A stretch of 64,000 nucleotides of DNA from Methanothrix thermoacetophila PT (GTDB lineage: Archaea; Halobacteriota; Methanosarcinia; Methanotrichales; Methanotrichaceae), in NCBI RefSeq assembly GCF_000014945.1, contig NC_008553.1, forward strand, positions 1,736,001 to 1,800,000. Reading direction: 5' to 3'. Positions 1-64,000 of this stretch are shown here, one piece after another. Every line of letters begins with the position of its first letter. The stretch's first letter is position 1. Under the pieces are notes generated by a model that was given only the letters and a program-made list of their open reading frames with translations, made no database searches and was not told where the DNA came from. A program made the translations under genes and the position numbers.

Positions 1-1
1 C

Positions 2-532
2 GGCGAAAAACTCATCGAAATATATTTTATAGACGCGGATATCGAACTCGACCAGGAAAAAGTCGAAAAAACGAAATCCAGGCTCGGAAGGTTTATAATC
101 GCAACTAACGACCTCAATATCGACCCTGATACACTACTCAGCTACTATAAAGGACAGCAAGAGGTAGAACGCGGATTCAGGTTCCTCAAAGACAAAAGCT
201 TCCGAGTCGCAGAGGTCTACCTCAAAAAAGAAGAACGCATCGAAGCTCTCGCCATGATCATGGTCCTCTCACTCATGATCTATTCCGTGGCAGAGTGGCT
301 GATCAGAAAAAGGTTGCAAGAATCAAATCAATCCATACCAAATCAGCTGAAGAAACCCACACAAAAACCAACTCTCAAGTGGATCGCGTTCATGTTCCTC
401 GGTGTCACCGAAGTCAACATATGGCTGTGCGGCGAGAAACACCAGAAAATCGCTAACCTCAACGAGAATACTTTGAAAATAATAAAACTGTTTGGACCAG
501 AATGCGAAAAATACTACGGAATGGAGCGTTAA
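2..532 (+). mobile_element. C-terminal part of an IS4/IS1634-type transposase (cut by window edge)
   Basis: An open frame runs from the window edge to a TAA at 530-532 without a visible start, so the gene begins outside the window. Its translation has the C-terminal signature of IS4/IS1634 DDE transposases: a Y-x-K-x2-Q-E-V-E-R-G-F-R-F-L-K-D stretch that carries the catalytic glutamate of the YREK-type motif, encoded near 150-200. After it comes a hydrophobic stretch and a basic tail. The first start codon in this frame is internal and not a real start. Codon use is richer in A/T than in the neighbours, as expected for an insertion sequence. Whether the element is intact cannot be judged because the left end is missing. 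Confidence 0.8.
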
Positions 533-611
533 TGCGGAATGTGGGATTTATGTTCTCCTATTACTATTATCAACTGCGACTGAAAGTTATTCCGTTAATG
601 CGGAATGTGGG
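527..611. repeat. 19-bp direct repeat at the transposase 3' end
   Basis: The 19-mer CGTTAATGCGGAATGTGGG occurs at 527-545, overlapping the transposase stop codon, and again at 593-611. The two copies are 66 bases apart. They may mark the right terminal repeat of the insertion sequence or a doubled end left by a nested insertion. The opposite end of the element is outside the window, so this cannot be confirmed. Confidence 0.5.
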
Positions 612-1074
612 TTGAATCCTATTGTGGTATCTTTTAAGCTTTGTTCTGGCGCTGCTGTGTTAAATAATATTTGGAAATCCAATAGCAGAGAGCTAATTCA
701 TATAACATGAGACTTTAGTAAGAATCGATAGCTATTGGCCACAAGGCATCGAATTATTCAACACAGCATCTGGCGCTATTTATGTCGATTCTCATATCGA
801 GCAGTTGCGCAGGTTACGTTTCCCATTGTCAGATACCGGTTCTACTTGATTTCTACTCTCGTTGATGCCGAGCATTATTTGTGTCGTGCAAGCATTATGC
901 TGAACGCTCTTCTCATTCGGTCGTCAGATCACACAGCCAAACCAATAGAGGGGGCTCCAAGAACCGCACTGTAAAATGAAAGACATAGAGCGGGTAGGGG
1001 AGTGGGGGTTATTAAAACAACAAGTATACCCGCTCATCGCTGCTCTCGCGCATTGATTGTATAAATAACTTTTC
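612..1074. other. Gene-poor stretch between the IS and larB, with one hairpin
   Basis: No convincing gene is seen. The open frames here start with rare codons and have no family resemblance. A perfect 9-bp inverted repeat (GAGCGGGTA at 988-996, TACCCGCTC at 1027-1035) lies just past the larB stop on the minus strand. It could form a 3' hairpin for the larB transcript. Confidence 0.4.
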
Positions 1075-1863
1075 TCAATGCTGCCTGGATCCGGAATGTT
1101 TTCTCCTGGCGATCCTGTTTGCTATCCTGGCTGCAAATGCGCCCGCGACGAAGCCAGCATCTATGTTGACCACCACAAGCACAGAGCAGGACTGGAGCAT
1201 CGAGAGGAGCGCTGCGATCCCGTTTCCGCCAGCACCGTAGCCCGTGGAGACGGGAAGGCCTATTACAGGAGCGTCTGTCAGTCCAGCAACAACAGCCGGA
1301 AGCGTCCCCTCACGGCCGGCAGCGACGACCATTGCATCCACTCCCGCCATCCTTTTCATCGCCGGAAAGAGGCGGTGGATGCCTGCGACGCCGACATCAT
1401 ATTCGGTCAGGACCTCGCAGCCCATCGCCTCTGCCGTGACCCTGGCCTCCTCCGCGACCGGTATGTCCGCGGTCCCGGCGCTGAGTATTCCTACTTTCCC
1501 ACCCGTCCTCTCGATCTGGCCTGCTTTGAGAAGAACCGCTTTTGCATTCTCATACCACATCAGCTCAGCGTTCTCTGGGAGATCGATCGATCGCAGAGCG
1601 CTGAGATGCGCATCGGAGACCCTCGTCACTATGACCTTGCCTGTGGATTCGAGATGCTCCAGCGCAATCCTTGCAAGATCATCTGGCCTTTTTCCCTCTG
1701 CAAGAATCGCCTCGGGCACATCTATCCTGTCCTCACGCATGTGATCTATCTTTGCGATCGATCCGACCTCTCTGTAGCTTAGAAGCCTTATCCTGCTCAG
1801 CGCCTCCTCTAAATCAATCTCTCTCCTCGAGAACCTCTCGAGAATATCGCGCAGCCCGGTCAC
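1075..1863 (-). CDS. larB: LarB-like pyridinium-3,5-biscarboxylic acid mononucleotide synthase
   Basis: The product (262 aa from the chosen start) resembles LarB, the PurE-related enzyme that carboxylates and hydrolyses nicotinic acid adenine dinucleotide in nickel-pincer cofactor synthesis. Visible signs are the N-terminal helical segment (RDILERFSRREIDLEEAL), the PurE-like core with GILSAGTADIPVAEEA and GREGTLPAVVAGL, and a late cysteine in QSCSVLVVVNIDAG that matches the LarB active-site cysteine. The open frame extends 38 codons upstream, but that stretch is not LarB-like, so the GTG at 1863 (VTGLRDI) is preferred. No strong ribosome site precedes it. larC and larE are not in the window, so its role in a nickel cofactor is inferred from the family alone. 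Confidence 0.85.
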   Translation of the reverse strand: MTGLRDILERFSRREIDLEEALSRIRLLSYREVGSIAKIDHMREDRIDVPEAILAEGKRPDDLARIALEHLESTGKVIVTRVSDAHLSALRSIDLPENAELMWYENAKAVLLKAGQIERTGGKVGILSAGTADIPVAEEARVTAEAMGCEVLTEYDVGVAGIHRLFPAMKRMAGVDAMVVAAGREGTLPAVVAGLTDAPVIGLPVSTGYGAGGNGIAALLSMLQSCSVLVVVNIDAGFVAGAFAARIANRIARRKHSGSRQH

Positions 1864-2034
1864 GTGTGAATGGTATGGATGAAGGAATAAAGAGGTTTCC
1901 GCATCGGAATGGTCTAAACGTTTTCGATCATGCGGCAGAAGATCTGCGGACTCAAAAGCTATTTGAGATCGAATCAAAGTTCAGCCTGCTGCCAGAACTT
2001 CAAAATAAAATAGAGGCCGGAAAGATCGGCCTTT

Positions 2035-5000
2035 TCATCTCACAGTGACCCTGATGGTCTTGTCGAGCTGGCTTCCATCGATCATCGCCGTTATTCTGAA
2101 GCTCTTTTCCCCTGGAGCGCCGAATGTCGAGCGCATCCTGTACATGCCTGTGGAGATTCTGGTGAGCGTGCTCCCCTGCTTAGCAGCATCCTGCGGGCTC
2201 CAGCTCATCTCCATTGACGTCGGGTCGATGAGCTCGCCATAGTTATTGAAGAACCGCAGAGTCATTGTGTATGCCCTGTTTGCCCTTCTAGAGCTGAAGC
2301 TCGCCCTGACATCGCATGGCGGCAGCGCGGCTGTTATCTTCAGAGGTGTAGCGTAGATGCTGTTGTCCTCTAGGTATGATAACCAGTAATGTCCTTTGCC
2401 ATAAGCGATTGATGGCCAGCTTAGATCACCGCTCAGCACGAGGCTCTTATCGATGCTGCTCCAATCGCGCCTGTACCTCTCTAGCGCAATCCCTTCATCG
2501 CTCCTGTACACCAGCATGAACTCACCATTGCTCCACAGCAGGTACGGCTGATCCTCGTCTGTGGATCCTCCCGTCAGCCTTCTCGTATCCAGCATGTTGA
2601 GGTTCATGTCGAGCTTCTTGACAATCACATCGAGATTCCCGCGATCCTCTGACACATAAGAGACGTAGATGTAGCCGCTGGCCAGGACGATCGATGGGAT
2701 GTCCTGGTAGTAGCTGTCGGCTGCGAGCCTTACACTCCTGATTGGATTCCAGGTGGAATCGAAGCGTGTCAGGTAGACATCACCGTTGCTGCTCCTCCCA
2801 CCTTCCCATGACTGGTACGCCAGGAAGAAATCCTCACCCACCTTAAGCAGAGCAGGAGAGTCCTGATCGCTTGCAGATGTTGTGAGCTGTTTTGTCTCCA
2901 GCACGTTCAGGCTCTGGTCGAGCTTCTTCATGAAGATGTCCATGTTTCCCTTCTCGTTGGAGACGTAGACGACATAGTAGTTCTTCCCGTCGTAGATGAC
3001 CGATGGCCTGTCCTGGTATGCGTCGTCGCTTGTCAGCAGCTTGCTGCTCAGCGGTTTCATCGATGCATCATAGGTCTGTATCTTGATGTCGCCGTTGCTG
3101 TTCCTGCCACGCTCCCATGACTGGCAGACAAGCGCAAATCCCCTGTCCGTGGAGATCAGCCTGGGTGAGTCCTTGATCTGATCCCTGACCTGGGCGCCGG
3201 TCACGATCTCCAGCCTCGGCTGGAGCAGCCTGTAGACCTGGCCCTTGGCGCTGTCGTAGGAGTTTGGTGTCGCATGCTTCCCGTCCCTAACGTAGACGAA
3301 GACTGTGTAATCACCAGCATCTCCAAGATCCGAGCTCCAGGTCCATGTGTTGGAGGTCGACCAGTCTCTAACTATCTGCCATGTGTTCCCGGTCGATGGG
3401 CCCTTCAGCCAGAACCTGTAGTAGATCGGATCTCTATCAGGATCTGTGGCCACTGCGGTCCATTTGATTTGGGTTCCACTGGCCTGCGGGCTTGGTTTGT
3501 CGGGCGTGAGCGATGTTATCACAGGCGGCAGGTTCGGCTTCACAACGATGCTGAACGCCGCGCTGGCCTGGTCGTCCCAGCCTGTCGGAGGCGCATGGAG
3601 GCCGTCTCTGACCTGGACTATCACCTGAGACCTGCCGATATCAATATCCGACGTCCTCCATGTCCACGTGTTCGAGAGCGACCAGTCCTGCACAACCTTC
3701 CATGTGTAGCCTGTGGACGGGCCGTTCAGCATGAACCTGTAGTAGACCTGGTAGCCCTCAGGATCGATCGCTGTAGCGCTCCACGTCACAGAGCTCCCTG
3801 CGTACTGCGGGCTCGGGAGGCTCGAGCCGAAGCTGGTTATCACAGGCGGCAGGTTCGGGCGCGGTATGTATCCCAGGATCATGTAGCCGCAGATCCTCTT
3901 ATCATCATAATCCGGGGAGTGCTTTCCATCCTTCACGTATACCATTATCTCGTTGAAACCGATATCGAAGAACGATGTCTTCCATGTCCAGATGTTTCTG
4001 GACGTCCAGGAGGTCATCTCCCTCCAGGTGTAACCTGTGGAAGGTCCTCTCAGCAGGAACTTGTACTGCAGCGGATCTCTCTCAGGATCTGATGCGACTG
4101 CCCTGAAGCTGACCCAGGCGCCAGCGTACTGCGGGCTCGGCCTGTCGACCATTATCAGCCGCAGATCTGGAGGCCTGTTCGTCTCCTTGAGCGTGAAGCT
4201 CTTAGTGACCTGCACATCACCGGTCTCGCTGTGGTAGCTGTCTCTGATCCATACACGGATATCATAAGTGCCAGGCTCCAGTCCTCCTGTGTTCCAGGAC
4301 CATGTGTTATCTGAGGACCAGCTTCTCTTCTCCTGCCAGAGTCCCGATGTCGACGGCCCCTTGAGCCAGAAGCTGTACTCCAGAGGCACCGTCGATGTTG
4401 CGCTTGCAGTCCACACTATCGTCGTGCCGACGTTCTGCGGGCTTGTTTTATCCGATGTCAGCGTCGCGCCCGTTGGCAGGGACTTGTAATTGCCGAAGTC
4501 GACGCCTGTCTTTGTCTCGCCTGCGTTGAGCGTTATCGTGTAAGATCCACCGCTCGGCTTCGTGACGCTCCAGCCTGGCTTCAGCGTCTCAGTGACTGTG
4601 TATGTTCCTGCATCAAGTCCTGTGAAGTTGTACCATCCGTCGCTGTCTGTGATCGCTGTCCTGGTGTAGGTGCTGTTGCTTATCCTTATCTCCCATCCAG
4701 CAAGGCCCTGCTCGCCTGCGTCCCTCACACCGTTGTTGTTCTTATCGTTGAACTTGGTTCCCCAGATAGACGACTTCGTCGAGACGTACCTGTTGCCGAA
4801 GTTCTTTCCCGATACGCTTGAGCTGGAGATCTCGACGGTATGTGAACCATCTCCTCCCGGATGTGTCTGGGTCCAGCCAGGTCTGGAGAGCTCGCTGATC
4901 TTGTACGTGCCCGGTGCTATATTACCGAAGGTGTACGATCCATCAGAGCCCGTGTACTGCGTCTCCGTTATGTGCACGCCCAGAGTCGTGGTGCCATCCA

Positions 5001-8000
5001 GGACTATGCCCCATCCCGAGATCCCAGGATCGCCAGCGTCGCTTCCATCCCCGTTAAGATCGTTGAACTTTCTTCCGGAGATGGTGTAAACGCCTGCTAT
5101 ACCGAAGCTCGCATCAAGGACTGTGTTTGTGGTAACTGTCACTGTGATGGTTGATGACGTCACGACCACATAGCCCTCAGGAAGCGGATCGCTGATGGTG
5201 TACGTTCCAGGCGCGACGTTATCGAATGTGTATGTGCCGTCCTCAGATGTCTTTGTGCTCCTCACGACCTTCCCGTTCTCTATCAGGTTAACATCGCTCC
5301 CCGGAATTCCGGGCTCGCCCTCGTCCCTGACCTTGTTCGCGTTCAGATCGTAGTACTTCATGCCTTTTATAGACAGACTTCCGGCAACACCGATATCGAA
5401 GCTCACGTCAGCCGTGCCTATCTGTATTTCCCTGCTCTCCGTCGTCGCCTTCCAGCCATCCTGCGGGATCAGCTCCACCCTGTAGGTGCCCGGGGACAGG
5501 CTCTCGAATCTGTATGTGCCATCCGCTCCCGTCTCGGTCATAGAGGTGGCGTTCTCGCCCTGGACAAGGGTTACGCTCCAGCCCCTGACCCCTGTCTCGC
5601 CCGCCTCTCTTACACCGTTGGCGTTGATGTCATTGAATACTACTCCTGATATCGATCTCAAACCTGCATATCCGAAATCGATACTGGGCACGCTTGTATC
5701 CTTTATCTCCACACTGTGTGATCCGGTCTTCGGCGCGGTCTGGCTCCAGCCGTCCTGCTTCACAGCCTCGATCTTGTAGGTGCCGGGGCTGAGACGATCG
5801 AACGAATAGAATCCATCATCAGCGGTGACAGCAGTCCTCTCGCCTCCATCTGGCATTGTCAGCTTCACAGTCCATCCTGAGAGCCCTGGCTCGCCATCGT
5901 TGACACCGTTAGCGTCAAGATCGCTGAATACCCTTCCGGATATCGTGAACCCGATCATCCGGGCTCCGAAGTCCACACTGCTCTGATCCGTGTCTGTGAT
6001 GCTCACATCTTTAGAGGATATGCTCACGTTCCAGCCGGGCTGCAGAACCACTCTGAGCGTGTATACTCCAGGCGTAAGATCCTCGAATCTGTAAGAGCCA
6101 TCGTCTCCTGTCGTTGCAACACTTTCAGTGGCATCCGGCTTCGTCAGACGTATCTCCCACCCCTTCACGCCCGGCTCGCCGTCATTGGCGCCATTGTTAT
6201 TCACATCCTCGAACAGCGTGCCGCTTATCGAGTATGTTCTGGCTCTGTTGCCGAAGTTGATTCCTGTCACATCCGAATCGGTCAGGTTCACCTGTTGGCT
6301 CTCAGATGTTGTAGAATCCCAGCCAGCTTTCTGCAGCTCCCTAACAGTGTACAGTCCTGGAGCGAGGCCCTCAAACCTGTAGTACCCGTCGAATCCGGTC
6401 GTGGTCTGGACCTCTGTCTGGTCTGGCATCGTCAGAACGATAGTCCATCCATCCAGGCCAGCCTCGCCAGAGTCCATGGCGCCATTTCCATTCAGATCAT
6501 TGAACTTGTATCCAGATATGCTCATCACCGGCAGAACAACATTCTCCTCTGAGATCGGCGGTGTTACATTGATCGGAACTGTCACGTTCACAGGAGCTGT
6601 CACGTTCTCTGTGACATTGGTAGGTGCGGTAACATTCTCTGGAGCCGCAGATCTCAGAATCTCATACTCCTCAGTGACTGTGTTGTCAGCTGTTCCATTT
6701 GTAGCATGCCTGTTGTCCCTGACGCCAGCCGTTACACTGTGCGATCCGACATCAGCATCTGTTGTCGACCATCTCCATGTATTATCGCCGGACCAGTCTT
6801 TCACGACATTCCCATCGAGCAGGAACTGGTACTCGAGCGCATCCCCGTCAGGGTCTGTTGCACTCGCGCTCCAGACGACAGGAGTACCCGCAACCTGAGG
6901 CGATTCAGGAGATGCAACCAGGCTCTCGATCACCGGCGGATCGTTCGGTACAACCCTCGCCTCTATGACATACTGAGATGATGCTGAAACAGGCTCGTTC
7001 TTTCCATCTCTAACAACAACCGTTACACTGTGCGATCCGACATCAGCATCTGTTGTCGACCATCTCCATGTATTATCGCCGGACCAGTCTTTCACGACAT
7101 TCCCATCGAGCAGGAACTGGTACTCGAGCGCATCCCCGTCAGGGTCTGTTGCACTCGCGCTCCAGACGACAGGAGTACCCGCAACCTGAGGCGACTCAGG
7201 AGATGCAACCAGGCTCTCGATCACCGGCGGATCGTTCGGTACAACCCTCGCCTCTATGACATACTGAGATGATGCTGAAACAGGCTCGTTCTTTCCATCT
7301 CTAACAACAACCGTTACACTGTGCGATCCGACATCAGCATCTGTTGTCGACCATCTCCATGTATTATCGCCGGACCAGTCTTTCACGACATTCCCATCGA
7401 GCAGGAACTGGTACTCGAGCGCATCCCCGTCAGGGTCTGTTGCACTCGCGCTCCAGACGACAGGAGTACCCGCAACCTGAGGCGACTCAGGAGATGCAAC
7501 CAGTCCTGTCACCTGAGGTGGACGGTTTGGCATGATGATTGTGTACTGAGATGATGCTGAAACAGGCTCGTTCTTTCCATCTCTAACAACAACCGTTACA
7601 CTGTGCGATTCGACATCAGCATCTGTTGTCGACCATCTCCATGTATTATCACCGGACCAGTCTTTCACGACATTCCCATCGAGCAGGAACTGGTACTCGA
7701 GCGCATCCCCGTCAGGGTCTGTTGCACTCGCGCTCCAGACGACAGGAGTACCCGCAACCTGAGGCGATTCAGGAGATGCAACCAGGCTCTCGATCACCGG
7801 CGGATCGTTCGGTACAACCCTCGCCTCTATGACATACTGAGATGATGCTGAAACAGGCTCGTTCTTTCCATCTCTAACAACAACCGTTACACTGTGCGAT
7901 CCGACATCAGCATCTGTTGTCGACCATCTCCATGTATTATCGCCGGACCAGTCTTTCACGACATTCCCATCGAGCAGGAACTGGTACTCGAGCGCATCCC

Positions 8001-10005
8001 CGTCAGGGTCTGTTGCACTCGCGCTCCAGACGACAGGAGTACCCGCAACCTGAGGCGACTCAGGAGATGCAACCAGTCCTGTCACCTGAGGTGGACGGTT
8101 TGGCATGATGATTGTGTACTGAGATGATGCTGAAACAGGCTCGTTCTTTCCATCTCTAACAACAACCGTTACACTGTGCGATCCGACATCAGCATCTGTT
8201 GTCGACCATCTCCATGTATTATCGCCGGACCAGTCTTTCACGACATTCCCATCGAGCAGGAACTGGTACTCGAGCGCATCCCCGTCAGGGTCTGTTGCAC
8301 TCGCGCTCCAGACGACAGGAGTACCCGCAACCTGAGGCGACTCAGGAGATGCAACCAGGCTCTCGATCACCGGCGGATCGTTCGGTACAACCCTCGCCTC
8401 TATGACATACTGAGATGATGCTGAAACAGGCTCGTTCTTTCCATCTCTAACAACAACCGTTACACTGTGCGATCCGACATCAGCATCTGTTGTCGACCAT
8501 CTCCATGTATTATCGCCGGACCAGTCTTTCACGACATTCCCATCGAGCAGGAACTGGTACTCGAGCGCATCCCCGTCAGGGTCTGTTGCACTCGCGCTCC
8601 AGACGACAGGAGTACCCGCAACCTGAGGCGACTCAGGAGATGCAACCAGTCCTGTCACCTGAGGTGGACGGTTTGGCATGATGATTGTGTACTGAGATGA
8701 TGCTGAAACAGGCTCGTTCTTTCCATCTCTAACAACAACCGTTACACTGTGCGATCCGACATCAGCATCTGTTGTCGACCATCTCCATGTATTATCGCCG
8801 GACCAGTCTTTCACGACATTCCCATCGAGCAGGAACTGGTACTCGAGCGCATCCCCGTCAGGGTCTGTTGCACTCGCGCTCCAGACGACAGGAGTACCCG
8901 CAACCTGAGGCGACTCAGGAGATGCAACCAGTCCTGTCACCTGAGGTGGACGGTTTGGCATGATGATTGTGTACTGAGATGATGCTGAAACAGGCTCGTT
9001 CTTTCCATCTCTAACAACAACCGTTACACTGTGCGATCCGACATCAGCATCTGTTGTCGACCATCTCCATGTATTATCGCCGGACCAGTCTTTCACGACA
9101 TTCCCATCGAGCAGGAACTGGTACTCGAGCGCATCCCCGTCAGGGTCTGTTGCACTCGCGCTCCAGACGACAGGAGTACCCGCAACCTGAGGCGACTCAG
9201 GAGATGCAACCAGTCCTGTCACCTGAGGTGGACGGTTTGGCATGATGATTGTGTACTGAGATGATGCTGAAACAGGCTCGTTCTTTCCATCTCTAACAAC
9301 AACCGTTACACTGTGCGATCCGACATCAGCATCTGTTGTCGACCATCTCCATGTATTATCACCGGACCAGTCTTTCACGACATTCCCATCGAGCAGGAAC
9401 TGGTACTCGAGCGCATCCCCGTCAGGGTCTGTTGCACTCGCGCTCCAGACGACAGGAGTACCCGCAACCTGAGGCGACTCAGGAGATGCAACCAGTCCTG
9501 TCACCTGAGGTGGACGGTTGGGTGGAACCGGACGATTGATGATGTAGCGTGCAGTCTCCTTCGCATCGTAACCATCATCCAGATCATCGTATCCATCTCT
9601 CACACGAACCTCGATCTCGTTGGTGCCGATATCATTATCAGATGTCCTCCACACCCATCTTGTCTCGTTTATCCAGCCGGTCATATCCTTCCAGCTATCT
9701 CCTGTCGCCGGACCTTTCAGCAGAAACATGTACTCCAGTACATCCCCATCGGGATCAAATGCGTTAACGGTCCATCTCACAACCACACCCGCATCCTGTG
9801 GCCCCTCTGGATCACTTACAAATGACGTTACAACTGGGGGCTGATTCTCACCAAGACCCGGCCCCATGGGGTCCAGTCCGGGTTCCTGCCCGGATGCAGA
9901 TATGATCAGGAATATGCCAAAAATGACCGAGATTGTGACCATAAGAACTCGATCCGCATTCCTGTAACTGCAAATATTATCATACAACGAAATCATCTCT
10001 TTCAT
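2035..10005 (-). CDS. Giant secreted repeat protein with Ig/PKD-like and SdrD_B-like domains
   Basis: About 2656 aa. The ATG at 10005 is chosen because GGAGGAG lies five bases upstream; the frame is open to 10035. A hydrophobic segment (VLMVTISVIFGIFLIISASG) near residues 20-40 looks like a signal peptide. Domains in order: one divergent Ig-like domain; ten nearly identical Ig-like repeats of 94 or 97 residues; an Asn-Val-Thr/Pro linker rich in N-glycosylation sequons; seven SdrD_B/Cna-B-like domains, each starting with S/T-I-x-G and a D-x-N-x-N-G-type calcium-binding-like loop; four more Ig-like domains; a region of about six short repeats (QDRPSVIYDGKNYYVVYVS type) that may form a beta-propeller; and a C-terminal Ig-like domain. 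No C-terminal membrane anchor or sorting motif is seen, so it is probably secreted or held on the sheath or S-layer. An adhesive or structural role is inferred, not shown. Confidence 0.9.
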   Translation of the reverse strand: MKEMISLYDNICSYRNADRVLMVTISVIFGIFLIISASGQEPGLDPMGPGLGENQPPVVTSFVSDPEGPQDAGVVVRWTVNAFDPDGDVLEYMFLLKGPATGDSWKDMTGWINETRWVWRTSDNDIGTNEIEVRVRDGYDDLDDGYDAKETARYIINRPVPPNRPPQVTGLVASPESPQVAGTPVVWSASATDPDGDALEYQFLLDGNVVKDWSGDNTWRWSTTDADVGSHSVTVVVRDGKNEPVSASSQYTIIMPNRPPQVTGLVASPESPQVAGTPVVWSASATDPDGDALEYQFLLDGNVVKDWSGDNTWRWSTTDADVGSHSVTVVVRDGKNEPVSASSQYTIIMPNRPPQVTGLVASPESPQVAGTPVVWSASATDPDGDALEYQFLLDGNVVKDWSGDNTWRWSTTDADVGSHSVTVVVRDGKNEPVSASSQYTIIMPNRPPQVTGLVASPESPQVAGTPVVWSASATDPDGDALEYQFLLDGNVVKDWSGDNTWRWSTTDADVGSHSVTVVVRDGKNEPVSASSQYVIEARVVPNDPPVIESLVASPESPQVAGTPVVWSASATDPDGDALEYQFLLDGNVVKDWSGDNTWRWSTTDADVGSHSVTVVVRDGKNEPVSASSQYTIIMPNRPPQVTGLVASPESPQVAGTPVVWSASATDPDGDALEYQFLLDGNVVKDWSGDNTWRWSTTDADVGSHSVTVVVRDGKNEPVSASSQYVIEARVVPNDPPVIESLVASPESPQVAGTPVVWSASATDPDGDALEYQFLLDGNVVKDWSGDNTWRWSTTDADVESHSVTVVVRDGKNEPVSASSQYTIIMPNRPPQVTGLVASPESPQVAGTPVVWSASATDPDGDALEYQFLLDGNVVKDWSGDNTWRWSTTDADVGSHSVTVVVRDGKNEPVSASSQYVIEARVVPNDPPVIESLVASPESPQVAGTPVVWSASATDPDGDALEYQFLLDGNVVKDWSGDNTWRWSTTDADVGSHSVTVVVRDGKNEPVSASSQYVIEARVVPNDPPVIESLVASPESPQVAGTPVVWSASATDPDGDALEYQFLLDGNVVKDWSGDNTWRWSTTDADVGSHSVTAGVRDNRHATNGTADNTVTEEYEILRSAAPENVTAPTNVTENVTAPVNVTVPINVTPPISEENVVLPVMSISGYKFNDLNGNGAMDSGEAGLDGWTIVLTMPDQTEVQTTTGFDGYYRFEGLAPGLYTVRELQKAGWDSTTSESQQVNLTDSDVTGINFGNRARTYSISGTLFEDVNNNGANDGEPGVKGWEIRLTKPDATESVATTGDDGSYRFEDLTPGVYTLRVVLQPGWNVSISSKDVSITDTDQSSVDFGARMIGFTISGRVFSDLDANGVNDGEPGLSGWTVKLTMPDGGERTAVTADDGFYSFDRLSPGTYKIEAVKQDGWSQTAPKTGSHSVEIKDTSVPSIDFGYAGLRSISGVVFNDINANGVREAGETGVRGWSVTLVQGENATSMTETGADGTYRFESLSPGTYRVELIPQDGWKATTESREIQIGTADVSFDIGVAGSLSIKGMKYYDLNANKVRDEGEPGIPGSDVNLIENGKVVRSTKTSEDGTYTFDNVAPGTYTISDPLPEGYVVVTSSTITVTVTTNTVLDASFGIAGVYTISGRKFNDLNGDGSDAGDPGISGWGIVLDGTTTLGVHITETQYTGSDGSYTFGNIAPGTYKISELSRPGWTQTHPGGDGSHTVEISSSSVSGKNFGNRYVSTKSSIWGTKFNDKNNNGVRDAGEQGLAGWEIRISNSTYTRTAITDSDGWYNFTGLDAGTYTVTETLKPGWSVTKPSGGSYTITLNAGETKTGVDFGNYKSLPTGATLTSDKTSPQNVGTTIVWTASATSTVPLEYSFWLKGPSTSGLWQEKRSWSSDNTWSWNTGGLEPGTYDIRVWIRDSYHSETGDVQVTKSFTLKETNRPPDLRLIMVDRPSPQYAGAWVSFRAVASDPERDPLQYKFLLRGPSTGYTWREMTSWTSRNIWTWKTSFFDIGFNEIMVYVKDGKHSPDYDDKRICGYMILGYIPRPNLPPVITSFGSSLPSPQYAGSSVTWSATAIDPEGYQVYYRFMLNGPSTGYTWKVVQDWSLSNTWTWRTSDIDIGRSQVIVQVRDGLHAPPTGWDDQASAAFSIVVKPNLPPVITSLTPDKPSPQASGTQIKWTAVATDPDRDPIYYRFWLKGPSTGNTWQIVRDWSTSNTWTWSSDLGDAGDYTVFVYVRDGKHATPNSYDSAKGQVYRLLQPRLEIVTGAQVRDQIKDSPRLISTDRGFALVCQSWERGRNSNGDIKIQTYDASMKPLSSKLLTSDDAYQDRPSVIYDGKNYYVVYVSNEKGNMDIFMKKLDQSLNVLETKQLTTSASDQDSPALLKVGEDFFLAYQSWEGGRSSNGDVYLTRFDSTWNPIRSVRLAADSYYQDIPSIVLASGYIYVSYVSEDRGNLDVIVKKLDMNLNMLDTRRLTGGSTDEDQPYLLWSNGEFMLVYRSDEGIALERYRRDWSSIDKSLVLSGDLSWPSIAYGKGHYWLSYLEDNSIYATPLKITAALPPCDVRASFSSRRANRAYTMTLRFFNNYGELIDPTSMEMSWSPQDAAKQGSTLTRISTGMYRMRSTFGAPGEKSFRITAMIDGSQLDKTIRVTVR
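6727..9520 (-). repeat. Ten near-identical tandem 282/291-bp coding repeats
   Basis: Ten copies of one Ig-like module sit head to tail in the giant gene. Spacing between equivalent points is 291, 291, 282, 291, 282, 291, 282, 282 and 282 bases going up the plus strand. The two lengths differ only in the linker (IIMPNRPPQVTGL or IEARVVPNDPPVIESL). Base differences among copies are few: a G-to-E change at about 7610, CAC/CGC at 7648 and 9357, and GATTC/GACTC near 6903 and 7767. Such identity points to recent unequal crossing-over or gene conversion. Copy number in an assembly may be unreliable. Confidence 0.95.
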
Positions 10006-10369
10006 AATTCTCCTCCTGGACATCCAATCGATCACTCTCCTGCCCGCTTAGAGGTTTACACCTCAAGCAAGCATGGAGACCGACCAGCTTAAGTAGCTAC
10101 TTTTCATGTAGGGCTTCCATTACCTGGTTTGGTGATATCTATGAGTGATATGAGTCATTTGTAGATCATATCTAGATCATGGAAGCCAGCATTACCCGCT
10201 ATGCGGCTCATTTCATACCATCAGAGAAGCTAGGTTGTGTACTCATATCATTGATGTCCGCAGCGCTCAACCCTACCCAGATATATGTAATATCTCCTAC
10301 GGGACTATCGATTCTAGCATAATCATCCACTGATACGAGCACACGCAATGCTGTCATCACAGAATCATA
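10006..10369. other. Upstream region of the giant gene, with inverted repeats
   Basis: No gene is seen. A perfect 9-bp inverted repeat (GGCTTCCAT at 10112-10120, ATGGAAGCC at 10179-10187) encloses AT-rich sequence with several GATAT and ATATC words. TGATATGAGT near 10147 is mirrored by ACTCATATCA near 10240. These could be operator-like sites for the surface protein gene. Confidence 0.35.
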
Positions 10370-10917
10370 TCATGCAAATGGGTGCTTTGCAGTATCTTTT
10401 TTGGACAGGATCTCATCAACCCCTGGCTCAGATCCAACCGCTCTCTTTATCGCCATCTTCGTTGCGAGGTAGTTGTTATCGTAGATCTTCTTCTTGTCTT
10501 TTGCATCCCACTCGATGAAGACAGAGACCACTATGAGGATATCCTCAACCCTCTCCCTAGGTATAATCCCTTCCGCGACGCAGTCCATCACCGCTTTTGC
10601 GACGGCTGCCTGGGCCGGCCCGAACATCAGAGCCGCCTGTCTTGCGTTCTTGATCGTCACTTTATTCACAATCAGAGTTGAGGGCTTCGCAGGCAGATTC
10701 GGTTCCAGAACCGCAAGAAGGGGGTATGACCTTTTCGCGGCGATGCCAGAGATGTTACAAATGCAGCATCAACTGCCCCTCCCTTTGGGCCTATGACTAG
10801 ATCGATATGCGCTACCTCGGGGCCATCCCCAACCAGCGCTTCTCCGACAAGAGTTCTGCTGAAATCCTTATCCAACCAGACCACTCCCTTGGATCCCTTT
10901 ACATTGATCTGGTACAC
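10370..10917 (-). pseudogene. fae: Formaldehyde-activating enzyme (Fae), split by a one-base frameshift
   Basis: Two abutting frames together make a complete Fae, which condenses formaldehyde with tetrahydromethanopterin. The first (10672-10917) encodes the N-terminal half with GEALVGDGPEVAHIDLVIG and GGAVDAAF; it then slips out of frame after RKGHTP. The second (10370-10669) encodes NKVTIKNARQAALMFGPAQ, AVAEGIIP-like and KHPFA motifs to the true C-terminus. On the coding strand the break is in ACCCCCTTCTTGCG; one more C in the C-run would restore HTPLLAVLEPNL, the usual family sequence. So this is a recent mutation, a sequencing error in a homopolymer, or less likely a translational shift. 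The GTG at 10917 gives an N-terminus longer than usual; a later GTG or TTG near 10880 is possible. Confidence 0.85.
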
Positions 10918-11018
10918 TGATAGAATATTAACTTATGCTGCAAGTTCTCTGAAGACCTGATGTTATAACCACCGGGCGCCGATCCGGATGCAGATTCTGA
11001 ACTGCGTTCCCAGACGTC

Positions 11019-11207
11019 TCAGTCCAAGATCCCCTTCGGGACCTCTATGCTGGCGATGGCGTGCTTGAAGAGCAGATACGTCCTGGGTCCAGTGTCGAGC
11101 ACTATTTCGTACGCGTTGAATGAGACAAGCTTGCCGCTCAGCGGCCTGCCATCGTTCATCCTTATCATAACCTGCTGGCCTCGAAGCTTTGGCAGGAACT
11201 GCGGCAT
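11019..11207 (-). CDS. Hfq/Sm-like RNA-binding protein
   Basis: From the internal ATG at 11207 the product is 62 aa and covers a whole Sm fold: LRGQQVMIRMNDGRPLSGKLVSFNAYEIVLD (Sm1-like), then TYLLFKHAIASIEVP (Sm2-like). The FKHAIASI segment closely matches the YKHAIST motif of Hfq and not the G-rich Sm2 of archaeal Lsm proteins. The frame stays open upstream and could add a Gln/Glu-rich tail (TTNTQAGAQEQEESKAK). A strong AGGAGGGAG at 11264-11272 lies upstream, but no ATG, GTG or TTG follows it in this frame; the codons there are GTT CAT ACG. So either a non-standard start is used or translation begins at 11207. Divergent from orc1/cdc6 with a shared TATA region. Role as an RNA chaperone is inferred. 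Confidence 0.75.
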   Translation of the reverse strand: MPQFLPKLRGQQVMIRMNDGRPLSGKLVSFNAYEIVLDTGPRTYLLFKHAIASIEVPKGILD

Positions 11208-11297
11208 CTTGGCCTTCGATTCCTCTTGCTCCTGTGCTCCAGCCTGCGTGTTTGTCGTATGAACTCCCTCCTTTATCAGAGTTCTTTCGATGCACAG

Positions 11298-11309
11298 GCA
11301 TATATATAG
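11298..11309. promoter_or_regulatory. Palindromic TATA element between the Hfq-like gene and orc1/cdc6
   Basis: GCATATATATAG reads as a TATA box on both strands. On the plus strand it lies about 30 bases before the ATG at 11337, which suits a nearly leaderless cdc6 transcript. On the minus strand it places a transcript start near 11278, just before the AGGAGGGAG at 11264-11272. Confidence 0.6.
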
Positions 11310-11336
11310 TTGTTCTCGAATAGTGAGTTGAAGCCG

Positions 11337-12458
11337 ATGAAAGATGACATGCTTCTCTGGGATGAGACGCTTTTCAAGGACCCTGAGGTTTTCGAGCTGG
11401 ATTACGTGCCGGAGCATTTCGATCACAGAGATGCCCAGATGAAGAGCCTGAGGTTCTGCGTGCGTCCAGCCCTTCGCGGAGCCAGGCCTGTGAACGCGCT
11501 CTGCCTGGGTCCACCAGGTACCGGCAAAACGACCGCGATAATTAAGCTGTTCGAGGAGATCGAGAAGCACACGAGAAGCGTGATACCTGTGCACATCAAC
11601 TGCCAGATAGACGGGACACGCTACAGCATATTCTCCAGGATATACAAAAAGATCTTTGGTGTCACACCACCCTCAAGCGGCATCTCATTCAAGCGTCTCT
11701 TCGATAAAATAGCAAGCACGCTCGCATCAAGGGAGGCGGTCCTGATCGTTGCTTTGGATGATGTCAGCTACCTCTTCCCGGAGAAGGAGATCGATCACAT
11801 CCTTTACACGTTTCTCAGATCCCATGAGTCGCTGCCCGGATTCAGAGCAGGCGTGATAGTCGCACACAGTGAGACCTCCCTGAGGTACATCCTGGATCAC
11901 AGGGTGGAGTCGGTCTTCAGGCCGGAGGAGATCCAGTTCCCTCCGTACAAAAGAGATGAGATATTCGCGATACTATCTCGAAGGGCTCAGCTCGGATTCT
12001 ATCCAGGCGTTCTGTCCCGGGACGTGCTCGATGTCGTGGTGGATCTCACCGCAGAATCCGGCGATCTCAGGGTGGGGATAGATCTCCTCAAGCGCTCCTG
12101 CCTCGAGGCGGAGAGACGGGCATCCAGAAGCATATCAGAGGATGATGTGAAAAAGGCGTTCGAGAGATCCAGGTTCCTACATCTCGAGCACGTGCTCAGA
12201 TCGCTGAGCAGGGATGAGAGGACGCTGCTGAGGATCGTTGCAGAGCAGCCTGAAGGCAAGGCGCAGTCAGGAGAGCTCTACAGCATCTACCATGAGGTCG
12301 CACACTCGGGCTACACCAAGTTCTACGAGATCCTGAAGAGGCTGGAGGCCCTGAGGCTTATAGAGACGAGCTTCACCGGATCCGGCATGCGGGGAAGGAG
12401 CAGGATCATACGCCTGAGATATGATCCCACAGAGGTGCTCACCAGAACCGAAGGGTGA
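11337..12458 (+). CDS. cdc6: Orc1/Cdc6 family replication initiator
   Basis: About 373 aa AAA+ ATPase that marks replication origins and loads MCM. Walker A is GPPGTGKT near residue 57, Walker B is VLIVALDDVSYL near residue 150, followed by a sensor-1 region and the lid (TAESGDLRVGIDLLKR, the sensor-2 arginine). The C-terminal 80 residues form the winged-helix DNA-binding domain (YSIYHEVAHSGYTKFYEILKRLEALRLIE). The TTG at 11310 and TTG at 11325 are in frame, but the TATA element at 11298-11309 favours ATG 11337. No clear origin recognition boxes are seen in the short upstream or downstream gaps, so linkage to an origin is not shown. Confidence 0.92.
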   Translation: MKDDMLLWDETLFKDPEVFELDYVPEHFDHRDAQMKSLRFCVRPALRGARPVNALCLGPPGTGKTTAIIKLFEEIEKHTRSVIPVHINCQIDGTRYSIFSRIYKKIFGVTPPSSGISFKRLFDKIASTLASREAVLIVALDDVSYLFPEKEIDHILYTFLRSHESLPGFRAGVIVAHSETSLRYILDHRVESVFRPEEIQFPPYKRDEIFAILSRRAQLGFYPGVLSRDVLDVVVDLTAESGDLRVGIDLLKRSCLEAERRASRSISEDDVKKAFERSRFLHLEHVLRSLSRDERTLLRIVAEQPEGKAQSGELYSIYHEVAHSGYTKFYEILKRLEALRLIETSFTGSGMRGRSRIIRLRYDPTEVLTRTEG

Positions 12459-12538
12459 TCTGCCCATTCGCCTGAAAGCCCCCCTTCGCTCATGCTCTCG
12501 CCAGTGTACGGCTCCTGGATACATGGTGTGTGTCTCTC

Positions 12539-13384
12539 TTACACCAGAGGTCTGGGCTGCTTCTGATCAGGCAGAACAGGGAGGGGCATTGTGTTTATGA
12601 GTATGGGCTGCTCCACATCCTTCGCACGCTCGACGAGAAGCTCCTTGCCCCACTGGGTCAGGCCGAAGAGGGGCACCGCGGTCCCGACCTGTACAAGCGG
12701 CTTCACGAGCACCCTTATGTGCTTGGATGCACACCCCGTCACTATATCAGCAGCAGAGAGAAGCCGTTCAGCATCATCTCTAGATATGCCGGTCAAATGC
12801 ACTCCCACAATCAGTATCCTGCAGCCGGTCTCCTTCTCCAGCTCCCTCAGCTTAAAGGCAGTTTCTGCGTCTGTGACTGTGACAGCGAATCTCCTGTACT
12901 TCTGGGCTGCGATTCTCGCGCCCTCCAGCTGATCTATCCTCGCATCCCCTGGAGAGAGCACTATACCACCCTTCTTCTTGATGTACTCTATGACCTCTGG
13001 TATAGGCTCGGTCTCCAGGAGGCCTGAGATCCAGCCGCCCATCCCCTGGACGAGCGATGGGGAATCGGATATCACAGTCCCAGCACCATCACAGACTGTC
13101 ACCGCTGCATCGATCAGACCGCGGGATATTCCTGTCATCATCGTCTCAGAGGCCCCGAAGCTCACGAACGTCTTCATCTCGAGCTTCCGCCTGGGGGTGA
13201 ACATCCCGTGCTCTCTCATGCGAAACTCGGCATTCTTTGCTGCAGCTTCGGGCGTGATTCTTTTTATACCCCTCACTTTGTCAAAGAGAGGGCACCACTC
13301 TATGAGCGGCTCTGTGGTCTCAACGACCTTCTCGTCCTGTATCTTCACCCTGCATCTCCCTAGAAGCTCCATTATGTGCATCAT
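12539..13384 (-). CDS. Methanogenesis marker protein 8 (DUF2099 family)
   Basis: 281 aa. The sequence matches the DUF2099/marker 8 family, found almost only in methanogens and of unknown function. Typical segments are IEWCPLFDKVRGI near residue 28, FVSFGASETMMTGISRGLIDAAVTVCDGAGTVI near 72-105, the glycine-rich LVQGMGGWISGLL, and GGIVLSPGDARIDQ. Conserved cysteines (WCPLF, VCDGAG, GCRIL, GCASK) could bind metal or a cofactor, but no known motif is complete. The start ATG overlaps the alaX stop (ATGA), so the two genes are translationally coupled in one operon. No membrane segment or signal peptide is seen, so it should be cytoplasmic. Confidence 0.85.
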   Translation of the reverse strand: MMHIMELLGRCRVKIQDEKVVETTEPLIEWCPLFDKVRGIKRITPEAAAKNAEFRMREHGMFTPRRKLEMKTFVSFGASETMMTGISRGLIDAAVTVCDGAGTVISDSPSLVQGMGGWISGLLETEPIPEVIEYIKKKGGIVLSPGDARIDQLEGARIAAQKYRRFAVTVTDAETAFKLRELEKETGCRILIVGVHLTGISRDDAERLLSAADIVTGCASKHIRVLVKPLVQVGTAVPLFGLTQWGKELLVERAKDVEQPILINTMPLPVLPDQKQPRPLV

Positions 13385-14079
13385 CTCACCAGCTCGAAGT
13401 AGACCCTTCTGTTGCTCTTCCCCTTGTTCTCCGCCTTAACGAGTCTTATCTCTCCGATCTCTGAGGTGTTCCTGACATGCGTGCCTCCGCATGCCTGTAG
13501 ATCAACACCCTCGATCTCAATCACCCTCACGCTCTCCCGCTCTGGAACGTTTTTTGCAAGCCTGACGAGATCCGGGATCTCCATCGCCTCGTCTCTGGTC
13601 ATGAGCCTCACCCTGACAGGATGACCCTCTTTTATGAGATCGTTTGCCATTCTCACGTATGTCTCAATCATGGATCTGTCAAACGACTCGAGGCTGAAGT
13701 CGACTCTAGATCGATCAGTGTCGATCTGGTTCCCGGTTATCAGCGCTCCGGTCTCTCTGAATATCACCGCGCTCAGAACGTGGCATGCTGTGTGGCTCCG
13801 CATGATCCTGTATCGCCTCTCCCAGTCTATCTCGCCCTTGACCTTGTCTCCTGGAGAGAGTCCGTGGGCGCGGTGGCATATGCCATGCTCAGAAGGTTCC
13901 ACGCCCTCAACTCTGAAGACCTGATCGCCTCTGATCAGGACCCCCAAATCCGATGGCTGACCTCCTGATCTGGGATAAAACGCAGTCCTGTCAAGATACA
14001 CTCCTGTGTCATCAACATTGGTGACGACAGCATCAAAGCTGCGCATGTAGCTGTCATTCAGATAAAGAGCCTCAGTCAT
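13381..14079 (-). CDS. alaX: Alanyl-tRNA editing protein AlaX
   Basis: 232 aa free-standing editing domain that hydrolyses mischarged Ser-tRNA(Ala). It has the two zinc-binding parts of the AlaX/AlaRS second additional domain: HTACH near residue 95 (HxxxH) and QACGGTHVRN near residue 197 (CxxxH). The N-terminal beta-barrel carries DRTAFYPRSGGQPSD, the usual TxFYPxxGGQxxD motif. The size and N-terminal domain fit the AlaX-M class. It is the first gene of a two-gene operon with marker protein 8. A TATA-like CTGATATCTC lies close to the start and no Shine-Dalgarno is seen, so the message may be leaderless. Confidence 0.92.
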   Translation of the reverse strand: MTEALYLNDSYMRSFDAVVTNVDDTGVYLDRTAFYPRSGGQPSDLGVLIRGDQVFRVEGVEPSEHGICHRAHGLSPGDKVKGEIDWERRYRIMRSHTACHVLSAVIFRETGALITGNQIDTDRSRVDFSLESFDRSMIETYVRMANDLIKEGHPVRVRLMTRDEAMEIPDLVRLAKNVPERESVRVIEIEGVDLQACGGTHVRNTSEIGEIRLVKAENKGKSNRRVYFELVR

Positions 14080-14277
14080 GAGAGTGAGATATCAGGAGGT
14101 TGAAGATATCAATTTCCCCTGGTGTGGTTATTGGTATGGTTATTATGCTGCGATCACAGTTCACTCAACCAAAAGATATCGGCAGTATCGAGATGCAGAT
14201 GACGACCACGAGATCAGGAGTAAAACGCTCAGATCAGAACTGCATGATACGAGCAGAACCCGCTGAGATAACAACAG

Positions 14278-14472
14278 CTAAAGCTCACCGCTCCTGATCG
14301 CATCCCAGAGCGCGTGAAGATGCTCTCCGTATAGAATATAAATTAATATGAATACCCCGAGAATGACGTAGAGGTTGGAGATGTACACCAGCCACTGCAG
14401 CAACCTCATCTTCTTCTCGGGGGTCCCAAACCACTCCTTTGCCTTGCGCTCGGCCCATCCTGTCATGCTCAC
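14278..14472 (-). CDS. Small membrane protein ending the ATP synthase operon (AhaG-like position)
   Basis: 64 aa with a basic N-terminus (ERKAKEWFGTPEKKMR) and one hydrophobic helix (WLVYISNLYVILGVFILIYILYG, about residues 27-49). The GTG start overlaps the atpD stop (GTGA), so it is cotranslated with the ATP synthase genes. In Methanosarcina a small hydrophobic protein called AhaG also ends the ahaHIKECFABDG operon; this gene sits in the same place. Sequence kinship to AhaG could not be tested. It may help assembly or sit beside the rotor. An ATG six bases downstream is an alternative start. Confidence 0.7.
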   Translation of the reverse strand: MSMTGWAERKAKEWFGTPEKKMRLLQWLVYISNLYVILGVFILIYILYGEHLHALWDAIRSGEL

Positions 14473-15167
14473 GTGGCAGAGGCTGCAGCCTCGGCAGCAG
14501 CCTTGGCCGCCTTTTCAGCCTCTTCAGCCTTGGCGCGCTTCTGAGCCTTCGCCTTGAGCTTCTTCAGTCTGACTATGTTGTCCCTGTCCATCTCCTCCAG
14601 CGCGAAGCCTATGAACCTGATTGTGTCCTTGATATCGGGTATGACCTTGAACTCGAGAGCGTTGACACGCCTCTTGGTCTTCTCGATATCATCTACGAGC
14701 TTCATCAGCGATGTCTCTACCTCAGCAGCTGTGATTATCTTGTCCACTAGGCTCTCGTAGGCGTCTGCAGCCTCGTCTATGGCAGCGCTTGTTCCTATAA
14801 TACCATATCCTCGCTCGTACATCTTCTTGTGCACGGCCTCTGCGGATATCTTGGGAACAACAACGCCCATTATGTTCCTGGACTGCAGATCCACGGCTGG
14901 CTCCTGCTGCAGGGCAAAGGCCACGCTCTTTATGGCTATGGTGCCATCTGCAGCCTTCGCCATGTTGAGCCTTTGCTCCGCCCGGAGGTAATCCTGGACG
15001 AGCTCTTCCCGTATCGTCTTCGCCCTGTTCAGCACCTCAAAAAATTCGATCATGAGGCCGTCGCGCTTCATCTTGAGGAGCTCGTGACCGGTCTGTGCCA
15101 CCTTAATCCTTCTTCGAAGGGCGATGAGCACGGCCCTGGTCGGCTTTGTCCCTCTTATTACGGCCAT
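14469..15167 (-). CDS. atpD: A-type ATP synthase subunit D (central stalk)
   Basis: 232 aa. Subunit D forms the coiled-coil shaft turning inside the A3B3 head. The N-terminus IRGTKPTRAVLIALRRRIKVAQTGHELLKMKRDGL is the conserved family start, and the end has EKTKRRVNALEFKVIPDIKDTIRFIGFALEEMDRDN, the second long helix. The tail from about residue 205 is Ala/Lys/Glu-rich (KAQKRAKAEEAEKAAKAAAEAAASAT), longer and more alanine-rich than usual. The ATG at 15167 follows a GTGA-type ribosome site and lies a few bases after the atpB stop. Confidence 0.96.
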   Translation of the reverse strand: MAVIRGTKPTRAVLIALRRRIKVAQTGHELLKMKRDGLMIEFFEVLNRAKTIREELVQDYLRAEQRLNMAKAADGTIAIKSVAFALQQEPAVDLQSRNIMGVVVPKISAEAVHKKMYERGYGIIGTSAAIDEAADAYESLVDKIITAAEVETSLMKLVDDIEKTKRRVNALEFKVIPDIKDTIRFIGFALEEMDRDNIVRLKKLKAKAQKRAKAEEAEKAAKAAAEAAASAT

Positions 15168-15171
15168 GATC

Positions 15172-16563
15172 TCACTCTTTCTTTGCGGTGCCTGCGTACT
15201 TCGGATGGTACTTCTTGATGAACTTGTCGTCGATCCTGGTGAGCATCGTCTCGGGCAGCATCGAGAGGAGCTCCCATCCGATGGTGAGGGTCTCTATGAT
15301 GGACCTATCCTCATCCCTGCCCTGATTGACGAACCTGCGCTCGAACTGGTCGGCGAACTCCAGGATGAGCTTGTCGCGCTCGGAGAGCGCCTCCTTGCCG
15401 ACGATCGCAGCAAGGCCCCTCAGATCGCAGCCCTCTGCGTAGTACGCGTAGAGCTGATCCGATACGGCCCTGTGGTCCTCTCTGGTGTGTCCGGCGCCGA
15501 TTCCCGAATTCATCAGCCTGCTCAGGGACGGGCGGATGTCGATGGGTGGATAGATGCCCTTCCTGTGGAGCTCACGCGATACGATAAGCTGGCCCTCTGT
15601 GATGTATCCTGAGAGGTCTGGAATCGGATGTGTTATGTCGTCGCCTGGCATCGTGAGGATCGGGAACTGTGTAATCGATCCCTTCTTGCCCTTTATGATT
15701 CCGGCACGCTCGTAGTTCGTGGCAAGGTCTGTGTACATGTAACCCGGATAGCCGCGACGTCCTGGGACCTCCTCTCGGGCAGCTCCCATCTGTCTCAGAG
15801 ACTCGCAGTAGTTGGTCATGTCTGTGTAGATGACCAGCACGTGCATGTCCAGATCGAACGCCAGGTACTCAGCTGTGGTCAGCCCCAGCTTTGGAGTCAG
15901 GAGCCTCTCGACAGCCGGGTCGTCTGCCAGGTTGAGGAAGATCACGGCCCTCTCGAGAGCACCTGTCCTCTCGAAGTCTGCCATGAAGTGCTGGGCCTCC
16001 TCGTTTGTGATGCCCATGGCGCAGAAGACCACCGCGAACTCCTCTGCCTCACCCAGGACCTTTGCCTGACGGGCGATCTGAAGGGCAACATCATTATGCG
16101 GGAGACCCGCACCCGAGAAGATGGGCAGCTTCTGCCCCCTCACAAGGGTGTTTGTCCCGTCTATGGTCGATATGCCCGTCTGGATGAAGGCTCTGGGCTT
16201 CTCCCTCGAGGCTGGGTTTATGGCAGCCCCGATGATCTCGCGCTCCACCTCTGGAACAATGGGTGGCCCACCATCCCTCGGCCTGCCGGAGCCGGAGAGA
16301 ACCCTCCCTATGATGCTCGGAGAGAGCGGCATCTTGATGACGTCTCCGGTGAATCTCACGGAGCTATCCTTTGAGAGGCCACCGGTACCCTCGAAGACCT
16401 GGACGACGACGATCTCATCCGAGGTGTCCAGGACCTGGCCTCTCTTCACCTCACCGCTGGCCGTCCTGATCTCGACGAGCTCACCGTAGCCTACTGGCTC
16501 GGTCTTCTCGACGAACACCAGGGGTCCAGAGATCTCGGTTATAGTCTTGTATTCCTTGGTCAT
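15172..16563 (-). CDS. atpB: A-type ATP synthase subunit B
   Basis: 463 aa non-catalytic nucleotide-binding subunit of the A3B3 hexamer. Family marks: a modified P-loop region ([24 protein letters not shown]) that lacks the GKT of subunit A, then [36 protein letters not shown], and the C-terminal [29 protein letters not shown]. The frame opens at TTG 16569, but ATG 16563 is preferred because AGGGGG lies about eight bases before it. The gene starts 11 bases after the atpA stop. Confidence 0.97.
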
Positions 16564-16574
16564 TGGCAACCCCC

Positions 16575-18305
16575 TTACTTCAGAGCCTCGAACTCGGCCT
16601 TCATCTGGTCCATGACCTTCTTGAGGTCGGGCTCGTAGTCCTCAACCATCCTGAGCTTGGCTAGTGCGTCTTTGGAGGGTACGCTCTTGATCTGATCGAC
16701 CGCTACACCCCTGCGGAGGGCATCGAATGCGTAGTCCCTGTATGTCAGTATCGCCTTCAGGAGATCGTACTGCTTCTTGTACGGGCAGAATGTATCGACC
16801 GGATGGAACGCGCTCTGCGCCAGCCAGAAGTTGATGATCATCCTGGCAACCTCGAGTGTGAGCTGCTGATCCTCAGGCAGCGCATCCGAGCCGACCAGCA
16901 TGACGATCTCCTCAAGCTCGGCGTTCTCCTGCAGTATCGCCATGGCTCTTCTCTTCAGCTGGTTCCAGTCAGGGGCGACATTCTCCGCATACCAGCTCTC
17001 CAGATCCTTCTCGTACAGCGAGTAGGAATCGAGCCAGTTGATCGAGGGGAAGTGCCTGCGCTGTGTCAGCCTGGAATCGAGCGCCCAGAAGACCTTGACG
17101 ATACGGAGCGTGTTCTGAGTCACAGGCTCTGTGAAGTCTCCACCAGGCGGAGATACCGCGCCCACGACAGCCACAGATCCCTCACCGCCGGCTAGAACCT
17201 CAGCCCTTCCAGCGCGCTCGTAGAAGTCGGCAAGCCTCGCAGCCAGATACGCAGGATAGCCCTCCTCACCAGGCATCTCCTCAAGCCTCGAGGCGAGCTC
17301 TCTCATGGCCTCCGCCCATCTTGATGTCGAGTCCGCGGTCATCAGCACATCGTAGCCCATGTCTCTGTAGTACTCTGCTGTTGTCATCCCCGTGTAGATC
17401 GATGCCTCTCGAGCAGCGACCGGCATGTTGGATGTGTTGGCGTAGACGATCGACCTCTCGAGCAGCGGCCTGTTCGTCCTCGGATCCACCAGCTCGGGGA
17501 ACTCGTGGAGCAGATCTGCCATCTCATTGCCACGCTCACCACATCCGACGTAGATGACTATATCGACGTCAGACCACTTTGAGAGCGTCTGCTGCATGAC
17601 AGTCTTGCCCGTTCCGAATCCTCCCGGGATGGCTGCTGTCCCGCCCTTTGCCAGCGGGAAGAAACCATCGATGACCCTCTGGCCTGTTCTCAGCGGGATT
17701 GTCGGTGGCAGCTTCCTCACGACAGGCCGCGCCTGACGGACGGGCCACTTCTGGAGCATCGTGAGCTCAGAGCCATCCTCGAGCACACAGACTGTCTCCT
17801 CAACTGTAAAGTTCCCGCTGTATATCTCCTTGACGACCCCACCCTTGTGCTTCGGTGGGACCATGATCTTGTGTTTGATCAGGAGCTGCTCCTGGACCTC
17901 GCCTATGGGCTGCCCGGGCTTTACCGTATCGCCCTTCTTCACCAGGGGCTTGAACTCCCACTTCTTCTTGTGATCTACGCCATCGACGAAGAGGCCTCTG
18001 CTGATGAAGTCTCCAGACTTCTCGGCCAGCAAGGGAAGCGGTCTCTGAACGCCATCGTAGATCTGAGTGAGGATGCCGGGACCAAGCTGGGCCACCAGAG
18101 GCCCTCCGGTCTCCTTGACCGGCTCACCAGGCTTGATACCCGAGGTATCCTCGTATACCTGGATGATGTGCTTATCTCCGGAAATGCCGATGACCTCACT
18201 CATCAGGCCTTCCTCGCCGACCAGAACCAGGTCGTACATCGAAGCCTTCAGACCAACGGCCTGCACGACCGGCCCGGCGACTCTCTTTACTCTTCCTACT
18301 TCCAT
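16575..18305 (-). CDS. atpA: A-type ATP synthase catalytic subunit A
   Basis: 576 aa, the full length for archaeal subunit A. It makes or hydrolyses ATP at the head of the complex. The P-loop is [12 protein letters not shown] near residue 233; the A/V-type non-homologous insertion (about residues 115-190, [18 protein letters not shown]) comes before it. Other marks are [18 protein letters not shown] and [32 protein letters not shown]. The start codon overlaps the end of atpF by ten bases, as is common in this operon. Confidence 0.98.
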
Positions 18306-18595
18306 AAATCGACACCTATTGCCCTTTTAATCTTCTCTCTCATCTCTGTGCTTTGCTCGGTTCCGATAGCGATAACAGTAGGCCTAACGGAGTTAGATAA
18401 GGTCGACTGCAGCCTCTTGGGAAGCCTGTTGTAGTCATTCTGATGCAGAACCAGAATTCCTACATTCGGATCAGCCATTACCTCATTTATCTTGTTTATC
18501 AGCTCCTCTTCCGAGGTGGCCTCGTAGGCTTTCTTGATCCCTGCGAGGCTGAATCCGATAACCGCATCACTATTGCCTATAACTGCAATCTCCAT
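18296..18595 (-). CDS. atpF: A-type ATP synthase subunit F
   Basis: 99 aa, the usual length for the small Rossmann-like subunit F that binds the D shaft and helps couple rotation. It starts [23 protein letters not shown], the typical family beginning, and contains [17 protein letters not shown] near the middle. The ATG overlaps the atpC stop by one base, and its own 3' end overlaps the atpA start, so translation is coupled on both sides. Confidence 0.95.
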
Positions 18596-19644
18596 TATGC
18601 CACCACCATCTGCTCCTCGATAAGCTCGTTAGGCAGTCCAGCCTCCTTCCCTCTGACGATCTTCCTGATGTTGGCAACCTCTGTCTCCTTTGTGACGATG
18701 TAGCCAAGCACAGGCAGGATCGACAGCGGATGGTAGTTGGACAGAGACCAGGCGTATCTTATGAGATATGCCTTCAGCCTTGCTTCTATTCTGCTCACGC
18801 TATCGAGGTCCGCGGTCGCCACATCCGAGATTGCGCTCCAGAACGGATAGCCTTCAAGCCCCCTGACGAAATCCGCATAGGGCTGTCCTGCCATCCTGCT
18901 CAGCTCCTCGCTGAGCTTGCCGCCAGGTATCAGATTCTCTTGAACGATGCTAGCCTCGATTCCAGCCTTGTTCATCCGGAAGAGGGTTATGAGGTTCCTG
19001 ATATCGATCTCTCTCTTCACGTATTTGAGAAGGAGACCGCCGCCAACTGATAGCGTCCCGCCCACAGCGCGCTCCATTCTGAAGTAATAGAGCTTGTCAA
19101 GGGCGTTCTCCACAGAGGCGAGGGACTTCCCATCGTACTTGGAGAGAGCCTCAGCGAAGTCTGTGCCCTCGAATGCTGTTATGACATCGTTGATCGAGTC
19201 CTTCTTGGCAAGCCCTTCCAGAAACTCCTGGTCCAGCTCGCCCGCAGGCACTATGTACTTCATTATCTCCGAGTCGCTGGCGCCATAGAACTTTCCACGG
19301 AGGATCGTCTTTATGTTCCAGATGTCCCAGCGCCTCAGGTACTCCAGTATCAGGAACTGGGGCTCGTCTATCGAGACCTCAAGGAGCTTCCTGTAGGTCT
19401 TTGCCAGGTTTGCAAAGGTTGCATGCTCGATCAGCTCTGCACCGGAGTAGTCCTTGGCGAGAGCATCGATCTCCTCTTTGTACTGGGTCTCTTCGAGGTA
19501 TCTTGCGATCTCTGGTATATCCATGTTCAGCATTCTGGCATACATCTCGTTGGGTATGAGCTTCGTTTTCATCGCCCTTACCCTGCCCGTGATGTATGCG
19601 TACTTCACCGGTTTTCCGAACTTCGGCAAACGTAGTACTGGCAT
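18595..19644 (-). CDS. atpC: A-type ATP synthase subunit C
   Basis: 349 aa V-type d-subunit homologue that seats the central stalk on the membrane rotor. It opens with [41 protein letters not shown], the family hallmark, and repeats the same helical module twice more (for example [21 protein letters not shown] and [21 protein letters not shown]). The frame opens at GTG 19653; ATG 19644 is chosen because GGGTGAG precedes it at a good distance. It overlaps neither the atpE stop nor its ribosome site in a harmful way. Confidence 0.95.
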
Positions 19645-19649
19645 CGCGC

Positions 19650-20198
19650 TCACCCGAACAAGAGCTTGGAGACCTCTTTGACCTTGGCGTTAAAGATATC
19701 CCGCGCTAGAGTCTCATATGAGTGATCAAACCTCACTGACCCGTCCTTGCTCTCGACCACCACGCCACCGATTATATCCAGCGTGCCTCCGTAGTTTGGG
19801 ACAAGAGAGGATACGAAGGCCTGATCTCTCTTGCTGGAGTAGACCTTCATATCCTTGAGATCATAGGGCTCCAGGAGCTTCTTTATAAGAGCCTCGTTCT
19901 TGTCCTTTGGCAGGTTTGTGACCGCGTCGAGGAACTTAATCCTCACCTGCTCGAGGACCTCTTTATGAACGTTCAGCTCAGCCCTCTTGAGCTCCAGGTT
20001 TGCGCTGGACATCTCCCTGCGCACAAGAGCCTCTATGTCGTGCTTTGCCTCTGCCTCTTTCCTGGACTTTATCTCGGCGGCACGTTCTCTGGCCTCGCTA
20101 AGTATTCTGGCAACTTCCTGCTCAGTCTCCGCATTTATCTCGGCGACCTTGCTCTTGCTTGTTGCCAGAATATCCTCAACCACTGCATCTAGTGCCAT
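19650..20198 (-). CDS. atpE: A-type ATP synthase subunit E (peripheral stalk)
   Basis: 182 aa. The first 100 residues are a long charged helix ([33 protein letters not shown]) that pairs with subunit H to make the peripheral stalks. The C-terminal globular part holds [22 protein letters not shown], the usual E-subunit end that contacts subunit B. A GGGTGAGAGG ribosome site precedes the ATG at 20198. The neighbours atpK and atpC lie directly up- and downstream. Confidence 0.95.
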
Positions 20199-20227
20199 TG
20201 CCTCTCACCCTTTTGGATGGGGGGTGC

Positions 20228-20485
20228 TCAGAGTAACGCGGCGAAGGGTGACCAGGCGAACATCAGGATCAGCGAGACGGCAAGCCCGAAGATGATCAGC
20301 GTCTCGGGCAGCAGCATCAGGAACAGGCCCTTGCCCAGGAATCCAGGCTCCTCTGCAACGACGCCGACGACGGCGGCTCCGATGCCCTGCTCACCGACAC
20401 CCGCACCGATACCGGCAAGCCCAGTCGCAAGACCTGCACCAACTGCCAACAGACCGTACATTACTCCTGCATCCGTTATAGCCAT
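20228..20485 (-). CDS. atpK: A-type ATP synthase proteolipid subunit K (rotor c ring)
   Basis: 85 aa with two membrane helices joined by a short polar loop (GVVAEEPGFLGKG). The ion-binding glutamate is in the second helix, in LLPETLIIFGLAVS. The first helix is rich in glycine and alanine (GLLAVGAGLATGLAGIGAGVG), as in other two-helix c subunits, and unlike the fused multi-hairpin forms of some methanogens. Whether protons or sodium ions are bound cannot be decided here: the ET pair fits a sodium-type site but the partner residues in helix 1 are not clear. ATG 20485 is preferred over TTG 20494 because of GGAGG/GAGGAAT upstream. Confidence 0.95.
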   Translation of the reverse strand: MAITDAGVMYGLLAVGAGLATGLAGIGAGVGEQGIGAAVVGVVAEEPGFLGKGLFLMLLPETLIIFGLAVSLILMFAWSPFAALL

Positions 20486-20540
20486 ATTCCTCAAACCTCC
20501 TTACTATTATTATAACCATCCTGTATTTTTGTTCGTCCCA

Positions 20541-22565
20541 TTATACCTTCAGATACCTCCGGACATGTCCGAAGGGGCTGTACTCAACTCCACCACCATG
20601 CTGGCTGTAGAACTTGGTGAACATCTCGACGTAATGCAACCTCAGGGGGTGCATGAACGGAGATAATATACCAAGCAGCAGGTTGATGAAGTGTACCACA
20701 AGCAGCACGATGACTCCCACGATGTAAGCGACCATCGTGAGGTGCTCACCGCCGCTGAGCATCGGCATGATGACGCCAAAGGCCAGCTTGTTGGCTGCAA
20801 ACGCAACACCAACTGACGCGAGGCCAATGGCCAGGAGCCTCAGGTAGGAGATCAGGTTGCTCACGTAGAACGGAAGATGCGTGGCACCCATTACACCCTC
20901 CGGGCCCATGACCATCATGACGATAGACACCACAACAAGGAGCCCCATGAGATACACCAGGGGCATGAAGCCCAGAACCAGGCCGAGAAGCAGCAGCGCA
21001 AAAGCCACCTGGAATATCAGCACCGGAAGCCGCTCGAAGTATGCGTGCTTCTTCTCACCATAATTGAGCTCTGTCTTGACGCCGAGAATAGAACCGATTC
21101 CACAATGGAGAACACCTATGAAGATACTGACACCGATCAACATCAGCACCGCATTAGTGGCCAGCCTGTACAGCGGGAACATCCCCATCGGACCAACCCT
21201 GCCAAGCGGACCGAAGACACCCTCGCCGAAGAACCTTCCGGATTCCTCCAGCGCAAGGATCTCCTCATGTGGCAGCTGCCCGAAGACCTTCCCCCACAGG
21301 CCCATTGGCCCGAAGATCTCGCCGAAGATCAGGCCGAATATTATGGACCAGACGCTTGCAATCATCACAATGTTGATCAGCTGTGTCCACCCTTCAGTTC
21401 TGAACTTCTTCTTCAGCATCACGAGTACGAGTAGTATCATGATGCCATATGCAACGTCTCCGAGGATCATCCCGAACATTATCGGGAAGAACACGAATAT
21501 CAGAAGCGTTGGATCAAACTCTTTGTACTCAGGTATCGCGAAAAGCCTGGTTATGAGCTCGTAAGGCTTCACAATCCCGGGGTTCTCGATCTTTGTGGGT
21601 ATGTCCTCGCCCTTCTTCTCGACCAGCTCCTCCATCTCATTCTCAGGGAGTTTCTCAACGTGTATTCTGCCGCCGGTTGTGCTCTCAAGCGCACTCTTGA
21701 GCTTATCATAGTCCGCTGATGGAACGTAGCCATCTATGACAAACGCGTTCTCGCTTGTTGCAAACCTGAGAGGCGCATCGGTCTTCTGGGTCTGGATGCT
21801 CAGATACTCATCTGCAGCAAGTATTATGTCCTCATACTGCTTCTTGAGATCCTTGAGCTTCTTCTGCAGTGGCTCCTTCTCCGACTCCAGCCGCTTGATC
21901 TCCGCCTCCAGCGTGGATATGGCCACATCTGGAGCTCCGGTAAGCTTTGGAACCGAGATCTCCGCAAACCCATGCTCGGCAAGAACCGCCTGAACCTCAG
22001 AGGCCTTCTCAACGGGCACGAACACCGCGACTACCGTGGTGTTCTTGAAGCTCCCTGTGAAGACCTCGCTCTTGGGAGCGACCTTTGCGACATCGGCATC
22101 AACTGCAGACTCAACCGTCCCTACGAAAACCGCCAGGGTCTCATAGCCCGAGTACAGCTCTATGGGCAGGTCAATCGCCGCCAGTGGCCGAAGCGCATTG
22201 ATCTGATCCTGCTTTGATTTGACCTCGGCCTCGATTGCAGTTATGCGCTCGTAGGTGGAGGTCACCTCCTCCGCAAGCCTTCCCAGCAGATCGTCCATCT
22301 GGGATACTATCTGGGACTCCGCAAACCTGACATCGGGAGCCTTCGGCTTTATATCCAGATATCTCTCAATCGATCTGAGCTTTATGAGGTTCTCGGAGAA
22401 CTCCTTGCCTTTGCCCATCGTCTTACCCTGCTCAAAATCGCCTTCCCCACCTGTGTAGTTGACGATGTGCATGAGGTTGAGCTCATGGAGCTTCTCCACC
22501 ACAGACTCCATCACATTCTTCGACCCGGCGACGACTACACGACTCATCTCAACGGGTCTAAGCAT
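20541..22565 (-). CDS. atpI: A-type ATP synthase subunit I (membrane stator, a-subunit)
   Basis: 674 aa. The N-terminal half (about 1-340) is cytoplasmic with two coiled-coil stretches (LEAEIKRLESEKEPLQKKLKDLKKQYED) that hold the peripheral stalks. The C-terminal half has seven to eight membrane helices, from TLLIFVFFPIMFGMILGDVAYG onward; the ion channel arginine is in the segment SNLISYLRLLAIGLASVGVA, and HPLRLHYVEMFTKFY is the conserved end. It begins MLRPVEMSRVVV, like its Methanosarcina homologues, so ATG 22565 is taken. The gene overlaps the end of atpH by eight bases. Confidence 0.96.
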   Translation of the reverse strand: MLRPVEMSRVVVAGSKNVMESVVEKLHELNLMHIVNYTGGEGDFEQGKTMGKGKEFSENLIKLRSIERYLDIKPKAPDVRFAESQIVSQMDDLLGRLAEEVTSTYERITAIEAEVKSKQDQINALRPLAAIDLPIELYSGYETLAVFVGTVESAVDADVAKVAPKSEVFTGSFKNTTVVAVFVPVEKASEVQAVLAEHGFAEISVPKLTGAPDVAISTLEAEIKRLESEKEPLQKKLKDLKKQYEDIILAADEYLSIQTQKTDAPLRFATSENAFVIDGYVPSADYDKLKSALESTTGGRIHVEKLPENEMEELVEKKGEDIPTKIENPGIVKPYELITRLFAIPEYKEFDPTLLIFVFFPIMFGMILGDVAYGIMILLVLVMLKKKFRTEGWTQLINIVMIASVWSIIFGLIFGEIFGPMGLWGKVFGQLPHEEILALEESGRFFGEGVFGPLGRVGPMGMFPLYRLATNAVLMLIGVSIFIGVLHCGIGSILGVKTELNYGEKKHAYFERLPVLIFQVAFALLLLGLVLGFMPLVYLMGLLVVVSIVMMVMGPEGVMGATHLPFYVSNLISYLRLLAIGLASVGVAFAANKLAFGVIMPMLSGGEHLTMVAYIVGVIVLLVVHFINLLLGILSPFMHPLRLHYVEMFTKFYSQHGGGVEYSPFGHVRRYLKV

Positions 22566-22884
22566 GCAACAACCCCATAAACTCCTTTAGCAAGTATTCA
22601 ACCGCTTTGTCCAGTTTTGCGTTTGCACTAGACCTCAAGGCATCTACCTTTCGCATGCCCTCGCTAATAACCGATTGCTTCTTGGCCTTAACTTCGCCCT
22701 CCGCCTTGGCGAGTTCCTTCTCGTAGAAGGCCTGTGCTTCGGATTCGGCTGTACGCACTATGTTCGCTGCTTCAGTAGTGGCATCGGCGATGCGTTTTTC
22801 CTTCTCCTGCAAGGCCTGCTGGACACTGGCCTTGGCATCCGCCTCTGCCTGCTTGATTCTCATCAAGATGTCATGTCTCGCCAT
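22558..22884 (-). CDS. atpH: A-type ATP synthase subunit H (peripheral stalk)
   Basis: 108 aa, almost wholly helical and charged (EADAKASVQQALQEKEKRIADATTEAANIVRTAESEAQAFYEKEL), as expected for the H subunit that forms a right-handed coiled coil with subunit E. The frame is open to 23019, but the extra residues look unrelated. ATG 22884 has GTGAGGGATC just upstream, while the in-frame ATG at 22905 has none. It is the first gene of the ATP synthase operon; the TATA box near 22975 leaves a leader of about 60 bases. Confidence 0.9.
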   Translation of the reverse strand: MARHDILMRIKQAEADAKASVQQALQEKEKRIADATTEAANIVRTAESEAQAFYEKELAKAEGEVKAKKQSVISEGMRKVDALRSSANAKLDKAVEYLLKEFMGLLHA

Positions 22885-22967
22885 CTGATCCCTCACTACA
22901 TCCATGCTGTTTTTCAAACAGCGCGCGTCGCTTGACTCGTGACAGACTGTCAAACCATCCCCATCTA

Positions 22968-22980
22968 CGAATATAAAACC
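22968..22980 (-). promoter_or_regulatory. TATA box of the ATP synthase operon
   Basis: On the minus strand GGTTTTATATTCG lies about 90 bases before the atpH start, preceded by CCGAA as a possible BRE. It sits between the RuBisCO stop and atpH, so the ATP synthase genes have their own promoter even if RuBisCO transcripts read through. Confidence 0.6.
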
Positions 22981-23006
22981 TTCGGTTTCAGTCTCCCGAG
23001 ATGAGC

Positions 23007-24179
23007 TCAAACACCCCATCGCTCAAGCGCACGTTTTAGCTCTTTATGCCTCTCTGCATACTCCATCACCGGTATGCCGCTCAGCCACGCCTCGACTGCC
23101 TGCACCATCGCCCTTGCCCCTGCAGTCGTCCCATCTGGATGCCCATGTACGCCACCGCCTGCCTGCACTATGCAGTCTATACCGTATCCATCCAGGTTGC
23201 CTGCGACCTTCCCGGGGTGTATGCCGCCTGAAGCCACCGGGAAAACTCTTTTCAGGCCATACCAATCCTCGCGCAAAGCATCTCTGCACTGGTCATTCTC
23301 CTCGATATCGCTGGCCATCTTGCCGACATAGCTGCCTGTGTGCAGGTTCGTGCCACCCGCCATTCTGACGAGCTTCGCTATGACGAGCATCGATATTCCA
23401 TGCGCTCTGTCTCTCGTCATGGCTCCGTGCATTGTTCTATGCACATGTATCGGCAGATCCACCCCTCTTGCAAGCGCTTCGAGCGCGGAGAAACCAGCTG
23501 TCAGGACATCGACCATGAGCATGTTCGCGCCCCGGTCGATCGCCCTCTCCGCCCTTTCCAGGATCGTGTCGGCGCCAGTTGTGACGTTGACTGCGTAGAA
23601 CGCCTTCTTCCCGGTCTCGCTCTCGACCCTGTCAAACTCCGCCATGACCTCCTCGACCCTTCTCTCCATCGGGCAGAACTTCTGATCTGTGAGCGTCTCA
23701 TCGTCCTTGACGAGATCGAGGCCGCCTCTCACAGCAGCCCCTGCGACCTCAGCGGTCTGACTCGGGTTCAGCCCGACCTTGGGCTTGACTATCGTGCCAA
23801 CAAGAGGACGATTGTATGCATCGATGATCCTCCTTGCCTCCTCTATCCCGAACTTCGGGCCGCTATGAGCTCTGACCAGTGACTCCGGAAAATCGACATC
23901 CACCAGTCGAACCTTCTTCAGAGCCTCCAGACCGAAGAGGTTCCCTGCGATAACAGACAGATACTGCGGTATGTTCCCAGGCTCGAAGAGCTCCACAGGG
24001 AACTCTATCTCCACGGTATTGCCATCTATCGAGAGGACACTCGCCGCGAGATCGCTCTCAGCTCCTCTCACCTCAGTCCATGTCCCGGTCGACTGCTCAG
24101 CAGCTATCGCCTCAGCAGCCTTTCTCATGGGAAGATCAGTCTCGACGCGGTAGCGCGCCACAACATCCCTCTGCATCAT
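23007..24179 (-). CDS. rbcL: Form III ribulose-1,5-bisphosphate carboxylase large subunit
   Basis: 390 aa. The catalytic set is complete: TGTWTEV and [10 protein letters not shown] in the N-terminal domain, [14 protein letters not shown] (the carbamylated lysine with its Asp and Glu), [16 protein letters not shown] in loop 6, and VASGGIHPG. It is therefore an active-type RuBisCO and not a form IV RuBisCO-like protein. The divergence and host place it with archaeal form III enzymes, used in AMP recycling or in the reductive hexulose-phosphate pathway. The frame extends 75 codons upstream, but GGTGG in front of the ATGATG at 24179 marks the start. AT-rich candidate promoters lie at about 24310 and 24350. 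It lies upstream of the ATP synthase operon, on the same strand. Confidence 0.95.
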
Positions 24180-24364
24180 CTTCCACCCTTTTTGATGGTA
24201 ATGAGATGCGTCGCAGGGAGATCCTCCTTCGAGCGTCCTCGACGTTCTCCCTAAGCTCCATAAAATCCTCAAAGCACCCCATACCCAGCTGTATTGTGAT
24301 ACGGATGCTCTTATAGTTGCCGATGAGGTCGACCAGTGATCAGATGAAAAATAAATAAGAACAT

Positions 24365-25663
24365 TCACCAGTCCAAAGGAGCCAGGTAGTCGAAGACGCA
24401 GCATGACACGGCCACGGCTCTCATTTCGTCGCCGCTGCCGGTGGCATGATGGTAAAGTTCATGGAGAAGCGTGAGGGCGTCGGCACTTCCTGTATGACCA
24501 TTGCAAGATACTCTGCCTATGCACACAGCAATCCAGTTGCAGTCGGGATGACCAGGCGAGTGGTAGGTCCTCCCATAAACACAATCACAGAGGGCGTGCC
24601 TCTCTGGCGGAAGCGTGCCCGCCCGGTACCCTCTCGGAAGTGTGTACGGCTTGATATATATCAAGACATTCTCCATGGCGCTTAGAATATCATCCGCCAG
24701 ACTGCCAGTCCCAACACGGCCGCTCAGATAATCCATATCATCAAACTCGGGGAGCATGTAGTCTCTGGCACTCTCAGAAAGCTCCCCTCGCCCAATCCTC
24801 TCCTCTATCGTTCTGTTCCAATCATCGACAAACTCCGGCAGATCCTCAAGGGCATTCGATCTCAGGCGGGCATCGATATCCTCCAGAAAACCCCTGATGG
24901 TGTCCAGTTCGTCCGTATGTATTGTGCCACCAGCCGGACATCTGGCATTGTGGTAGCCCACTCTGGTTGTGTAATAGATGGTCTCATGCTCGTACACCTC
25001 ACCATCTGCATTGCGCGCATGTAATGTCTGGATAATGGTAGGTCCTGCAGTGTAGATGTACGAGTTGCTGGAGGGCGTGACATGGCAGGAGCACTCCCAC
25101 CCCCCTGCATCTGTAAATGTTCCAGGCTCCAGAACCTCTGCGCCTGGATAGAAGATGTAATCATGCATCTCATCAGCACCTCTGATCTCCCAGCTCAGCT
25201 CGACCTCCCCTGTGTTTTTCGGCACCGATGTCCTTGGCTTCACAGCGCTCATTGTGATCACAGGCGGACTGTTGCCCTTTCTGGCCCGCTGTTCCTGCTC
25301 TGTGGTTTCCATGCAGTGCAGCTCAGGAACAAAGATCGGGGACCGTGTCTCCACAACCATATTGGCAATCAATACCTTCTTTTTGCTCTTCGGGTCCCTG
25401 CTCCAAAGCCGGATCGCAGCTGTATGCCTACCACTGAGAGCTATGGGCCATCCGATATCCATTTTTCCGAATCTGTATGGGATTCTTGCATAGCCATTTG
25501 CTTTGATTCTGAGAGTTCTGTACTTCTCAGGTACGGATAATGCTTTACTGCCCGCCAGCTCGAGGACCACAGTGACATCTTTTTTGCCGGTGTTTTTTAA
25601 AAGCAATGCGTTCAAGCTCTTCGTGATTGCGAGAGCCTTCTCATGGGACGCTACTTCCACCAT
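24365..25663 (-). CDS. Unrecognised protein with a C-terminal HExxH (zinc-peptidase-like) motif
   Basis: 432 aa. I do not recognise the family. The last 35 residues hold [15 protein letters not shown], an HExxH site (His401, Glu402, His405) with acidic residues downstream as possible third zinc ligands. The first 110 residues look like a beta-sandwich ([33 protein letters not shown]), followed by a possible second Ig-like region ([15 protein letters not shown]). The middle has a Cys-rich stretch near residues 360-395 ([22 protein letters not shown]) which might bind metal. No signal peptide or membrane helix is seen, so it may be intracellular. No ribosome site precedes the ATG; a TATA-like stretch near 25685 fits a leaderless message. 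Peptidase activity is inferred from the motif only. Confidence 0.75.
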
Positions 25664-25710
25664 AAATTAACATTTACTTAAAAGCATAAGTACTTTTGGA
25701 ATGTTGTCCG

Positions 25711-25896
25711 GGACCTGTCTGAATAAGGGCCGTGTGTTTGAATCGTGAGCCTTGAAGATATGCTCATCAAATAGACTCCCTTTTTATCCGGACACGTCCG
25801 TTGTCCGGGATGTATCTGAATAAGAGCTGAATTCAGAAACATATGGCTGACTGCTTTTGGATGGAGGAGATGCTCAAGCCTTATTTGGACAGGTCC
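25711..25896. repeat. Two tandem copies of the ~88-bp dispersed repeat (family A)
   Basis: Copy 1 is 25711-25799 and copy 2 is 25808-25896. Each begins with GGACctGTcTGAATAAG or a close variant and ends with its rough reverse complement (ttATccGGACacGTCC; CTTATTTGGACAGGTCC). The inside of copy 2 holds GAGCTGAATTCAGAAA and CTGCTTTTGGATGGAGGAGA, which recur in the other copies at 35.2 and 39.6 kb. No open frame is carried. Confidence 0.75.
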
Positions 25897-25954
25897 GCTC
25901 ACCCAACAGATAATCTTATGTAGCAGGAGCGTATCTTCGCATTGGATTTGCGTA

Positions 25955-26050
25955 AATCGCCCCACCGCACAGCCGGTGAGTGGGCGGCGCCGGATTCTGA
26001 TCCGGGGCTGCTCCAGATCGGGCTCCTGGAGCCCAGGCGTTCTGGAGGAG
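25955..26050 (+). promoter_or_regulatory. Structured leader of the rpsM-rpsD-rpsK-rpoD operon
   Basis: The sequence before rpsM folds readily. CCGGAT-TCTG-ATCCGG is a perfect 6-bp tetraloop hairpin at 25990-26005. CTCCAG at 26011-26016 can pair either with CTGGAG at 26026-26031 or with CTGGAG at 26042-26047; the second overlaps the ribosome site GGAGGAG at 26044-26050. GGGCTCC and GGAGCCC at 26020-26034 make a rival hairpin. Such mutually exclusive folds around the ribosome site resemble ribosomal-protein autoregulation, here perhaps by S13, S4 or S11. This is inferred from base pairing alone. Confidence 0.5.
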
Positions 26051-26059
26051 TAATTGGAG

Positions 26060-26539
26060 ATGGAGACGAAGGAGACTGAGAGCTCTGTTGAGCTGAGACA
26101 TATAGTGCGCATTTACAACACCGATCTTGACGGGAAGAAGCAGGTTCAGATGGCTCTTACTGGCATCAAAGGCGTTGGCAGAAGGCTGGCCAGGGTGTTC
26201 GCAGTGAAGGCAGGCGTGGATCCCTGCGCGACTCTGGGGAAGCTGCCTGAGGAGCAGATAGAGGCTCTGAAGAATGTTATAGAGAGTGTCAGAGATAACA
26301 TTCCAGCCTGGATGATGAACCGGAGGAAGGACATAATAACAGGCGTGGACAAACACGTCATGGGCGCCGAAGTCCTCACGACCCTCCGCGAGGATCTTGA
26401 CATCATGAAGAAGACCAGAAGCTACAAGGGCATAAGGCATGAGCTCGGGTTGAGAGTGAGAGGGCAGAGGACCAGATCCACAGGCAGGAGCGGCGCGACC
26501 GTTGGTGTCACCAGGAAGAAGACGCAGGCGAAGAAATGA
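26060..26539 (+). CDS. rpsM: 30S ribosomal protein S13
   Basis: 159 aa archaeal S13, in the head of the small subunit, where it contacts S19 and the P-site tRNA. Marks: RHIVRIYNTDLDGKKQVQMALTGIKGVGRRLA (helix-two-turn-helix) and the C-terminal GLRVRGQRTRSTGRSGATVGVTRKK. ATG 26060 is used because GGAGGAG ends nine bases upstream; TTG 26054 is too close. It leads the usual archaeal order S13-S4-S11-RpoD. Confidence 0.97.
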   Translation: METKETESSVELRHIVRIYNTDLDGKKQVQMALTGIKGVGRRLARVFAVKAGVDPCATLGKLPEEQIEALKNVIESVRDNIPAWMMNRRKDIITGVDKHVMGAEVLTTLREDLDIMKKTRSYKGIRHELGLRVRGQRTRSTGRSGATVGVTRKKTQAKK

Positions 26540-26554
26540 TGTGCAGGTGATTAT

Positions 26555-27106
26555 ATGGGATATCCTGGCAAGAGCCACAAGACATATGATCGGCCTCGAA
26601 AGCCATGGGAAGCAGACAGGATGGCCAATGAGGTCGAGCTCATAAAGACCTACGGGCTGAGGAACAAGCGCGAGCTCTGGAAGGCTGAGAGCATTCTAAG
26701 AAAGTACAGGCGCGTTGGGAGGATGCTTCTCGCATCCAAGGCTCGTGGCGAGGCCAGAGCCGATATAGAGGCTGCTGCGGTTATCAATAGACTGTCACGC
26801 TTCGGCATCCTGAAGGATGGTGCAGATCTCGATGCCATACTCTCACTGAAGATCACAGATATCCTGGAGAGGCGGCTGCAGACACAGGTCTACAGACAGG
26901 GTCTCGCAAACACGATACGACAGGCGAGACAGTTCATAACCCACGGGCACATCCAGGTGGCAGGTCAGAGGGTGACCGTCCCGAGCTACCTGGTGAAGAG
27001 AGGGGACGAGATGACCATCGATTACTATGCAGGATCCCCGCTCGCCAGAGAGGGGCATCCGGAGAGGTCATCTAAGATCGTCGCCAGGACTGGAGGGTCG
27101 GCATGA
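26555..27106 (+). CDS. rpsD: 30S ribosomal protein S4
   Basis: 183 aa archaeal S4, a primary 16S rRNA binder and a known translational repressor in bacteria. It begins [21 protein letters not shown], the archaeal N-terminus, without zinc cysteines. The S4 RNA-binding domain is near residues 108-160 ([41 protein letters not shown]). The start lies 15 bases after the rpsM stop behind GCAGGTGA. The 3' end overlaps rpsK by four bases (ATGA). Confidence 0.97.
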
Positions 27107-27492
27107 CAGAGGGCAAATGGGCCATAGCACACATATACTCATCATTCAACAACACACTGATAACGATAACAGATCTCACGGGCGCTGAGACGATAGCCAA
27201 GATCTCAGGTGGTATGGTTGTGAAGGCCGCCAGGGACGAGAGCTCCCCGTACACCGCGATGCAGATGGCGATGCAGGTCGCCGAGCAGGCCAAGGCCAAG
27301 GGGATAGTCGGGGTGCATGTAAAGGTGAGAGCACCAGGAGGGAACAAGCAGAGGTCCCCTGGGCCTGGAGCACAGGCTGCGATAAGGGCGCTGGCGCGCG
27401 CGGGTCTGAGGATTGGAAGGATTGAGGACGTCACCCCGATCCCACATGATGGCACAAAGCCGAAGGGCGGGAAGAGGGGCAGAAGGGTCTGA
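27103..27492 (+). CDS. rpsK: 30S ribosomal protein S11
   Basis: 129 aa platform protein of the small subunit. Typical segments are [37 protein letters not shown] near the start and [42 protein letters not shown], ending in the basic tail [11 protein letters not shown]. The start codon overlaps the rpsD stop, so the two are translationally coupled. Confidence 0.97.
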
Positions 27493-27505
27493 CGGTGCAT
27501 AAGCC

Positions 27506-28300
27506 TTGAATGTGGAGCTTATCGAACTGAGGGACGACCGGGTGAGGTTCCTCCTCACCGGTGTGACTCCTGCGTTCGCAAACGCTATCAGGCGGTCGTG
27601 CATAGCTGAAGTTCCGAAGCTTGCGATCGATGAGATCTCGATATACGAGAACACATCCGTGCTCTTCGATGAGCAGATCGCTCTCAGGCTCGGCCTTGTT
27701 CCGATAAGAGCTGATGATCTGAGCGTCTATTCGACCCCAGATGAGTGCCAGTGCGGTGGTATTGGCTGTCCGGGCTGCAGGATTGATTTTATGTTGACTG
27801 CAGAGGGTCCGGCGACCGTGCACTCACGGGATATAAAATTCAGCGACCCTAGCGTGAGAGCTGCATTCGATAACATACCTCTTGTGGTGCTCGGAGAGGG
27901 TGAGAAGCTCGTGATCGAGGGCTTCGCCACGCTCCGCACAGGCAAGGAGCACGCCAAATGGCAGGCTGGCACGCTCTGCGGCTACAAGAATCTTCCATCC
28001 ATAGAGATCAGCGGATGCAACAACTGCGGAAGATGCGTAAAGGTATGTCCACGCGGCGTGCTGGTGCTCGATGAGAACGATAGCATCAAGGTGAGGGATA
28101 TCACAGAGTGCTCGCTATGCAGGCTCTGCGTTGAGGAGTGCGACCAGCGAGCCATCTCAGTCGTGCCACTTGAGGACGCCTTCATTATGAGCATAGAGAG
28201 CGATGGGTCTATAAATGCGAAGGATCTGGTAAGGATGGCCGCGGAGGAGCTTAAGAAGAAGGCTCTGGCGCTCCAGGATACGCTCGCCTCAATCTCCTGA
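27506..28300 (+). CDS. rpoD: DNA-directed RNA polymerase subunit D (Rpo3) with two Fe-S cluster motifs
   Basis: 264 aa. RpoD pairs with RpoL to seed RNA polymerase assembly. The alpha-like dimerisation parts are FLLTGVTPAFANAIRRSCIAEVPKLAIDE near the start and EKLVIEGFATLRTGKEHAKWQ after it. Between residues about 170 and 220 lies a ferredoxin-like insert with two complete cysteine sets, CNNCGRCVKVCP and CSLCRLCVEEC, each able to hold a [4Fe-4S] cluster. Zinc-type cysteines (CQCGGIGCPGC) are near residue 85. The start is TTG at 27506, 14 bases after rpsK. The operon seems to end here, since a tRNA promoter follows; the usual rplR/L18e neighbours are absent. Confidence 0.96.
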   Translation: MNVELIELRDDRVRFLLTGVTPAFANAIRRSCIAEVPKLAIDEISIYENTSVLFDEQIALRLGLVPIRADDLSVYSTPDECQCGGIGCPGCRIDFMLTAEGPATVHSRDIKFSDPSVRAAFDNIPLVVLGEGEKLVIEGFATLRTGKEHAKWQAGTLCGYKNLPSIEISGCNNCGRCVKVCPRGVLVLDENDSIKVRDITECSLCRLCVEECDQRAISVVPLEDAFIMSIESDGSINAKDLVRMAAEELKKKALALQDTLASIS

Positions 28301-28308
28301 GGCGAGAG

Positions 28309-28320
28309 GTTTATATCCAA
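28309..28320 (+). promoter_or_regulatory. TATA box of tRNA-Leu
   Basis: GTTTATATCCAA is centred about 31 bases before the first base of the tRNA, the usual distance for an archaeal promoter. It starts nine bases after the rpoD stop. Confidence 0.65.
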
Positions 28321-28344
28321 TGTGGTATTCTCTGCCAGAAGCAT

Positions 28345-28429
28345 GCGGGGGTTGCCAAGCATGGTCAAAGGCGCAGGATTGAGGGTCCTGTCACGTAGGT
28401 GTTCGCGGGTTCGAATCCCGTCCCCCGCA
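28345..28429 (+). tRNA. tRNA-Leu (anticodon GAG)
   Basis: 85 nt with a full cloverleaf. Acceptor GCGGGGG pairs with CCCCCGC and A is the discriminator base. The anticodon stem CAGGA/TCCTG encloses TTGAGGG, giving anticodon GAG at 28381-28383, which reads CUC/CUU leucine codons. A long variable arm (TCACGTAGGTG region) is typical of tRNA-Leu. The T arm is CGGGTTCGAATCCCG. CCA is not encoded and no intron is present. A short T-run (CTCTTTT) follows and may end transcription. Confidence 0.97.
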
Positions 28430-28854
28430 CTCTTTTAGCCGTGGGCTGGAATGGCTGAGCATTCCTGTAAGAACAAATTCCGCATGCGAGGTGTCCCATA
28501 AGCCCTGTGGATTGTGCGCTGCGGGTTTGCCATGAAAGCACAACACAGAGGGAATTATCCTCCTGCATCGACACGTTTTGAAAGAGACAAACTATCATCA
28601 CAGATGTTTTCATCCATCTGACACGCCTTTTTATTGCATGCAGCGTTTCAGTGAATCAAGTACACTACGGTTGTGTGCTTGGATCACTAAACGATTCCGC
28701 TCGAACCGACAGCCACAGACGACATAAATCTGTAGAATCTGTAGAGGGTTGAACGCTGAAGCGTTTAATGATCTCATGGCTTGTGCCAGCTCACCTGCGA
28801 GCTGGAATCGGACGACCGGAATCTATATTTGATCTCCGCTGCATGGATCGCAGC
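28430..28854. other. Gene-free stretch after tRNA-Leu
   Basis: No supported gene is seen. A small hairpin AACGC-TGAA-GCGTT lies at 28753-28766. A TATA-like ATCTATATTTG near 28822 is about 27 bases before the TPR gene start at 28855. Confidence 0.4.
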
Positions 28855-29532
28855 ATGAGAAAACTGACAGTGTTACTCATGCTTCTCATGCTCTCTGATT
28901 TATCCATGGCTCAGAGCACGCCCCAGGATCTGGTTGAAGATGCAAAGGCTCTTTTTGATGCGAATGATTATAACCAGGCCCTGAATCTGACGGAGACAGC
29001 GCTCAGAATGGACAGCAGCCTCGAACAGGCCTGGCTTCTCAGGGGGAAGATACTCTACGCGATGGGTATGCTGAGAGATGCATACCAGAGCTTCGATAGG
29101 GCCACGCAACTCGATCCATCTGATGCAGAGGCATGGAACTACAAGGGAATCGTGCTGGCGGCGATGCAAAGATACAATAATTCGTTGCAGTGCTTCGAAT
29201 CTGCGATCCAGGCAGACCCCATGAACTACGAGGCCTGGAGCAACAAGGGCAACACTCTCGTGAGCCTTGGGAGACTCGATGACGCCATCTCAGCATTCGA
29301 TAGATCTATTATCCTCAATCAGACATACGTAGGCGCCTGGATCGGCAAGGGTCTGGCCTTCTACTACCAGAAGAGGTACCATGAGGCCCTGGCGATGTAT
29401 GAGAGGGCTCTCCAGCTGGATCCTAACAACTCAATCGCCCTCTACAACAAGGGTCTAGCGCTGCAAAAGCTCGGCATGAACAAAGAGGCTGAGGAGGCGT
29501 TCAGAGCTGCAGAGCAGAACCAGAAGAGATGA
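28855..29532 (+). CDS. Secreted or membrane-anchored TPR protein
   Basis: 225 aa. A signal-like N-terminus (MRKLTVLLMLLMLSDLSMAQS) is followed by about five tetratricopeptide repeats of 34 residues from residue 25 to the end. Examples are AWNYKGIVLAAMQRYNNSLQCFESAIQADP and ALYNKGLALQKLGMNKEAEEAFRAAE. TPRs bind other proteins, so this is probably an extracytoplasmic scaffold. The frame opens upstream at 28768, but ATG 28855 fits both the signal peptide and the TATA box near 28822, giving an almost leaderless transcript. No operon partner is evident. Confidence 0.85.
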   Translation: MRKLTVLLMLLMLSDLSMAQSTPQDLVEDAKALFDANDYNQALNLTETALRMDSSLEQAWLLRGKILYAMGMLRDAYQSFDRATQLDPSDAEAWNYKGIVLAAMQRYNNSLQCFESAIQADPMNYEAWSNKGNTLVSLGRLDDAISAFDRSIILNQTYVGAWIGKGLAFYYQKRYHEALAMYERALQLDPNNSIALYNKGLALQKLGMNKEAEEAFRAAEQNQKR

Positions 29533-29666
29533 TATGGGGTGCTCCAGATGATCATTTACAACAGGCACATCCCTGTCATTCGGCGGATCGATAACCTTTC
29601 ACAAAGAGGCAAAGTCGATTGTCGCTTGGTTACTGTCAGAGCGCGCCTCTCCGATGGTTCAACAAC

Positions 29667-30197
29667 ATGAGCCTTAAAATAATACAAATCATGTCCAACG
29701 ATCTCAGACCAAGCGAGCAGGTCTACAGAGGTTTAAAAAGAGCTGGCATAGACCTCGTAGCATCCGTTCCCTGTGTGAACCTTCAGGAGCTTCTGTGCCT
29801 TCTCTCCTCAGATCCTGATATCATACACATACCTGTCACAAGAGAGGAGGAGGGCATCGGGGTGTGCGCTGGTGCATACATGGGCGGCATGAGCCCGGCG
29901 ATCGCGATGCAGAACTCCGGACTCGGTAACAGCATAAACGCTCTGGCATCCCTGGATATGCTCTATGGAATACCGCTTCTGATGGTGATTAGCCATCGCG
30001 GGACTCAGGGGGAGCGGCTCGTGGGCCAGATTCCCATGGGGAGGCTGACAGAGCCTCTGCTGAAGACGATGGGAATCCCGTTCTTCCGGCCGCGACCGCA
30101 TGAAGCCGAGAAGGCTGTAGAGGGTGCGTGGAGCCTTGCGCTGAATGAAATGCGGCCTGTCGCGGTTCTGCTGGATATAAAGTTCTGGGGGAGGTAA
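29667..30197 (+). CDS. comD: Sulfopyruvate decarboxylase alpha subunit
   Basis: 176 aa. ComD and ComE together decarboxylate sulfopyruvate to sulfoacetaldehyde in coenzyme M synthesis. ComD carries the pyrimidine-side TPP domain: RPSEQVYRGLKRAGIDLVASVPCVNLQELL, the catalytic Glu region PVTREEEGIGVCAGAYMGG, and MQNSGLGNSINALASL. The start is uncertain: ATG 29667, or ATG 29691 just before the conserved part. comE follows after 46 bases with its own GGTGAT site. In Methanosarcinia sulfopyruvate usually comes from cysteate; the enzymes for that are not in the window. Confidence 0.93.
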   Translation: MSLKIIQIMSNDLRPSEQVYRGLKRAGIDLVASVPCVNLQELLCLLSSDPDIIHIPVTREEEGIGVCAGAYMGGMSPAIAMQNSGLGNSINALASLDMLYGIPLLMVISHRGTQGERLVGQIPMGRLTEPLLKTMGIPFFRPRPHEAEKAVEGAWSLALNEMRPVAVLLDIKFWGR

Positions 30198-30243
30198 GCT
30201 ACCAGTCCCCTAGAAAGGGAGGGGCCGCTTTTGGTGATTCGAT

Positions 30244-30807
30244 ATGAGAAGAATAGACGCAATAGCGATCATAGCAGAGGCTGCTGAGGCATTGAATGCT
30301 CTCATCGTCTGCAACCTGGGCTACCCCAGCAGGGAGCTTTTCTTCATCAGAGACAGGCCGGAGAACTTCTACATGCTCGGATCGATGGGCATGGCATCCT
30401 CCATAGCGTTGGGCCTATCGCTGGCGCTTCCGGAGAGAAGGGTGATCGCGATCGATGGTGATGGTTCTGTGCTGATGAACCTCGGCACGCTTGCGACAAT
30501 TGCGAGCTTTGCGTCGTCCAATTACCTTCTCGTCATCCTCGATAACCGCGTGTACGGTTCCACAGGATGCCAGCCGACATGCACCTCGCGATGCACGGAT
30601 CTCGCTGCCGTCGCCAGGGGGGCCGGTGTCAGGGACGTGAGGGTTGTTTCCGGTGAAGAGGAGCTCAGGAGGAGGCTCTCGGGGAGCGGCGTGGTTGTGG
30701 CCATTGTGGAGCCAGGAAATGCGGACGTCCCTGTGATCCCCCTCACACCTGAGAAGATCCTGAGCAGGTTCATGGAGAGAGCCTCTTCACGCATGCGGAG
30801 ATCCTGA
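30244..30807 (+). CDS. comE: Sulfopyruvate decarboxylase beta subunit
   Basis: 187 aa partner of ComD. It holds the TPP diphosphate-binding motif, GDGSVLMNLGTLATIASF with the closing Asn in VILDN (the GDG-x25-N pattern). Cysteines in TGCQPTCTSRC follow. GGTGATTCGAT precedes the ATG at a good spacing. The last 38 bases overlap the end of the convergent marker 16 gene. Confidence 0.93.
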   Translation: MRRIDAIAIIAEAAEALNALIVCNLGYPSRELFFIRDRPENFYMLGSMGMASSIALGLSLALPERRVIAIDGDGSVLMNLGTLATIASFASSNYLLVILDNRVYGSTGCQPTCTSRCTDLAAVARGAGVRDVRVVSGEEELRRRLSGSGVVVAIVEPGNADVPVIPLTPEKILSRFMERASSRMRRS

Positions 30808-32026
30808 AGCTCCCATCGAGTATTCTCTCTTTGAGAATCTCCGCGAGCCTGATGGCGCGGAGACGGTCTGACTGTCTCAACGTTACTGGAACATGAATAC
30901 CATCTGGAGATCTTACCGAGCCCAGGCGCGCGCGGAAGACCTCAGGGCAGAGCACTGAGCAGAGCCCGCAGTTGAAGCAAAGCCCTCTATCTATGCGCAC
31001 GGGTCTTTTAATCGCGCCCATCGGACAGCTGATCTCTGCGATGCAATTTGTGCAGTCCTTGCATGAATCCGGTCGCACACGAACCGCGAGATCCACATCT
31101 CGCCAGACCTGTGCGTAATCCGCAGCCCATAAAGAGGATCTCGTGCCGACATCCATTACGGGCAGCGGGATCGCCCGCTCAGGGCGTGAAACCGCATTGA
31201 AAACCGACTGGCTCAGAACGGGAACCGGCACAGCCCATGAGGTAATGCACTCAGGGCCTGCAGACGTCACGAATCCGCCCATGAACTCAGGCATCATTTG
31301 GTGCATGTCAGCGAATCCGGACAGATTCGGCCTCTCCGGAGTGCTTCTTGTTCCCGTCCCGATCACGAAGCCCTCGGCACCGTTTATGAGAACGCGCGTT
31401 CCGACGCCTATCGTCTCCAGGAGCGGATCGTTCTCGAGAGGGTTCAGAATGCCGCATCCTGAGAACGACGCCCCGCTCATGCTTACAGGGAATGGAATCG
31501 CATGGAATATTGTGCTCATAGCCACTCCCCCTGTGTTCACGAACGCGGAGTAGTTCATGAATGCATTTCTTGTGCCGAAGATCCTGGCATGAGGTATCTC
31601 ATCCAGGGTGAGCTCTCTCGATATGCAGCGCCCGTCTGATGTCTCCACATCCACACAAACGCTTCTCCTCGCAACCAGGTCTCTGAAGAGATGACCGCCG
31701 CCGTACCTTTCGTCCCTGTGCGCCGTCCCGAAGACGATGAGATCTATGTGCCCCAGCCGCTCATTGGGGCATGGCCCCACATGCGCCAGCACGCCGTTGA
31801 TCCGCGCGCTAACAGAGCGGGCGAACGACCCCTTCTCCGCGAGTCCGAACGAGAGCACGGCATACGTCCCGCTCATCACAGCCCTCGTGGCTGTTGTGAC
31901 AACATCGACATCCTGGAGCTCGCTGACCGCGCCCTGCTCCACGAGATCCCTCACCTCCTCAGCGGTGAGCACCGTCGCCTCACCCCTGCGTATCCGCTCG
32001 TTTATCTCTTCAATCGATTTCCTCAT
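30770..32026 (-). CDS. Methanogenesis marker 16 / DUF39 protein with ferredoxin domain (L-aspartate semialdehyde sulfurtransferase type)
   Basis: 418 aa. Residues 1-310 are a DUF39 domain, related to the enzyme that turns aspartate semialdehyde into homocysteine. Marks are INERIRRGEATVLTAEEV, NAFMNYSAFVNTG, SFSGCGILNPLENDP and INGAEGFVIGTGTRS. The C-terminal 90 residues hold two ferredoxin motifs, CKDCTNCIAEISCP and CFNCGLCSVLCP. In some archaea these are separate proteins; the fused form is the methanogen marker 16. ATG 32026 is preferred over upstream starts because GAGGGGTG precedes it. The gene converges on comE and the 3' ends overlap by 38 bases. Homocysteine synthesis is inferred from family knowledge. 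Confidence 0.85.
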   Translation of the reverse strand: MRKSIEEINERIRRGEATVLTAEEVRDLVEQGAVSELQDVDVVTTATRAVMSGTYAVLSFGLAEKGSFARSVSARINGVLAHVGPCPNERLGHIDLIVFGTAHRDERYGGGHLFRDLVARRSVCVDVETSDGRCISRELTLDEIPHARIFGTRNAFMNYSAFVNTGGVAMSTIFHAIPFPVSMSGASFSGCGILNPLENDPLLETIGVGTRVLINGAEGFVIGTGTRSTPERPNLSGFADMHQMMPEFMGGFVTSAGPECITSWAVPVPVLSQSVFNAVSRPERAIPLPVMDVGTRSSLWAADYAQVWRDVDLAVRVRPDSCKDCTNCIAEISCPMGAIKRPVRIDRGLCFNCGLCSVLCPEVFRARLGSVRSPDGIHVPVTLRQSDRLRAIRLAEILKERILDGSFRISACVKRLSP

Positions 32027-32251
32027 AGCACCCCTCATCAAGGTCGAGCCACATCTTTATGTGCTCTCTCGTGAAACAGGTTGCATTTAATATGTGCAGA
32101 AAAGCGCTCATGTCGCAAGGCCACCCCGTGTGGACGAAAATGGTCTGCAATCAACGCCATCTTTGTACCACATCCTGGAGCAGTCGATCTGAAAAATGAT
32201 GGTTCTCCGCCCTTGACAGAGCGGAGCATTGCAGTATCCCAAGGGTCAGAG

Positions 32252-34981
32252 CTATCGGATCTCGAAGGTCGTGACCTCCTGGGTATCCCCCACCGTATTC
32301 AGAACTCCTGTGTACGTCTTCACGTCCCCTCCGGCCACCGTGCGCACAGTCCACCTTACCGCTCCGACGCCGCCGCAATCGCTGTAGTAGTTCACACTGA
32401 CTTTATACACGCCGGGCGGCGCGCTGCCTGTCGGCCAGAAGATGTTCTCAGGCTTGCCCATCTCGAAGTTGGAACACATGTTGTCGCGATCCAGCTGCCC
32501 GCCCGACGGAACCTGGGGATTGCCATAGTAGACCAAATCCCCATTTGGATCCTCCACATAGAGGTCGATGTCCGCGTTCGCATACCACGTCAGGGTGACC
32601 TGTACATCGCCTGTGTGGACCGATGTTTTCGTTCCGGTCCTCGCAGTAGTAGCGAGAACCGACCTGCATGGATACCCACCCAGGAAGCACGGGGACCCCT
32701 GGAGTGAAGATTCATCAAGATGATCGAACCGCATAACATCTCCGGGGTTTATCTGGTAAACCTTCGTCTGCTTGGACTTTGCATGACGGCATGGGGAATA
32801 CATGGGGTCTCCAGGATTCACCTCCGATACGAAGAGAAACTCGGTCAGAGTGTATGTGCCTGCAGGCACCCAGAAGCGCTCTCTGGTCTCGCTTCTTGTG
32901 CTTTCAGCCGGCACGTCAAATGCCAGTATCATCCAGTTGTTCGGGGGAGTCCAGAGGCCCGCCACGGATGCATCTCTGAAAACCGCATTCTGTATGCATA
33001 TACCGTGCTCTGTGTGTGTCGGAAGAATACTGCAGCGATCCTCACCATTGCATGGGAGATAGGAAATGGTGTTGTAGCGGTGTTTGTTGACCACCTCGAT
33101 CCAGCCGCCGTTTCTCCTCATCCATTCATCGGCTCCCCTGACCAGGGCGTATGGTGAGAAGTGATCCGTGAATATCGTGACAGTCCTCTCATCTGGATCG
33201 ACTGTGCCTGGTATCAGCTCCCATCTCCCAGATGTGGCGTTGAAGGTCGTCACTCCCACGATTGTGTTCGGATCCACCCCCTCAGGTATCCTCAGTGTGA
33301 TCTGCACCGGTCTCTCAAATACTGTGCCCTCAGGACCGAGCTGGTAGACCTCGCCAACAAGAGACAGACCCTCAGCCAGCTCTGGCCTCATATTCGTCTT
33401 CTCTATGCTGATGACCATTGTTCCTGGAGTTCCATCCTCGTTGGGCGGAATGGATCCTGAGGGTATATCAACAGCAGCACCACCAAGCGATACAGAGCCG
33501 GACTGGGTACCTGAAACGGTGGCGGATCTGCTTCCCTCCAAGGGCTCCTCTGGTGGGCGCTCCTCTATCACGCTGGGGCCGGGTGAAGGCGATGCAAGCG
33601 GGTATCTGTCAATGCAATCACCGCCTGGAATGCCATACGGAGAGTCGCAGATCCCGTCGCGGTTCGAGTCTGTGCAGAGGTTATCGCTGTAATAGTTGCC
33701 TTTCGATCCGTCATCCCATCTGTTGACGTCGCCGGTCCCAAGCTCTGTGGCGTTGTAATCATCGTATGCATCATCACCGATGTTATCTGCAATAATGTTG
33801 CTGAATATCATGTTCCGATTAGACTCGTAAACATGTATCCCATCGCCGCCGTTCCTCGATATCCTGTTGCCCCTTATCGTGTTCTCATCACATCCGCTCA
33901 GGAGGTATATCCCATTGTCATCGTTGTCCTCTATGATATTCGCCTCGATCAGGTTGCTGTCTGCCTCGTACAGCTCGATCCCCTTATCGCATAGCGTTAT
34001 ACTGTTGTTTCTTATGATATTGCTGCTGGAGTAGACCATTATTCCGGAGTATCCGAGAAATCCACCCCTCGCATTGATCACGCTCAGCCCCTCAAGAGCG
34101 ACTCCATCCGCAGATATCGTGATGCCATCGCCGCGCCTGTCAGCATTTATTACAGGCGTACCGATGCCGCGTATCGTGAGTTTCCTGTCGACAAAGATGT
34201 TCTCCCTGTACGTGCCAGAATAGACCTCGATCGTGTCTCCGTCAGTGGAGGCATTGATGGCGTCCTGGATCCGCGAGTACTGCTTCCCTGTACCAACCGT
34301 CAGGATGTTTCTGCTTTCCGGTATCTGACCCTCTGATGCGCCCATGATGGACCATATCTTCAGGTAATCGAATGCGACGTGTGCTTGCGATGCATCCTGC
34401 GTCTCTCCTAAAATATCTATGACCCCAGAGCGTATGCTCCCGTCCTTGCAGCTTCCAACCCACCGGTCGTTTATGCAGATCGTGAAGTCCTCTCCGGATG
34501 CCACCACCTTTATTTTGTTCGCATCCAGCGCCACTGCATCTGACCTTGACCAGGGTATGAGATCCGCCCACTCTCCATTTTTATATTTAAAGAATGCGAA
34601 CTTGTGATTGGTGTTCAGCACAAGCCTGTAAAAATCGTCATTCTCCACATCTTTTCTGAGATTCAGCCCGAACTCCCCATACTCCGGCACGTCCACCACA
34701 TATACCATCGTCTCGAGCACGAAATCGCTGAAATCCATTCCTGCAGGCACTTTGGTATTTTTCACGGTGTGAGAGGTGTTGACAGAGATGTGGTACATCC
34801 CATTCATGTAGTCCCTCGTGTAGCTCTCTGTCGTCACCCGTGGCCATCCACTCGCTGGATTGGAGAAGTCGTCCGAATAGAGCAGGTCTCCTGTCAGCGA
34901 GTCCATGTAAGAGAGCTGAGCCGATGATTGTGTACAAAAGGCACACATCATCAGCAGATGAAGCACCAATAATGATTTCAT
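32252..34981 (-). CDS. Secreted beta-helix surface protein with ZU5-like domain
   Basis: 909 aa. Signal peptide MKSLLVLHLLMMCAFCTQSSAQ. Residues about 20-215 look like a laminin-G/DUF1080-type beta-sandwich (LLYSDDFSNPASGWP). Next is a NosD/PbH1 right-handed beta-helix (about 225-470) with repeats such as SSNIIRNNSITLCDKGIELYE and DENTIRGNRISRNGGDGIHV. A ZU5-like domain follows a Pro/Glu linker (GGAAVDIPSGSIPPNEDGTPGTM). The end (about 810-909) has GDVQVTLTWYANADIDLYVEDPNG, which resembles DUF2135 or PPC-type domains. Many Cys and N-glycosylation sequons fit an extracellular protein. No C-terminal anchor is seen. The frame opens at ATG 35008; ATG 34981 gives the cleanest signal peptide. Function unknown, probably cell envelope. 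Confidence 0.85.
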   Translation of the reverse strand: MKSLLVLHLLMMCAFCTQSSAQLSYMDSLTGDLLYSDDFSNPASGWPRVTTESYTRDYMNGMYHISVNTSHTVKNTKVPAGMDFSDFVLETMVYVVDVPEYGEFGLNLRKDVENDDFYRLVLNTNHKFAFFKYKNGEWADLIPWSRSDAVALDANKIKVVASGEDFTICINDRWVGSCKDGSIRSGVIDILGETQDASQAHVAFDYLKIWSIMGASEGQIPESRNILTVGTGKQYSRIQDAINASTDGDTIEVYSGTYRENIFVDRKLTIRGIGTPVINADRRGDGITISADGVALEGLSVINARGGFLGYSGIMVYSSSNIIRNNSITLCDKGIELYEADSNLIEANIIEDNDDNGIYLLSGCDENTIRGNRISRNGGDGIHVYESNRNMIFSNIIADNIGDDAYDDYNATELGTGDVNRWDDGSKGNYYSDNLCTDSNRDGICDSPYGIPGGDCIDRYPLASPSPGPSVIEERPPEEPLEGSRSATVSGTQSGSVSLGGAAVDIPSGSIPPNEDGTPGTMVISIEKTNMRPELAEGLSLVGEVYQLGPEGTVFERPVQITLRIPEGVDPNTIVGVTTFNATSGRWELIPGTVDPDERTVTIFTDHFSPYALVRGADEWMRRNGGWIEVVNKHRYNTISYLPCNGEDRCSILPTHTEHGICIQNAVFRDASVAGLWTPPNNWMILAFDVPAESTRSETRERFWVPAGTYTLTEFLFVSEVNPGDPMYSPCRHAKSKQTKVYQINPGDVMRFDHLDESSLQGSPCFLGGYPCRSVLATTARTGTKTSVHTGDVQVTLTWYANADIDLYVEDPNGDLVYYGNPQVPSGGQLDRDNMCSNFEMGKPENIFWPTGSAPPGVYKVSVNYYSDCGGVGAVRWTVRTVAGGDVKTYTGVLNTVGDTQEVTTFEIR

Positions 34982-35620
34982 ATTCATCATACCATGTTTA
35001 CATAGCATCTCATAGAGCTTTCAACCCTAACAAATTACTCAAATTGTATATTGAATATTATTCAATTAGTTAACCAGAAATAACTCTCAAAATCCTCCTG
35101 AATTTTTATAATCATTGATCTGAAGCTATATAGTCGTTTTGGCGGTGGGGATGGACGTGTCCGGATGAGAGCTGAAGCCAGAAATTCGGGTCTTACTGCT
35201 TTTGGATGTCTGAGACAGCAACCCTTATTCGAACAGGTCCGTGGGGATCGGATGGCGAGATGAATCTTCTGTGAGCCATGCACTAGTGGAATCCGCAGCA
35301 CTCAATCTGTCACCGATACCTATCTGATAAAAGAGACACTCTCCTCCTATGCGTTCGTAGCGAATGAGTGCTTTCACCAACCACAGGTCGTGGCTAGCAT
35401 CACCGAACAATCTGCCATGAAATCGATGTTCATCGACACAATACCTCACAACTCCTTGAAGCTATATACTAGCGTCTCAATGATACGAGTACACGACCTT
35501 GCACGACTTTGTTATAAAATCTGGATAGGAGCAGGCCGCTCCGGGGCAGCAGACAGAGAGTGCCTCGTTCGATGGAACGTGTCTCCCTTTCCTGAGGAGT
35601 TCGCGCCCTGCGACTCTCTG
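34982..35620. other. AT-rich gene-free stretch with one family A repeat
   Basis: The first 150 bases are AT-rich and probably hold the promoter of the minus-strand surface protein gene. A family A repeat lies at 35153-35240. No gene is seen in the rest; the long plus-strand frame from 35390 is a shadow of the Tyr/Trp-rich gene. Confidence 0.5.
35153..35240. repeat. Dispersed repeat family A, copy at 35.2 kb
   Basis: 88 bp from GGACGTGTCCGGAT to CTTATTCGAACAGGTCC. The inside shares GAGCTGAAGCCAGAAATTC and TTACTGCTTTTGGATG with the copies at 25.8 and 39.6 kb. Confidence 0.75.
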
Positions 35621-36361
35621 TTACGGATCTATGATCGTCGTGACAAACTCATGCCTTCCATCACGTCTGCCGTCATGTCGATCGTGTATTCCATCATGCC
35701 ATGTGTGCCCTGTCGACCTCCACTCCCATGTGTACTTGTAGGTCCATCGTATCGGCTCATACACTACGGGCCTGTAGTAGTACCTGACCGGAAGCGTGTG
35801 GTAGTATGTTGTGAACGTGTAGCCTCCGTACCACCATGGCCAGTCCTCGCGGACGTAGTACCAGACGTAGTTGCTCCTGTAAACCCCATCAATCACATAC
35901 CATACCTTGTAGACGCCGGGGAACGGCCCGTAGAACCACGTCCAGTATCTGTGGTACGGGAGGACACGGCCCAGATGCTGTGTGACTATCTGACCTGTCG
36001 GATACTCGTAGTATACGACAAGGTCGCCATCTACAGACGGCACAATCTCCTGGTTCGCCCAGCTCTTTGGCGGCACGTTCAGGCTGACTGTGTGCACATA
36101 GTTCACTCCATCAACTATCCACAGCCCGTTTCCCTCAGGCACGCTGCTCAGGACAGATGGATCATCCACCGCGCCCTGATCAACCAGGCTCCCGGCATCT
36201 GCCGGCTCCTCATTTGTGAAATACGCACTCTCAGGCGGAGGCTGGTAATAGTCCACCGGCTGATCCGGGTACTCTGTCGGGTAGAGGGCATCATAATCCT
36301 CTGGATTCATCGCGGCAGAGAGGCCTGCGACGATAACCAATCCGATGATCAATTTGAGCAT
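35621..36361 (-). CDS. Secreted Tyr/Trp-rich protein of unknown function
   Basis: 246 aa. A short signal peptide (MLKLIIGLVIVAGLSAA) is followed by an acidic, Pro/Tyr-rich linker (about 20-50) and a domain very rich in Tyr and Trp (YHRYWTWFYGPFPGVYKVWYV, WPWWYGGYTFTTYYH, WTYKYTWEWRSTGHTW). The end is His/Asp/Arg-rich (HDGIHDRHDGRRDGRHE), which could bind metal. A TATA-like CTTTTATTC lies about 28 bases before the start, which supports a leaderless transcript and this strand over the longer plus-strand frame. I do not recognise the family. Confidence 0.75.
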   Translation of the reverse strand: MLKLIIGLVIVAGLSAAMNPEDYDALYPTEYPDQPVDYYQPPPESAYFTNEEPADAGSLVDQGAVDDPSVLSSVPEGNGLWIVDGVNYVHTVSLNVPPKSWANQEIVPSVDGDLVVYYEYPTGQIVTQHLGRVLPYHRYWTWFYGPFPGVYKVWYVIDGVYRSNYVWYYVREDWPWWYGGYTFTTYYHTLPVRYYYRPVVYEPIRWTYKYTWEWRSTGHTWHDGIHDRHDGRRDGRHEFVTTIIDP

Positions 36362-36882
36362 CATATATTCCGAGAGGGGGAGCCGAGAATAAAAGGTTGG
36401 TTTTTATATGTGACTCAGATAAGATCTAGAAGCGACCTCCAGATGATCTAGGTGACGAGCAGCATTCGTGCATGTGAAGAGCAGGGGCGTGTCGAAATTG
36501 CTGTAAATTTACCTCATGCTGGTGCGATGCATACCGATCACTTTTGAATTTACAGCGAACTCGATACACTGCCAGAGCAGGCTATCGAATTCGTTGCGAG
36601 ACTATTTGAGCAACGATGCTGATCTGCATCGATTCTGCGCGGAAATACAATCCACATAAATCAATATGCTTGGGAATTTTGAGGCGACTTCATCAGCATG
36701 CCCACTGTACGCAGATCTGTGGGACCAGGATCTCCTGAGGAGATGCACCCGCTCGATCTGCTCGCCATCACTCCAGAGCGTGATCTCCTGCTTGGATGTG
36801 TTTCTTATCTCCCAAGAGCTGAGGTTCACCGATCAGATCAAACATATCGAGAGTGAAATGGTGGCAGCTCAGAGTGTGTCAC
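36362..36882. other. Gene-free stretch with a family B palindrome
   Basis: Apart from the palindromic repeat at 36493-36563 nothing is recognised. Two open frames of 75-84 codons overlap each other on opposite strands here and neither looks like a protein. Confidence 0.45.
36493..36563. repeat. Palindromic dispersed repeat family B, copy 1
   Basis: 71 bp with inverted ends CGAAATTGCTGTAAATTT (36493-36510) and AATTTACAGCGAACTCG (36547-36563). The same ends frame a 69-bp stretch at 51865-51933, but the centres differ. It looks like a miniature inverted-repeat element. Confidence 0.65.
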
Positions 36883-37653
36883 TTATTGAACTTCCGGTAG
36901 TGCTGTCAGCGCCAACGTGATCATCCCCATTGTTATACAGAACCATGAGAAGCTGACATTCCTCGAGAATCTCATCAGCACATCCATCGTCGCATACCCT
37001 GTGATGAACGACGATGCGAGCATCACTGCTCCAGGCAGCGATCGAATCGACAGTGGAGATCCGGCGAGACAGTCGAGCGCAATCGCGCCGAGCACAGCAG
37101 GCACGCTTATTATGAATGATACCATCAGAGCATCATCCTGTTTCACTCCCCGCATCAGCAGGACTGTAAGGGTGGTACCGGATCTCGAGACACCAGGAAG
37201 TATCGAGAACCCCTGCGCCAGTCCAAGGAGAACCATATCCTTTGTGCTGATTTCCTCCATGTCTTTGGTGGATGAGCTGCGCAGCCTGAGCATCAGTCCT
37301 GTGGCTATAAGGAGAGAGCCTATGAGCAGCGTCGCCTGCTCGCCGCCGGTGAATCTATCCCTGAAGAGCATGTAAAGAGGGACGCCTGTTATACCTGTGA
37401 AGAGCGTGGCGACGATTACGGTTCTCATGAGCTTTGATTCCGTGTTCAGCATTCCCAGGAGCCGACTTCTGAACCTCACAAGCACTGCCAGCATGGTCCC
37501 TGTGTGCAGGAATATCGAGCATGAGAGGGCGTCAGTCGGTCTCATTCCCAGCCAGCTGATCATCGCCAGCATTGTCTGGCCCTCGCTGCTCACGGGCAGC
37601 CATTCGGTTATCCCCTGGAGCGCGCCCAGAACTAGTGCCTGAAGTGCATCCAT
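36883..37653 (-). CDS. uppP: Undecaprenyl-diphosphatase-like phosphatase (UppP/BacA)
   Basis: 256 aa membrane enzyme with seven to eight helices that removes a phosphate from polyprenyl diphosphate. Both active-site motifs are seen: ITEWLPVSSEGQ near residue 16 (E-x-L-P-x-S-S) and LPGVSRSGTT near residue 152. In archaea the substrate is probably the dolichyl-type lipid that carries glycans for S-layer protein glycosylation. A divergent GT-C-like membrane protein starts 150-180 bases away, which fits a shared role in lipid-linked sugar handling. Confidence 0.93.
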   Translation of the reverse strand: MDALQALVLGALQGITEWLPVSSEGQTMLAMISWLGMRPTDALSCSIFLHTGTMLAVLVRFRSRLLGMLNTESKLMRTVIVATLFTGITGVPLYMLFRDRFTGGEQATLLIGSLLIATGLMLRLRSSSTKDMEEISTKDMVLLGLAQGFSILPGVSRSGTTLTVLLMRGVKQDDALMVSFIISVPAVLGAIALDCLAGSPLSIRSLPGAVMLASSFITGYATMDVLMRFSRNVSFSWFCITMGMITLALTALPEVQ

Positions 37654-37833
37654 CCCAGCACCGCTCTGCTGCAGGGTATATCACATTTTTGGGGGAATGT
37701 TTTTAATCAATCCCTCTCTCTCACCACTGGTGATGCTCTGATCTCCGATCTGCTCCTCGCAGCGTTTGCAGTTGCCCTCACCATCACGTGCGGCCTGCCT
37801 TTCCTGCGTAGCTGCAAAGCGCGCTCTCTGACT

Positions 37834-39417
37834 GTGTTCTCGCTGTCATTCGCACTGGGATGCGCGCTTCTCACCATTTCAGGAATCGCAGGGAGCTATC
37901 TCGGAGTCGATCCCTTGATTCCACAAGCGGCTCTGGCAATCGTATGCGTCAGCGTGTCTGCCTACTGGTCTGCACATCGTACCATTGGCATCGGAGAGCT
38001 CGATCGAGACGATCGCATCGTAATTGGTCTTGCGTCTCTATATCTGATCATCGGCTTGCTTTTCTTCAATCGCATCGTGATGTGGATGAGCGGGGATGCG
38101 GTGGCACATGCTGAGCTGATTCGAACGCTGCTCGATGGAGGAAGGCTTCCGGTTGGTCTCCCGCGGGTCGGTAGCTACTTTGAGTACTATCCGAAGGGGT
38201 TTCACCACTACGCCTATCCCTTTGCCAGGATCTTTCCACTCCTGGATGTGATGCAGGTGCTTCCAGTGGTCATCACATCTATCACGCCGCTTCTGCTCTA
38301 CTCTATTGTCAGAGAGATGAGAGCTGAGGTATCGACGTATGCAGCAGCGCTCGCGACGTTCATCTTTCCTGCGCACTACAGCCACCTCATCTGGAGTGGT
38401 TATCCTACAGCGACCGCGGAGATGTTCCTCGTCGCGTCCGTTCTCTCGTGCATCATTGATATTCGAGCTCTACCTGTCATGCTTCTTGGCACATTCCTCG
38501 CACACGCGCGGATGCTCGCGATCGCGATTGCAGTTCTGTCATCGTGGGTTGCTGCAGCAGGCCTTCGGCGGTTCAGGGTGTTGCATCAACAGCTCCTGAT
38601 CGCCACTGCGGTGGCAGCAGTGGCTCTTTACCTCATACTGCACCCCCCGGATTACCTGATATCCATCTTCAGCGATAGAATCCAGGCGAGCGATTTCGTC
38701 GCCCGCTGGTACCCCTCGATCATCGCGCTGTTCGGAGGCGTCATTGCATTCATGAGGGATGATCGTCTGGATCGAATGATGCTCGCGTGGTCTGGGGCTG
38801 TTATCGGAATGGTTCTGCTTGCGGATTCCGGCCTGCTCAGCTTCGTTGGCACCCCCGACAGGCTTCTCCTGGAGCTCTACCTGCCGCTGAGCGTTCTGGG
38901 CGCGCTGGCTCTTGCGAGGATGGATGGCGGCGATCTCAGGCTCAGGCGTGCATTTGTTCTTGTTCTTCTCCTGGTCGGGGTGGTCTCAATGGTTGTGGTA
39001 CTGGAGAGCTATGCAGGATCCTGGGGGATGCCGCGCGAGGATTACGATGCGATCATGTGGATAAAGGCGCAGAACCTGAGCGATGCTGTTTGTGTGAACC
39101 TGGATGAGACAGGGGCATGGATATATCCCCTCACAGGAATTCGGGTCGCGAGGGGGAGGTTCACAGGTAGTCTCAACTACGCTCTGCCGGGAATGGTGAT
39201 AAGGGATCCGAATGATCCTGCAGTTATAGAATCTCTTGAAAGGCTCGGACGCAGGAACGTCCTCGTGTACGTCTCGAGCGTTTCCATCCGCAGGCCCGGG
39301 CATGTGCCACCCTTTGCGGAGCATCACGGAGCGTATCCGAGAGTGAACATGAGCTTCTCGCCGGAGCACTACGAACTTGTCTATGACATGGGCGCCAGGA
39401 TCTACAGGTTTCGCTGA
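37834..39417 (+). CDS. Multi-pass GT-C-like membrane protein (DUF6541-like)
   Basis: At least 527 aa, with about 11 membrane helices in the first 390 residues and a soluble outer domain at the end. The loop after the second or third helix has SGDAVAHAELIRTLLDGGRLP and YYPKGFHHYAYPFAR, which resemble the acidic first loop of GT-C glycosyltransferases and DUF6541 proteins. GTG 37834 is the first standard start, but the frame is open upstream and encodes another good helix (LLLAAFAVALTITCGLPFL). GGTGAT at 37729-37734 is followed by CTG and ATC, not ATG, GTG or TTG, so a non-standard start near 37738 is possible. A role in lipid-linked glycan synthesis is inferred. Confidence 0.75.
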   Translation: MFSLSFALGCALLTISGIAGSYLGVDPLIPQAALAIVCVSVSAYWSAHRTIGIGELDRDDRIVIGLASLYLIIGLLFFNRIVMWMSGDAVAHAELIRTLLDGGRLPVGLPRVGSYFEYYPKGFHHYAYPFARIFPLLDVMQVLPVVITSITPLLLYSIVREMRAEVSTYAAALATFIFPAHYSHLIWSGYPTATAEMFLVASVLSCIIDIRALPVMLLGTFLAHARMLAIAIAVLSSWVAAAGLRRFRVLHQQLLIATAVAAVALYLILHPPDYLISIFSDRIQASDFVARWYPSIIALFGGVIAFMRDDRLDRMMLAWSGAVIGMVLLADSGLLSFVGTPDRLLLELYLPLSVLGALALARMDGGDLRLRRAFVLVLLLVGVVSMVVVLESYAGSWGMPREDYDAIMWIKAQNLSDAVCVNLDETGAWIYPLTGIRVARGRFTGSLNYALPGMVIRDPNDPAVIESLERLGRRNVLVYVSSVSIRRPGHVPPFAEHHGAYPRVNMSFSPEHYELVYDMGARIYRFR

Positions 39418-39474
39418 AGCCCGGATCGGATGTGGCATCTCAATCAATGGGGCGAGTGCACAACCACCTTCGTC

Positions 39475-39657
39475 GGACCTGTTTGTCATGCGGAATGAAG
39501 TTTGGAGCCAGAAATACGCGTCTTACGGCTCTTGTTTGTCATAAACACCCTGACTCAGAAAACTTCTGTTTGTGGATCTGTTCGAATAAGAGCCGAATTC
39601 AGAAATCAGCGGCTTCTTTTGGATGGCGGAGATTCTCAATCCTTATCCAGACAGGCC
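39475..39657. repeat. Dispersed repeat family A: one degenerate and one full copy
   Basis: 39574-39657 is a good copy (GGATCTGTTCGAATAAG ... CTTATCCAGACAGGCC) with the internal GAGCCGAATTCAGAAATC and CTTCTTTTGGATGGCGGAGA. The part from 39475 (GGACCTGTTTGTC, AGCCAGAAATACGCGTCTTACGG) looks like a decayed copy in the same direction. Confidence 0.7.
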
Positions 39658-39715
39658 CTGTCTGTCCATCGCAAGACTGATAAATTAATAAATGCAATTT
39701 ATTTATGGTGATTCG

Positions 39716-40153
39716 ATGGCTGTTATTACACCAGAGGACATAAGATGGTTTCAGAAGAGAATAAACCGTATGCTTGAGGAGATGGGTATCGATTCGAAGG
39801 AGATGCGGAGGTTCCAGGAGCGTCTGACCGGCCTGATGGAGGAGATGGGCGAGGTCCCGCCGGTCGACATCGAGGAGAGGGATGATGATTTTGTGATAAC
39901 CGTCGACCTTCCTGGCGTTGACAAGAATGATGTGGAAGTCACGATCACAGAGGATGGTCTGAGGCTGAAGGCCAGAAGGGAGCTGAAGGAGGGCAGCTAC
40001 TTCCTAAGAGAGAGACGAGGGAGCTTTGAGAGGATCGTAACACTGCCGGTCGAGGTCAGAGTTGAGGAGGCGAAGGCAAAGCTCAAGGACGGTGTTCTGG
40101 AGATTGTGGTACCAAAGATCGTATCAGCGAAGAAGAGGATCGCAATAGAGTGA
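39716..40153 (+). CDS. hsp20: Hsp20/alpha-crystallin family small heat shock protein
   Basis: 145 aa. An N-terminal helical arm rich in Met and Glu (QKRINRMLEEMGIDSKEM) leads into the alpha-crystallin domain from about residue 50 to 140: VDIEERDDDFVITVDLPGVDKNDVEVTITEDGLRLKA, then GSFERIVTLPVEV and AKLKDGVLEIVVPK. The usual A-x-x-x-n-G-V-L signature and a short C-terminal tail are present. ATG 39716 follows GGTGATTCG; an earlier in-frame start at 39692 lacks a site. The upstream sequence is AT-rich (AAATTAATAAATG) and probably holds the promoter. A small hairpin (TCTCC-GGAGA) follows the stop. Confidence 0.93.
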   Translation: MAVITPEDIRWFQKRINRMLEEMGIDSKEMRRFQERLTGLMEEMGEVPPVDIEERDDDFVITVDLPGVDKNDVEVTITEDGLRLKARRELKEGSYFLRERRGSFERIVTLPVEVRVEEAKAKLKDGVLEIVVPKIVSAKKRIAIE

Positions 40154-40223
40154 AGGTATCTCCTGTGTAAGGAGAACAGCGGTGATGAGGGGGTTGGGTG
40201 GAGTGCCTCTCCCCTGTGGCCCC

Positions 40224-40340
40224 CTATCTGGGATCAGAGAGATGAAGCATGTGATGCAGCTACGACAGTGTAAACGATAGAATAATACCAGTATACCAGT
40301 GGCTATCTGGGATCGGAGAGATGAAGCATGTGATGCAGCT
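40224..40340. repeat. Duplicated 3' end of ribBA
   Basis: The last 38 bases of ribBA (40303-40340, read CTATCTGGGATC...GTGATGCAGCT on the plus strand) are copied at 40224-40261 with one change (CGG/CAG). The copies are in the same direction, 79 bases apart. This is a short tandem duplication that left a second stop region beyond the gene. Confidence 0.8.
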
Positions 40341-41511
40341 TGTCCCGCTTCGTCTCGAGGTAATGCCTGTTGATCTCATTCGGCTCGATCTCGAGGGGAA
40401 CTCTCTCCACTATCTCCAGCCCGTATCCCTGCAGGCCCACTATCTTTCTGGGGTTGTTTGTCAGTAGCCGTATCTTCCTTATACCGAGATCCAGGAGTAT
40501 CTGGGCGCCTATCCCGTAGTCCCTCAGATCCGCAGGATATCCAAGCTTGTGGTTCGCCTCGACCGTATCGCTGCCGTCGTCCTGGAGCTCGTAGGCTCTC
40601 AGCTTGTTCGCAAGCCCTATCCCGCGCCCCTCCTGGTTCATGTACACCAGAACGCCGTTACCGTTCCTGCTGATCATCTGCAGCGCCCTGCTGAGCTGCT
40701 CGCCGCAGTCGCATCTCTTCGACCTGAATGTATCTCCTGTGAGACACTGCGAGTGCACCCTGACAAGAGCATCATCTGCTGCTGGGTCACCTGCCACAAG
40801 TGCAACGTGACACTGGCCATCCAGCATGCTCTCGTATCCTATTGCCTTGAAATCACCGTATTCTGTGGGCATCTCGACCTCCGCGATTCTTCTCACGAGC
40901 CGTTCCCTTCTGATCCTGTATCTTATGAGATCCTCGATTGTCAACATCCTGATCCCATGCTTCTCTGCGAACCTCTCGAGCTCGGGGAGCCGTGCCATTG
41001 TGCCATCCTCAGCCATGATCTCGCATATCACACCAGCTGGATACAGTCCTGCGAGGCGCGCCAAGTCCACTGCGGCCTCTGTATGCCCAGCGCGCCTCAG
41101 AACCCCGCCGTCGAGGGCCTGGAGGGGAAATGTGTGTCCGGGGGTTACGAGATCTGCACGTGTTGTGGATGGATCTATCAACGTCCGGATCGTCGTCGCG
41201 CGATCGAATGCTGAAATCCCTGTGGTGATGCCGTGCCTGGCATCCACCGATACTGTGAACGCGGTGCCCATGCTCTCTGTGTTCTGCTGTGTCATCATCG
41301 GGAGCTCGAGCTGGCGGATTCTCTCAGCTGTGAGAGGAACGCAGATCAGGCCACGTGCATGTTTCGCCATGAAGTTGATAGCCTCTGGTGTGACCTTCTC
41401 AGCGGCAATCACCAGATCTCCCTCATTCTCCCTGGATTCATCATCCAGTACTATCACGAACTTCCCATCGCGAATGTCCTTTATCGCCTCATCCACTGTA
41501 GAGAAAGGCAT
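40303..41511 (-). CDS. ribBA: Bifunctional DHBP synthase / GTP cyclohydrolase II (RibBA)
   Basis: 402 aa. Residues 1-200 are 3,4-dihydroxy-2-butanone-4-phosphate synthase ([16 protein letters not shown], and [27 protein letters not shown]). Residues 205-402 are GTP cyclohydrolase II with zinc cysteines in [18 protein letters not shown] and the GTP site [20 protein letters not shown]. Both halves look complete, so it supplies both entry points to riboflavin and F420-type flavin synthesis. Most archaea use separate RibB and a GTP cyclohydrolase III, so the fused form suggests transfer from bacteria. The frame extends 47 codons into an upstream repeat; ATG 41511 is chosen because a TATA-like AAGTATATTTC lies about 25 bases before it (leaderless). 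Confidence 0.95.
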
Positions 41512-41561
41512 GATACTGCCGAGGTGGTGAAATATACTTAAACTCTTGGATTCGCTGCCGA

Positions 41562-41648
41562 GATGTGTCCGAATAATGATCAACTGTTTATGACGTGCAG
41601 AAGCGGTAAGGTCTGAATTTCTGGCTACAGCTCTTAGCCGGACAGGCC
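41562..41648. repeat. Dispersed repeat family A, inverted copy
   Basis: Read on the minus strand it gives GGCCTGTCCGGCTAAGAGCTGTAGCCAGAAATTC... ending TCATTATTCGGACACATC. It is thus opposite in direction to the copies at 35.2 and 39.6 kb, and lies between the divergent ribBA and HTH regulator genes. Confidence 0.65.
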
Positions 41649-41697
41649 TCATGAATTATCCCAAAAGTAGAAATACGCAGCGATCTTATCCTATGTT

Positions 41698-42216
41698 ATG
41701 TCTCACGCCGACAGGATCATCAGGGCTGCATTCCAGTCGGACGAGGCTCTGAGAGATGCGATACGATCGGTCATTTCAGAGATGGGAATGAGCGCGAGGG
41801 AGTTCAGCAGAATCTCATCCATACCACAGAGCACTCTTTACAAAATACTCTCAGGGCACCGGGAGCCGAACATAACGACGCTCCGGCAGATTGTGAGGAC
41901 CATTCGTGATCTTGAGGGCGGAGGCGAGAGGTTCATAGCGATAATAGCTGCTAGGCCTGTTCTTGACAAGATCGAGGAGACCAGGATGCGCATCGGGGAT
42001 AAGGTCTTCACGCTCCGCGAGTACTCTGCGACAAATATCGAAGAGGCGATCATCGCAGCGGTGAGGGCGGAATCTGATGGCGCAGCTGCAGTGGTATGTG
42101 CGCCGATTGTAAGCCCGACGGTTGAAAAGCTTCTCACGATACCTGTCGCCACGATAATACCGAGGGAGAGCGTCAGGAGAGCGATAGAGGTCGCAGCAAA
42201 GAAGATAGAGGTATGA
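41698..42216 (+). CDS. HTH (XRE-like) transcriptional regulator
   Basis: 172 aa. A Cro/CI-type helix-turn-helix lies at about residues 20-75 (ISEMGMSAREFSRISSIPQSTLYKILSGHREPNITTLRQIVRTI). The C-terminal 90 residues (FIAIIAARPVLDKIEETRMRIGDKV, then SDGAAAVVCAPIVSPTVEKLLTIPVATIIP) look like an alpha/beta sensor domain of unknown ligand. It is divergent from ribBA with 186 bases between them and stops five bases before fen, so it may regulate either. This is inferred from position. Confidence 0.85.
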   Translation: MSHADRIIRAAFQSDEALRDAIRSVISEMGMSAREFSRISSIPQSTLYKILSGHREPNITTLRQIVRTIRDLEGGGERFIAIIAARPVLDKIEETRMRIGDKVFTLREYSATNIEEAIIAAVRAESDGAAAVVCAPIVSPTVEKLLTIPVATIIPRESVRRAIEVAAKKIEV

Positions 42217-42220
42217 GCAC

Positions 42221-43231
42221 ATGGGCGTCGATCTCGGAGATATTCTCAGCAAAAAGAAGATCTCCCTTGAGAATCTGTCTGGATGCTGGATAGCAGTCGA
42301 TGGATTCAACACGCTGTACCAGTTCCTGTCGATCATAAGACAGCCTGACGGCACACCTCTCATGGACGCCTCCGGAAGGGTCACATCGCACCTCTCGGGA
42401 TTGCTCTACCGCATGACGAACCTCATAGAGGTCGGGATCAGGGTTGCGTTTGTCTTCGATGGCACGCCTCCTGAGCTCAAGGCCGGGACGCTCGCTGCCA
42501 GGGCTCAGATGAAGGAGGCAGCGGAGATCCAGCTGCAGGAGGCGATAGCCACAGGCGTCGATAGCTTCAGGTATGCACAGGCCACCGCCAGGATAAACAG
42601 CGAGATACTTCATGACTCCATAAGGCTCCTGGATGCCATGGGCATCCCATATGTGCAGGCGCCCTCAGAGGGCGAGGCGCAGGCAGCATTCATGGCGATT
42701 CGGGGGGATGTTGATTATGTAGCATCTCAGGACTACGACTCCCTGCTCTTCGGCGCGCCGAGGGTTGTGAGGAATCTTGCAATCACAGGCAGGAGGAAGA
42801 TGCCCAGGAAGAACATTTACATCGATGTTCCTCCTGAGGTCATCATCCTGGAGGAGGAGCTCACGAGGCTCGGGATAAGCAGGGAGCAGCTCATAGATAT
42901 CGGAATAATGTGCGGTACCGATTACAACAGAGGACTTCCAAAGGTGGGTCCTAAGAGGGCGCTCAAGCTGATACGAGAGCACGGATGCCTGGAGGCTGTG
43001 CTCGATGCGCTTGGAGAGAGCATTGAAAATTTTCGGGAAATAAGAGAACTATTCCTGCATCCTGCGGTCACGGAGAGCTACGAGCTGAGGATGAGAAAGC
43101 CCATGGTCGATGAGATCGTCGGGTTTTTGTGCAACGAGCGCAACTTCTCAGAGGATAGGGTCAGAAAGGCCGCTGAGAGGTTGAATGCGTCGTACCGTTC
43201 CGGCCAGAGCACACTGGAGAGGTGGCTCTGA
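42221..43231 (+). CDS. fen: Flap endonuclease 1
   Basis: 336 aa structure-specific nuclease that removes 5' flaps in Okazaki fragment processing and repair. Catalytic acidic residues lie in DGFNTLYQ, FVFDGTPPELK, APSEGEAQAAFM, ASQDYDSLLFG and MCGTDYNRG. The helix-hairpin-helix is GLPKVGPKRALKLIREHG. The C-terminus QSTLERWL is a PCNA-binding PIP box. Its stop overlaps the dph2 start (ATGA-like TGATG), and the HTH gene ends five bases upstream. Confidence 0.97.
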   Translation: MGVDLGDILSKKKISLENLSGCWIAVDGFNTLYQFLSIIRQPDGTPLMDASGRVTSHLSGLLYRMTNLIEVGIRVAFVFDGTPPELKAGTLAARAQMKEAAEIQLQEAIATGVDSFRYAQATARINSEILHDSIRLLDAMGIPYVQAPSEGEAQAAFMAIRGDVDYVASQDYDSLLFGAPRVVRNLAITGRRKMPRKNIYIDVPPEVIILEEELTRLGISREQLIDIGIMCGTDYNRGLPKVGPKRALKLIREHGCLEAVLDALGESIENFREIRELFLHPAVTESYELRMRKPMVDEIVGFLCNERNFSEDRVRKAAERLNASYRSGQSTLERWL

Positions 43232-44235
43232 TGTTCATCTCCGGGTACGAGATCGATCTTGAGAGAGCTGTGAGCATCATAAAAAGAGCAGAAATCAGGA
43301 GAGTCGGCGTTCAGCTTCCAGATGGCCTGAAGAGATCTGCCTCAGAGATATCGAGAATTTTGGAGGAGACTGGCGCAGAGGTTATCATCTCGGGAGATCC
43401 CTGCTACGGAGCATGCGATATAGATCTTCAGCTATGCAGCATGGTCGATCTGCTTGTGCACATAGGCCACTCCGAGATGTGTGAGAGGCTGAGCGACAGG
43501 ATCGTTTACTTAGAAGCGAGAATGCCGGATGATGTCAAGGATGTTGTGGAGAGGTCTCTTGAATTCTTTACGAAAGGCAGGGTGGCAGTCTGCACAACCG
43601 TTCAGCATGCCCATACGATCGATAGTGTGATTGGCATAATGCGATCGCATGGCATCGAGGCCATCGCAGGCGCCCCCTCTTCAAGAACCAGGTATCGTGG
43701 ACAGGTTCTCGGCTGCTGTTACTCGGCTGCAAGAGTCGGGGCAGAGGAGGCTCTCTTCATAGGTACTGGCATGTTCCATCCAGTAGGTCTATCGATAGCA
43801 ACAGGCATGCGGGTGATAGCCGCGGATCCTGTCACAGGCAATGTGGATGAAATCGATGCACATGATTTCCTCCGGTGGAGGTACGGGATCATCGCCAGAG
43901 CAGCGGACGCGAAAAGCATCGGGATCCTGATATCGAAGAAGCCCGGCCAGCGGAGATGTGTGACGGCGAGGCGGCTCTGCACGCTCGGCAGATCGAAGGG
44001 AAAGCGCATGCTTGAGGTATACATAGACAGAATTGAGCCTGAGAGGGTTCTCGACCTAGGCCTGGACGCGGTTGTATCCACAGCATGCCCGCGCATCGCT
44101 CTGGATGACGCACGAATGTACAGCGTTCCCATTCTCACACCACCTGAGTTTGAGATCGCTCTGGGGCTGAGGAATGATTACATCTTCGACGAGATCCTGG
44201 AGGCCTGCGGGGAGCCCGTGACAGGCAGATCTTGA
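43231..44235 (+). CDS. dph2: Diphthamide synthase Dph2 (radical SAM-like 3-amino-3-carboxypropyl transferase)
   Basis: 334 aa. It transfers the aminocarboxypropyl group of SAM to a histidine of elongation factor 2, the first step of diphthamide synthesis. The three cysteines that bind its unusual [4Fe-4S] cluster are in GDPCYGACDIDLQLC, GCCYSAARVG and STACPRIALDD. The N-terminus RRVGVQLPDGLKRSASEI is typical. ATG 43231 overlaps the fen stop and has GAGAGGTG upstream; GTG 43222 is less likely. Confidence 0.95.
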   Translation: MFISGYEIDLERAVSIIKRAEIRRVGVQLPDGLKRSASEISRILEETGAEVIISGDPCYGACDIDLQLCSMVDLLVHIGHSEMCERLSDRIVYLEARMPDDVKDVVERSLEFFTKGRVAVCTTVQHAHTIDSVIGIMRSHGIEAIAGAPSSRTRYRGQVLGCCYSAARVGAEEALFIGTGMFHPVGLSIATGMRVIAADPVTGNVDEIDAHDFLRWRYGIIARAADAKSIGILISKKPGQRRCVTARRLCTLGRSKGKRMLEVYIDRIEPERVLDLGLDAVVSTACPRIALDDARMYSVPILTPPEFEIALGLRNDYIFDEILEACGEPVTGRS

Positions 44236-44257
44236 TGAGACCGGCGGGGAGATGCTG

Positions 44258-45412
44258 CTAGCCGCCCCTCCTCAACGAGATGAGCACGTCCTCGAGATCG
44301 CTCAGGAAGAGATCGAGGTTCTCATCGGTCATGTGCGGCATCAGTATCAGCCTCAGTGCCTTTGGCTCTCTGGTCATCGAGACATGCCAGCCCCTCTCAA
44401 GCAGCGCTCTCCTGACCCCTGGCGGATCATCCACCCTCAGCGCGACCACGTTCATCACAGGCTCGATGACAGGCTCGATTCCCATGGCACGTGCCTCTGA
44501 GACAAGGTGTTCCGTCATATCCATGCATCTCCTGACAACTTTTCTGTAACCATCAATGCCGAGATGCATGATGACAGCGTATGTGGCCGCAGCCGCAGCC
44601 CCGCTCCTGGTGCCTGTCAGTGATGCCTGTCTTGAGACTGTGAGATAGTACGTCTCCGTCTCGAGCCGCCTGAGAGGATCTGAACTCCTGAAGATCAACC
44701 CGCCAGCTGGAATCGGGCTCATTCCCATCTTGTGCGGATCGATGGTTATCGATTGCACACCCTCAGCCCTGAAATCCCACATGCAATCCTTCTCGAGAAA
44801 AGGCAGCACGAACCCGCCAAATGCAGCATCCACATGGAGGGGAATGCCGTTTTCAATTGCAAGCTCTGAGAGATCCCCTATCGGATCCACCTGGCCGAAC
44901 TCGGTTGTTCCGGCAATGCCCACGAGACATACAGTCCTGTCGTCGATGAGCCTCTCTACATCCCCTACATCCACCCGGAGCGACTCATCGAGCTCTGCCT
45001 TTCTCACCTCGAGGTTGAGGAGATCGGCGATCTTGTCGAAGGAGAAGTGGGCTGATCTTGGGACGACTATGTTCCCATCGCGCCTGCCGGAGGAGTTCCT
45101 GGCGGCGCGCACCGCCTGGATGTTGGACTCAGTGCCGCCTGTTGATACATAGCCTGTTGCATCAGAGCATCCCAGTAAAGAGCCGAGGATCCCAACAACC
45201 CTGCGCTCGATCTCTGCAGTTCCTGGAAAGAGCCCCGGATCACCCAGGTTCGTCTCCAGGAACATGCTGTACGCCCTCACCGCCACCGGATGTGGCCGGG
45301 TGCACATTGTGGAGAGAAGACGGTCGTAGGGGCAGTCCCTGCTGCGCATCTCCTTCAGGAGATCCGTGACCATATCCTCTGAGAGTCCTTTCTCCGGGAA
45401 TGTGTACATCAT
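44258..45412 (-). CDS. mfnA: Tyrosine decarboxylase / aspartate decarboxylase MfnA
   Basis: 384 aa PLP enzyme that makes tyramine for methanofuran (and in some species beta-alanine from aspartate). The PLP lysine is in TIDPHKMGMSP near residue 230; other marks are GYVSTGGTESNIQAVRAAR, VVPRSAHFSFDKIADLL and HVDAAFGGFVLPF. The start ATG overlaps the ppsA stop (ATGATG), so the gene is coupled to ppsA on the same strand. The frame runs 61 codons into ppsA and that part is not real. Together with mfnD at 50620 it gives two methanofuran genes in the window. It converges on dph2 with 22 bases between them. Confidence 0.95.
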   Translation of the reverse strand: MMYTFPEKGLSEDMVTDLLKEMRSRDCPYDRLLSTMCTRPHPVAVRAYSMFLETNLGDPGLFPGTAEIERRVVGILGSLLGCSDATGYVSTGGTESNIQAVRAARNSSGRRDGNIVVPRSAHFSFDKIADLLNLEVRKAELDESLRVDVGDVERLIDDRTVCLVGIAGTTEFGQVDPIGDLSELAIENGIPLHVDAAFGGFVLPFLEKDCMWDFRAEGVQSITIDPHKMGMSPIPAGGLIFRSSDPLRRLETETYYLTVSRQASLTGTRSGAAAAATYAVIMHLGIDGYRKVVRRCMDMTEHLVSEARAMGIEPVIEPVMNVVALRVDDPPGVRRALLERGWHVSMTREPKALRLILMPHMTDENLDLFLSDLEDVLISLRRGG

Positions 45413-47673
45413 CGATTCCTTGCAGCCTCTAGGAGTATCGAGAGCTCTGCCCTTGCCACCGTCTCCCTCACAGTGGCCACCGCATCGATGTTCGCTGATA
45501 TGCTGTCGATTCCGATCTGGACCAGCCGCCTGGCCATTTCCGGATATGAACCTGCCTGGCCGCATATCGATGTCTTGACTCCTGCCTTCTTGCACCGCTC
45601 CACTACATACTCTATGAGCTTTATGACCGCTGGATGCATCTCCGAGTAGAGGTTAGCGACGTTCTCGTTGTTCCTGTCCACGGCAAGCGTGTACTGCGTG
45701 AGATCGTTTGTGCCGAATGAAATGAAGTCCAGGCCCTCCTCGATGAAATCCTCGATTGTGAGCGCAGCAGCCGGTGTCTCGACCATTATACCCACATCTA
45801 TCTTGTTCAGATCCAGACCTTCCTCGCGCATGATCTCCTTTGCCCGCTTGAGCTCGCTCACGTGCTGGACCATTGGAAGCATTATCCCCACGTTCGTTAG
45901 GCCGAGCTCGTGGAGTTTCTTGAACGCCCTTACCTCCAGCCTGAAATGATCCACCTCTGTGAGATCCCTGCGTATCCCGCGCCAGCCGAGCATGGGATTG
46001 TGCTCAACAGGCTCGTTCTCGCCACCCTCCATCGCCCTGAACTCGTCTGTGGGCGCGTCCAGGGTTCTCACCCACACAGGCTTCGGATAAAACGCATCGG
46101 CCACTATCTTGATGTTCTTGACGAGCTCGTCGACGTACTCCTCGCTCCGTCCTGATCTTATGTAATAGCCTGGCGTTTTCCCCAGCCCGAGGATCATGTG
46201 CTCTATTCTCAGAAGACCCACACCATCTGCCATCGTTGCAGCAGCTGCCTGTGCTCTCGTTGGTTCGCTGATATTGACCTTGACCTCTGTCGCCGTCACC
46301 GGCTTGTATGCCACAGCCACAGGCTGGACCTTCTTCTCCTCAGCCACAGCCACCTTTCCCTCGTAGACTTGGCCCTTTGTGCCATCGACTGTGACGACCA
46401 TCCCGTCCCTGAGTACTTTTGTTGCGTTCTTTGTTCCCACAACTGCGGGACAGCCGAGCTCGCGGCTCACTATTGCAGCATGGCACGCCATGCCGCCCTC
46501 ATCCGTAACTATGGCTCCGGCACGCCTCATCGCAGGGACCATATCAGGCATGGTCATGCGGGTGACCATTATGTCCCCGTCCTTTACCTTCTCTAAGTCC
46601 TTGGCACCTGAGATGATTCTGACAGTGCCTGTGGCAGTGCCTGGCGATGCCCCAAGACCAGTGACCAGCACCTTAGTCGCGCCGGAAGCCTCTGCAGTGG
46701 TCTTCGCAGCGCCCTTGGCTATGGTGGTTATCGGCCTAGACTGGAGGATGTATATCTTGTTCTTCTCTATGCCCCACTCGATATCCTGGGGTATGCCATA
46801 GTGTTTCTCCAGAATCTCCGCGTACTTCGCGAGATCGAGTATCTCGCTCTCAGTCAGAACCTGCGCATCCCTCTTCTCAGGTGGAACCGGAACTGTCACA
46901 GTCTTGGACGTCGCCGGATCCCTGACGATCATGATCTCCTTCGTGGCGATCATCTTGTGGACTATCTTCTTAGAGGATCTATCGACCACGTAGTTGTCTG
47001 GAGAGACGCTGCCGCTGACCACCGCCTCTCCAAGGCCCCATGCAGCCTCGATCACAACAAGCGGCTCGCCTGTGCTCGGCTGGGAGCTGAACATGACCCC
47101 TGACTTCTCGGAGTCCACCATCTTCTGGACTATCGCGGAGAGGTTGACCTTCTCATGCTCGAAGCCCTGCTCGACCCTGTAGAATATCGCTCTGGCGCCG
47201 TAAAGGGATGCCCAGCACTTTTTCACGGCCTCGAATACAGCATCAGCGCCCCTCACATTCAGGTACGTCTCCTGCTGGCCGGCGAAGCTCGCCTCCGGGA
47301 GGTCTTCTGCGGTCGCACTGGATCTGACTGCGACGAAAACCTCCTCTCCCTCCCGCTCGCAGAGCTCTCTGTACCTCTCCTTTATCGCGTTCTCTATATC
47401 CTCTGGAACCTTCGCGTCCATCACGATCTTCTTGGCCCTGGCCTCTGCCTTGAGGAGCTCCTCTGGATTGTTCACATCCACATTTAGAGAGTCGAAGAGC
47501 TCTTTCGCAATGCCTGCCCGCTCCAGGAACTGCCGGAAGGCCTGTGCTGTGACCGCAAACCCGCCAGGTACAGGAATGCCTATGTTTATCATCTCGCCCA
47601 GGCTCGCGCCTTTTCCTCCGACTACAGGTATGTCTTCCCTTCCAACTTCTTCAAGCCAAACAACGATCGCCAT
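45409..47673 (-). CDS. ppsA: Phosphoenolpyruvate synthase
   Basis: 754 aa. It converts pyruvate and ATP to PEP, AMP and phosphate, the step after pyruvate synthase in gluconeogenesis. The ATP-grasp half opens with VGGKGASLGEMINIGIPVPGGFAVT; the swivelling phosphohistidine domain has DEGGMACHAAIVSRELGCPAVVG; the PEP-binding barrel ends with FISFGTNDLTQYTLAVDRNN and CGQAGSYPEMARRLV. The usual active-site Thr before the Cys-His is Ala here (GGMACHA). The ATG at 47673 starts the family N-terminus. mfnA follows in an ATGA-like overlap. Confidence 0.97.
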   Translation of the reverse strand: MAIVVWLEEVGREDIPVVGGKGASLGEMINIGIPVPGGFAVTAQAFRQFLERAGIAKELFDSLNVDVNNPEELLKAEARAKKIVMDAKVPEDIENAIKERYRELCEREGEEVFVAVRSSATAEDLPEASFAGQQETYLNVRGADAVFEAVKKCWASLYGARAIFYRVEQGFEHEKVNLSAIVQKMVDSEKSGVMFSSQPSTGEPLVVIEAAWGLGEAVVSGSVSPDNYVVDRSSKKIVHKMIATKEIMIVRDPATSKTVTVPVPPEKRDAQVLTESEILDLAKYAEILEKHYGIPQDIEWGIEKNKIYILQSRPITTIAKGAAKTTAEASGATKVLVTGLGASPGTATGTVRIISGAKDLEKVKDGDIMVTRMTMPDMVPAMRRAGAIVTDEGGMACHAAIVSRELGCPAVVGTKNATKVLRDGMVVTVDGTKGQVYEGKVAVAEEKKVQPVAVAYKPVTATEVKVNISEPTRAQAAAATMADGVGLLRIEHMILGLGKTPGYYIRSGRSEEYVDELVKNIKIVADAFYPKPVWVRTLDAPTDEFRAMEGGENEPVEHNPMLGWRGIRRDLTEVDHFRLEVRAFKKLHELGLTNVGIMLPMVQHVSELKRAKEIMREEGLDLNKIDVGIMVETPAAALTIEDFIEEGLDFISFGTNDLTQYTLAVDRNNENVANLYSEMHPAVIKLIEYVVERCKKAGVKTSICGQAGSYPEMARRLVQIGIDSISANIDAVATVRETVARAELSILLEAARNR

Positions 47674-47842
47674 TAAAGTCAGCCTCTTACCGTTATGAGA
47701 GATGATGGTGCTTCCATTCGCGACCGTATATTACTCTTTCCTTTCGGATCCGCGAGGTGGATGAGAGCCATGCGAAGAGGTTATGCGTTTTCTCCAGACC
47801 ATCCGAGAACGCATAAATATCCCATACTCCAACCAGACTCTG

Positions 47843-48466
47843 ATGAATATACTGGAGATGCTTGTCGTCGCGTTTGCCATCGGGCTCACAGGCGCTCTCG
47901 CGCCAGGGCCAACTCTTGTTGCAACCGTGAACAGCTCCCTGAAGAACGGCTGGACCTCAGGGCCAAAGGTATCAATCGGCCATGCATTTGTTGAGATGCT
48001 GATTTTCATACTGATACTCCTGGGTCTCAGCGGTGCTGCAGATACATACAGAGTCCCGATAGCGGTGATCGGAGGTACAGCGCTAATGGTCTTCGGAGCG
48101 CTGACTCTGCGAGGGGCGAGCAATGCATCCATATCAGAGGGCTCCGAGATCTCCTCGAACCCATACATCGCCGGAGCCCTGACGAGCGCGGCCAATCCAT
48201 ACTTCTGGATATGGTGGCTCTCCGTCGGCTCTGCCATGCTCCTCGACGGACTGAGAGGAGGATTTCTGCTGGCTGCAGCATTCATGATAGGCCACTGGGG
48301 TGCTGACTTCGGCTGGTACACGCTCGTATCTGCGAGCATAGACAGAGGCAAGAGCATTCTCTCAGAGAGAGGGTACAGGTACGTCCTCACAGCATGTGGC
48401 ATCTTCCTGATCCTCTTCGGCCTGTACTATCTCAGCGGTGTGATCCACTGGATGGTGGTAGATTGA
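47843..48466 (+). CDS. LysE/RhtB-family-like membrane transporter
   Basis: 207 aa with six hydrophobic helices. It has the LysE-type N-terminus GLTGALAPGPTLVATVNSSLKNGWTSG, where P-G-P-T/N is the family mark, and an A-A-N-P-Y-F-W segment in the fourth helix. LysE proteins export amino acids or other small solutes. TATA-like CATAAATATC at about 47812 is 28 bases before ATG 47843, which supports this start over 47783. It overlaps the next gene by four bases (TTGA), so the two form an operon. Confidence 0.85.
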   Translation: MNILEMLVVAFAIGLTGALAPGPTLVATVNSSLKNGWTSGPKVSIGHAFVEMLIFILILLGLSGAADTYRVPIAVIGGTALMVFGALTLRGASNASISEGSEISSNPYIAGALTSAANPYFWIWWLSVGSAMLLDGLRGGFLLAAAFMIGHWGADFGWYTLVSASIDRGKSILSERGYRYVLTACGIFLILFGLYYLSGVIHWMVVD

Positions 48467-49044
48467 AAGGAACAATCGAATACCTGAGATCCATCAGAGG
48501 CTATATCCTGATATCAGTAATTCTCTTCTTCGCGTCCGCTGCATCTGGATTCACAGCGGCTGAACAGAATCCAGAGATCGCGGAGGAGTGGCTGAAGGAG
48601 CTGGAGATGCTGAAGTGGATCACGGATCTGCCTCCGCTCATGATACTGATCCTGATATTTGCAAAGAACCTTCTGGCATGCGCGATGGCCGTGCTTCTCG
48701 GAATGGGCGCAGGCGTGGTGCCTGTTCTTGTCGCCATATCCAATGGCATTCTTGTGGGCATGGTGGCATACCAGGTCGTTCATAAAGAGGGGATTCTTTA
48801 TCTGCTGGCGGGAATCCTGCCTCACGGAATAGTGGAGCTCCCAACGGTGCTGGTGAGCATAGCGATCGGCATGCGGCTTGGCCACCTCTTTCTCATGACC
48901 ATAATTGATGGAGATGGTGATCTGGGAGAGGAGGCGCGCGCTGCTGTCAGCTTCCTGATTTACAGAGTTGCTCCACTGCTGTTCGTCGCGGCAGTGATTG
49001 AAACATTTATCACACCCCTCGCAATATCCCTTGCATCCCGGTAG
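48463..49044 (+). CDS. SpoIIM/DUF95-like membrane protein
   Basis: 193 aa with five to six helices. The pattern fits stage II sporulation protein M/DUF95: an N-terminal [22 protein letters not shown], then [35 protein letters not shown], and [22 protein letters not shown] (the H-G-x-x-E-L-P motif). The function in archaea is unknown. The TTG start at 48463 overlaps the LysE-like stop and has GGTGGT upstream. The 3' end touches the proS start region. Confidence 0.85.
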
Positions 49045-49052
49045 TGATGAAG

Positions 49053-50513
49053 ATGAATGATGCTCAGGAGACGCAGATGACAAAAAAAGAGGAGAGAGAT
49101 GCGAAGCTCCCCCCAAAATCGAACTTCAGCGAATGGTATCATGAGCTTTTGAGGAGCGCGGAGATAGTCGATGTCAGGTATCCTGTGAAGGGGATGAGCG
49201 TCTGGTACCCGTTTGGCTTTGCTCTCAGGAGCCATGTCTACCAGATAATAAAAGAACTTCTTGATGTCGATCATTACGAGACGCAGTTCCCTCTGCTCAT
49301 CCCAGAGACCGAGTTCATGAAGGAGGCAGAGCACATAAAGGGCTTTGAGGATGAAGTCTACTGGGTGACACATGGAGGCAGGGATCCCCTGGACATCAAG
49401 CTGGCGCTGCGTCCGACTAGCGAGACCGCGATATATCCGATGCTCAAGCTCTGGATACGATCGCATGCAGATCTCCCCCTCAGAATATACCAGATAGTCA
49501 ACACATTCCGCTACGAGACGAAGCACACGCGCCCCCTCATCCGCCTCAGGGAGATAACGTCGTTCAAGGAGGCTCACACCGCGCACGCCACCTGGGAGGA
49601 GGCGGCGATGCAGGTTGAGATTGCTATCCAGAGGTACATCGAGTTCTACAGGCGCCTTGCAATTCCATGCCTGGTGAGCAAGCGGCCGTCGTGGGACAAG
49701 TTCCCGGGAGCGGATTACTCGATAGCACTGGATGTGATAATGCCCGACGGGAGAACCCTCCAGGTCGGTACGGCGCATCTTCTCGGAACAAACTTCGCAA
49801 AGACGTACGAGATAACATACGAGGATGAGCATGGAGAGCAGAGGTACGTCAATCAGACATGTTATGGAATTTCTGAGAGATGCATAGCGGCTCTCATAGC
49901 GGTTCATGGCGATGATAAGGGTCTGGTTTTGCCCTGGAGGGTTGCGCCCGTGCAGGTTGTCATTGTGCCGATCATATTCGGGGAGAGGGAGCCGATAATA
50001 GAGGTATGCAGGTCGATCGCTTCAACTCTGGCAGGCAGGAACATAAGGGTCAGGCTGGACGATGGAGATGAGCGTCCTGGTGCGAAGTTCTACAAGTGGG
50101 AGATGCGCGGCGTTCCGGTGAGGATAGAGATAGGCCCCAGGGACATCAAAAACGGCGTTGTGACCATCGTCAGAAGGGATGGTGTGAGAAAGACCCTGCC
50201 CATGGATGAGAGGCTCGTGGATGCGATTCTCATAGAGGCTGAGGAGTTACAAACCGTTCTCTACAACCGCGCGAAGGAGTTCATGGACTCGAAGATAAAA
50301 CTCGTATCCTCCCTGGATGAGGCGAGGTCGCAGGTGCAGTCCGGTGTCGCCAGGGTTCCGTGGTGTGGATCTGTGGAGTGTGGGCATGCTCTTGAGGACC
50401 AGATCGGCGCGAATCTGCTCGGTGAGCCAAGAGGGGATGAGCTACCGCCCATGCGCTGTCTCGTATGCGGCAGGGAGTCCACAGGGTCGACGTACATGGC
50501 CAGGCAGTACTGA
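49053..50513 (+). CDS. proS: Prolyl-tRNA synthetase (archaeal/eukaryal type)
   Basis: 486 aa class II synthetase. Motif 1 region is [18 protein letters not shown]; motif 2 is [28 protein letters not shown]; motif 3 is in the segment with [28 protein letters not shown]. The anticodon-binding domain and the C-terminal zinc-like domain ([23 protein letters not shown]) are both present. ATG 49053 has GTGATGA upstream; ATG 49047 and GTG 49044 are alternatives and overlap the previous gene's stop. Last gene of a run of three on the plus strand. Confidence 0.97.
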
Positions 50514-50619
50514 TACCCAATCTGCGGAAATGCTATGTCTCTGAATATCACCGGATCCGCATGCCGGGTGAGAATGCTCGGGTCAAAAACCCAGATCTCC
50601 GTGCCGGAGAGTCTGTCGC

Positions 50620-51519
50620 ATGAAGATATTGATAGCTGAGTATGCGGTCGCCACAGGCCTTGGTGGAACATACAAGACCGAGGGCAGGGCGATGCTCTCG
50701 ACGATAGCCCGGAGCTTTGTGAGGTGCGGTCACAGGGTGGTTTACCCCACATCCGGGCCAGTGGTAGATGCCGGCGTTCCGGTGCTTCTTGAGGGTGGCG
50801 ACCTTAAGGGATTTTTAAGCTCAGTCGATGCAGATGCGGGATTGATCGTGGCACCCGATCCCCTTGCTCCAGATCTGATTGAGGCTGTGGAGAGCAGGAT
50901 GGTCAATCTGGGATCAGGTAGGGAGGTTGCGCGGCTCTGCGCTGACAAGCTCGAGTGCACGCTGACCCTGAAGAGGGCTGGTGTGCCCGTGGCAGATATT
51001 GTTGAAACTCCTGAATGTGAATGCAACGTGTATGTCGTGAAGCCCAGATTCGGGTGTGGCTCAGAGGGAGTGGTCATATCCTCGTTCCCCAACGCGCCAG
51101 AGGGCTGCATCGCGACCAGGTACGTTGAGGGCGTGCACCTCAGCGCCAGCTTCATAAGAGGAAGAGATCGGTTCCTGCCGCTCACAATAAACGGGCAGAT
51201 AATAGAGATGAAAGGTAGCAGGTTCGGCTATGCCGGGAGCCAGGTGCCGTACAGATCTCCGAGGGCAAGGGAGATATGGGATGTGGTGAGGAGGGCTGCA
51301 GAGGCGCTTGGATTGAAGGGGTACGCGGGAATCGATCTGATCGTGGGAGATCTTCCCAGAATCGTGGATGTGAATGCGCGACTGACAACATCGATCGTCG
51401 GTTGCGCTAGGGTTGTCAGATGGGAGCTGGCTGACCTCATACTCAGGGCGAGCTTTGGCGGACTGCCGGAGAGCGTGGAAGTGGATGGAGAGATAACCTT
51501 CAGGCTGGATGAGCTCTAG
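50620..51519 (+). CDS. mfnD: ATP-grasp enzyme, tyramine-glutamate ligase (MfnD) type
   Basis: 299 aa ATP-grasp ligase. The start KILIAEYAVATGLGG and the central NVYVVKPRFGCGSEGVVIS (ATP-binding) plus the C-terminal GYAGIDLIVGDLPRIVDVNARLTTSIVG (metal-binding Asp and Asn) match MfnD, which joins tyramine to the gamma-carboxyl of glutamate in methanofuran synthesis. The presence of mfnA in the window supports this reading. It starts 106 bases after proS. The last four bases overlap the convergent Sec61 beta gene. Confidence 0.85.
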   Translation: MKILIAEYAVATGLGGTYKTEGRAMLSTIARSFVRCGHRVVYPTSGPVVDAGVPVLLEGGDLKGFLSSVDADAGLIVAPDPLAPDLIEAVESRMVNLGSGREVARLCADKLECTLTLKRAGVPVADIVETPECECNVYVVKPRFGCGSEGVVISSFPNAPEGCIATRYVEGVHLSASFIRGRDRFLPLTINGQIIEMKGSRFGYAGSQVPYRSPRAREIWDVVRRAAEALGLKGYAGIDLIVGDLPRIVDVNARLTTSIVGCARVVRWELADLILRASFGGLPESVEVDGEITFRLDEL

Positions 51520-51689
51520 GGCCAGAGCCCGAAGGTTATGTTTAATGCCATTATCGCGACCCCGGATGCTATACCAGCGCCAATGACCATCTTCGGGTCG
51601 AGCTTTATCGAGGTCTCCTCAGACTCGAAGTACCGCATCAGGCCGGCCGACGACATGAGGCCAGGCCCCTCGCCTTTCTTCTTCGCCAT
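51516..51689 (-). CDS. secG: Preprotein translocase Sec61 beta (SecG) subunit
   Basis: 57 aa, the normal size for archaeal Sec61 beta. The N-terminus is polar (MAKKKGEGPGLMSSAGLMRYFESEE), with a single C-terminal membrane helix (KMVIGAGIASGVAIMALNITFGLWP). ATG 51689 has GAGGAG upstream; the longer frame from 51767 runs into a repeat. It sits in the SecYE channel. The stop overlaps the end of mfnD. Confidence 0.93.
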   Translation of the reverse strand: MAKKKGEGPGLMSSAGLMRYFESEETSIKLDPKMVIGAGIASGVAIMALNITFGLWP

Positions 51690-51737
51690 GTGCGCTCCTC
51701 TTACATATCGGTTAAAGTAAATTTCGGTCAGCTTCTG

Positions 51738-51826
51738 GGATCTGTCCGAAAAGAAGGAGGGATCCAAAAATATGCACCATACATCTCTCGATTATCACAA
51801 TTACATTTCGCTTATTCGAACTGGTT
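51738..51826. repeat. Dispersed repeat family A, diverged copy
   Basis: Ends are GGATCTGTCCGAAAAG and CTTATTCGAACTGGTTC. The inside has drifted from the other copies (GGATCCAAAAATATGCACC). It lies just upstream of the Sec61 beta gene. Confidence 0.55.
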
Positions 51827-51864
51827 CAGTTTCTGTTCTTGGGTGGTTCACTCTGGCAGTGTGA

Positions 51865-51933
51865 CGAATTTGCTGTAAATCCAAAACTGGTCGCTATGTA
51901 GTACCATCATGACGTCAATTTACAGCAAATTCG
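51865..51933. repeat. Palindromic dispersed repeat family B, copy 2
   Basis: 69 bp with inverted ends CGAATTTGCTGTAAAT (51865-51880) and AATTTACAGCAAATTCG (51917-51933). It matches the ends of the copy at 36493-36563. Confidence 0.65.
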
Positions 51934-52002
51934 GCGCACCATCCAAATATCTCCGCAGGCAAGTTATCAGATGGATAAAAGCGAATTCTGTGATGCATGT
52001 GT

Positions 52003-52054
52003 TGGCTACGAAGTGGGAAGCCCTGCCCTTCAGGTAGGGTAGTTCACGAAAGCC
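52003..52054 (+). mobile_element. Relic of an IS200/IS605-type right end (omega-RNA-like)
   Basis: GTGGGAAGCCCTGCC, CTTCA and GGTAGGGTAGTTCAC at about 52012-52047 match the typical 3' end of IS605/TnpB elements, where a GC hairpin is followed by TAGTTCAC. The stem is CCCTGCC/GGTAGGG with loop CTTCA; TGGCT and AGCCA close an outer pairing. No tnpA or tnpB frame lies next to it, so it is a leftover end or a solo element. Confidence 0.55.
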
Positions 52055-52087
52055 ACAAGGTGTTCAGATCTTCTAAATTGACACAGG

Positions 52088-52127
52088 CCTCAAAATGAGG
52101 TATCTGCTGTCCTGATAACAGGACAGC
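52088..52127 (-). terminator. Two hairpins downstream of ftr
   Basis: GCTGTCCTG-ATAA-CAGGACAGC (52106-52127) is a perfect 9-bp hairpin. CCTCA-AAA-TGAGG (52088-52100) follows it in the direction of ftr transcription. They lie within 50 bases of the ftr stop and probably protect or end the por-purO-ftr message. Confidence 0.55.
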
Positions 52128-52135
52128 TGCTCTCC

Positions 52136-53026
52136 TCAATCAAGTATCCTGTGCAGATGGAACTGATGCGGCCCCAGCTTCCCACCGAAGTTCCCCGCGG
52201 ATATCCTGAGCACGCCCGGCACGGTGCATGCAGCTCTGATCCCGACGCGCATCGCTTCCTCGATCGCCTCCCTGCTTATCCCGTTGATCACGATCTCGTA
52301 CCCTGCGGTGACGTTCTCAGGAAGCGCGCAGACACCCTGCTCCTTCAGGCTGGGACAGAACGCCACATTCGTAGAGGCCTTCAGGAATTTGTACCTGCTC
52401 CCGACCTTGGAGCCGCTCGCTACCACGCCTCCGGGGAACGGCGTTATCGTCCCTCTGAGCTTGCTTATCGCATCGACCGCGGCCTCAGCGGCCATGAGCG
52501 CAGCAGGCTGGTTCTGCCCGAGAATGTAGAAGTTGCCACCGGCTATCCCATCCACAGCCCCGATCGTTTCTTCCACCAGAAAATCTCCCTCCATGATGGG
52601 GATCTTGCAGAAATTCCTGTTGCAGTACTTGATCTCGCACTGGTATCCATCTCCGAAGTAGCCGAGCTTCTTTCCCGTGTCGAACTGCTTCTCTGCCTCT
52701 GGCAGACCGTTGAATACTGCTGTCGTGGGAGCTGTGAGGACACACTGGCCTATGCGTGCCAGGAGCGACGTCTCCAGGCTCTTCCAGCTCATGTTACATA
52801 TCTGTATGTACACTCCCGGCCTCCCGTCGGGCGTCTCGGTGCTCGGAACGATGCATTCGATACCAGCCTCGGCGGGGCACATTATCACAGAGGTCCCGAA
52901 GCCCGTGGCCTCACGCGCCGCCTCAAGCGCCCAGCGCTCACTTATCGCGGTTATAAGCACCCTCCCTATCTTTATCGGGAATGCCTCCGCGAACGTATCA
53001 TCTATCTCCACACCATTAATCTCCAT
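52136..53026 (-). CDS. ftr: Formylmethanofuran-tetrahydromethanopterin formyltransferase
   Basis: 296 aa, full length. It moves the formyl group between methanofuran and tetrahydromethanopterin, reversibly, in the C1 pathway. The sequence follows Ftr closely: EINGVEIDDTFAEAFPIKIGRVLITA at the start, GFGTSVIMCPAEAGIE, LTAPTTAVFNGLPEAEKQF, IMEGDFLVEE, and PGVLRISAGNFGGKLGPHQF at the end. AAGGTGATGTGA precedes the ATG. It starts five bases after purO and is the last gene of the por set. In an acetoclastic methanogen it would mainly supply oxidation of methyl groups or biosynthesis. Confidence 0.97.
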   Translation of the reverse strand: MEINGVEIDDTFAEAFPIKIGRVLITAISERWALEAAREATGFGTSVIMCPAEAGIECIVPSTETPDGRPGVYIQICNMSWKSLETSLLARIGQCVLTAPTTAVFNGLPEAEKQFDTGKKLGYFGDGYQCEIKYCNRNFCKIPIMEGDFLVEETIGAVDGIAGGNFYILGQNQPAALMAAEAAVDAISKLRGTITPFPGGVVASGSKVGSRYKFLKASTNVAFCPSLKEQGVCALPENVTAGYEIVINGISREAIEEAMRVGIRAACTVPGVLRISAGNFGGKLGPHQFHLHRILD

Positions 53027-53031
53027 TCACA

Positions 53032-53631
53032 TCACCTTGGATTGTACACAGCAAGCTCAAAGCCATCATCCCTCCTGAACGCAGCAGCAGAGCACACCGG
53101 GCGCTCGAATGGAAGGCCGAAGAGGGATCTCGCTATGCTCGACGCGCTCGCCCCTTCCATGGATACCGGCTCAAACCCGGTCTTCTCATATGTAGCCACC
53201 ATCCAGGCATCTCCATCCTGAAGCTCGATCTTCCTGACGCGGATCTCATCATGTGCCGCAATCCCCAGAACTGCGCTTCGCCCGGAGACGACGCCGGCAA
53301 TTCTCGGCGTCCGGAGATCGTCCCTCTCGTAACCGTAGGCCACGAGGCTCAGGGCCACCGCGTCCAGAGGTCCTGACCCGTCCTCGATCCGGTCGAATAT
53401 CATGTCCGTGTGATCTCCGTTAGATACGACCGCGAAATCATTCGAGGCTCTTATGCATGGATATGTTATGTATGGATTCTTCAGGACATCAGATGGGTCT
53501 ACAGGATGGACGAATACCGAGGATCCGGATGCTGTTGCCCTGCGGTTTGGGAAGGATCTGGATGAGACCCTGTATCCCACCCAGACCGCATCGCCGGAGC
53601 AGCCGACTGCGACTATTCTCCCGACGTACAC
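53032..53631 (-). CDS. purO: Archaeal IMP cyclohydrolase PurO
   Basis: 199 aa. PurO closes the last ring of IMP in purine synthesis and replaces the PurH domain in many archaea. It begins MYVGRIVAVGCSGDAVWVGYRVSSRSFPNR, the family start, and has NDFAVVSNGDHTDMIFDRI and SLVAYGYERDDLRTPRIAGVV. The GTG start at 53631 lies 19 bases inside the end of porB, with GGGAGATGT upstream. That and the five-base gap to ftr place it inside the por operon. Confidence 0.93.
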   Translation of the reverse strand: MYVGRIVAVGCSGDAVWVGYRVSSRSFPNRRATASGSSVFVHPVDPSDVLKNPYITYPCIRASNDFAVVSNGDHTDMIFDRIEDGSGPLDAVALSLVAYGYERDDLRTPRIAGVVSGRSAVLGIAAHDEIRVRKIELQDGDAWMVATYEKTGFEPVSMEGASASSIARSLFGLPFERPVCSAAAFRRDDGFELAVYNPR

Positions 53632-54515
53632 GTGACATCTCCCTCATACAGAAGTCCGAACTTCCGGGCATTCTCGTCAGCCAGCCGCTGGAGGACCCTG
53701 ATCATCTCATCTCCACCCTTCATGCGGAAGAGGTGCCTGTACCTTCCCTGCGCCTTGAGGTAATCCTCAACGGGCCTCTTGACGTGAATCTTCTTGACGC
53801 CGGCCAGCTCTCCGTTGACGTACTCGTAGAGCGGCCAGAGGCATGTCTCAACCGCAAGCCGTGCTATTTCCACAGTGGTCCCGGCCTCGAACGACCAACC
53901 TGTGATGCATGGCGCGTTTACCTGTATGTATGCAGGCCCTGGAATCGATATGGCCCTCTTCACCTTCCGCCTAAGGTCCACAGGATATGCGACAGAGGCT
54001 GTTGCGACATAAGGCACCCTGTGTGCGACAGCTATGGCTGGCATGTCCTTCTTCGGCCTTGGATTTCCGAAGCTGACCTTTCCTGATGGCGTGGTCGTCG
54101 TTGATGTGCAGGGGGGCGTTGAGCTGCTTCTCTGCACACCTGTGTTCATGTACGCCTCGTTATCATAACACACGTACTTCACATTGTGCCCGCGATCGAA
54201 CATGCCGGATATGCAGCCCATGCCTATGTCCAGTGTGCTGCCGTCGCCGGCTATGACGAAGACATTATGATTCTTACCGAAGTGATTGAGAGCGGCCTCT
54301 ATTCCAGAGGCGACAGCCGCTGCATTCTCGAAGAGCGAGTGTATCCACGGAACCCTCCAGGCGCTCTCAGGATAGGGTGTCGTCGTCACCTCGATGCATC
54401 CTGTTGGCGTTGCAACTATCGTGTTGGGTCCGGCAGCATCAAGGACCAGATTGATCACAGTTGGCATTGAGCATCCTGCGCATGCCCTGTGCCCGGGTGC
54501 AAGTAGCTTCTCCAT
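53613..54515 (-). CDS. porB: Pyruvate:ferredoxin oxidoreductase (pyruvate synthase) beta subunit
   Basis: 300 aa. It carries the TPP-binding site (GDGSTLDIGMGCISGMFDRGHNVKYVCYDNEAYMNTGVQRS) and cluster cysteines in HRACAGCSMP near residue 12, TPTGCIEV near residue 40 and a late cysteine. With the alpha, gamma and delta subunits it makes pyruvate from acetyl-CoA and CO2. GGAGGA precedes the ATG. The gene follows porA by 11 bases and overlaps purO. Confidence 0.97.
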   Translation of the reverse strand: MEKLLAPGHRACAGCSMPTVINLVLDAAGPNTIVATPTGCIEVTTTPYPESAWRVPWIHSLFENAAAVASGIEAALNHFGKNHNVFVIAGDGSTLDIGMGCISGMFDRGHNVKYVCYDNEAYMNTGVQRSSSTPPCTSTTTTPSGKVSFGNPRPKKDMPAIAVAHRVPYVATASVAYPVDLRRKVKRAISIPGPAYIQVNAPCITGWSFEAGTTVEIARLAVETCLWPLYEYVNGELAGVKKIHVKRPVEDYLKAQGRYRHLFRMKGGDEMIRVLQRLADENARKFGLLYEGDVTCTSGE

Positions 54516-54525
54516 AAAGATCCTC

Positions 54526-55752
54526 CTAAAGCAGATCCTCTCTCAGACTGAGGAACTCCATCTCCGCCTCAATTCCCCTGTCGCGCGCTGCGATCGCCCT
54601 ATCGACAACCCTGCGGATGTCCCTGACTGTTATATCCCTTCCACCGAGACCTGCGGGGAACCCTATCACAGGAACCCTTGTCGGGGTGTTATAAAGCGCG
54701 GCCTTCAGGTCTGTGAGAAGCGCGCCCTCGTTTCCGACAGTGACATCCTTCTCTATGACGGCAACAACCTCTGCATCCTTCAGCGCCCTTCTCACAGCCT
54801 CGGTCGGGAAGGGCCTGTAGCTCCTGATCTTCACAAGACCAACCTTCAGACCCTCGCTGCGTATATCATCTATGCAGTCCTTGATCGTTCCGATGACAGA
54901 GCCCATCGTTACGATTATCACCTCTGCATCATCCGCGTGGTATGTATCTATCAGCCCCCCATACCACCGCCCGAACTGCTCTGCGAACTCCCTTGCGACG
55001 GTCTCTATCTTACTGAGAGCACGCCTGTGGGCATCCCACTGCATGTATCTGAGCTCTGTGAAGTAAGACGGATCCGCGAACGCTCCGAACGTCTTCGGGT
55101 TCTCCGGGTCTAAAATGTGCTCTGGCCTGTACGGCGGCAGGAACCTCTCCACATCCTTCACACTGAGAAGCTCCACAGGCTCGTAAACATGGGTGAGTAT
55201 GAAGCCATCCATGCAGACCATCACCGGCGTCAAAATCTCAGGATCCTCCGCTATCTTGTACGCCTGGGGTATAGCATCAGCCGCCTCCTGCACATCCTCA
55301 GCGTAAAGCTGAATCCATCCCGAGTCCCGGGCGCCGACGCTGTCCTGCTGATCGTTCCATATGTTCAGAGGCGCGCTGAGCGCCCTGTTCGCCACGGTCA
55401 TCACTATCGGCAGCCTCATACCGGCTGCATTGTAAAGCACCTCCCACATGAGGGCAAGCCCCTGGCTCGTCGTCGATGAGTAGCATCTCGCTCCAGCGGC
55501 GCTCGCCCCGACGAGTGATGACATCGCCGAGAACTCAGAATCGACGGTGAGAAACTCTGAGTCCAGCTCGCCGTCTGCGACGAACTGCGAGAGGTGCTCG
55601 ACTATGTGGGTCTGAGGTGTTATTGGGTATGCGGATATGACATCGGGAGCGCAGCACTTCACTGCATGTGCAACTGCATATGAGCCCTCAACGACCTTCA
55701 TCCTGGCCATTCTCTCCTTCAGGCTCATCTCTTCCTTGGCGATCATCTTCAT
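54526..55752 (-). CDS. porA: Pyruvate:ferredoxin oxidoreductase alpha subunit
   Basis: 408 aa. It binds the pyrimidine side of TPP (SAYPITPQTHIVEHLSQ, ATSQG-like SSTTSQGLALMWEVLYNAAG, and the catalytic-area LTVDSEFSAMSSLVGASAAGARC). ATG 55752 overlaps the porD stop (ATGA) with GAGGAG before it; ATG 55746 is an alternative. The longer frame to 55791 lies inside porD and is discounted. Confidence 0.97.
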   Translation of the reverse strand: MKMIAKEEMSLKERMARMKVVEGSYAVAHAVKCCAPDVISAYPITPQTHIVEHLSQFVADGELDSEFLTVDSEFSAMSSLVGASAAGARCYSSTTSQGLALMWEVLYNAAGMRLPIVMTVANRALSAPLNIWNDQQDSVGARDSGWIQLYAEDVQEAADAIPQAYKIAEDPEILTPVMVCMDGFILTHVYEPVELLSVKDVERFLPPYRPEHILDPENPKTFGAFADPSYFTELRYMQWDAHRRALSKIETVAREFAEQFGRWYGGLIDTYHADDAEVIIVTMGSVIGTIKDCIDDIRSEGLKVGLVKIRSYRPFPTEAVRRALKDAEVVAVIEKDVTVGNEGALLTDLKAALYNTPTRVPVIGFPAGLGGRDITVRDIRRVVDRAIAARDRGIEAEMEFLSLREDLL

Positions 55753-56006
55753 TTCTCCTCCAGGACCATATCTATCGCCTTTCTGGGGCACTCATGAGCG
55801 CAGACCCCGCATCCCTTGCAGTAATCCAGATCTGGAACGAACAGTCCGTCGATCTGATGTATACACCCCTCAGGGCAGTAAATCTCGCAGAGGCTGCACT
55901 TTATGCATCTCTTGTGATTCACAACCGGAACGAATGTGCGCCACGCTCCGGTCTTGTTTACAATAGTGCTGCCTGGCTCCGTCAGAGCTGCAACTGTTAT
56001 CTTCAT
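55749..56006 (-). CDS. porD: Pyruvate:ferredoxin oxidoreductase delta subunit (ferredoxin-like)
   Basis: 85 aa. Two [4Fe-4S] motifs are seen, [12 protein letters not shown] near residue 34 and [12 protein letters not shown] near residue 63. It passes electrons from the TPP centre to ferredoxin. The ATG overlaps the porC stop by four bases. Confidence 0.97.
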
Positions 56007-56542
56007 CTGACAACCCTCTCATAGGCTGTTCTTACGGCTTGAATGTTCTTCTCACCCAAACTGCCCGAGAATCTGGTGAGGATCGACTTCTCCAGGCTCT
56101 CCAGTTTCACCTCTTTAGTCGCCCCGCAGAATGCGCCGAGCATTGTTGTGTTGACTATCGGCCTCCCAAGAGTATCGATGGCGATTCGAGTCGCGTCTAT
56201 CGTCACCACCTCAGCCTCTGTATTCAGTTTGAGCGCAGAGGCATCTCTGTCAGTATTTATTATTATTTTTCCATCCGACTTCAAACCGCCGGTCACATCG
56301 ACGACATCGAGCAGCGTGACGTCCTGCACGATGACGTAATCCGGCTCGTACACCTGGCTTCTCATGCGTATTGGCTTGTCATTAATCCTGGCGAAAGCCA
56401 TCACAGGGGCGCCTCTGCGCTCCACCCCGAAGGCGGGAAACGCCTGGGAGAACCTGCCGTCCTCGAAGGCCGCGATGGCGATCATCTCAGCAGCGGTGAC
56501 CGCTCCCTGCCCTCCTCGCCCGTGGAACCTTATCTCCTTCAC
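56003..56542 (-). CDS. porC: Pyruvate:ferredoxin oxidoreductase gamma subunit
   Basis: 179 aa. The start [22 protein letters not shown] and the segments [20 protein letters not shown] and [15 protein letters not shown] are typical of the gamma domain. The GTG at 56542 has a near-perfect GGAGGT eight bases upstream, so it is preferred over ATG 56575. A TATA-like CTTTATTTG lies near 56580. It is the first gene of a run porC-porD-porA-porB-purO-ftr, all linked by overlaps or short gaps. Confidence 0.96.
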
Positions 56543-56672
56543 CTGCAGACCTCCTCTCAAGCCGAGAGGCATCAACCAAATAAAGCATTTTCGCGCAGAA
56601 TGAGCCGGAGGCTGAAGTGAGCGGTCAGCAGATAAATATCTATAAAAAACTTGATCGACCTTCAGGTGCGAT

Positions 56673-57104
56673 TTATCGACCCGATCTCATCTCTCCTAGT
56701 ATCTGAAGAACCAGCCTTCTGCGTCTCGGTCTGTTATCCATATCAAGAAAGACTATCTGCTGCCATCTGCCAAGGGCGAGCTCGCCGTTCACCAGAGGCA
56801 CTGTGATGCTCGGGCCGAGGAGCGATGCGCGGATGTGAGAGTGGCCGTTGTTATCCCCCCATCGCCGGTTATGCTCGTACTCCTCATACTCAGGGGCGAT
56901 TCTATTGAGTGCTCTGCGCATGTCTGCGACCAGCCCGGGCTCATACTCGATCGTCGTCACAGCGCCCGTGGCGCCAGGCACGAAGACCACCACAATGCCA
57001 TCAGTCATTCCGCTCTTCCGGACGGCGCTGACGACCATCTGGGTGATGTCCACCATGTCAGCATCACCCTTTGTGTCGAACTCGATGTATCGCGTTTCGA
57101 TCAT
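56673..57104 (-). CDS. YjbQ/UPF0047 family protein
   Basis: 143 aa. Family marks are [75 protein letters not shown]. The conserved His residues of NGHSH and the Arg-Trp-Gln-Gln motif form the putative active site. Bacterial YjbQ has weak thiamine-phosphate synthase activity, but its true role is unsettled. ATG 57104 gives the family length; the longer frame to 57356 overlaps tfe and is not used. It follows tfe by 92 bases. Confidence 0.9.
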
Positions 57105-57196
57105 AATGATCTTCAAACAAAGCGGTTTCAGCGCTTCAGCAAGATGTTCATGCGACATATTGCCACTGGACCGCCGGAAACACCCCCAAAAATGCG

Positions 57197-57700
57197 TCAG
57201 GAGCAGAGCGCAGCACTCAGTTCCTTTATCCGCTCCTCTATCACCTCTACAATTGTGCTGTTCTCCATGTACTCCAGGCTGCCCTGGCAGAACGGGCATG
57301 TGAAGTTGTTCTCGCTTGCTTCCTCGAACACAAATCGGGCGCATCCGTTCACGCATGCATAGAACACATGATCCTTCTCGTAGCGGAGCCTGGCGTTGAG
57401 CTTGTTTATCAGCTTCCTGACCTCTGCCTCAAGCGCGCTGTCAAGGCTCTCAGGGCAGATCTTCCAGAGATACGTCAGCCATCCACTCTCCGGATCTCTC
57501 TTTCTCCTGTAGATAGCCAGCCTGTGCTCGTAGAGCAGATAAAGCGATTTTCTCACCGTATTGAGGCTGATCCCTGTGATCTCGGCGAGATGCTCATCAG
57601 TTACCTCCTCCTCTGGCATGGCCTCGACGATCCTCAGACCCTCCTCGCCAACGATCTTTAGCAGATACGCCCTGTGGATTGGATTCTCCACTGCTACCAC
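57197..57700 (-). CDS. tfe: Transcription factor E (TFE alpha)
   Basis: 167 aa. An N-terminal winged helix (about 1-90, EEEVTDEHLAEITGISLNTVRKSLYLLYEHRLAIYRRKRD) is followed by a helical linker and a zinc ribbon with CVNGC and CPFC. TFE helps TBP and TFB open promoters. The GTG at 57700 has GGTGGT a few bases upstream. The promoter box at about 57750 is close by. Confidence 0.95.
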   Translation of the reverse strand: MVAVENPIHRAYLLKIVGEEGLRIVEAMPEEEVTDEHLAEITGISLNTVRKSLYLLYEHRLAIYRRKRDPESGWLTYLWKICPESLDSALEAEVRKLINKLNARLRYEKDHVFYACVNGCARFVFEEASENNFTCPFCQGSLEYMENSTIVEVIEERIKELSAALCS

Positions 57701-58233
57701 TGGACCACCACTTGCAGTCTCTCCAAATCACAAAACAAACATCACATTATATACTCCTGATTACTTATAAAGCTTCGCAGACTCTATCGGAATATATCTC
57801 ATGTTTTGAAGCAGACGTGTGAGCTATTGGAGATCGCATCAGGATCGTTTGAAATACCATTGAGACTAGCGCATGTGGAAGAGGAGATATCAGAGGATGC
57901 GGATTTCTCATTAGCTCGTTCATTGATTGGATCCGCCATCTGCTCTGGGCGTGTCCAAATAAGGATTAGGTGTTCGCTCTTGTGTGTTCAGCAACTTAGA
58001 GGACATGTAGTCCGGTTGCTGGAAGCACTCATTCTCCAAAAACGCATGCCAGGGACATTGTCTTTCCAGGAAAGTCATTGTATGGATAAGAGCGTAGGTG
58101 TTTATGATATGCAGAAGAGGAGAAGATTCAGATCTCTGGCCACATCTCTTACCCGGACAGGTCCTCTGCTCTTGACAAAATCTTTTTATCATATCATCGC
58201 AGCTACGAGATCTCCCATTAAGCCTGGAGGAGA
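57701..58233. other. Intergenic region between tfe and the FAD oxidase, with repeat A ends
   Basis: The tfe promoter is near 57750. A long variant of repeat family A spans 57947-58164 (GGGCGTGTCCAAATAAGG ... CTTACCCGGACAGGTCC); its 218-bp length suggests an insertion or two half copies. A TATA-like CTTTTTATC near 58183 may serve the oxidase gene. No gene is supported here. Confidence 0.5.
57747..57757 (-). promoter_or_regulatory. TATA box of tfe
   Basis: On the minus strand AGTATATAATG lies about 50 bases before the GTG at 57700. A second TATA-like TTTATAAGT is at 57763-57772. Confidence 0.5.
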
Positions 58234-59619
58234 ATGTCACCGGAACAGAACAGTTCCATAATGGATGCGCTGAGGGATATTGTTGGACCCAGAGTCTCGA
58301 ACTCGCTAGCCGAGCTCTGCTGCTACTCCTGCGATGCATCTCAGGTATACGGCCTTCCTGAGTGCGTCGTTCGACCTCTGACGAGAGAAGAGGTATCCAG
58401 GATTCTCAAGCTCGCATACGAATACGAAATTCCCGTGACAGCCAGAGGCGCCGGCACCGGACTCGCTGGAGGCGCTGTGCCTGTAAGAGGTGGCGTAGTT
58501 CTGGACATGTCCGGAATGAATAAAATCCTGGAGATTGATGTGGAGAACCTGCAGGTTCACGTAGAGCCTGGGGTTGTTGTTGAGCAGCTCAACAGAGCTC
58601 TCAGACCACACGGCTTCTTCTTCCCACCGAACCCGGGAAGCTCCAGCGTCTGCACGATAGGGGGGCTGATATCTAACAATGGAAGTGGCATGAGGTGCGT
58701 GAAGTATGGCACCACGAAGAGCTATGTTCTGGATCTTGAGGTCGTGCTGGCCGACGGTACCGTTATTCGGACAGGCTCTAAGGTCCTGAAGTCATCCGCT
58801 GGTTATGATCTGACGCGACTCATGGTCGGGGCAGAGGGTACGCTCGGAGTCATAACAGCTGCCAGGCTCAGGATCGCGCCTATGCCGAAGAGGCGGAGGC
58901 TGGTCATGGCCTCCTTTGAGAGCGCTGAGCTCGCAGGCATGGCCGTCGTGAAGGCATTCTCCGCGGGCATCGTGCCGTCTGCATGCGAGATACTGGACAG
59001 CACGACTGTAAAGGTTCTCAGGCGATGCGATCCGAACATAGTGCTTCCAGACGGTGATATCTTGCTCTTCGAGGTCGATGGAACAGATCTATCGACATCA
59101 GAGGATGCGAAAAGGGTATCTGAGGTCTGCGCTGGCCTGGCACAGAGCATCAGAGTCGCATCCGATCAGAGGGAGATGTCTGAGATATGGGCTGCCCGGG
59201 AGCTGGTCGGCGCCGCGATCTCCAGGCTCGATCCATCGAAGAGTCGCATCTATGTTGGAGAGGATGTGGGGGTTCCGATGAAGGAGATTCCCAATCTCAT
59301 GAGAAAGGTCCAGGAGATATCGGACAGTACCGGCATCCCGGCGATGAAGTACGGCCATATCGGCGATGGCAACCTTCACGTCGCATGGTTCATAGATGTG
59401 AGCAGTGAAGAGGAATGGAGCAGGCTCAGGAGAGCAGCGGACATGATCCACAGAGCTGCCATAGAGCTCGGTGGGACCGTGAGCTCTGAGCACGGAATCG
59501 GCGGGGCGAGAGCTGGATACATGGAGATGCAGTGGGGGCCAGCTCTGGAGATCATGCGCGCGATCAAACGCGCTCTGGATCCGAAGGGGATACTGAACCC
59601 GGGCAAGCTGGGTCTGTGA
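58234..59619 (+). CDS. FAD-linked 2-hydroxyacid oxidase/dehydrogenase (GlcD/D-lactate dehydrogenase type)
   Basis: 461 aa. The FAD-binding PCMH domain has ARGAGTGLAGGAVPVRGGVVLDMSGMNKI near residue 70 and GSSSVCTIGGLISNNGSGMRCVKYG near residue 130. The C-terminal cap domain holds the substrate-site HIGDGNLHV and SEHGIGGARAGYM. It oxidises a 2-hydroxyacid such as glycolate or lactate; the substrate cannot be read from sequence. The Fe-S partner follows after nine bases. GGAGGAG ends one base before ATG 58234, which is unusually close; ATG 58261 is another possible start. Confidence 0.9.
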   Translation: MSPEQNSSIMDALRDIVGPRVSNSLAELCCYSCDASQVYGLPECVVRPLTREEVSRILKLAYEYEIPVTARGAGTGLAGGAVPVRGGVVLDMSGMNKILEIDVENLQVHVEPGVVVEQLNRALRPHGFFFPPNPGSSSVCTIGGLISNNGSGMRCVKYGTTKSYVLDLEVVLADGTVIRTGSKVLKSSAGYDLTRLMVGAEGTLGVITAARLRIAPMPKRRRLVMASFESAELAGMAVVKAFSAGIVPSACEILDSTTVKVLRRCDPNIVLPDGDILLFEVDGTDLSTSEDAKRVSEVCAGLAQSIRVASDQREMSEIWAARELVGAAISRLDPSKSRIYVGEDVGVPMKEIPNLMRKVQEISDSTGIPAMKYGHIGDGNLHVAWFIDVSSEEEWSRLRRAADMIHRAAIELGGTVSSEHGIGGARAGYMEMQWGPALEIMRAIKRALDPKGILNPGKLGL

Positions 59620-59628
59620 GGGACTAGG

Positions 59629-60696
59629 ATGGTCGACGTCGATCAGATCCGGCGATGCGTTCGATGCGGTGCGTGCAGAGCGGTATGTCCCAGCTTCGAG
59701 GTTTTGGGGTGGGAGTCGTTCAACACCCGCGGGAGAATGATTCTCATCGGGAAAATCCTCGACGATTCGGACGGCTCCTGGGCGCTGGAGAGCCTCGGGA
59801 CGTGCACCACCTGCGCCCTCTGCTCGCAGATGTGCCCTGCTGGAGTCACCCCCTCGAAGGTCGTGGAGGATGCGAGGAGGGTGCTTGCGTCCAGGAATAT
59901 CACTGGAGCCTGGCAGATCGAGCTCCGCGACAGGATATCATCCACAGGAAACAGTCTTGGGGAGGCGGGGCGGAGGCATGGGTGGCTGAGCATGCTTGGT
60001 ACGGATGCATCCTCAGATGTAAAGGCCTTAGATGTAAAGGCGGATCAGGTATACTTCGCGGGATGCATGGCATCATACAGATATCCGGAGACTGCAGCGA
60101 AGACGTTCGGGATTCTGAGAAAATTTGGTGTATCACTCCTCCCATCGGAGCGGTGCTGTGGCTCTCCGCTTCTCAGAACCGGTTTGGATGCTTCGGAATG
60201 CATGGAGGAGAACCTGCGTCAGATAGATGAGATGGACGTGGATGTTGTGATAACAGGGTGTGCCGGCTGCTATACCACGCTCAAAAACGATTACGGTCTC
60301 AAGGTCATGAGCGTGGCAGAGTTTCTTGCAGCCCGCATATCCGAGCTGGAGATCGGGCCTCTGGATTTCACTGTCACGTACCATGATCCATGCCACCTCG
60401 GCAGGGTGAACGGCATCTTCGATCAGCCCAGGAAGGTCATAAGGGAGATCTGCGAGCTCGAGGAGATGAGGAGCAGCAGAGAGCTCGCGAGATGCTGTGG
60501 CGGGGGAGGGGGTGTCAGGGCTGGATACAGGGAGATCTCGCTTGAGATAGCGAGAAGGAGGCTCGCTGATGCCCCTCCAGAGGCGAGGTACATCGTAACA
60601 GCGTGCCCGATGTGCGTCAGAAATCTGAACGAGGCGGGAGGCCACGGCAGGGTCATCGATCTCGTGGACCTCGTGGCGATGGCGTGCAGGAAATGA
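59629..60696 (+). CDS. Fe-S oxidoreductase with two CCG domains (GlcF/HdrD-like)
   Basis: 355 aa. Two ferredoxin motifs lie near residues 10 and 62 (CVRCGACRAVCP, CTTCALCSQMCP). Two cysteine-rich CCG domains follow (CCGSPLLRTG with CAGCYTT; CHLGRV with CCGGGGG and CPMC), as in GlcF, LldE and HdrD. It would take electrons from the FAD subunit encoded just upstream. Its likeness to HdrD hints that the acceptor may be a membrane quinone-like carrier or a disulfide; which one is not known. The start ATG follows the oxidase stop by nine bases. Confidence 0.9.
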   Translation: MVDVDQIRRCVRCGACRAVCPSFEVLGWESFNTRGRMILIGKILDDSDGSWALESLGTCTTCALCSQMCPAGVTPSKVVEDARRVLASRNITGAWQIELRDRISSTGNSLGEAGRRHGWLSMLGTDASSDVKALDVKADQVYFAGCMASYRYPETAAKTFGILRKFGVSLLPSERCCGSPLLRTGLDASECMEENLRQIDEMDVDVVITGCAGCYTTLKNDYGLKVMSVAEFLAARISELEIGPLDFTVTYHDPCHLGRVNGIFDQPRKVIREICELEEMRSSRELARCCGGGGGVRAGYREISLEIARRRLADAPPEARYIVTACPMCVRNLNEAGGHGRVIDLVDLVAMACRK

Positions 60697-60937
60697 GAGC
60701 ACCCCGCAAGCGGCTCTTGTGTGATGGGCACGGACGTCATCGGGTTTCGTGGATGCTGGTTCAGGCTCTCTCCCTCTCAGTCCGGACAAGCGCTATAGTC
60801 CTCCTTGATGTAATGCAATCCCGTAACAGATGGCTTGACCTCTACGAGCATCAGATTGATTAGAGCGTGCACAATCTCTGCCCTCAGACCGAATTCTTTT
60901 AATATGGATTACGTTAATCAACGATGGGGGATTGATT

Positions 60938-61639
60938 ATGGATTTGAAATCTGTTGCTGTACTGATGTTGGTCTGCCTCTCTGCTGCATCGATCGCATCT
61001 GCAGCGGACGTCCCCACGATAACAGTTGTCGGGGAGGGCAGTGTGACAGTGCCCGCGGATGTCGTGTACGTTTCCGTATCGGCATCAAGCGATAATGAGA
61101 ATGTGACAGAGGCGTATGCGGAGAGCTCTGAGAAGCTGAACGATACTCTGGATGCGATAAAGAATGCATGCACCGAGAACTGTGAGATACTTCAGGGATA
61201 CTCCACTGGGATCCAGAGCACGAAGGTATGCAGCAGGGGCGCCTCGAATGAGAGCATCTGCGTGAATCAGACCATTGTGACCGTATCCGCGTCGATACGC
61301 CTGCAGAACCCTGATCAGAGGACAATAGAGAGCATCAAGCAGACCGCAGAGAGCACAGGGGCTTACGCAGCTGTGACAGGCTATGCGCTGAGCGATGCCA
61401 CGGCTGCAAAGAACGAGGCGAGGAAGAAGGCCGTTGAAAACGCCAGGGCGACAGCAGAGGCGATGGTCAGCGCAGCAGGCGGAAGGCTTGGAAAGATCGT
61501 GGACATCACAGAGAGCCCGCTTTATCTGTGGGACATACCGTTTGGCATCTTCGGACCATCTGTCGAGCCGAGCACGACAGAGCCTGGGATGGTCGAGGTG
61601 AAGACGACGGTGCTGGTGACATATGAGATCGTGAGCTGA
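60938..61639 (+). CDS. Secreted SIMPL (DUF541) domain protein
   Basis: 233 aa. A signal peptide (MDLKSVAVLMLVCLSAASIASAA) is followed by a SIMPL domain: TITVVGEGSVTVPADVVYVSVSASS near residue 30, KLNDTLDAIKNACTENCEILQGYSTGIQ, then ATAAKNEARKKAVENARATAEAMVSAAGGRLGKIVDITE. Such proteins are found outside the membrane, and their function is mostly unknown. ATG 60938 follows GGGGGATTG; TTG 60932 is the alternative. A TATA-like TTTTAATATGG lies near 60900. Confidence 0.85.
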   Translation: MDLKSVAVLMLVCLSAASIASAADVPTITVVGEGSVTVPADVVYVSVSASSDNENVTEAYAESSEKLNDTLDAIKNACTENCEILQGYSTGIQSTKVCSRGASNESICVNQTIVTVSASIRLQNPDQRTIESIKQTAESTGAYAAVTGYALSDATAAKNEARKKAVENARATAEAMVSAAGGRLGKIVDITESPLYLWDIPFGIFGPSVEPSTTEPGMVEVKTTVLVTYEIVS

Positions 61640-61792
61640 GTGGAGTTTTCCTGGGGAATGGAGAGCGGCCATGGTGCGGCAGCGCGGACTGTGGCCGGGC
61701 CACATCACACCTCCACACGCATATCCTCTGACTGTTGCAGGAAAGCAGGCAGAAGACCCTCCCCCCTTCAGGGATAGGGAGGAAGTCACTTT

Positions 61793-62701
61793 TCATACCA
61801 TTTTGTTTCTTGGATGCGACCACACCGGCCAGACCTCCATCTCCTCCAGCGCCTCCGATATCATGATATCAGTCATGGCGACGGCGGGAAAGATAATTCT
61901 CGCATTCTCGATTGGGCCGTATAGAACTAGGCTTGCGCAGAACGATGCTGCAAGGGCTGAGGCGGATGCGTCACATGATCTTCTCATGTCTTTATCCCTC
62001 GATCTCAGCCACTCCCATGAGCTCGCAGCGTTGTGCATGCCAGAGCATATCGGCAGGCCGAGCTTCGCCTTCGCAACAATTGCGAACCTCAACGCGGCGC
62101 CTGCCCCACTCCCGAGTGGCGCCACGCCCGGGTCCAGGAGCATGTTGTTGATCCCAGCATTACTGGCGATTGCCAGGAGACCACCATCACGTCTCAGCAG
62201 ATCCATCCTGGATTCAACGCTCGATGCATTCGGACTGAAAGCTAGCAGTATCGCCGAGTCTATATCAGATTCTCTCAGCAAACCCATCTCTTTCTCAGTG
62301 GACGCCAGACCAATGCTGTTGTAGATCGTGCGATCCGCGTATCCAACCTCGGTCACGTGTATTGCCATCTCTCCCCTTGTCTTCGGATCGGACGAGTCTA
62401 TTATCAACGGGCCGTTCCAGATGGGATCGATGAAATCGAGATATCGTTCAAAAGCGCGCCGTGTGCTCGCGAATATGTGCAGCACTCCTGGATTTCCGGT
62501 CACCTCTGAGATCTCAACCTGCCTGTTTATGAGCTCCTCAGCCCTCTTAGCATCAAATATGCCCCTCTCCTCGTCGGAGACTATGCTGTGGCCGTGGTAG
62601 AAGATGGTCCCGGCCAAAGCTGTGGGAAGCTCACCCGGCTGGCCTCCGATGCGAAGCCCGGCGATGTTGATCACCGACTGATCCCTGGCAAATCTGAACA
62701 A
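61793..62701 (-). CDS. mtxH: MtrH-like methyltransferase of an MtxA/MtxH pair
   Basis: 302 aa, related to subunit H of the Mtr complex, which moves the methyl group from methyl-tetrahydromethanopterin to the corrinoid. Typical segments are INIAGLRIGGQPGELPTALAGTIFYHGHSIV at the start, NPGVLHIFASTRRAFERYLDFI, PLIIDSSDPKTR, and NNMLLDPGVAPLGSGAGAALRF. It starts with TTG at 62701 behind GAGGTGAT, 31 bases inside the end of mtxA, so the two are coupled. No mtr membrane subunits lie beside it, unlike the main mtrEDCBAFGH operon, so it is read as the Methanosarcina mtxH type. Partner acceptor unknown. Confidence 0.85.
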   Translation of the reverse strand: MFRFARDQSVINIAGLRIGGQPGELPTALAGTIFYHGHSIVSDEERGIFDAKRAEELINRQVEISEVTGNPGVLHIFASTRRAFERYLDFIDPIWNGPLIIDSSDPKTRGEMAIHVTEVGYADRTIYNSIGLASTEKEMGLLRESDIDSAILLAFSPNASSVESRMDLLRRDGGLLAIASNAGINNMLLDPGVAPLGSGAGAALRFAIVAKAKLGLPICSGMHNAASSWEWLRSRDKDMRRSCDASASALAASFCASLVLYGPIENARIIFPAVAMTDIMISEALEEMEVWPVWSHPRNKMV

Positions 62702-63315
62702 GTGCCATCACCTCTTCCGTCACTTACTGAAGGCAAGTGCTGTTTCTGCGTTAGTGGAAACACCACCCATGTATCCACATCCAGATACACGTCTGGTCCG
62801 AGGCTGACATCGATATCGCTAGGTTGGGACATTGACCTATGCGTTTTTTTGACAACCCCAAAAGGTGGCTCTGGGAACGGCTCGGCGATCTCTCTGTAAT
62901 GATCAACGACCCTCTCGATCTCAGCTACGTCCTCGACCCCTCTCATATCCACAACATCGATCTGCCTGCGGAACCTCTCGACCGCCTCGGGCTGGAGGTT
63001 CTGGATGAACGGTATCGCCCCGGCAGCGCCTATGATTCTGCCGCTGCTGTCTATGCCGTTTCTGTGCAGGGATATTATCGCATCGCCAGGCAGATGACCC
63101 CGCGACTCGGCGCCGCACACAATCAAATATCTTATACTCGGGTTGGAGATGAGATTCACCACGATCTTCTCCACCCCAAGATTCTCGGTCTTGCATGTTC
63201 CGACTATTGCAGCTCCTCTGATCTCCAGGCTGCTGGCAAGTGTGACGACTGCGACGCCCCGTCTCCTGTCGCCAACCCTGTAATCACCGCGAACTGGCGG
63301 CCAGTCATCATCCAT
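62671..63315 (-). CDS. mtxA: Soluble MtrA-like corrinoid protein (MtxA type)
   Basis: 214 aa. It matches MtrA across the corrinoid-binding domain: WPPVRGDYRVG, VAVVTLASS, GTCKTENLGVEKIVVNLISNPSIRYLIVCG, RGHLPGDAIISLHRNGID (the cobalt-ligand histidine) and IGAAGAIPFIQNL. The C-terminal membrane helix of true MtrA is missing; the end (TWVVFPLTQKQHLPSVSDG) is polar, so the protein should be soluble. A stop codon lies directly before ATG 63315, so the start is firm. With mtxH it forms a two-gene operon. The substrate and physiological role are not known. Confidence 0.85.
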   Translation of the reverse strand: MDDDWPPVRGDYRVGDRRRGVAVVTLASSLEIRGAAIVGTCKTENLGVEKIVVNLISNPSIRYLIVCGAESRGHLPGDAIISLHRNGIDSSGRIIGAAGAIPFIQNLQPEAVERFRRQIDVVDMRGVEDVAEIERVVDHYREIAEPFPEPPFGVVKKTHRSMSQPSDIDVSLGPDVYLDVDTWVVFPLTQKQHLPSVSDGRGDGTCSDLPGISR

Positions 63316-63719
63316 CTACTCACGCCCTCACGTGTGGAATACGAGAGGACCTCTCTGCACGCATCCAAGCGCGGTCCGTGCACTTTCATCCTCATCGATC
63401 AAAGCACTGAGAGACAGCTGCTCCTGCTGAAGATCGAAGTCCCGCCGTCCCACGCTGAAGATCTGTGAAAATAATACGATATAACATCTCCGTCACGCCT
63501 TAGGGGCCACCACAGCCTATATATCTCATGAGTTCCATCCTCAATGGCGGTGTCCTATCATCCCGGCCATGGATGCTCTGTCTGGGGGCGACCAGTGAGG
63601 ACAGGCTCCTGGCCAAGTGATAGTGCCTATTCGCCGGATCAGCGGATTGGTCAGGCATCAGATGCTTGGCTATGATACCATCAAACACTGTGAAGTTAGT
63701 TCCAAGGTGGTGACCAACC
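63316..63719. other. Gene-free stretch between mtxA and alba
   Basis: No supported gene. TATA-like CCTATATATCTC at about 63513 may belong to alba on the plus strand, and GTTATATCG on the minus strand near 63478 to mtxA. Nothing else was recognised. Confidence 0.4.
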
Positions 63720-63989
63720 ATGGCAGAAGATGATGTGGTGTTCGTCGGCAATAAACCAGTGATGAACTATGTACTGGCTGTAGTGACCCAGTTCAACAGC
63801 GGTGCGAAGGAAGTCAGGATAATGGCAAGAGGGCGTGCGATCTCCAGAGCTGTCGATGTCGCTGAGGTCTCACGCAGCAGGTTCCTGGGCGATGTTGTGG
63901 TAAAGGACATAAAGATATCGACCGAGACGTTGAACACGGATAGAGGGGAGACCAACGTCTCCGCGATAGAGATCGTACTTGGAAAGTGA
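63720..63989 (+). CDS. albA: Alba DNA/RNA-binding chromatin protein
   Basis: 89 aa, the full length of Alba. Marks are [44 protein letters not shown] near the start, with the basic ARGRAIS that binds DNA, and [24 protein letters not shown] at the end. GGTGGTGA precedes the ATG. It stands alone on the plus strand at the window edge. Confidence 0.96.
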
Positions 63990-64000
63990 TACCTTTACCG

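Follow-up and report, generated by a model that had tools for sequence, protein, structure and literature searches.

A soluble MtxA–MtxH pair of Methanothrix apart from the Mtr complex: a candidate Na+-independent methyl module feeding an anabolic acceptor

What might a pair of genes related to mtrA and mtrH do when it stands away from the genes of the Mtr complex? The question is raised by a locus near the end of the 64,000 nucleotides of the Methanothrix thermoacetophila PT genome that we analysed (hereafter, the window). The initial annotation described an overlapping pair of MtrA and MtrH homologues, and both open reading frames are found on the minus strand. mtxA (62671..63315) encodes a soluble MtrA-family corrinoid protein of 214 aa (Pfam MtrA, 190 bits), and mtxH (61793..62701) encodes an MtrH-family methyl-tetrahydromethanopterin:corrinoid methyltransferase of 302 aa (Pfam MtrH, 331 bits; TIGR01114, 342 bits, above the cut-off). 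mtxH starts with TTG, and a strong Shine-Dalgarno-like match, GAGGTGAT (62707..62714, minus strand), was read off the sequence 5 nt upstream of this start. The two genes indeed overlap by 31 bp (62671..62701, minus strand), and the overlap is strain-specific: in the five other genomes of the genus, the called open reading frames are separated by gaps of about 4–44 bp, and the stop codon of the sister locus L018 is missing in the window strain, where the tail is longer and variable. We ruled out the overlap as a functional sign because it is not conserved in the genus; the conserved meaning is carried by operon order, gene fusion, and co-conservation.

The pair is flanked by a divergent alba gene (63720-63989, plus strand) on one side and by a convergent SIMPL-domain gene on the other. 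It probably forms its own transcription unit without mtxX, starting in the intergenic stretch between mtxA and alba (63316..63719), and an Rfam search of 61500-64000 returned zero matches. Further away in the window, positions 58234-60696 encode a probable 2-hydroxyacid dehydrogenase pair, made up of a GlcD-like FAD oxidase and, after it, an Fe-S protein with a CCG domain that resembles TfrB/GlcF.

The pair could be part of the main complex if it held the only mtrA and mtrH copies. The Methanothrix host, with a genome of 1,879,471 bp, carries one complete mtrEDCBAFGH operon near 1,475,000-1,480,000, each subunit of which was confirmed by Pfam, and has two MtrA genes and two MtrH genes in total. 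The statement that no other mtr genes are present thus holds locally, where none of the MtrBCDEFG partners was found at the mtxAH locus, and fails genome-wide; since a complete operon lies elsewhere, the pair stands as distinct from the main complex. MtxA lacks the C-terminal transmembrane helix, as had been noticed: its maximum Kyte-Doolittle hydropathy after residue 130 is 0.92, compared with 2.21 in the MtrA of the same genome.

The suspected kinship with the mtx genes of Methanosarcina is borne out by phylogeny against MtrA/MtrH and MtxA/MtxH and by a signature residue. In a maximum-likelihood tree that does not include group III MtrA, 47 MtxA sequences including that of the window are set apart from MtrA with support of 100/99. 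A first quick MtxH tree had MtrH mixed among MtxH with no separation; with a careful search and a thinned set, 38 MtxH sequences lie on one side of a branch supported at 95/86. At the position of MtrH Gln75 (window codon 62477-62479, minus strand, mapped on M. mazei MtrH), 51/51 MtxH have His, whereas the four MtrH compared all have Gln. With profiles built from other families only, the window MtxA scores 235 bits against 172 bits for the genome's own MtrA, and MtxH 376 against 364 bits; this latter gap is small, so the placement of MtxH rests on the tree and His75. Judged by sequence, the window pair belongs to the MtxA/MtxH kind already described from Methanosarcinales, in which mtxX, a group II MtrA gene, and a subgroup II MtrH gene share the operon mtxXAH (Wang et al. 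2015, PMC4632066; Harms and Thauer 1997). A search of viral contigs for relatives found none, and a search of plasmids gave only distant MtrH/CmuB and MtrA-like matches.

The pair retains the residues expected of both cofactor sites. Alignment to PDB 5LAA matches MtxA His74 (codon 63094-63096) with MtrA His84, the cobalt ligand, and Glu44 (codon 63184-63186) with MtrA Glu54, which is linked to that ligand (Wagner et al., PMC4915002); the GAIPF motif lies at 63007-63021, all on the minus strand. Both residues and most of GAIPF are invariant in 14 MtxA homologues. The pterin-binding residues proposed for MtrH (M. mazei structure paper, PMC12774963; also PMC10998594), mapped on M. mazei MtrH, include D102 (62396-62398), N128 (62318-62320), D190 (62132-62134), and N224 (62030-62032) of the window MtxH, again on the minus strand. 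T32, D102, N128, D190, H223, and N224 are identical in 51/51 MtxH, leaving six of the seven pocket positions unchanged, the seventh being the Gln75 position. Because the pterin and corrinoid sites are kept, methyl transfer from methyl-tetrahydrosarcinapterin (CH3-H4SPT) to Co(I)-MtxA is a well-supported prediction for the first half-reaction.

Gene order indicates that MtxA and MtxH act together, because the two genes are adjacent in most loci and are fused into a single open reading frame with both domains in genomes G085 and G089; G087 has an open frame of equal length at the MtxA match. These natural in-frame fusions of genus g16 lie beside mtxX (L056 6831-8192; L057 5671-7032). The order mtxX-mtxA-mtxH is seen in Methanosarcinaceae and part of f5. 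None of the Methanotrichaceae loci that we read has mtxX beside mtxAH; in the host genome, mtxX (800701-801261) lies about 1 Mb from mtxAH, directly after mmp2. This arrangement, with mtxX (Mmp4) directly after the marker 2 gene (TIGR03267), was seen in both Methanothrix genomes examined for it, the host (L039 6639-8411) and one other (L048 4054-6008). As mmp2 precedes mtxX in Methanothrix and directly precedes mtxAH in an f18 locus (L049), the gene context suggests a functional link among marker 2, MtxX, and MtxAH.

Other neighbours are less informative. Genome G018 keeps both mtxA and mtxH on one chromosome, with 232 kb between them (L070 6484-7161; L035 6855-7784), the HTH/KaiC pair remaining with mtxA and acnX with mtxH, as in relatives. 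Since each split gene kept its own neighbours, positional inertia suffices to explain them, and we set aside acnX, hisC, mtd, cooSF, and KaiC/HTH as main evidence for functional partners. In Methanotrichaceae outside the genus (L030 5429-7002 and 3398-4222, and others), mtxH is followed by a pair of genes for the large and swivel subunits of AcnX (aconitase X) and further on by mtd, an association that is probably positional.

Distribution bears on the role of the pair. In a class survey of 156 genomes with an MtxA profile built partly from the surveyed families, the lowest MtxA scored 264 bits and the next match 214 bits, and MtxA was present in 91 genomes by count of the listed matches. The names behind our survey labels were inferred (f1, Methanotrichaceae; f3, Methanosarcinaceae; f5, ANME-2-like; f7, Methanoperedens-like; g17, Methanolobus-like). 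In seven genomes from three other families of the phylum (f12, f18, and f22; 86–97% complete), MtxA was the only MtrA-family match, and a search of the same genomes for McrA gave no match. The lack of an McrA match in 7/7 mtxAH genomes, a negative search result in metagenome-assembled genomes, is unlikely to be due to chance. MtxA and MtxH of these genomes group with the forms of Methanosarcinaceae and f5. Their occurrence makes it unlikely, as far as gene content tells, that the function of mtxAH is specific to methanogenesis, and MtrAH homologues in a genome are not in themselves evidence for a Na+ pump or for methanogenesis.

Some of these genomes place mtxAH close to a methionine synthase gene. 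Two f22 loci (L050 and L051) have mtxA-mtxH-DHH-like-mmp14-mesA-thyA-mch on one strand, and an f12 locus (L054) has mtxA-mtxH-mmp14-mesA-thyA; mmp14-mesA follows mtxAH, or mtxAH-DHH, at a spacing of about 0.4 kb, and of 0.65 kb in L054. The clustered mesA scores 333 bits against NF002119 (cut-off 258). The name DHH-like comes from reading the sequence of that gene, for which Pfam gave no significant match. In these genomes, which are about 1 Mb in size and gave no match to McrA, methanogenesis marker 14 stands beside methionine synthase and mtxAH (L050 6676-13611; L051; L054).

We tentatively propose, giving it somewhat less than an even chance, that MtxA and MtxH form a soluble, Na+-independent module that passes the methyl group of CH3-H4SPT via the MtxA corrinoid to an acceptor in anabolism, with homocysteine as the most plausible one. 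mtxAH would be a paralogue of the two catalytic Mtr subunits working outside the membrane complex. The TIM-barrel protein MtxH would bind CH3-H4SPT and transfer its methyl group to Co(I) of the MtxA corrinoid, with His74 as the lower ligand, and methyl-MtxA would then methylate a cytosolic acceptor in the absence of Na+ pumping. This acceptor would most likely be homocysteine, via a core methionine synthase (MesC in the host, MesA in the clustered relatives), so that methyl groups might be diverted into biosynthesis, perhaps of methionine, rather than energy production. The initial annotation envisaged methyl transfer between methanopterin and an unspecified partner without sodium pumping; such transfer is possible in principle for a soluble pair distinct from Mtr, and homocysteine, through the mesA cluster, is now added as a candidate acceptor. 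We infer both the direction of transfer and the acceptor, the acceptor with less confidence than the first half-reaction.

MesA uses methylcobalamin in vitro and not methyl-H4MPT, and Price et al. predicted MtrA as the donor for MesA and CoFeSP as that for MesC (PMC7857596). According to the account given in PMC7005905, an earlier proposal suspected a corrinoid protein of unknown function as the donor. Our acceptor hypothesis would extend these proposals as a candidate, the mtxAH-mesA cluster making MtxA a candidate donor for MesA. The case for MtxA as the donor for host MesC is weaker, because MesC persists without mtxAH and because most of the genomes checked have CoFeSP at hand. The host MesC (genome 1718408-1719370, about 79 kb from mtxAH) was detected with NF004712 and not with PF01717. 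MesC is present and mtxAH missing in G033, G119, G084, G067, G053, and G039, so MtxA would not be an obligate MesC donor, and a test for a strict MesC-MtxA coupling did not find one. CoFeSP subunits are also present in most mtxAH-bearing genomes checked; arguing for MtxA as the sole donor from a lack of CoFeSP was discarded, because six of the seven genomes with no McrA match have strong CdhD/CdhE-like matches. Against a methionine link, the cluster is known from three related genomes (L050, L051, and L054), and mtxX, the usual neighbour in Methanosarcinaceae, is not explained by a methionine donor. The more specific reading, in which MtxA-MtxH is a dedicated donor carrying methyl groups from methyl-tetrahydromethanopterin to archaeal core methionine synthases, as an anabolic B12 module persisting without Mcr and Mtr, is therefore possible but doubtful.

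The main rival to an anabolic acceptor is the reverse direction, in which MtxA would be methylated by an external methyl source or by a different methyl-corrinoid protein, with MtxH then loading tetrahydrosarcinapterin for an oxidative or Wood-Ljungdahl branch. Harms and Thauer (1997; cited in PMC4632066) suggested this direction for mtx, and it has also been suggested for MtrAH of non-methanogens (PMC9635834). Among soluble relatives of MtrH, the closest that have been characterised are MtgA and MtoA, both of which work from methyl-corrinoid to tetrahydrofolate or H4MPT (PDB 6SJ8, PMC8630106). In line with this direction, other Methanotrichaceae have mtd and cooS/cooF at distances of a few kb, and a gene for a large CODH-like subunit lies near two f18 loci (L052 and L055). 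Against it, in the Methanotrichaceae loci that we read, none of the genes adjacent to mtxAH was recognised as coding for a substrate:corrinoid methyltransferase. Moreover, the host family, which is regarded as strictly aceticlastic, keeps mtxAH, whereas the pair is missing from g17 and g32, two genera that probably correspond to Methanolobus and Methanomethylovorans, both methylotrophic. We consider the reverse direction unlikely.

Less probable still is a Na+-uncoupled bypass of Mtr, in which methyl-MtxA would donate to coenzyme M via a soluble methyltransferase as a shortcut at a high Na+ gradient. It would share the first half-reaction, with its pterin-site residues, with the anabolic reading and might be chemically simple, transfer from CH3-H4SPT to coenzyme M being the main methyl flux in the host. 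However, it is disfavoured because the module occurs where McrA was not found: in those seven genomes, which also lack another MtrA match, coenzyme M methylation for methane would be purposeless. In addition, no coenzyme M methyltransferase gene was recognised beside mtxAH.

That MtxA and MtxH serve within the Mtr complex as alternative subunits is very unlikely. Their homology to MtrA and MtrH would fit such a role, as would Arg211 of the MtrB interface, which is Arg in 47 and Lys in four of the 51 MtxH. Asp5, which forms a salt bridge with MtrB, is lost in 50/51 MtxH and retained in one; of the two MtrB contacts one is mostly kept and the other nearly always lost, and docking of MtxH on Mtr is not well supported. 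The missing membrane anchor of MtxA, the separate clades, and the presence of the pair in genomes where another MtrA was not found also speak against it. As a separate observation, some g5, f6, and f7 genomes have a second mtr-like operon with genes resembling Mtr membrane subunits and an anchored MtrA (MtrA and MtrH in L072, L073, and L078; MtrA in L077; MtrH in g5 and f6), an operon distinct from both mtx and the standard mtr.

Of the 33 high-quality genomes of the host's family, 32 retain MtxA, with no adjoining mtxX. This retention, the MtxA-MtxH fusion, and mtxAH in genomes without a match to McrA or another MtrA are new here. Within the genus, dN/dS is 0.10–0.39 for mtxA and 0.07–0.12 for mtxH, values indicating strong purifying selection on both genes. 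We give almost no credence to a decaying, functionless relic, which the detachment of mtxX from mtxAH, the separation of mtxA and mtxH in two genera (L029 and L031; G018), and the absence of the pair from several lineages might suggest, but which is contradicted by this selection, by the retention across the family, and by the invariant catalytic residues.

Compared with MtrA and MtrH of the Mtr complex, MtxA and MtxH share the cobalt-ligand His, the Glu54 equivalent, the GAIPF segment, and the pterin-site residues, and differ in the absent C-terminal transmembrane helix of MtxA and in the Gln75-to-His exchange and lost Asp5 contact of MtxH. With the MtxA and MtxH of mtxXAH operons they share the clades, the lack of a membrane anchor, the order of mtxA before mtxH, and His75, whereas the Methanothrix pair stands alone with mtxX elsewhere. 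Because the sequence placement is clear, we read this detachment as a linkage difference only; a definition requiring the operon would exclude the window pair. The cytoplasmic MtrA homologue of Methanothermus fervidus is likewise a soluble MtrA domain binding cobalamin, but the window MtxA is more divergent (identity among methanogen MtrA and cytoplasmic homologues is 60–97%; PMC4915002) and has an MtrH homologue as its partner. MtgA of Desulfitobacterium (PDB 6SJ8) and MtoA of Methermicoccus are also soluble MtrH-family methyltransferases with a separate corrinoid protein, that of MtoA lying outside the MtrA family (PMC8630106). Unlike mtxH, their genes are each located with a substrate-specific methyltransferase. 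The corrinoid partner of MtgA is presumably not an MtrA-family protein either. The core methionine synthases MesA and MesC are not homologous to MtxAH but need a methyl-corrinoid donor, and mesA is clustered with mtxAH in f12 and f22 (PMC7857596 for the synthases). If the donor reading were true, the two proteins MtxA and MtxH would in effect correspond, in archaea, to the folate and cobalamin domains of MetH.
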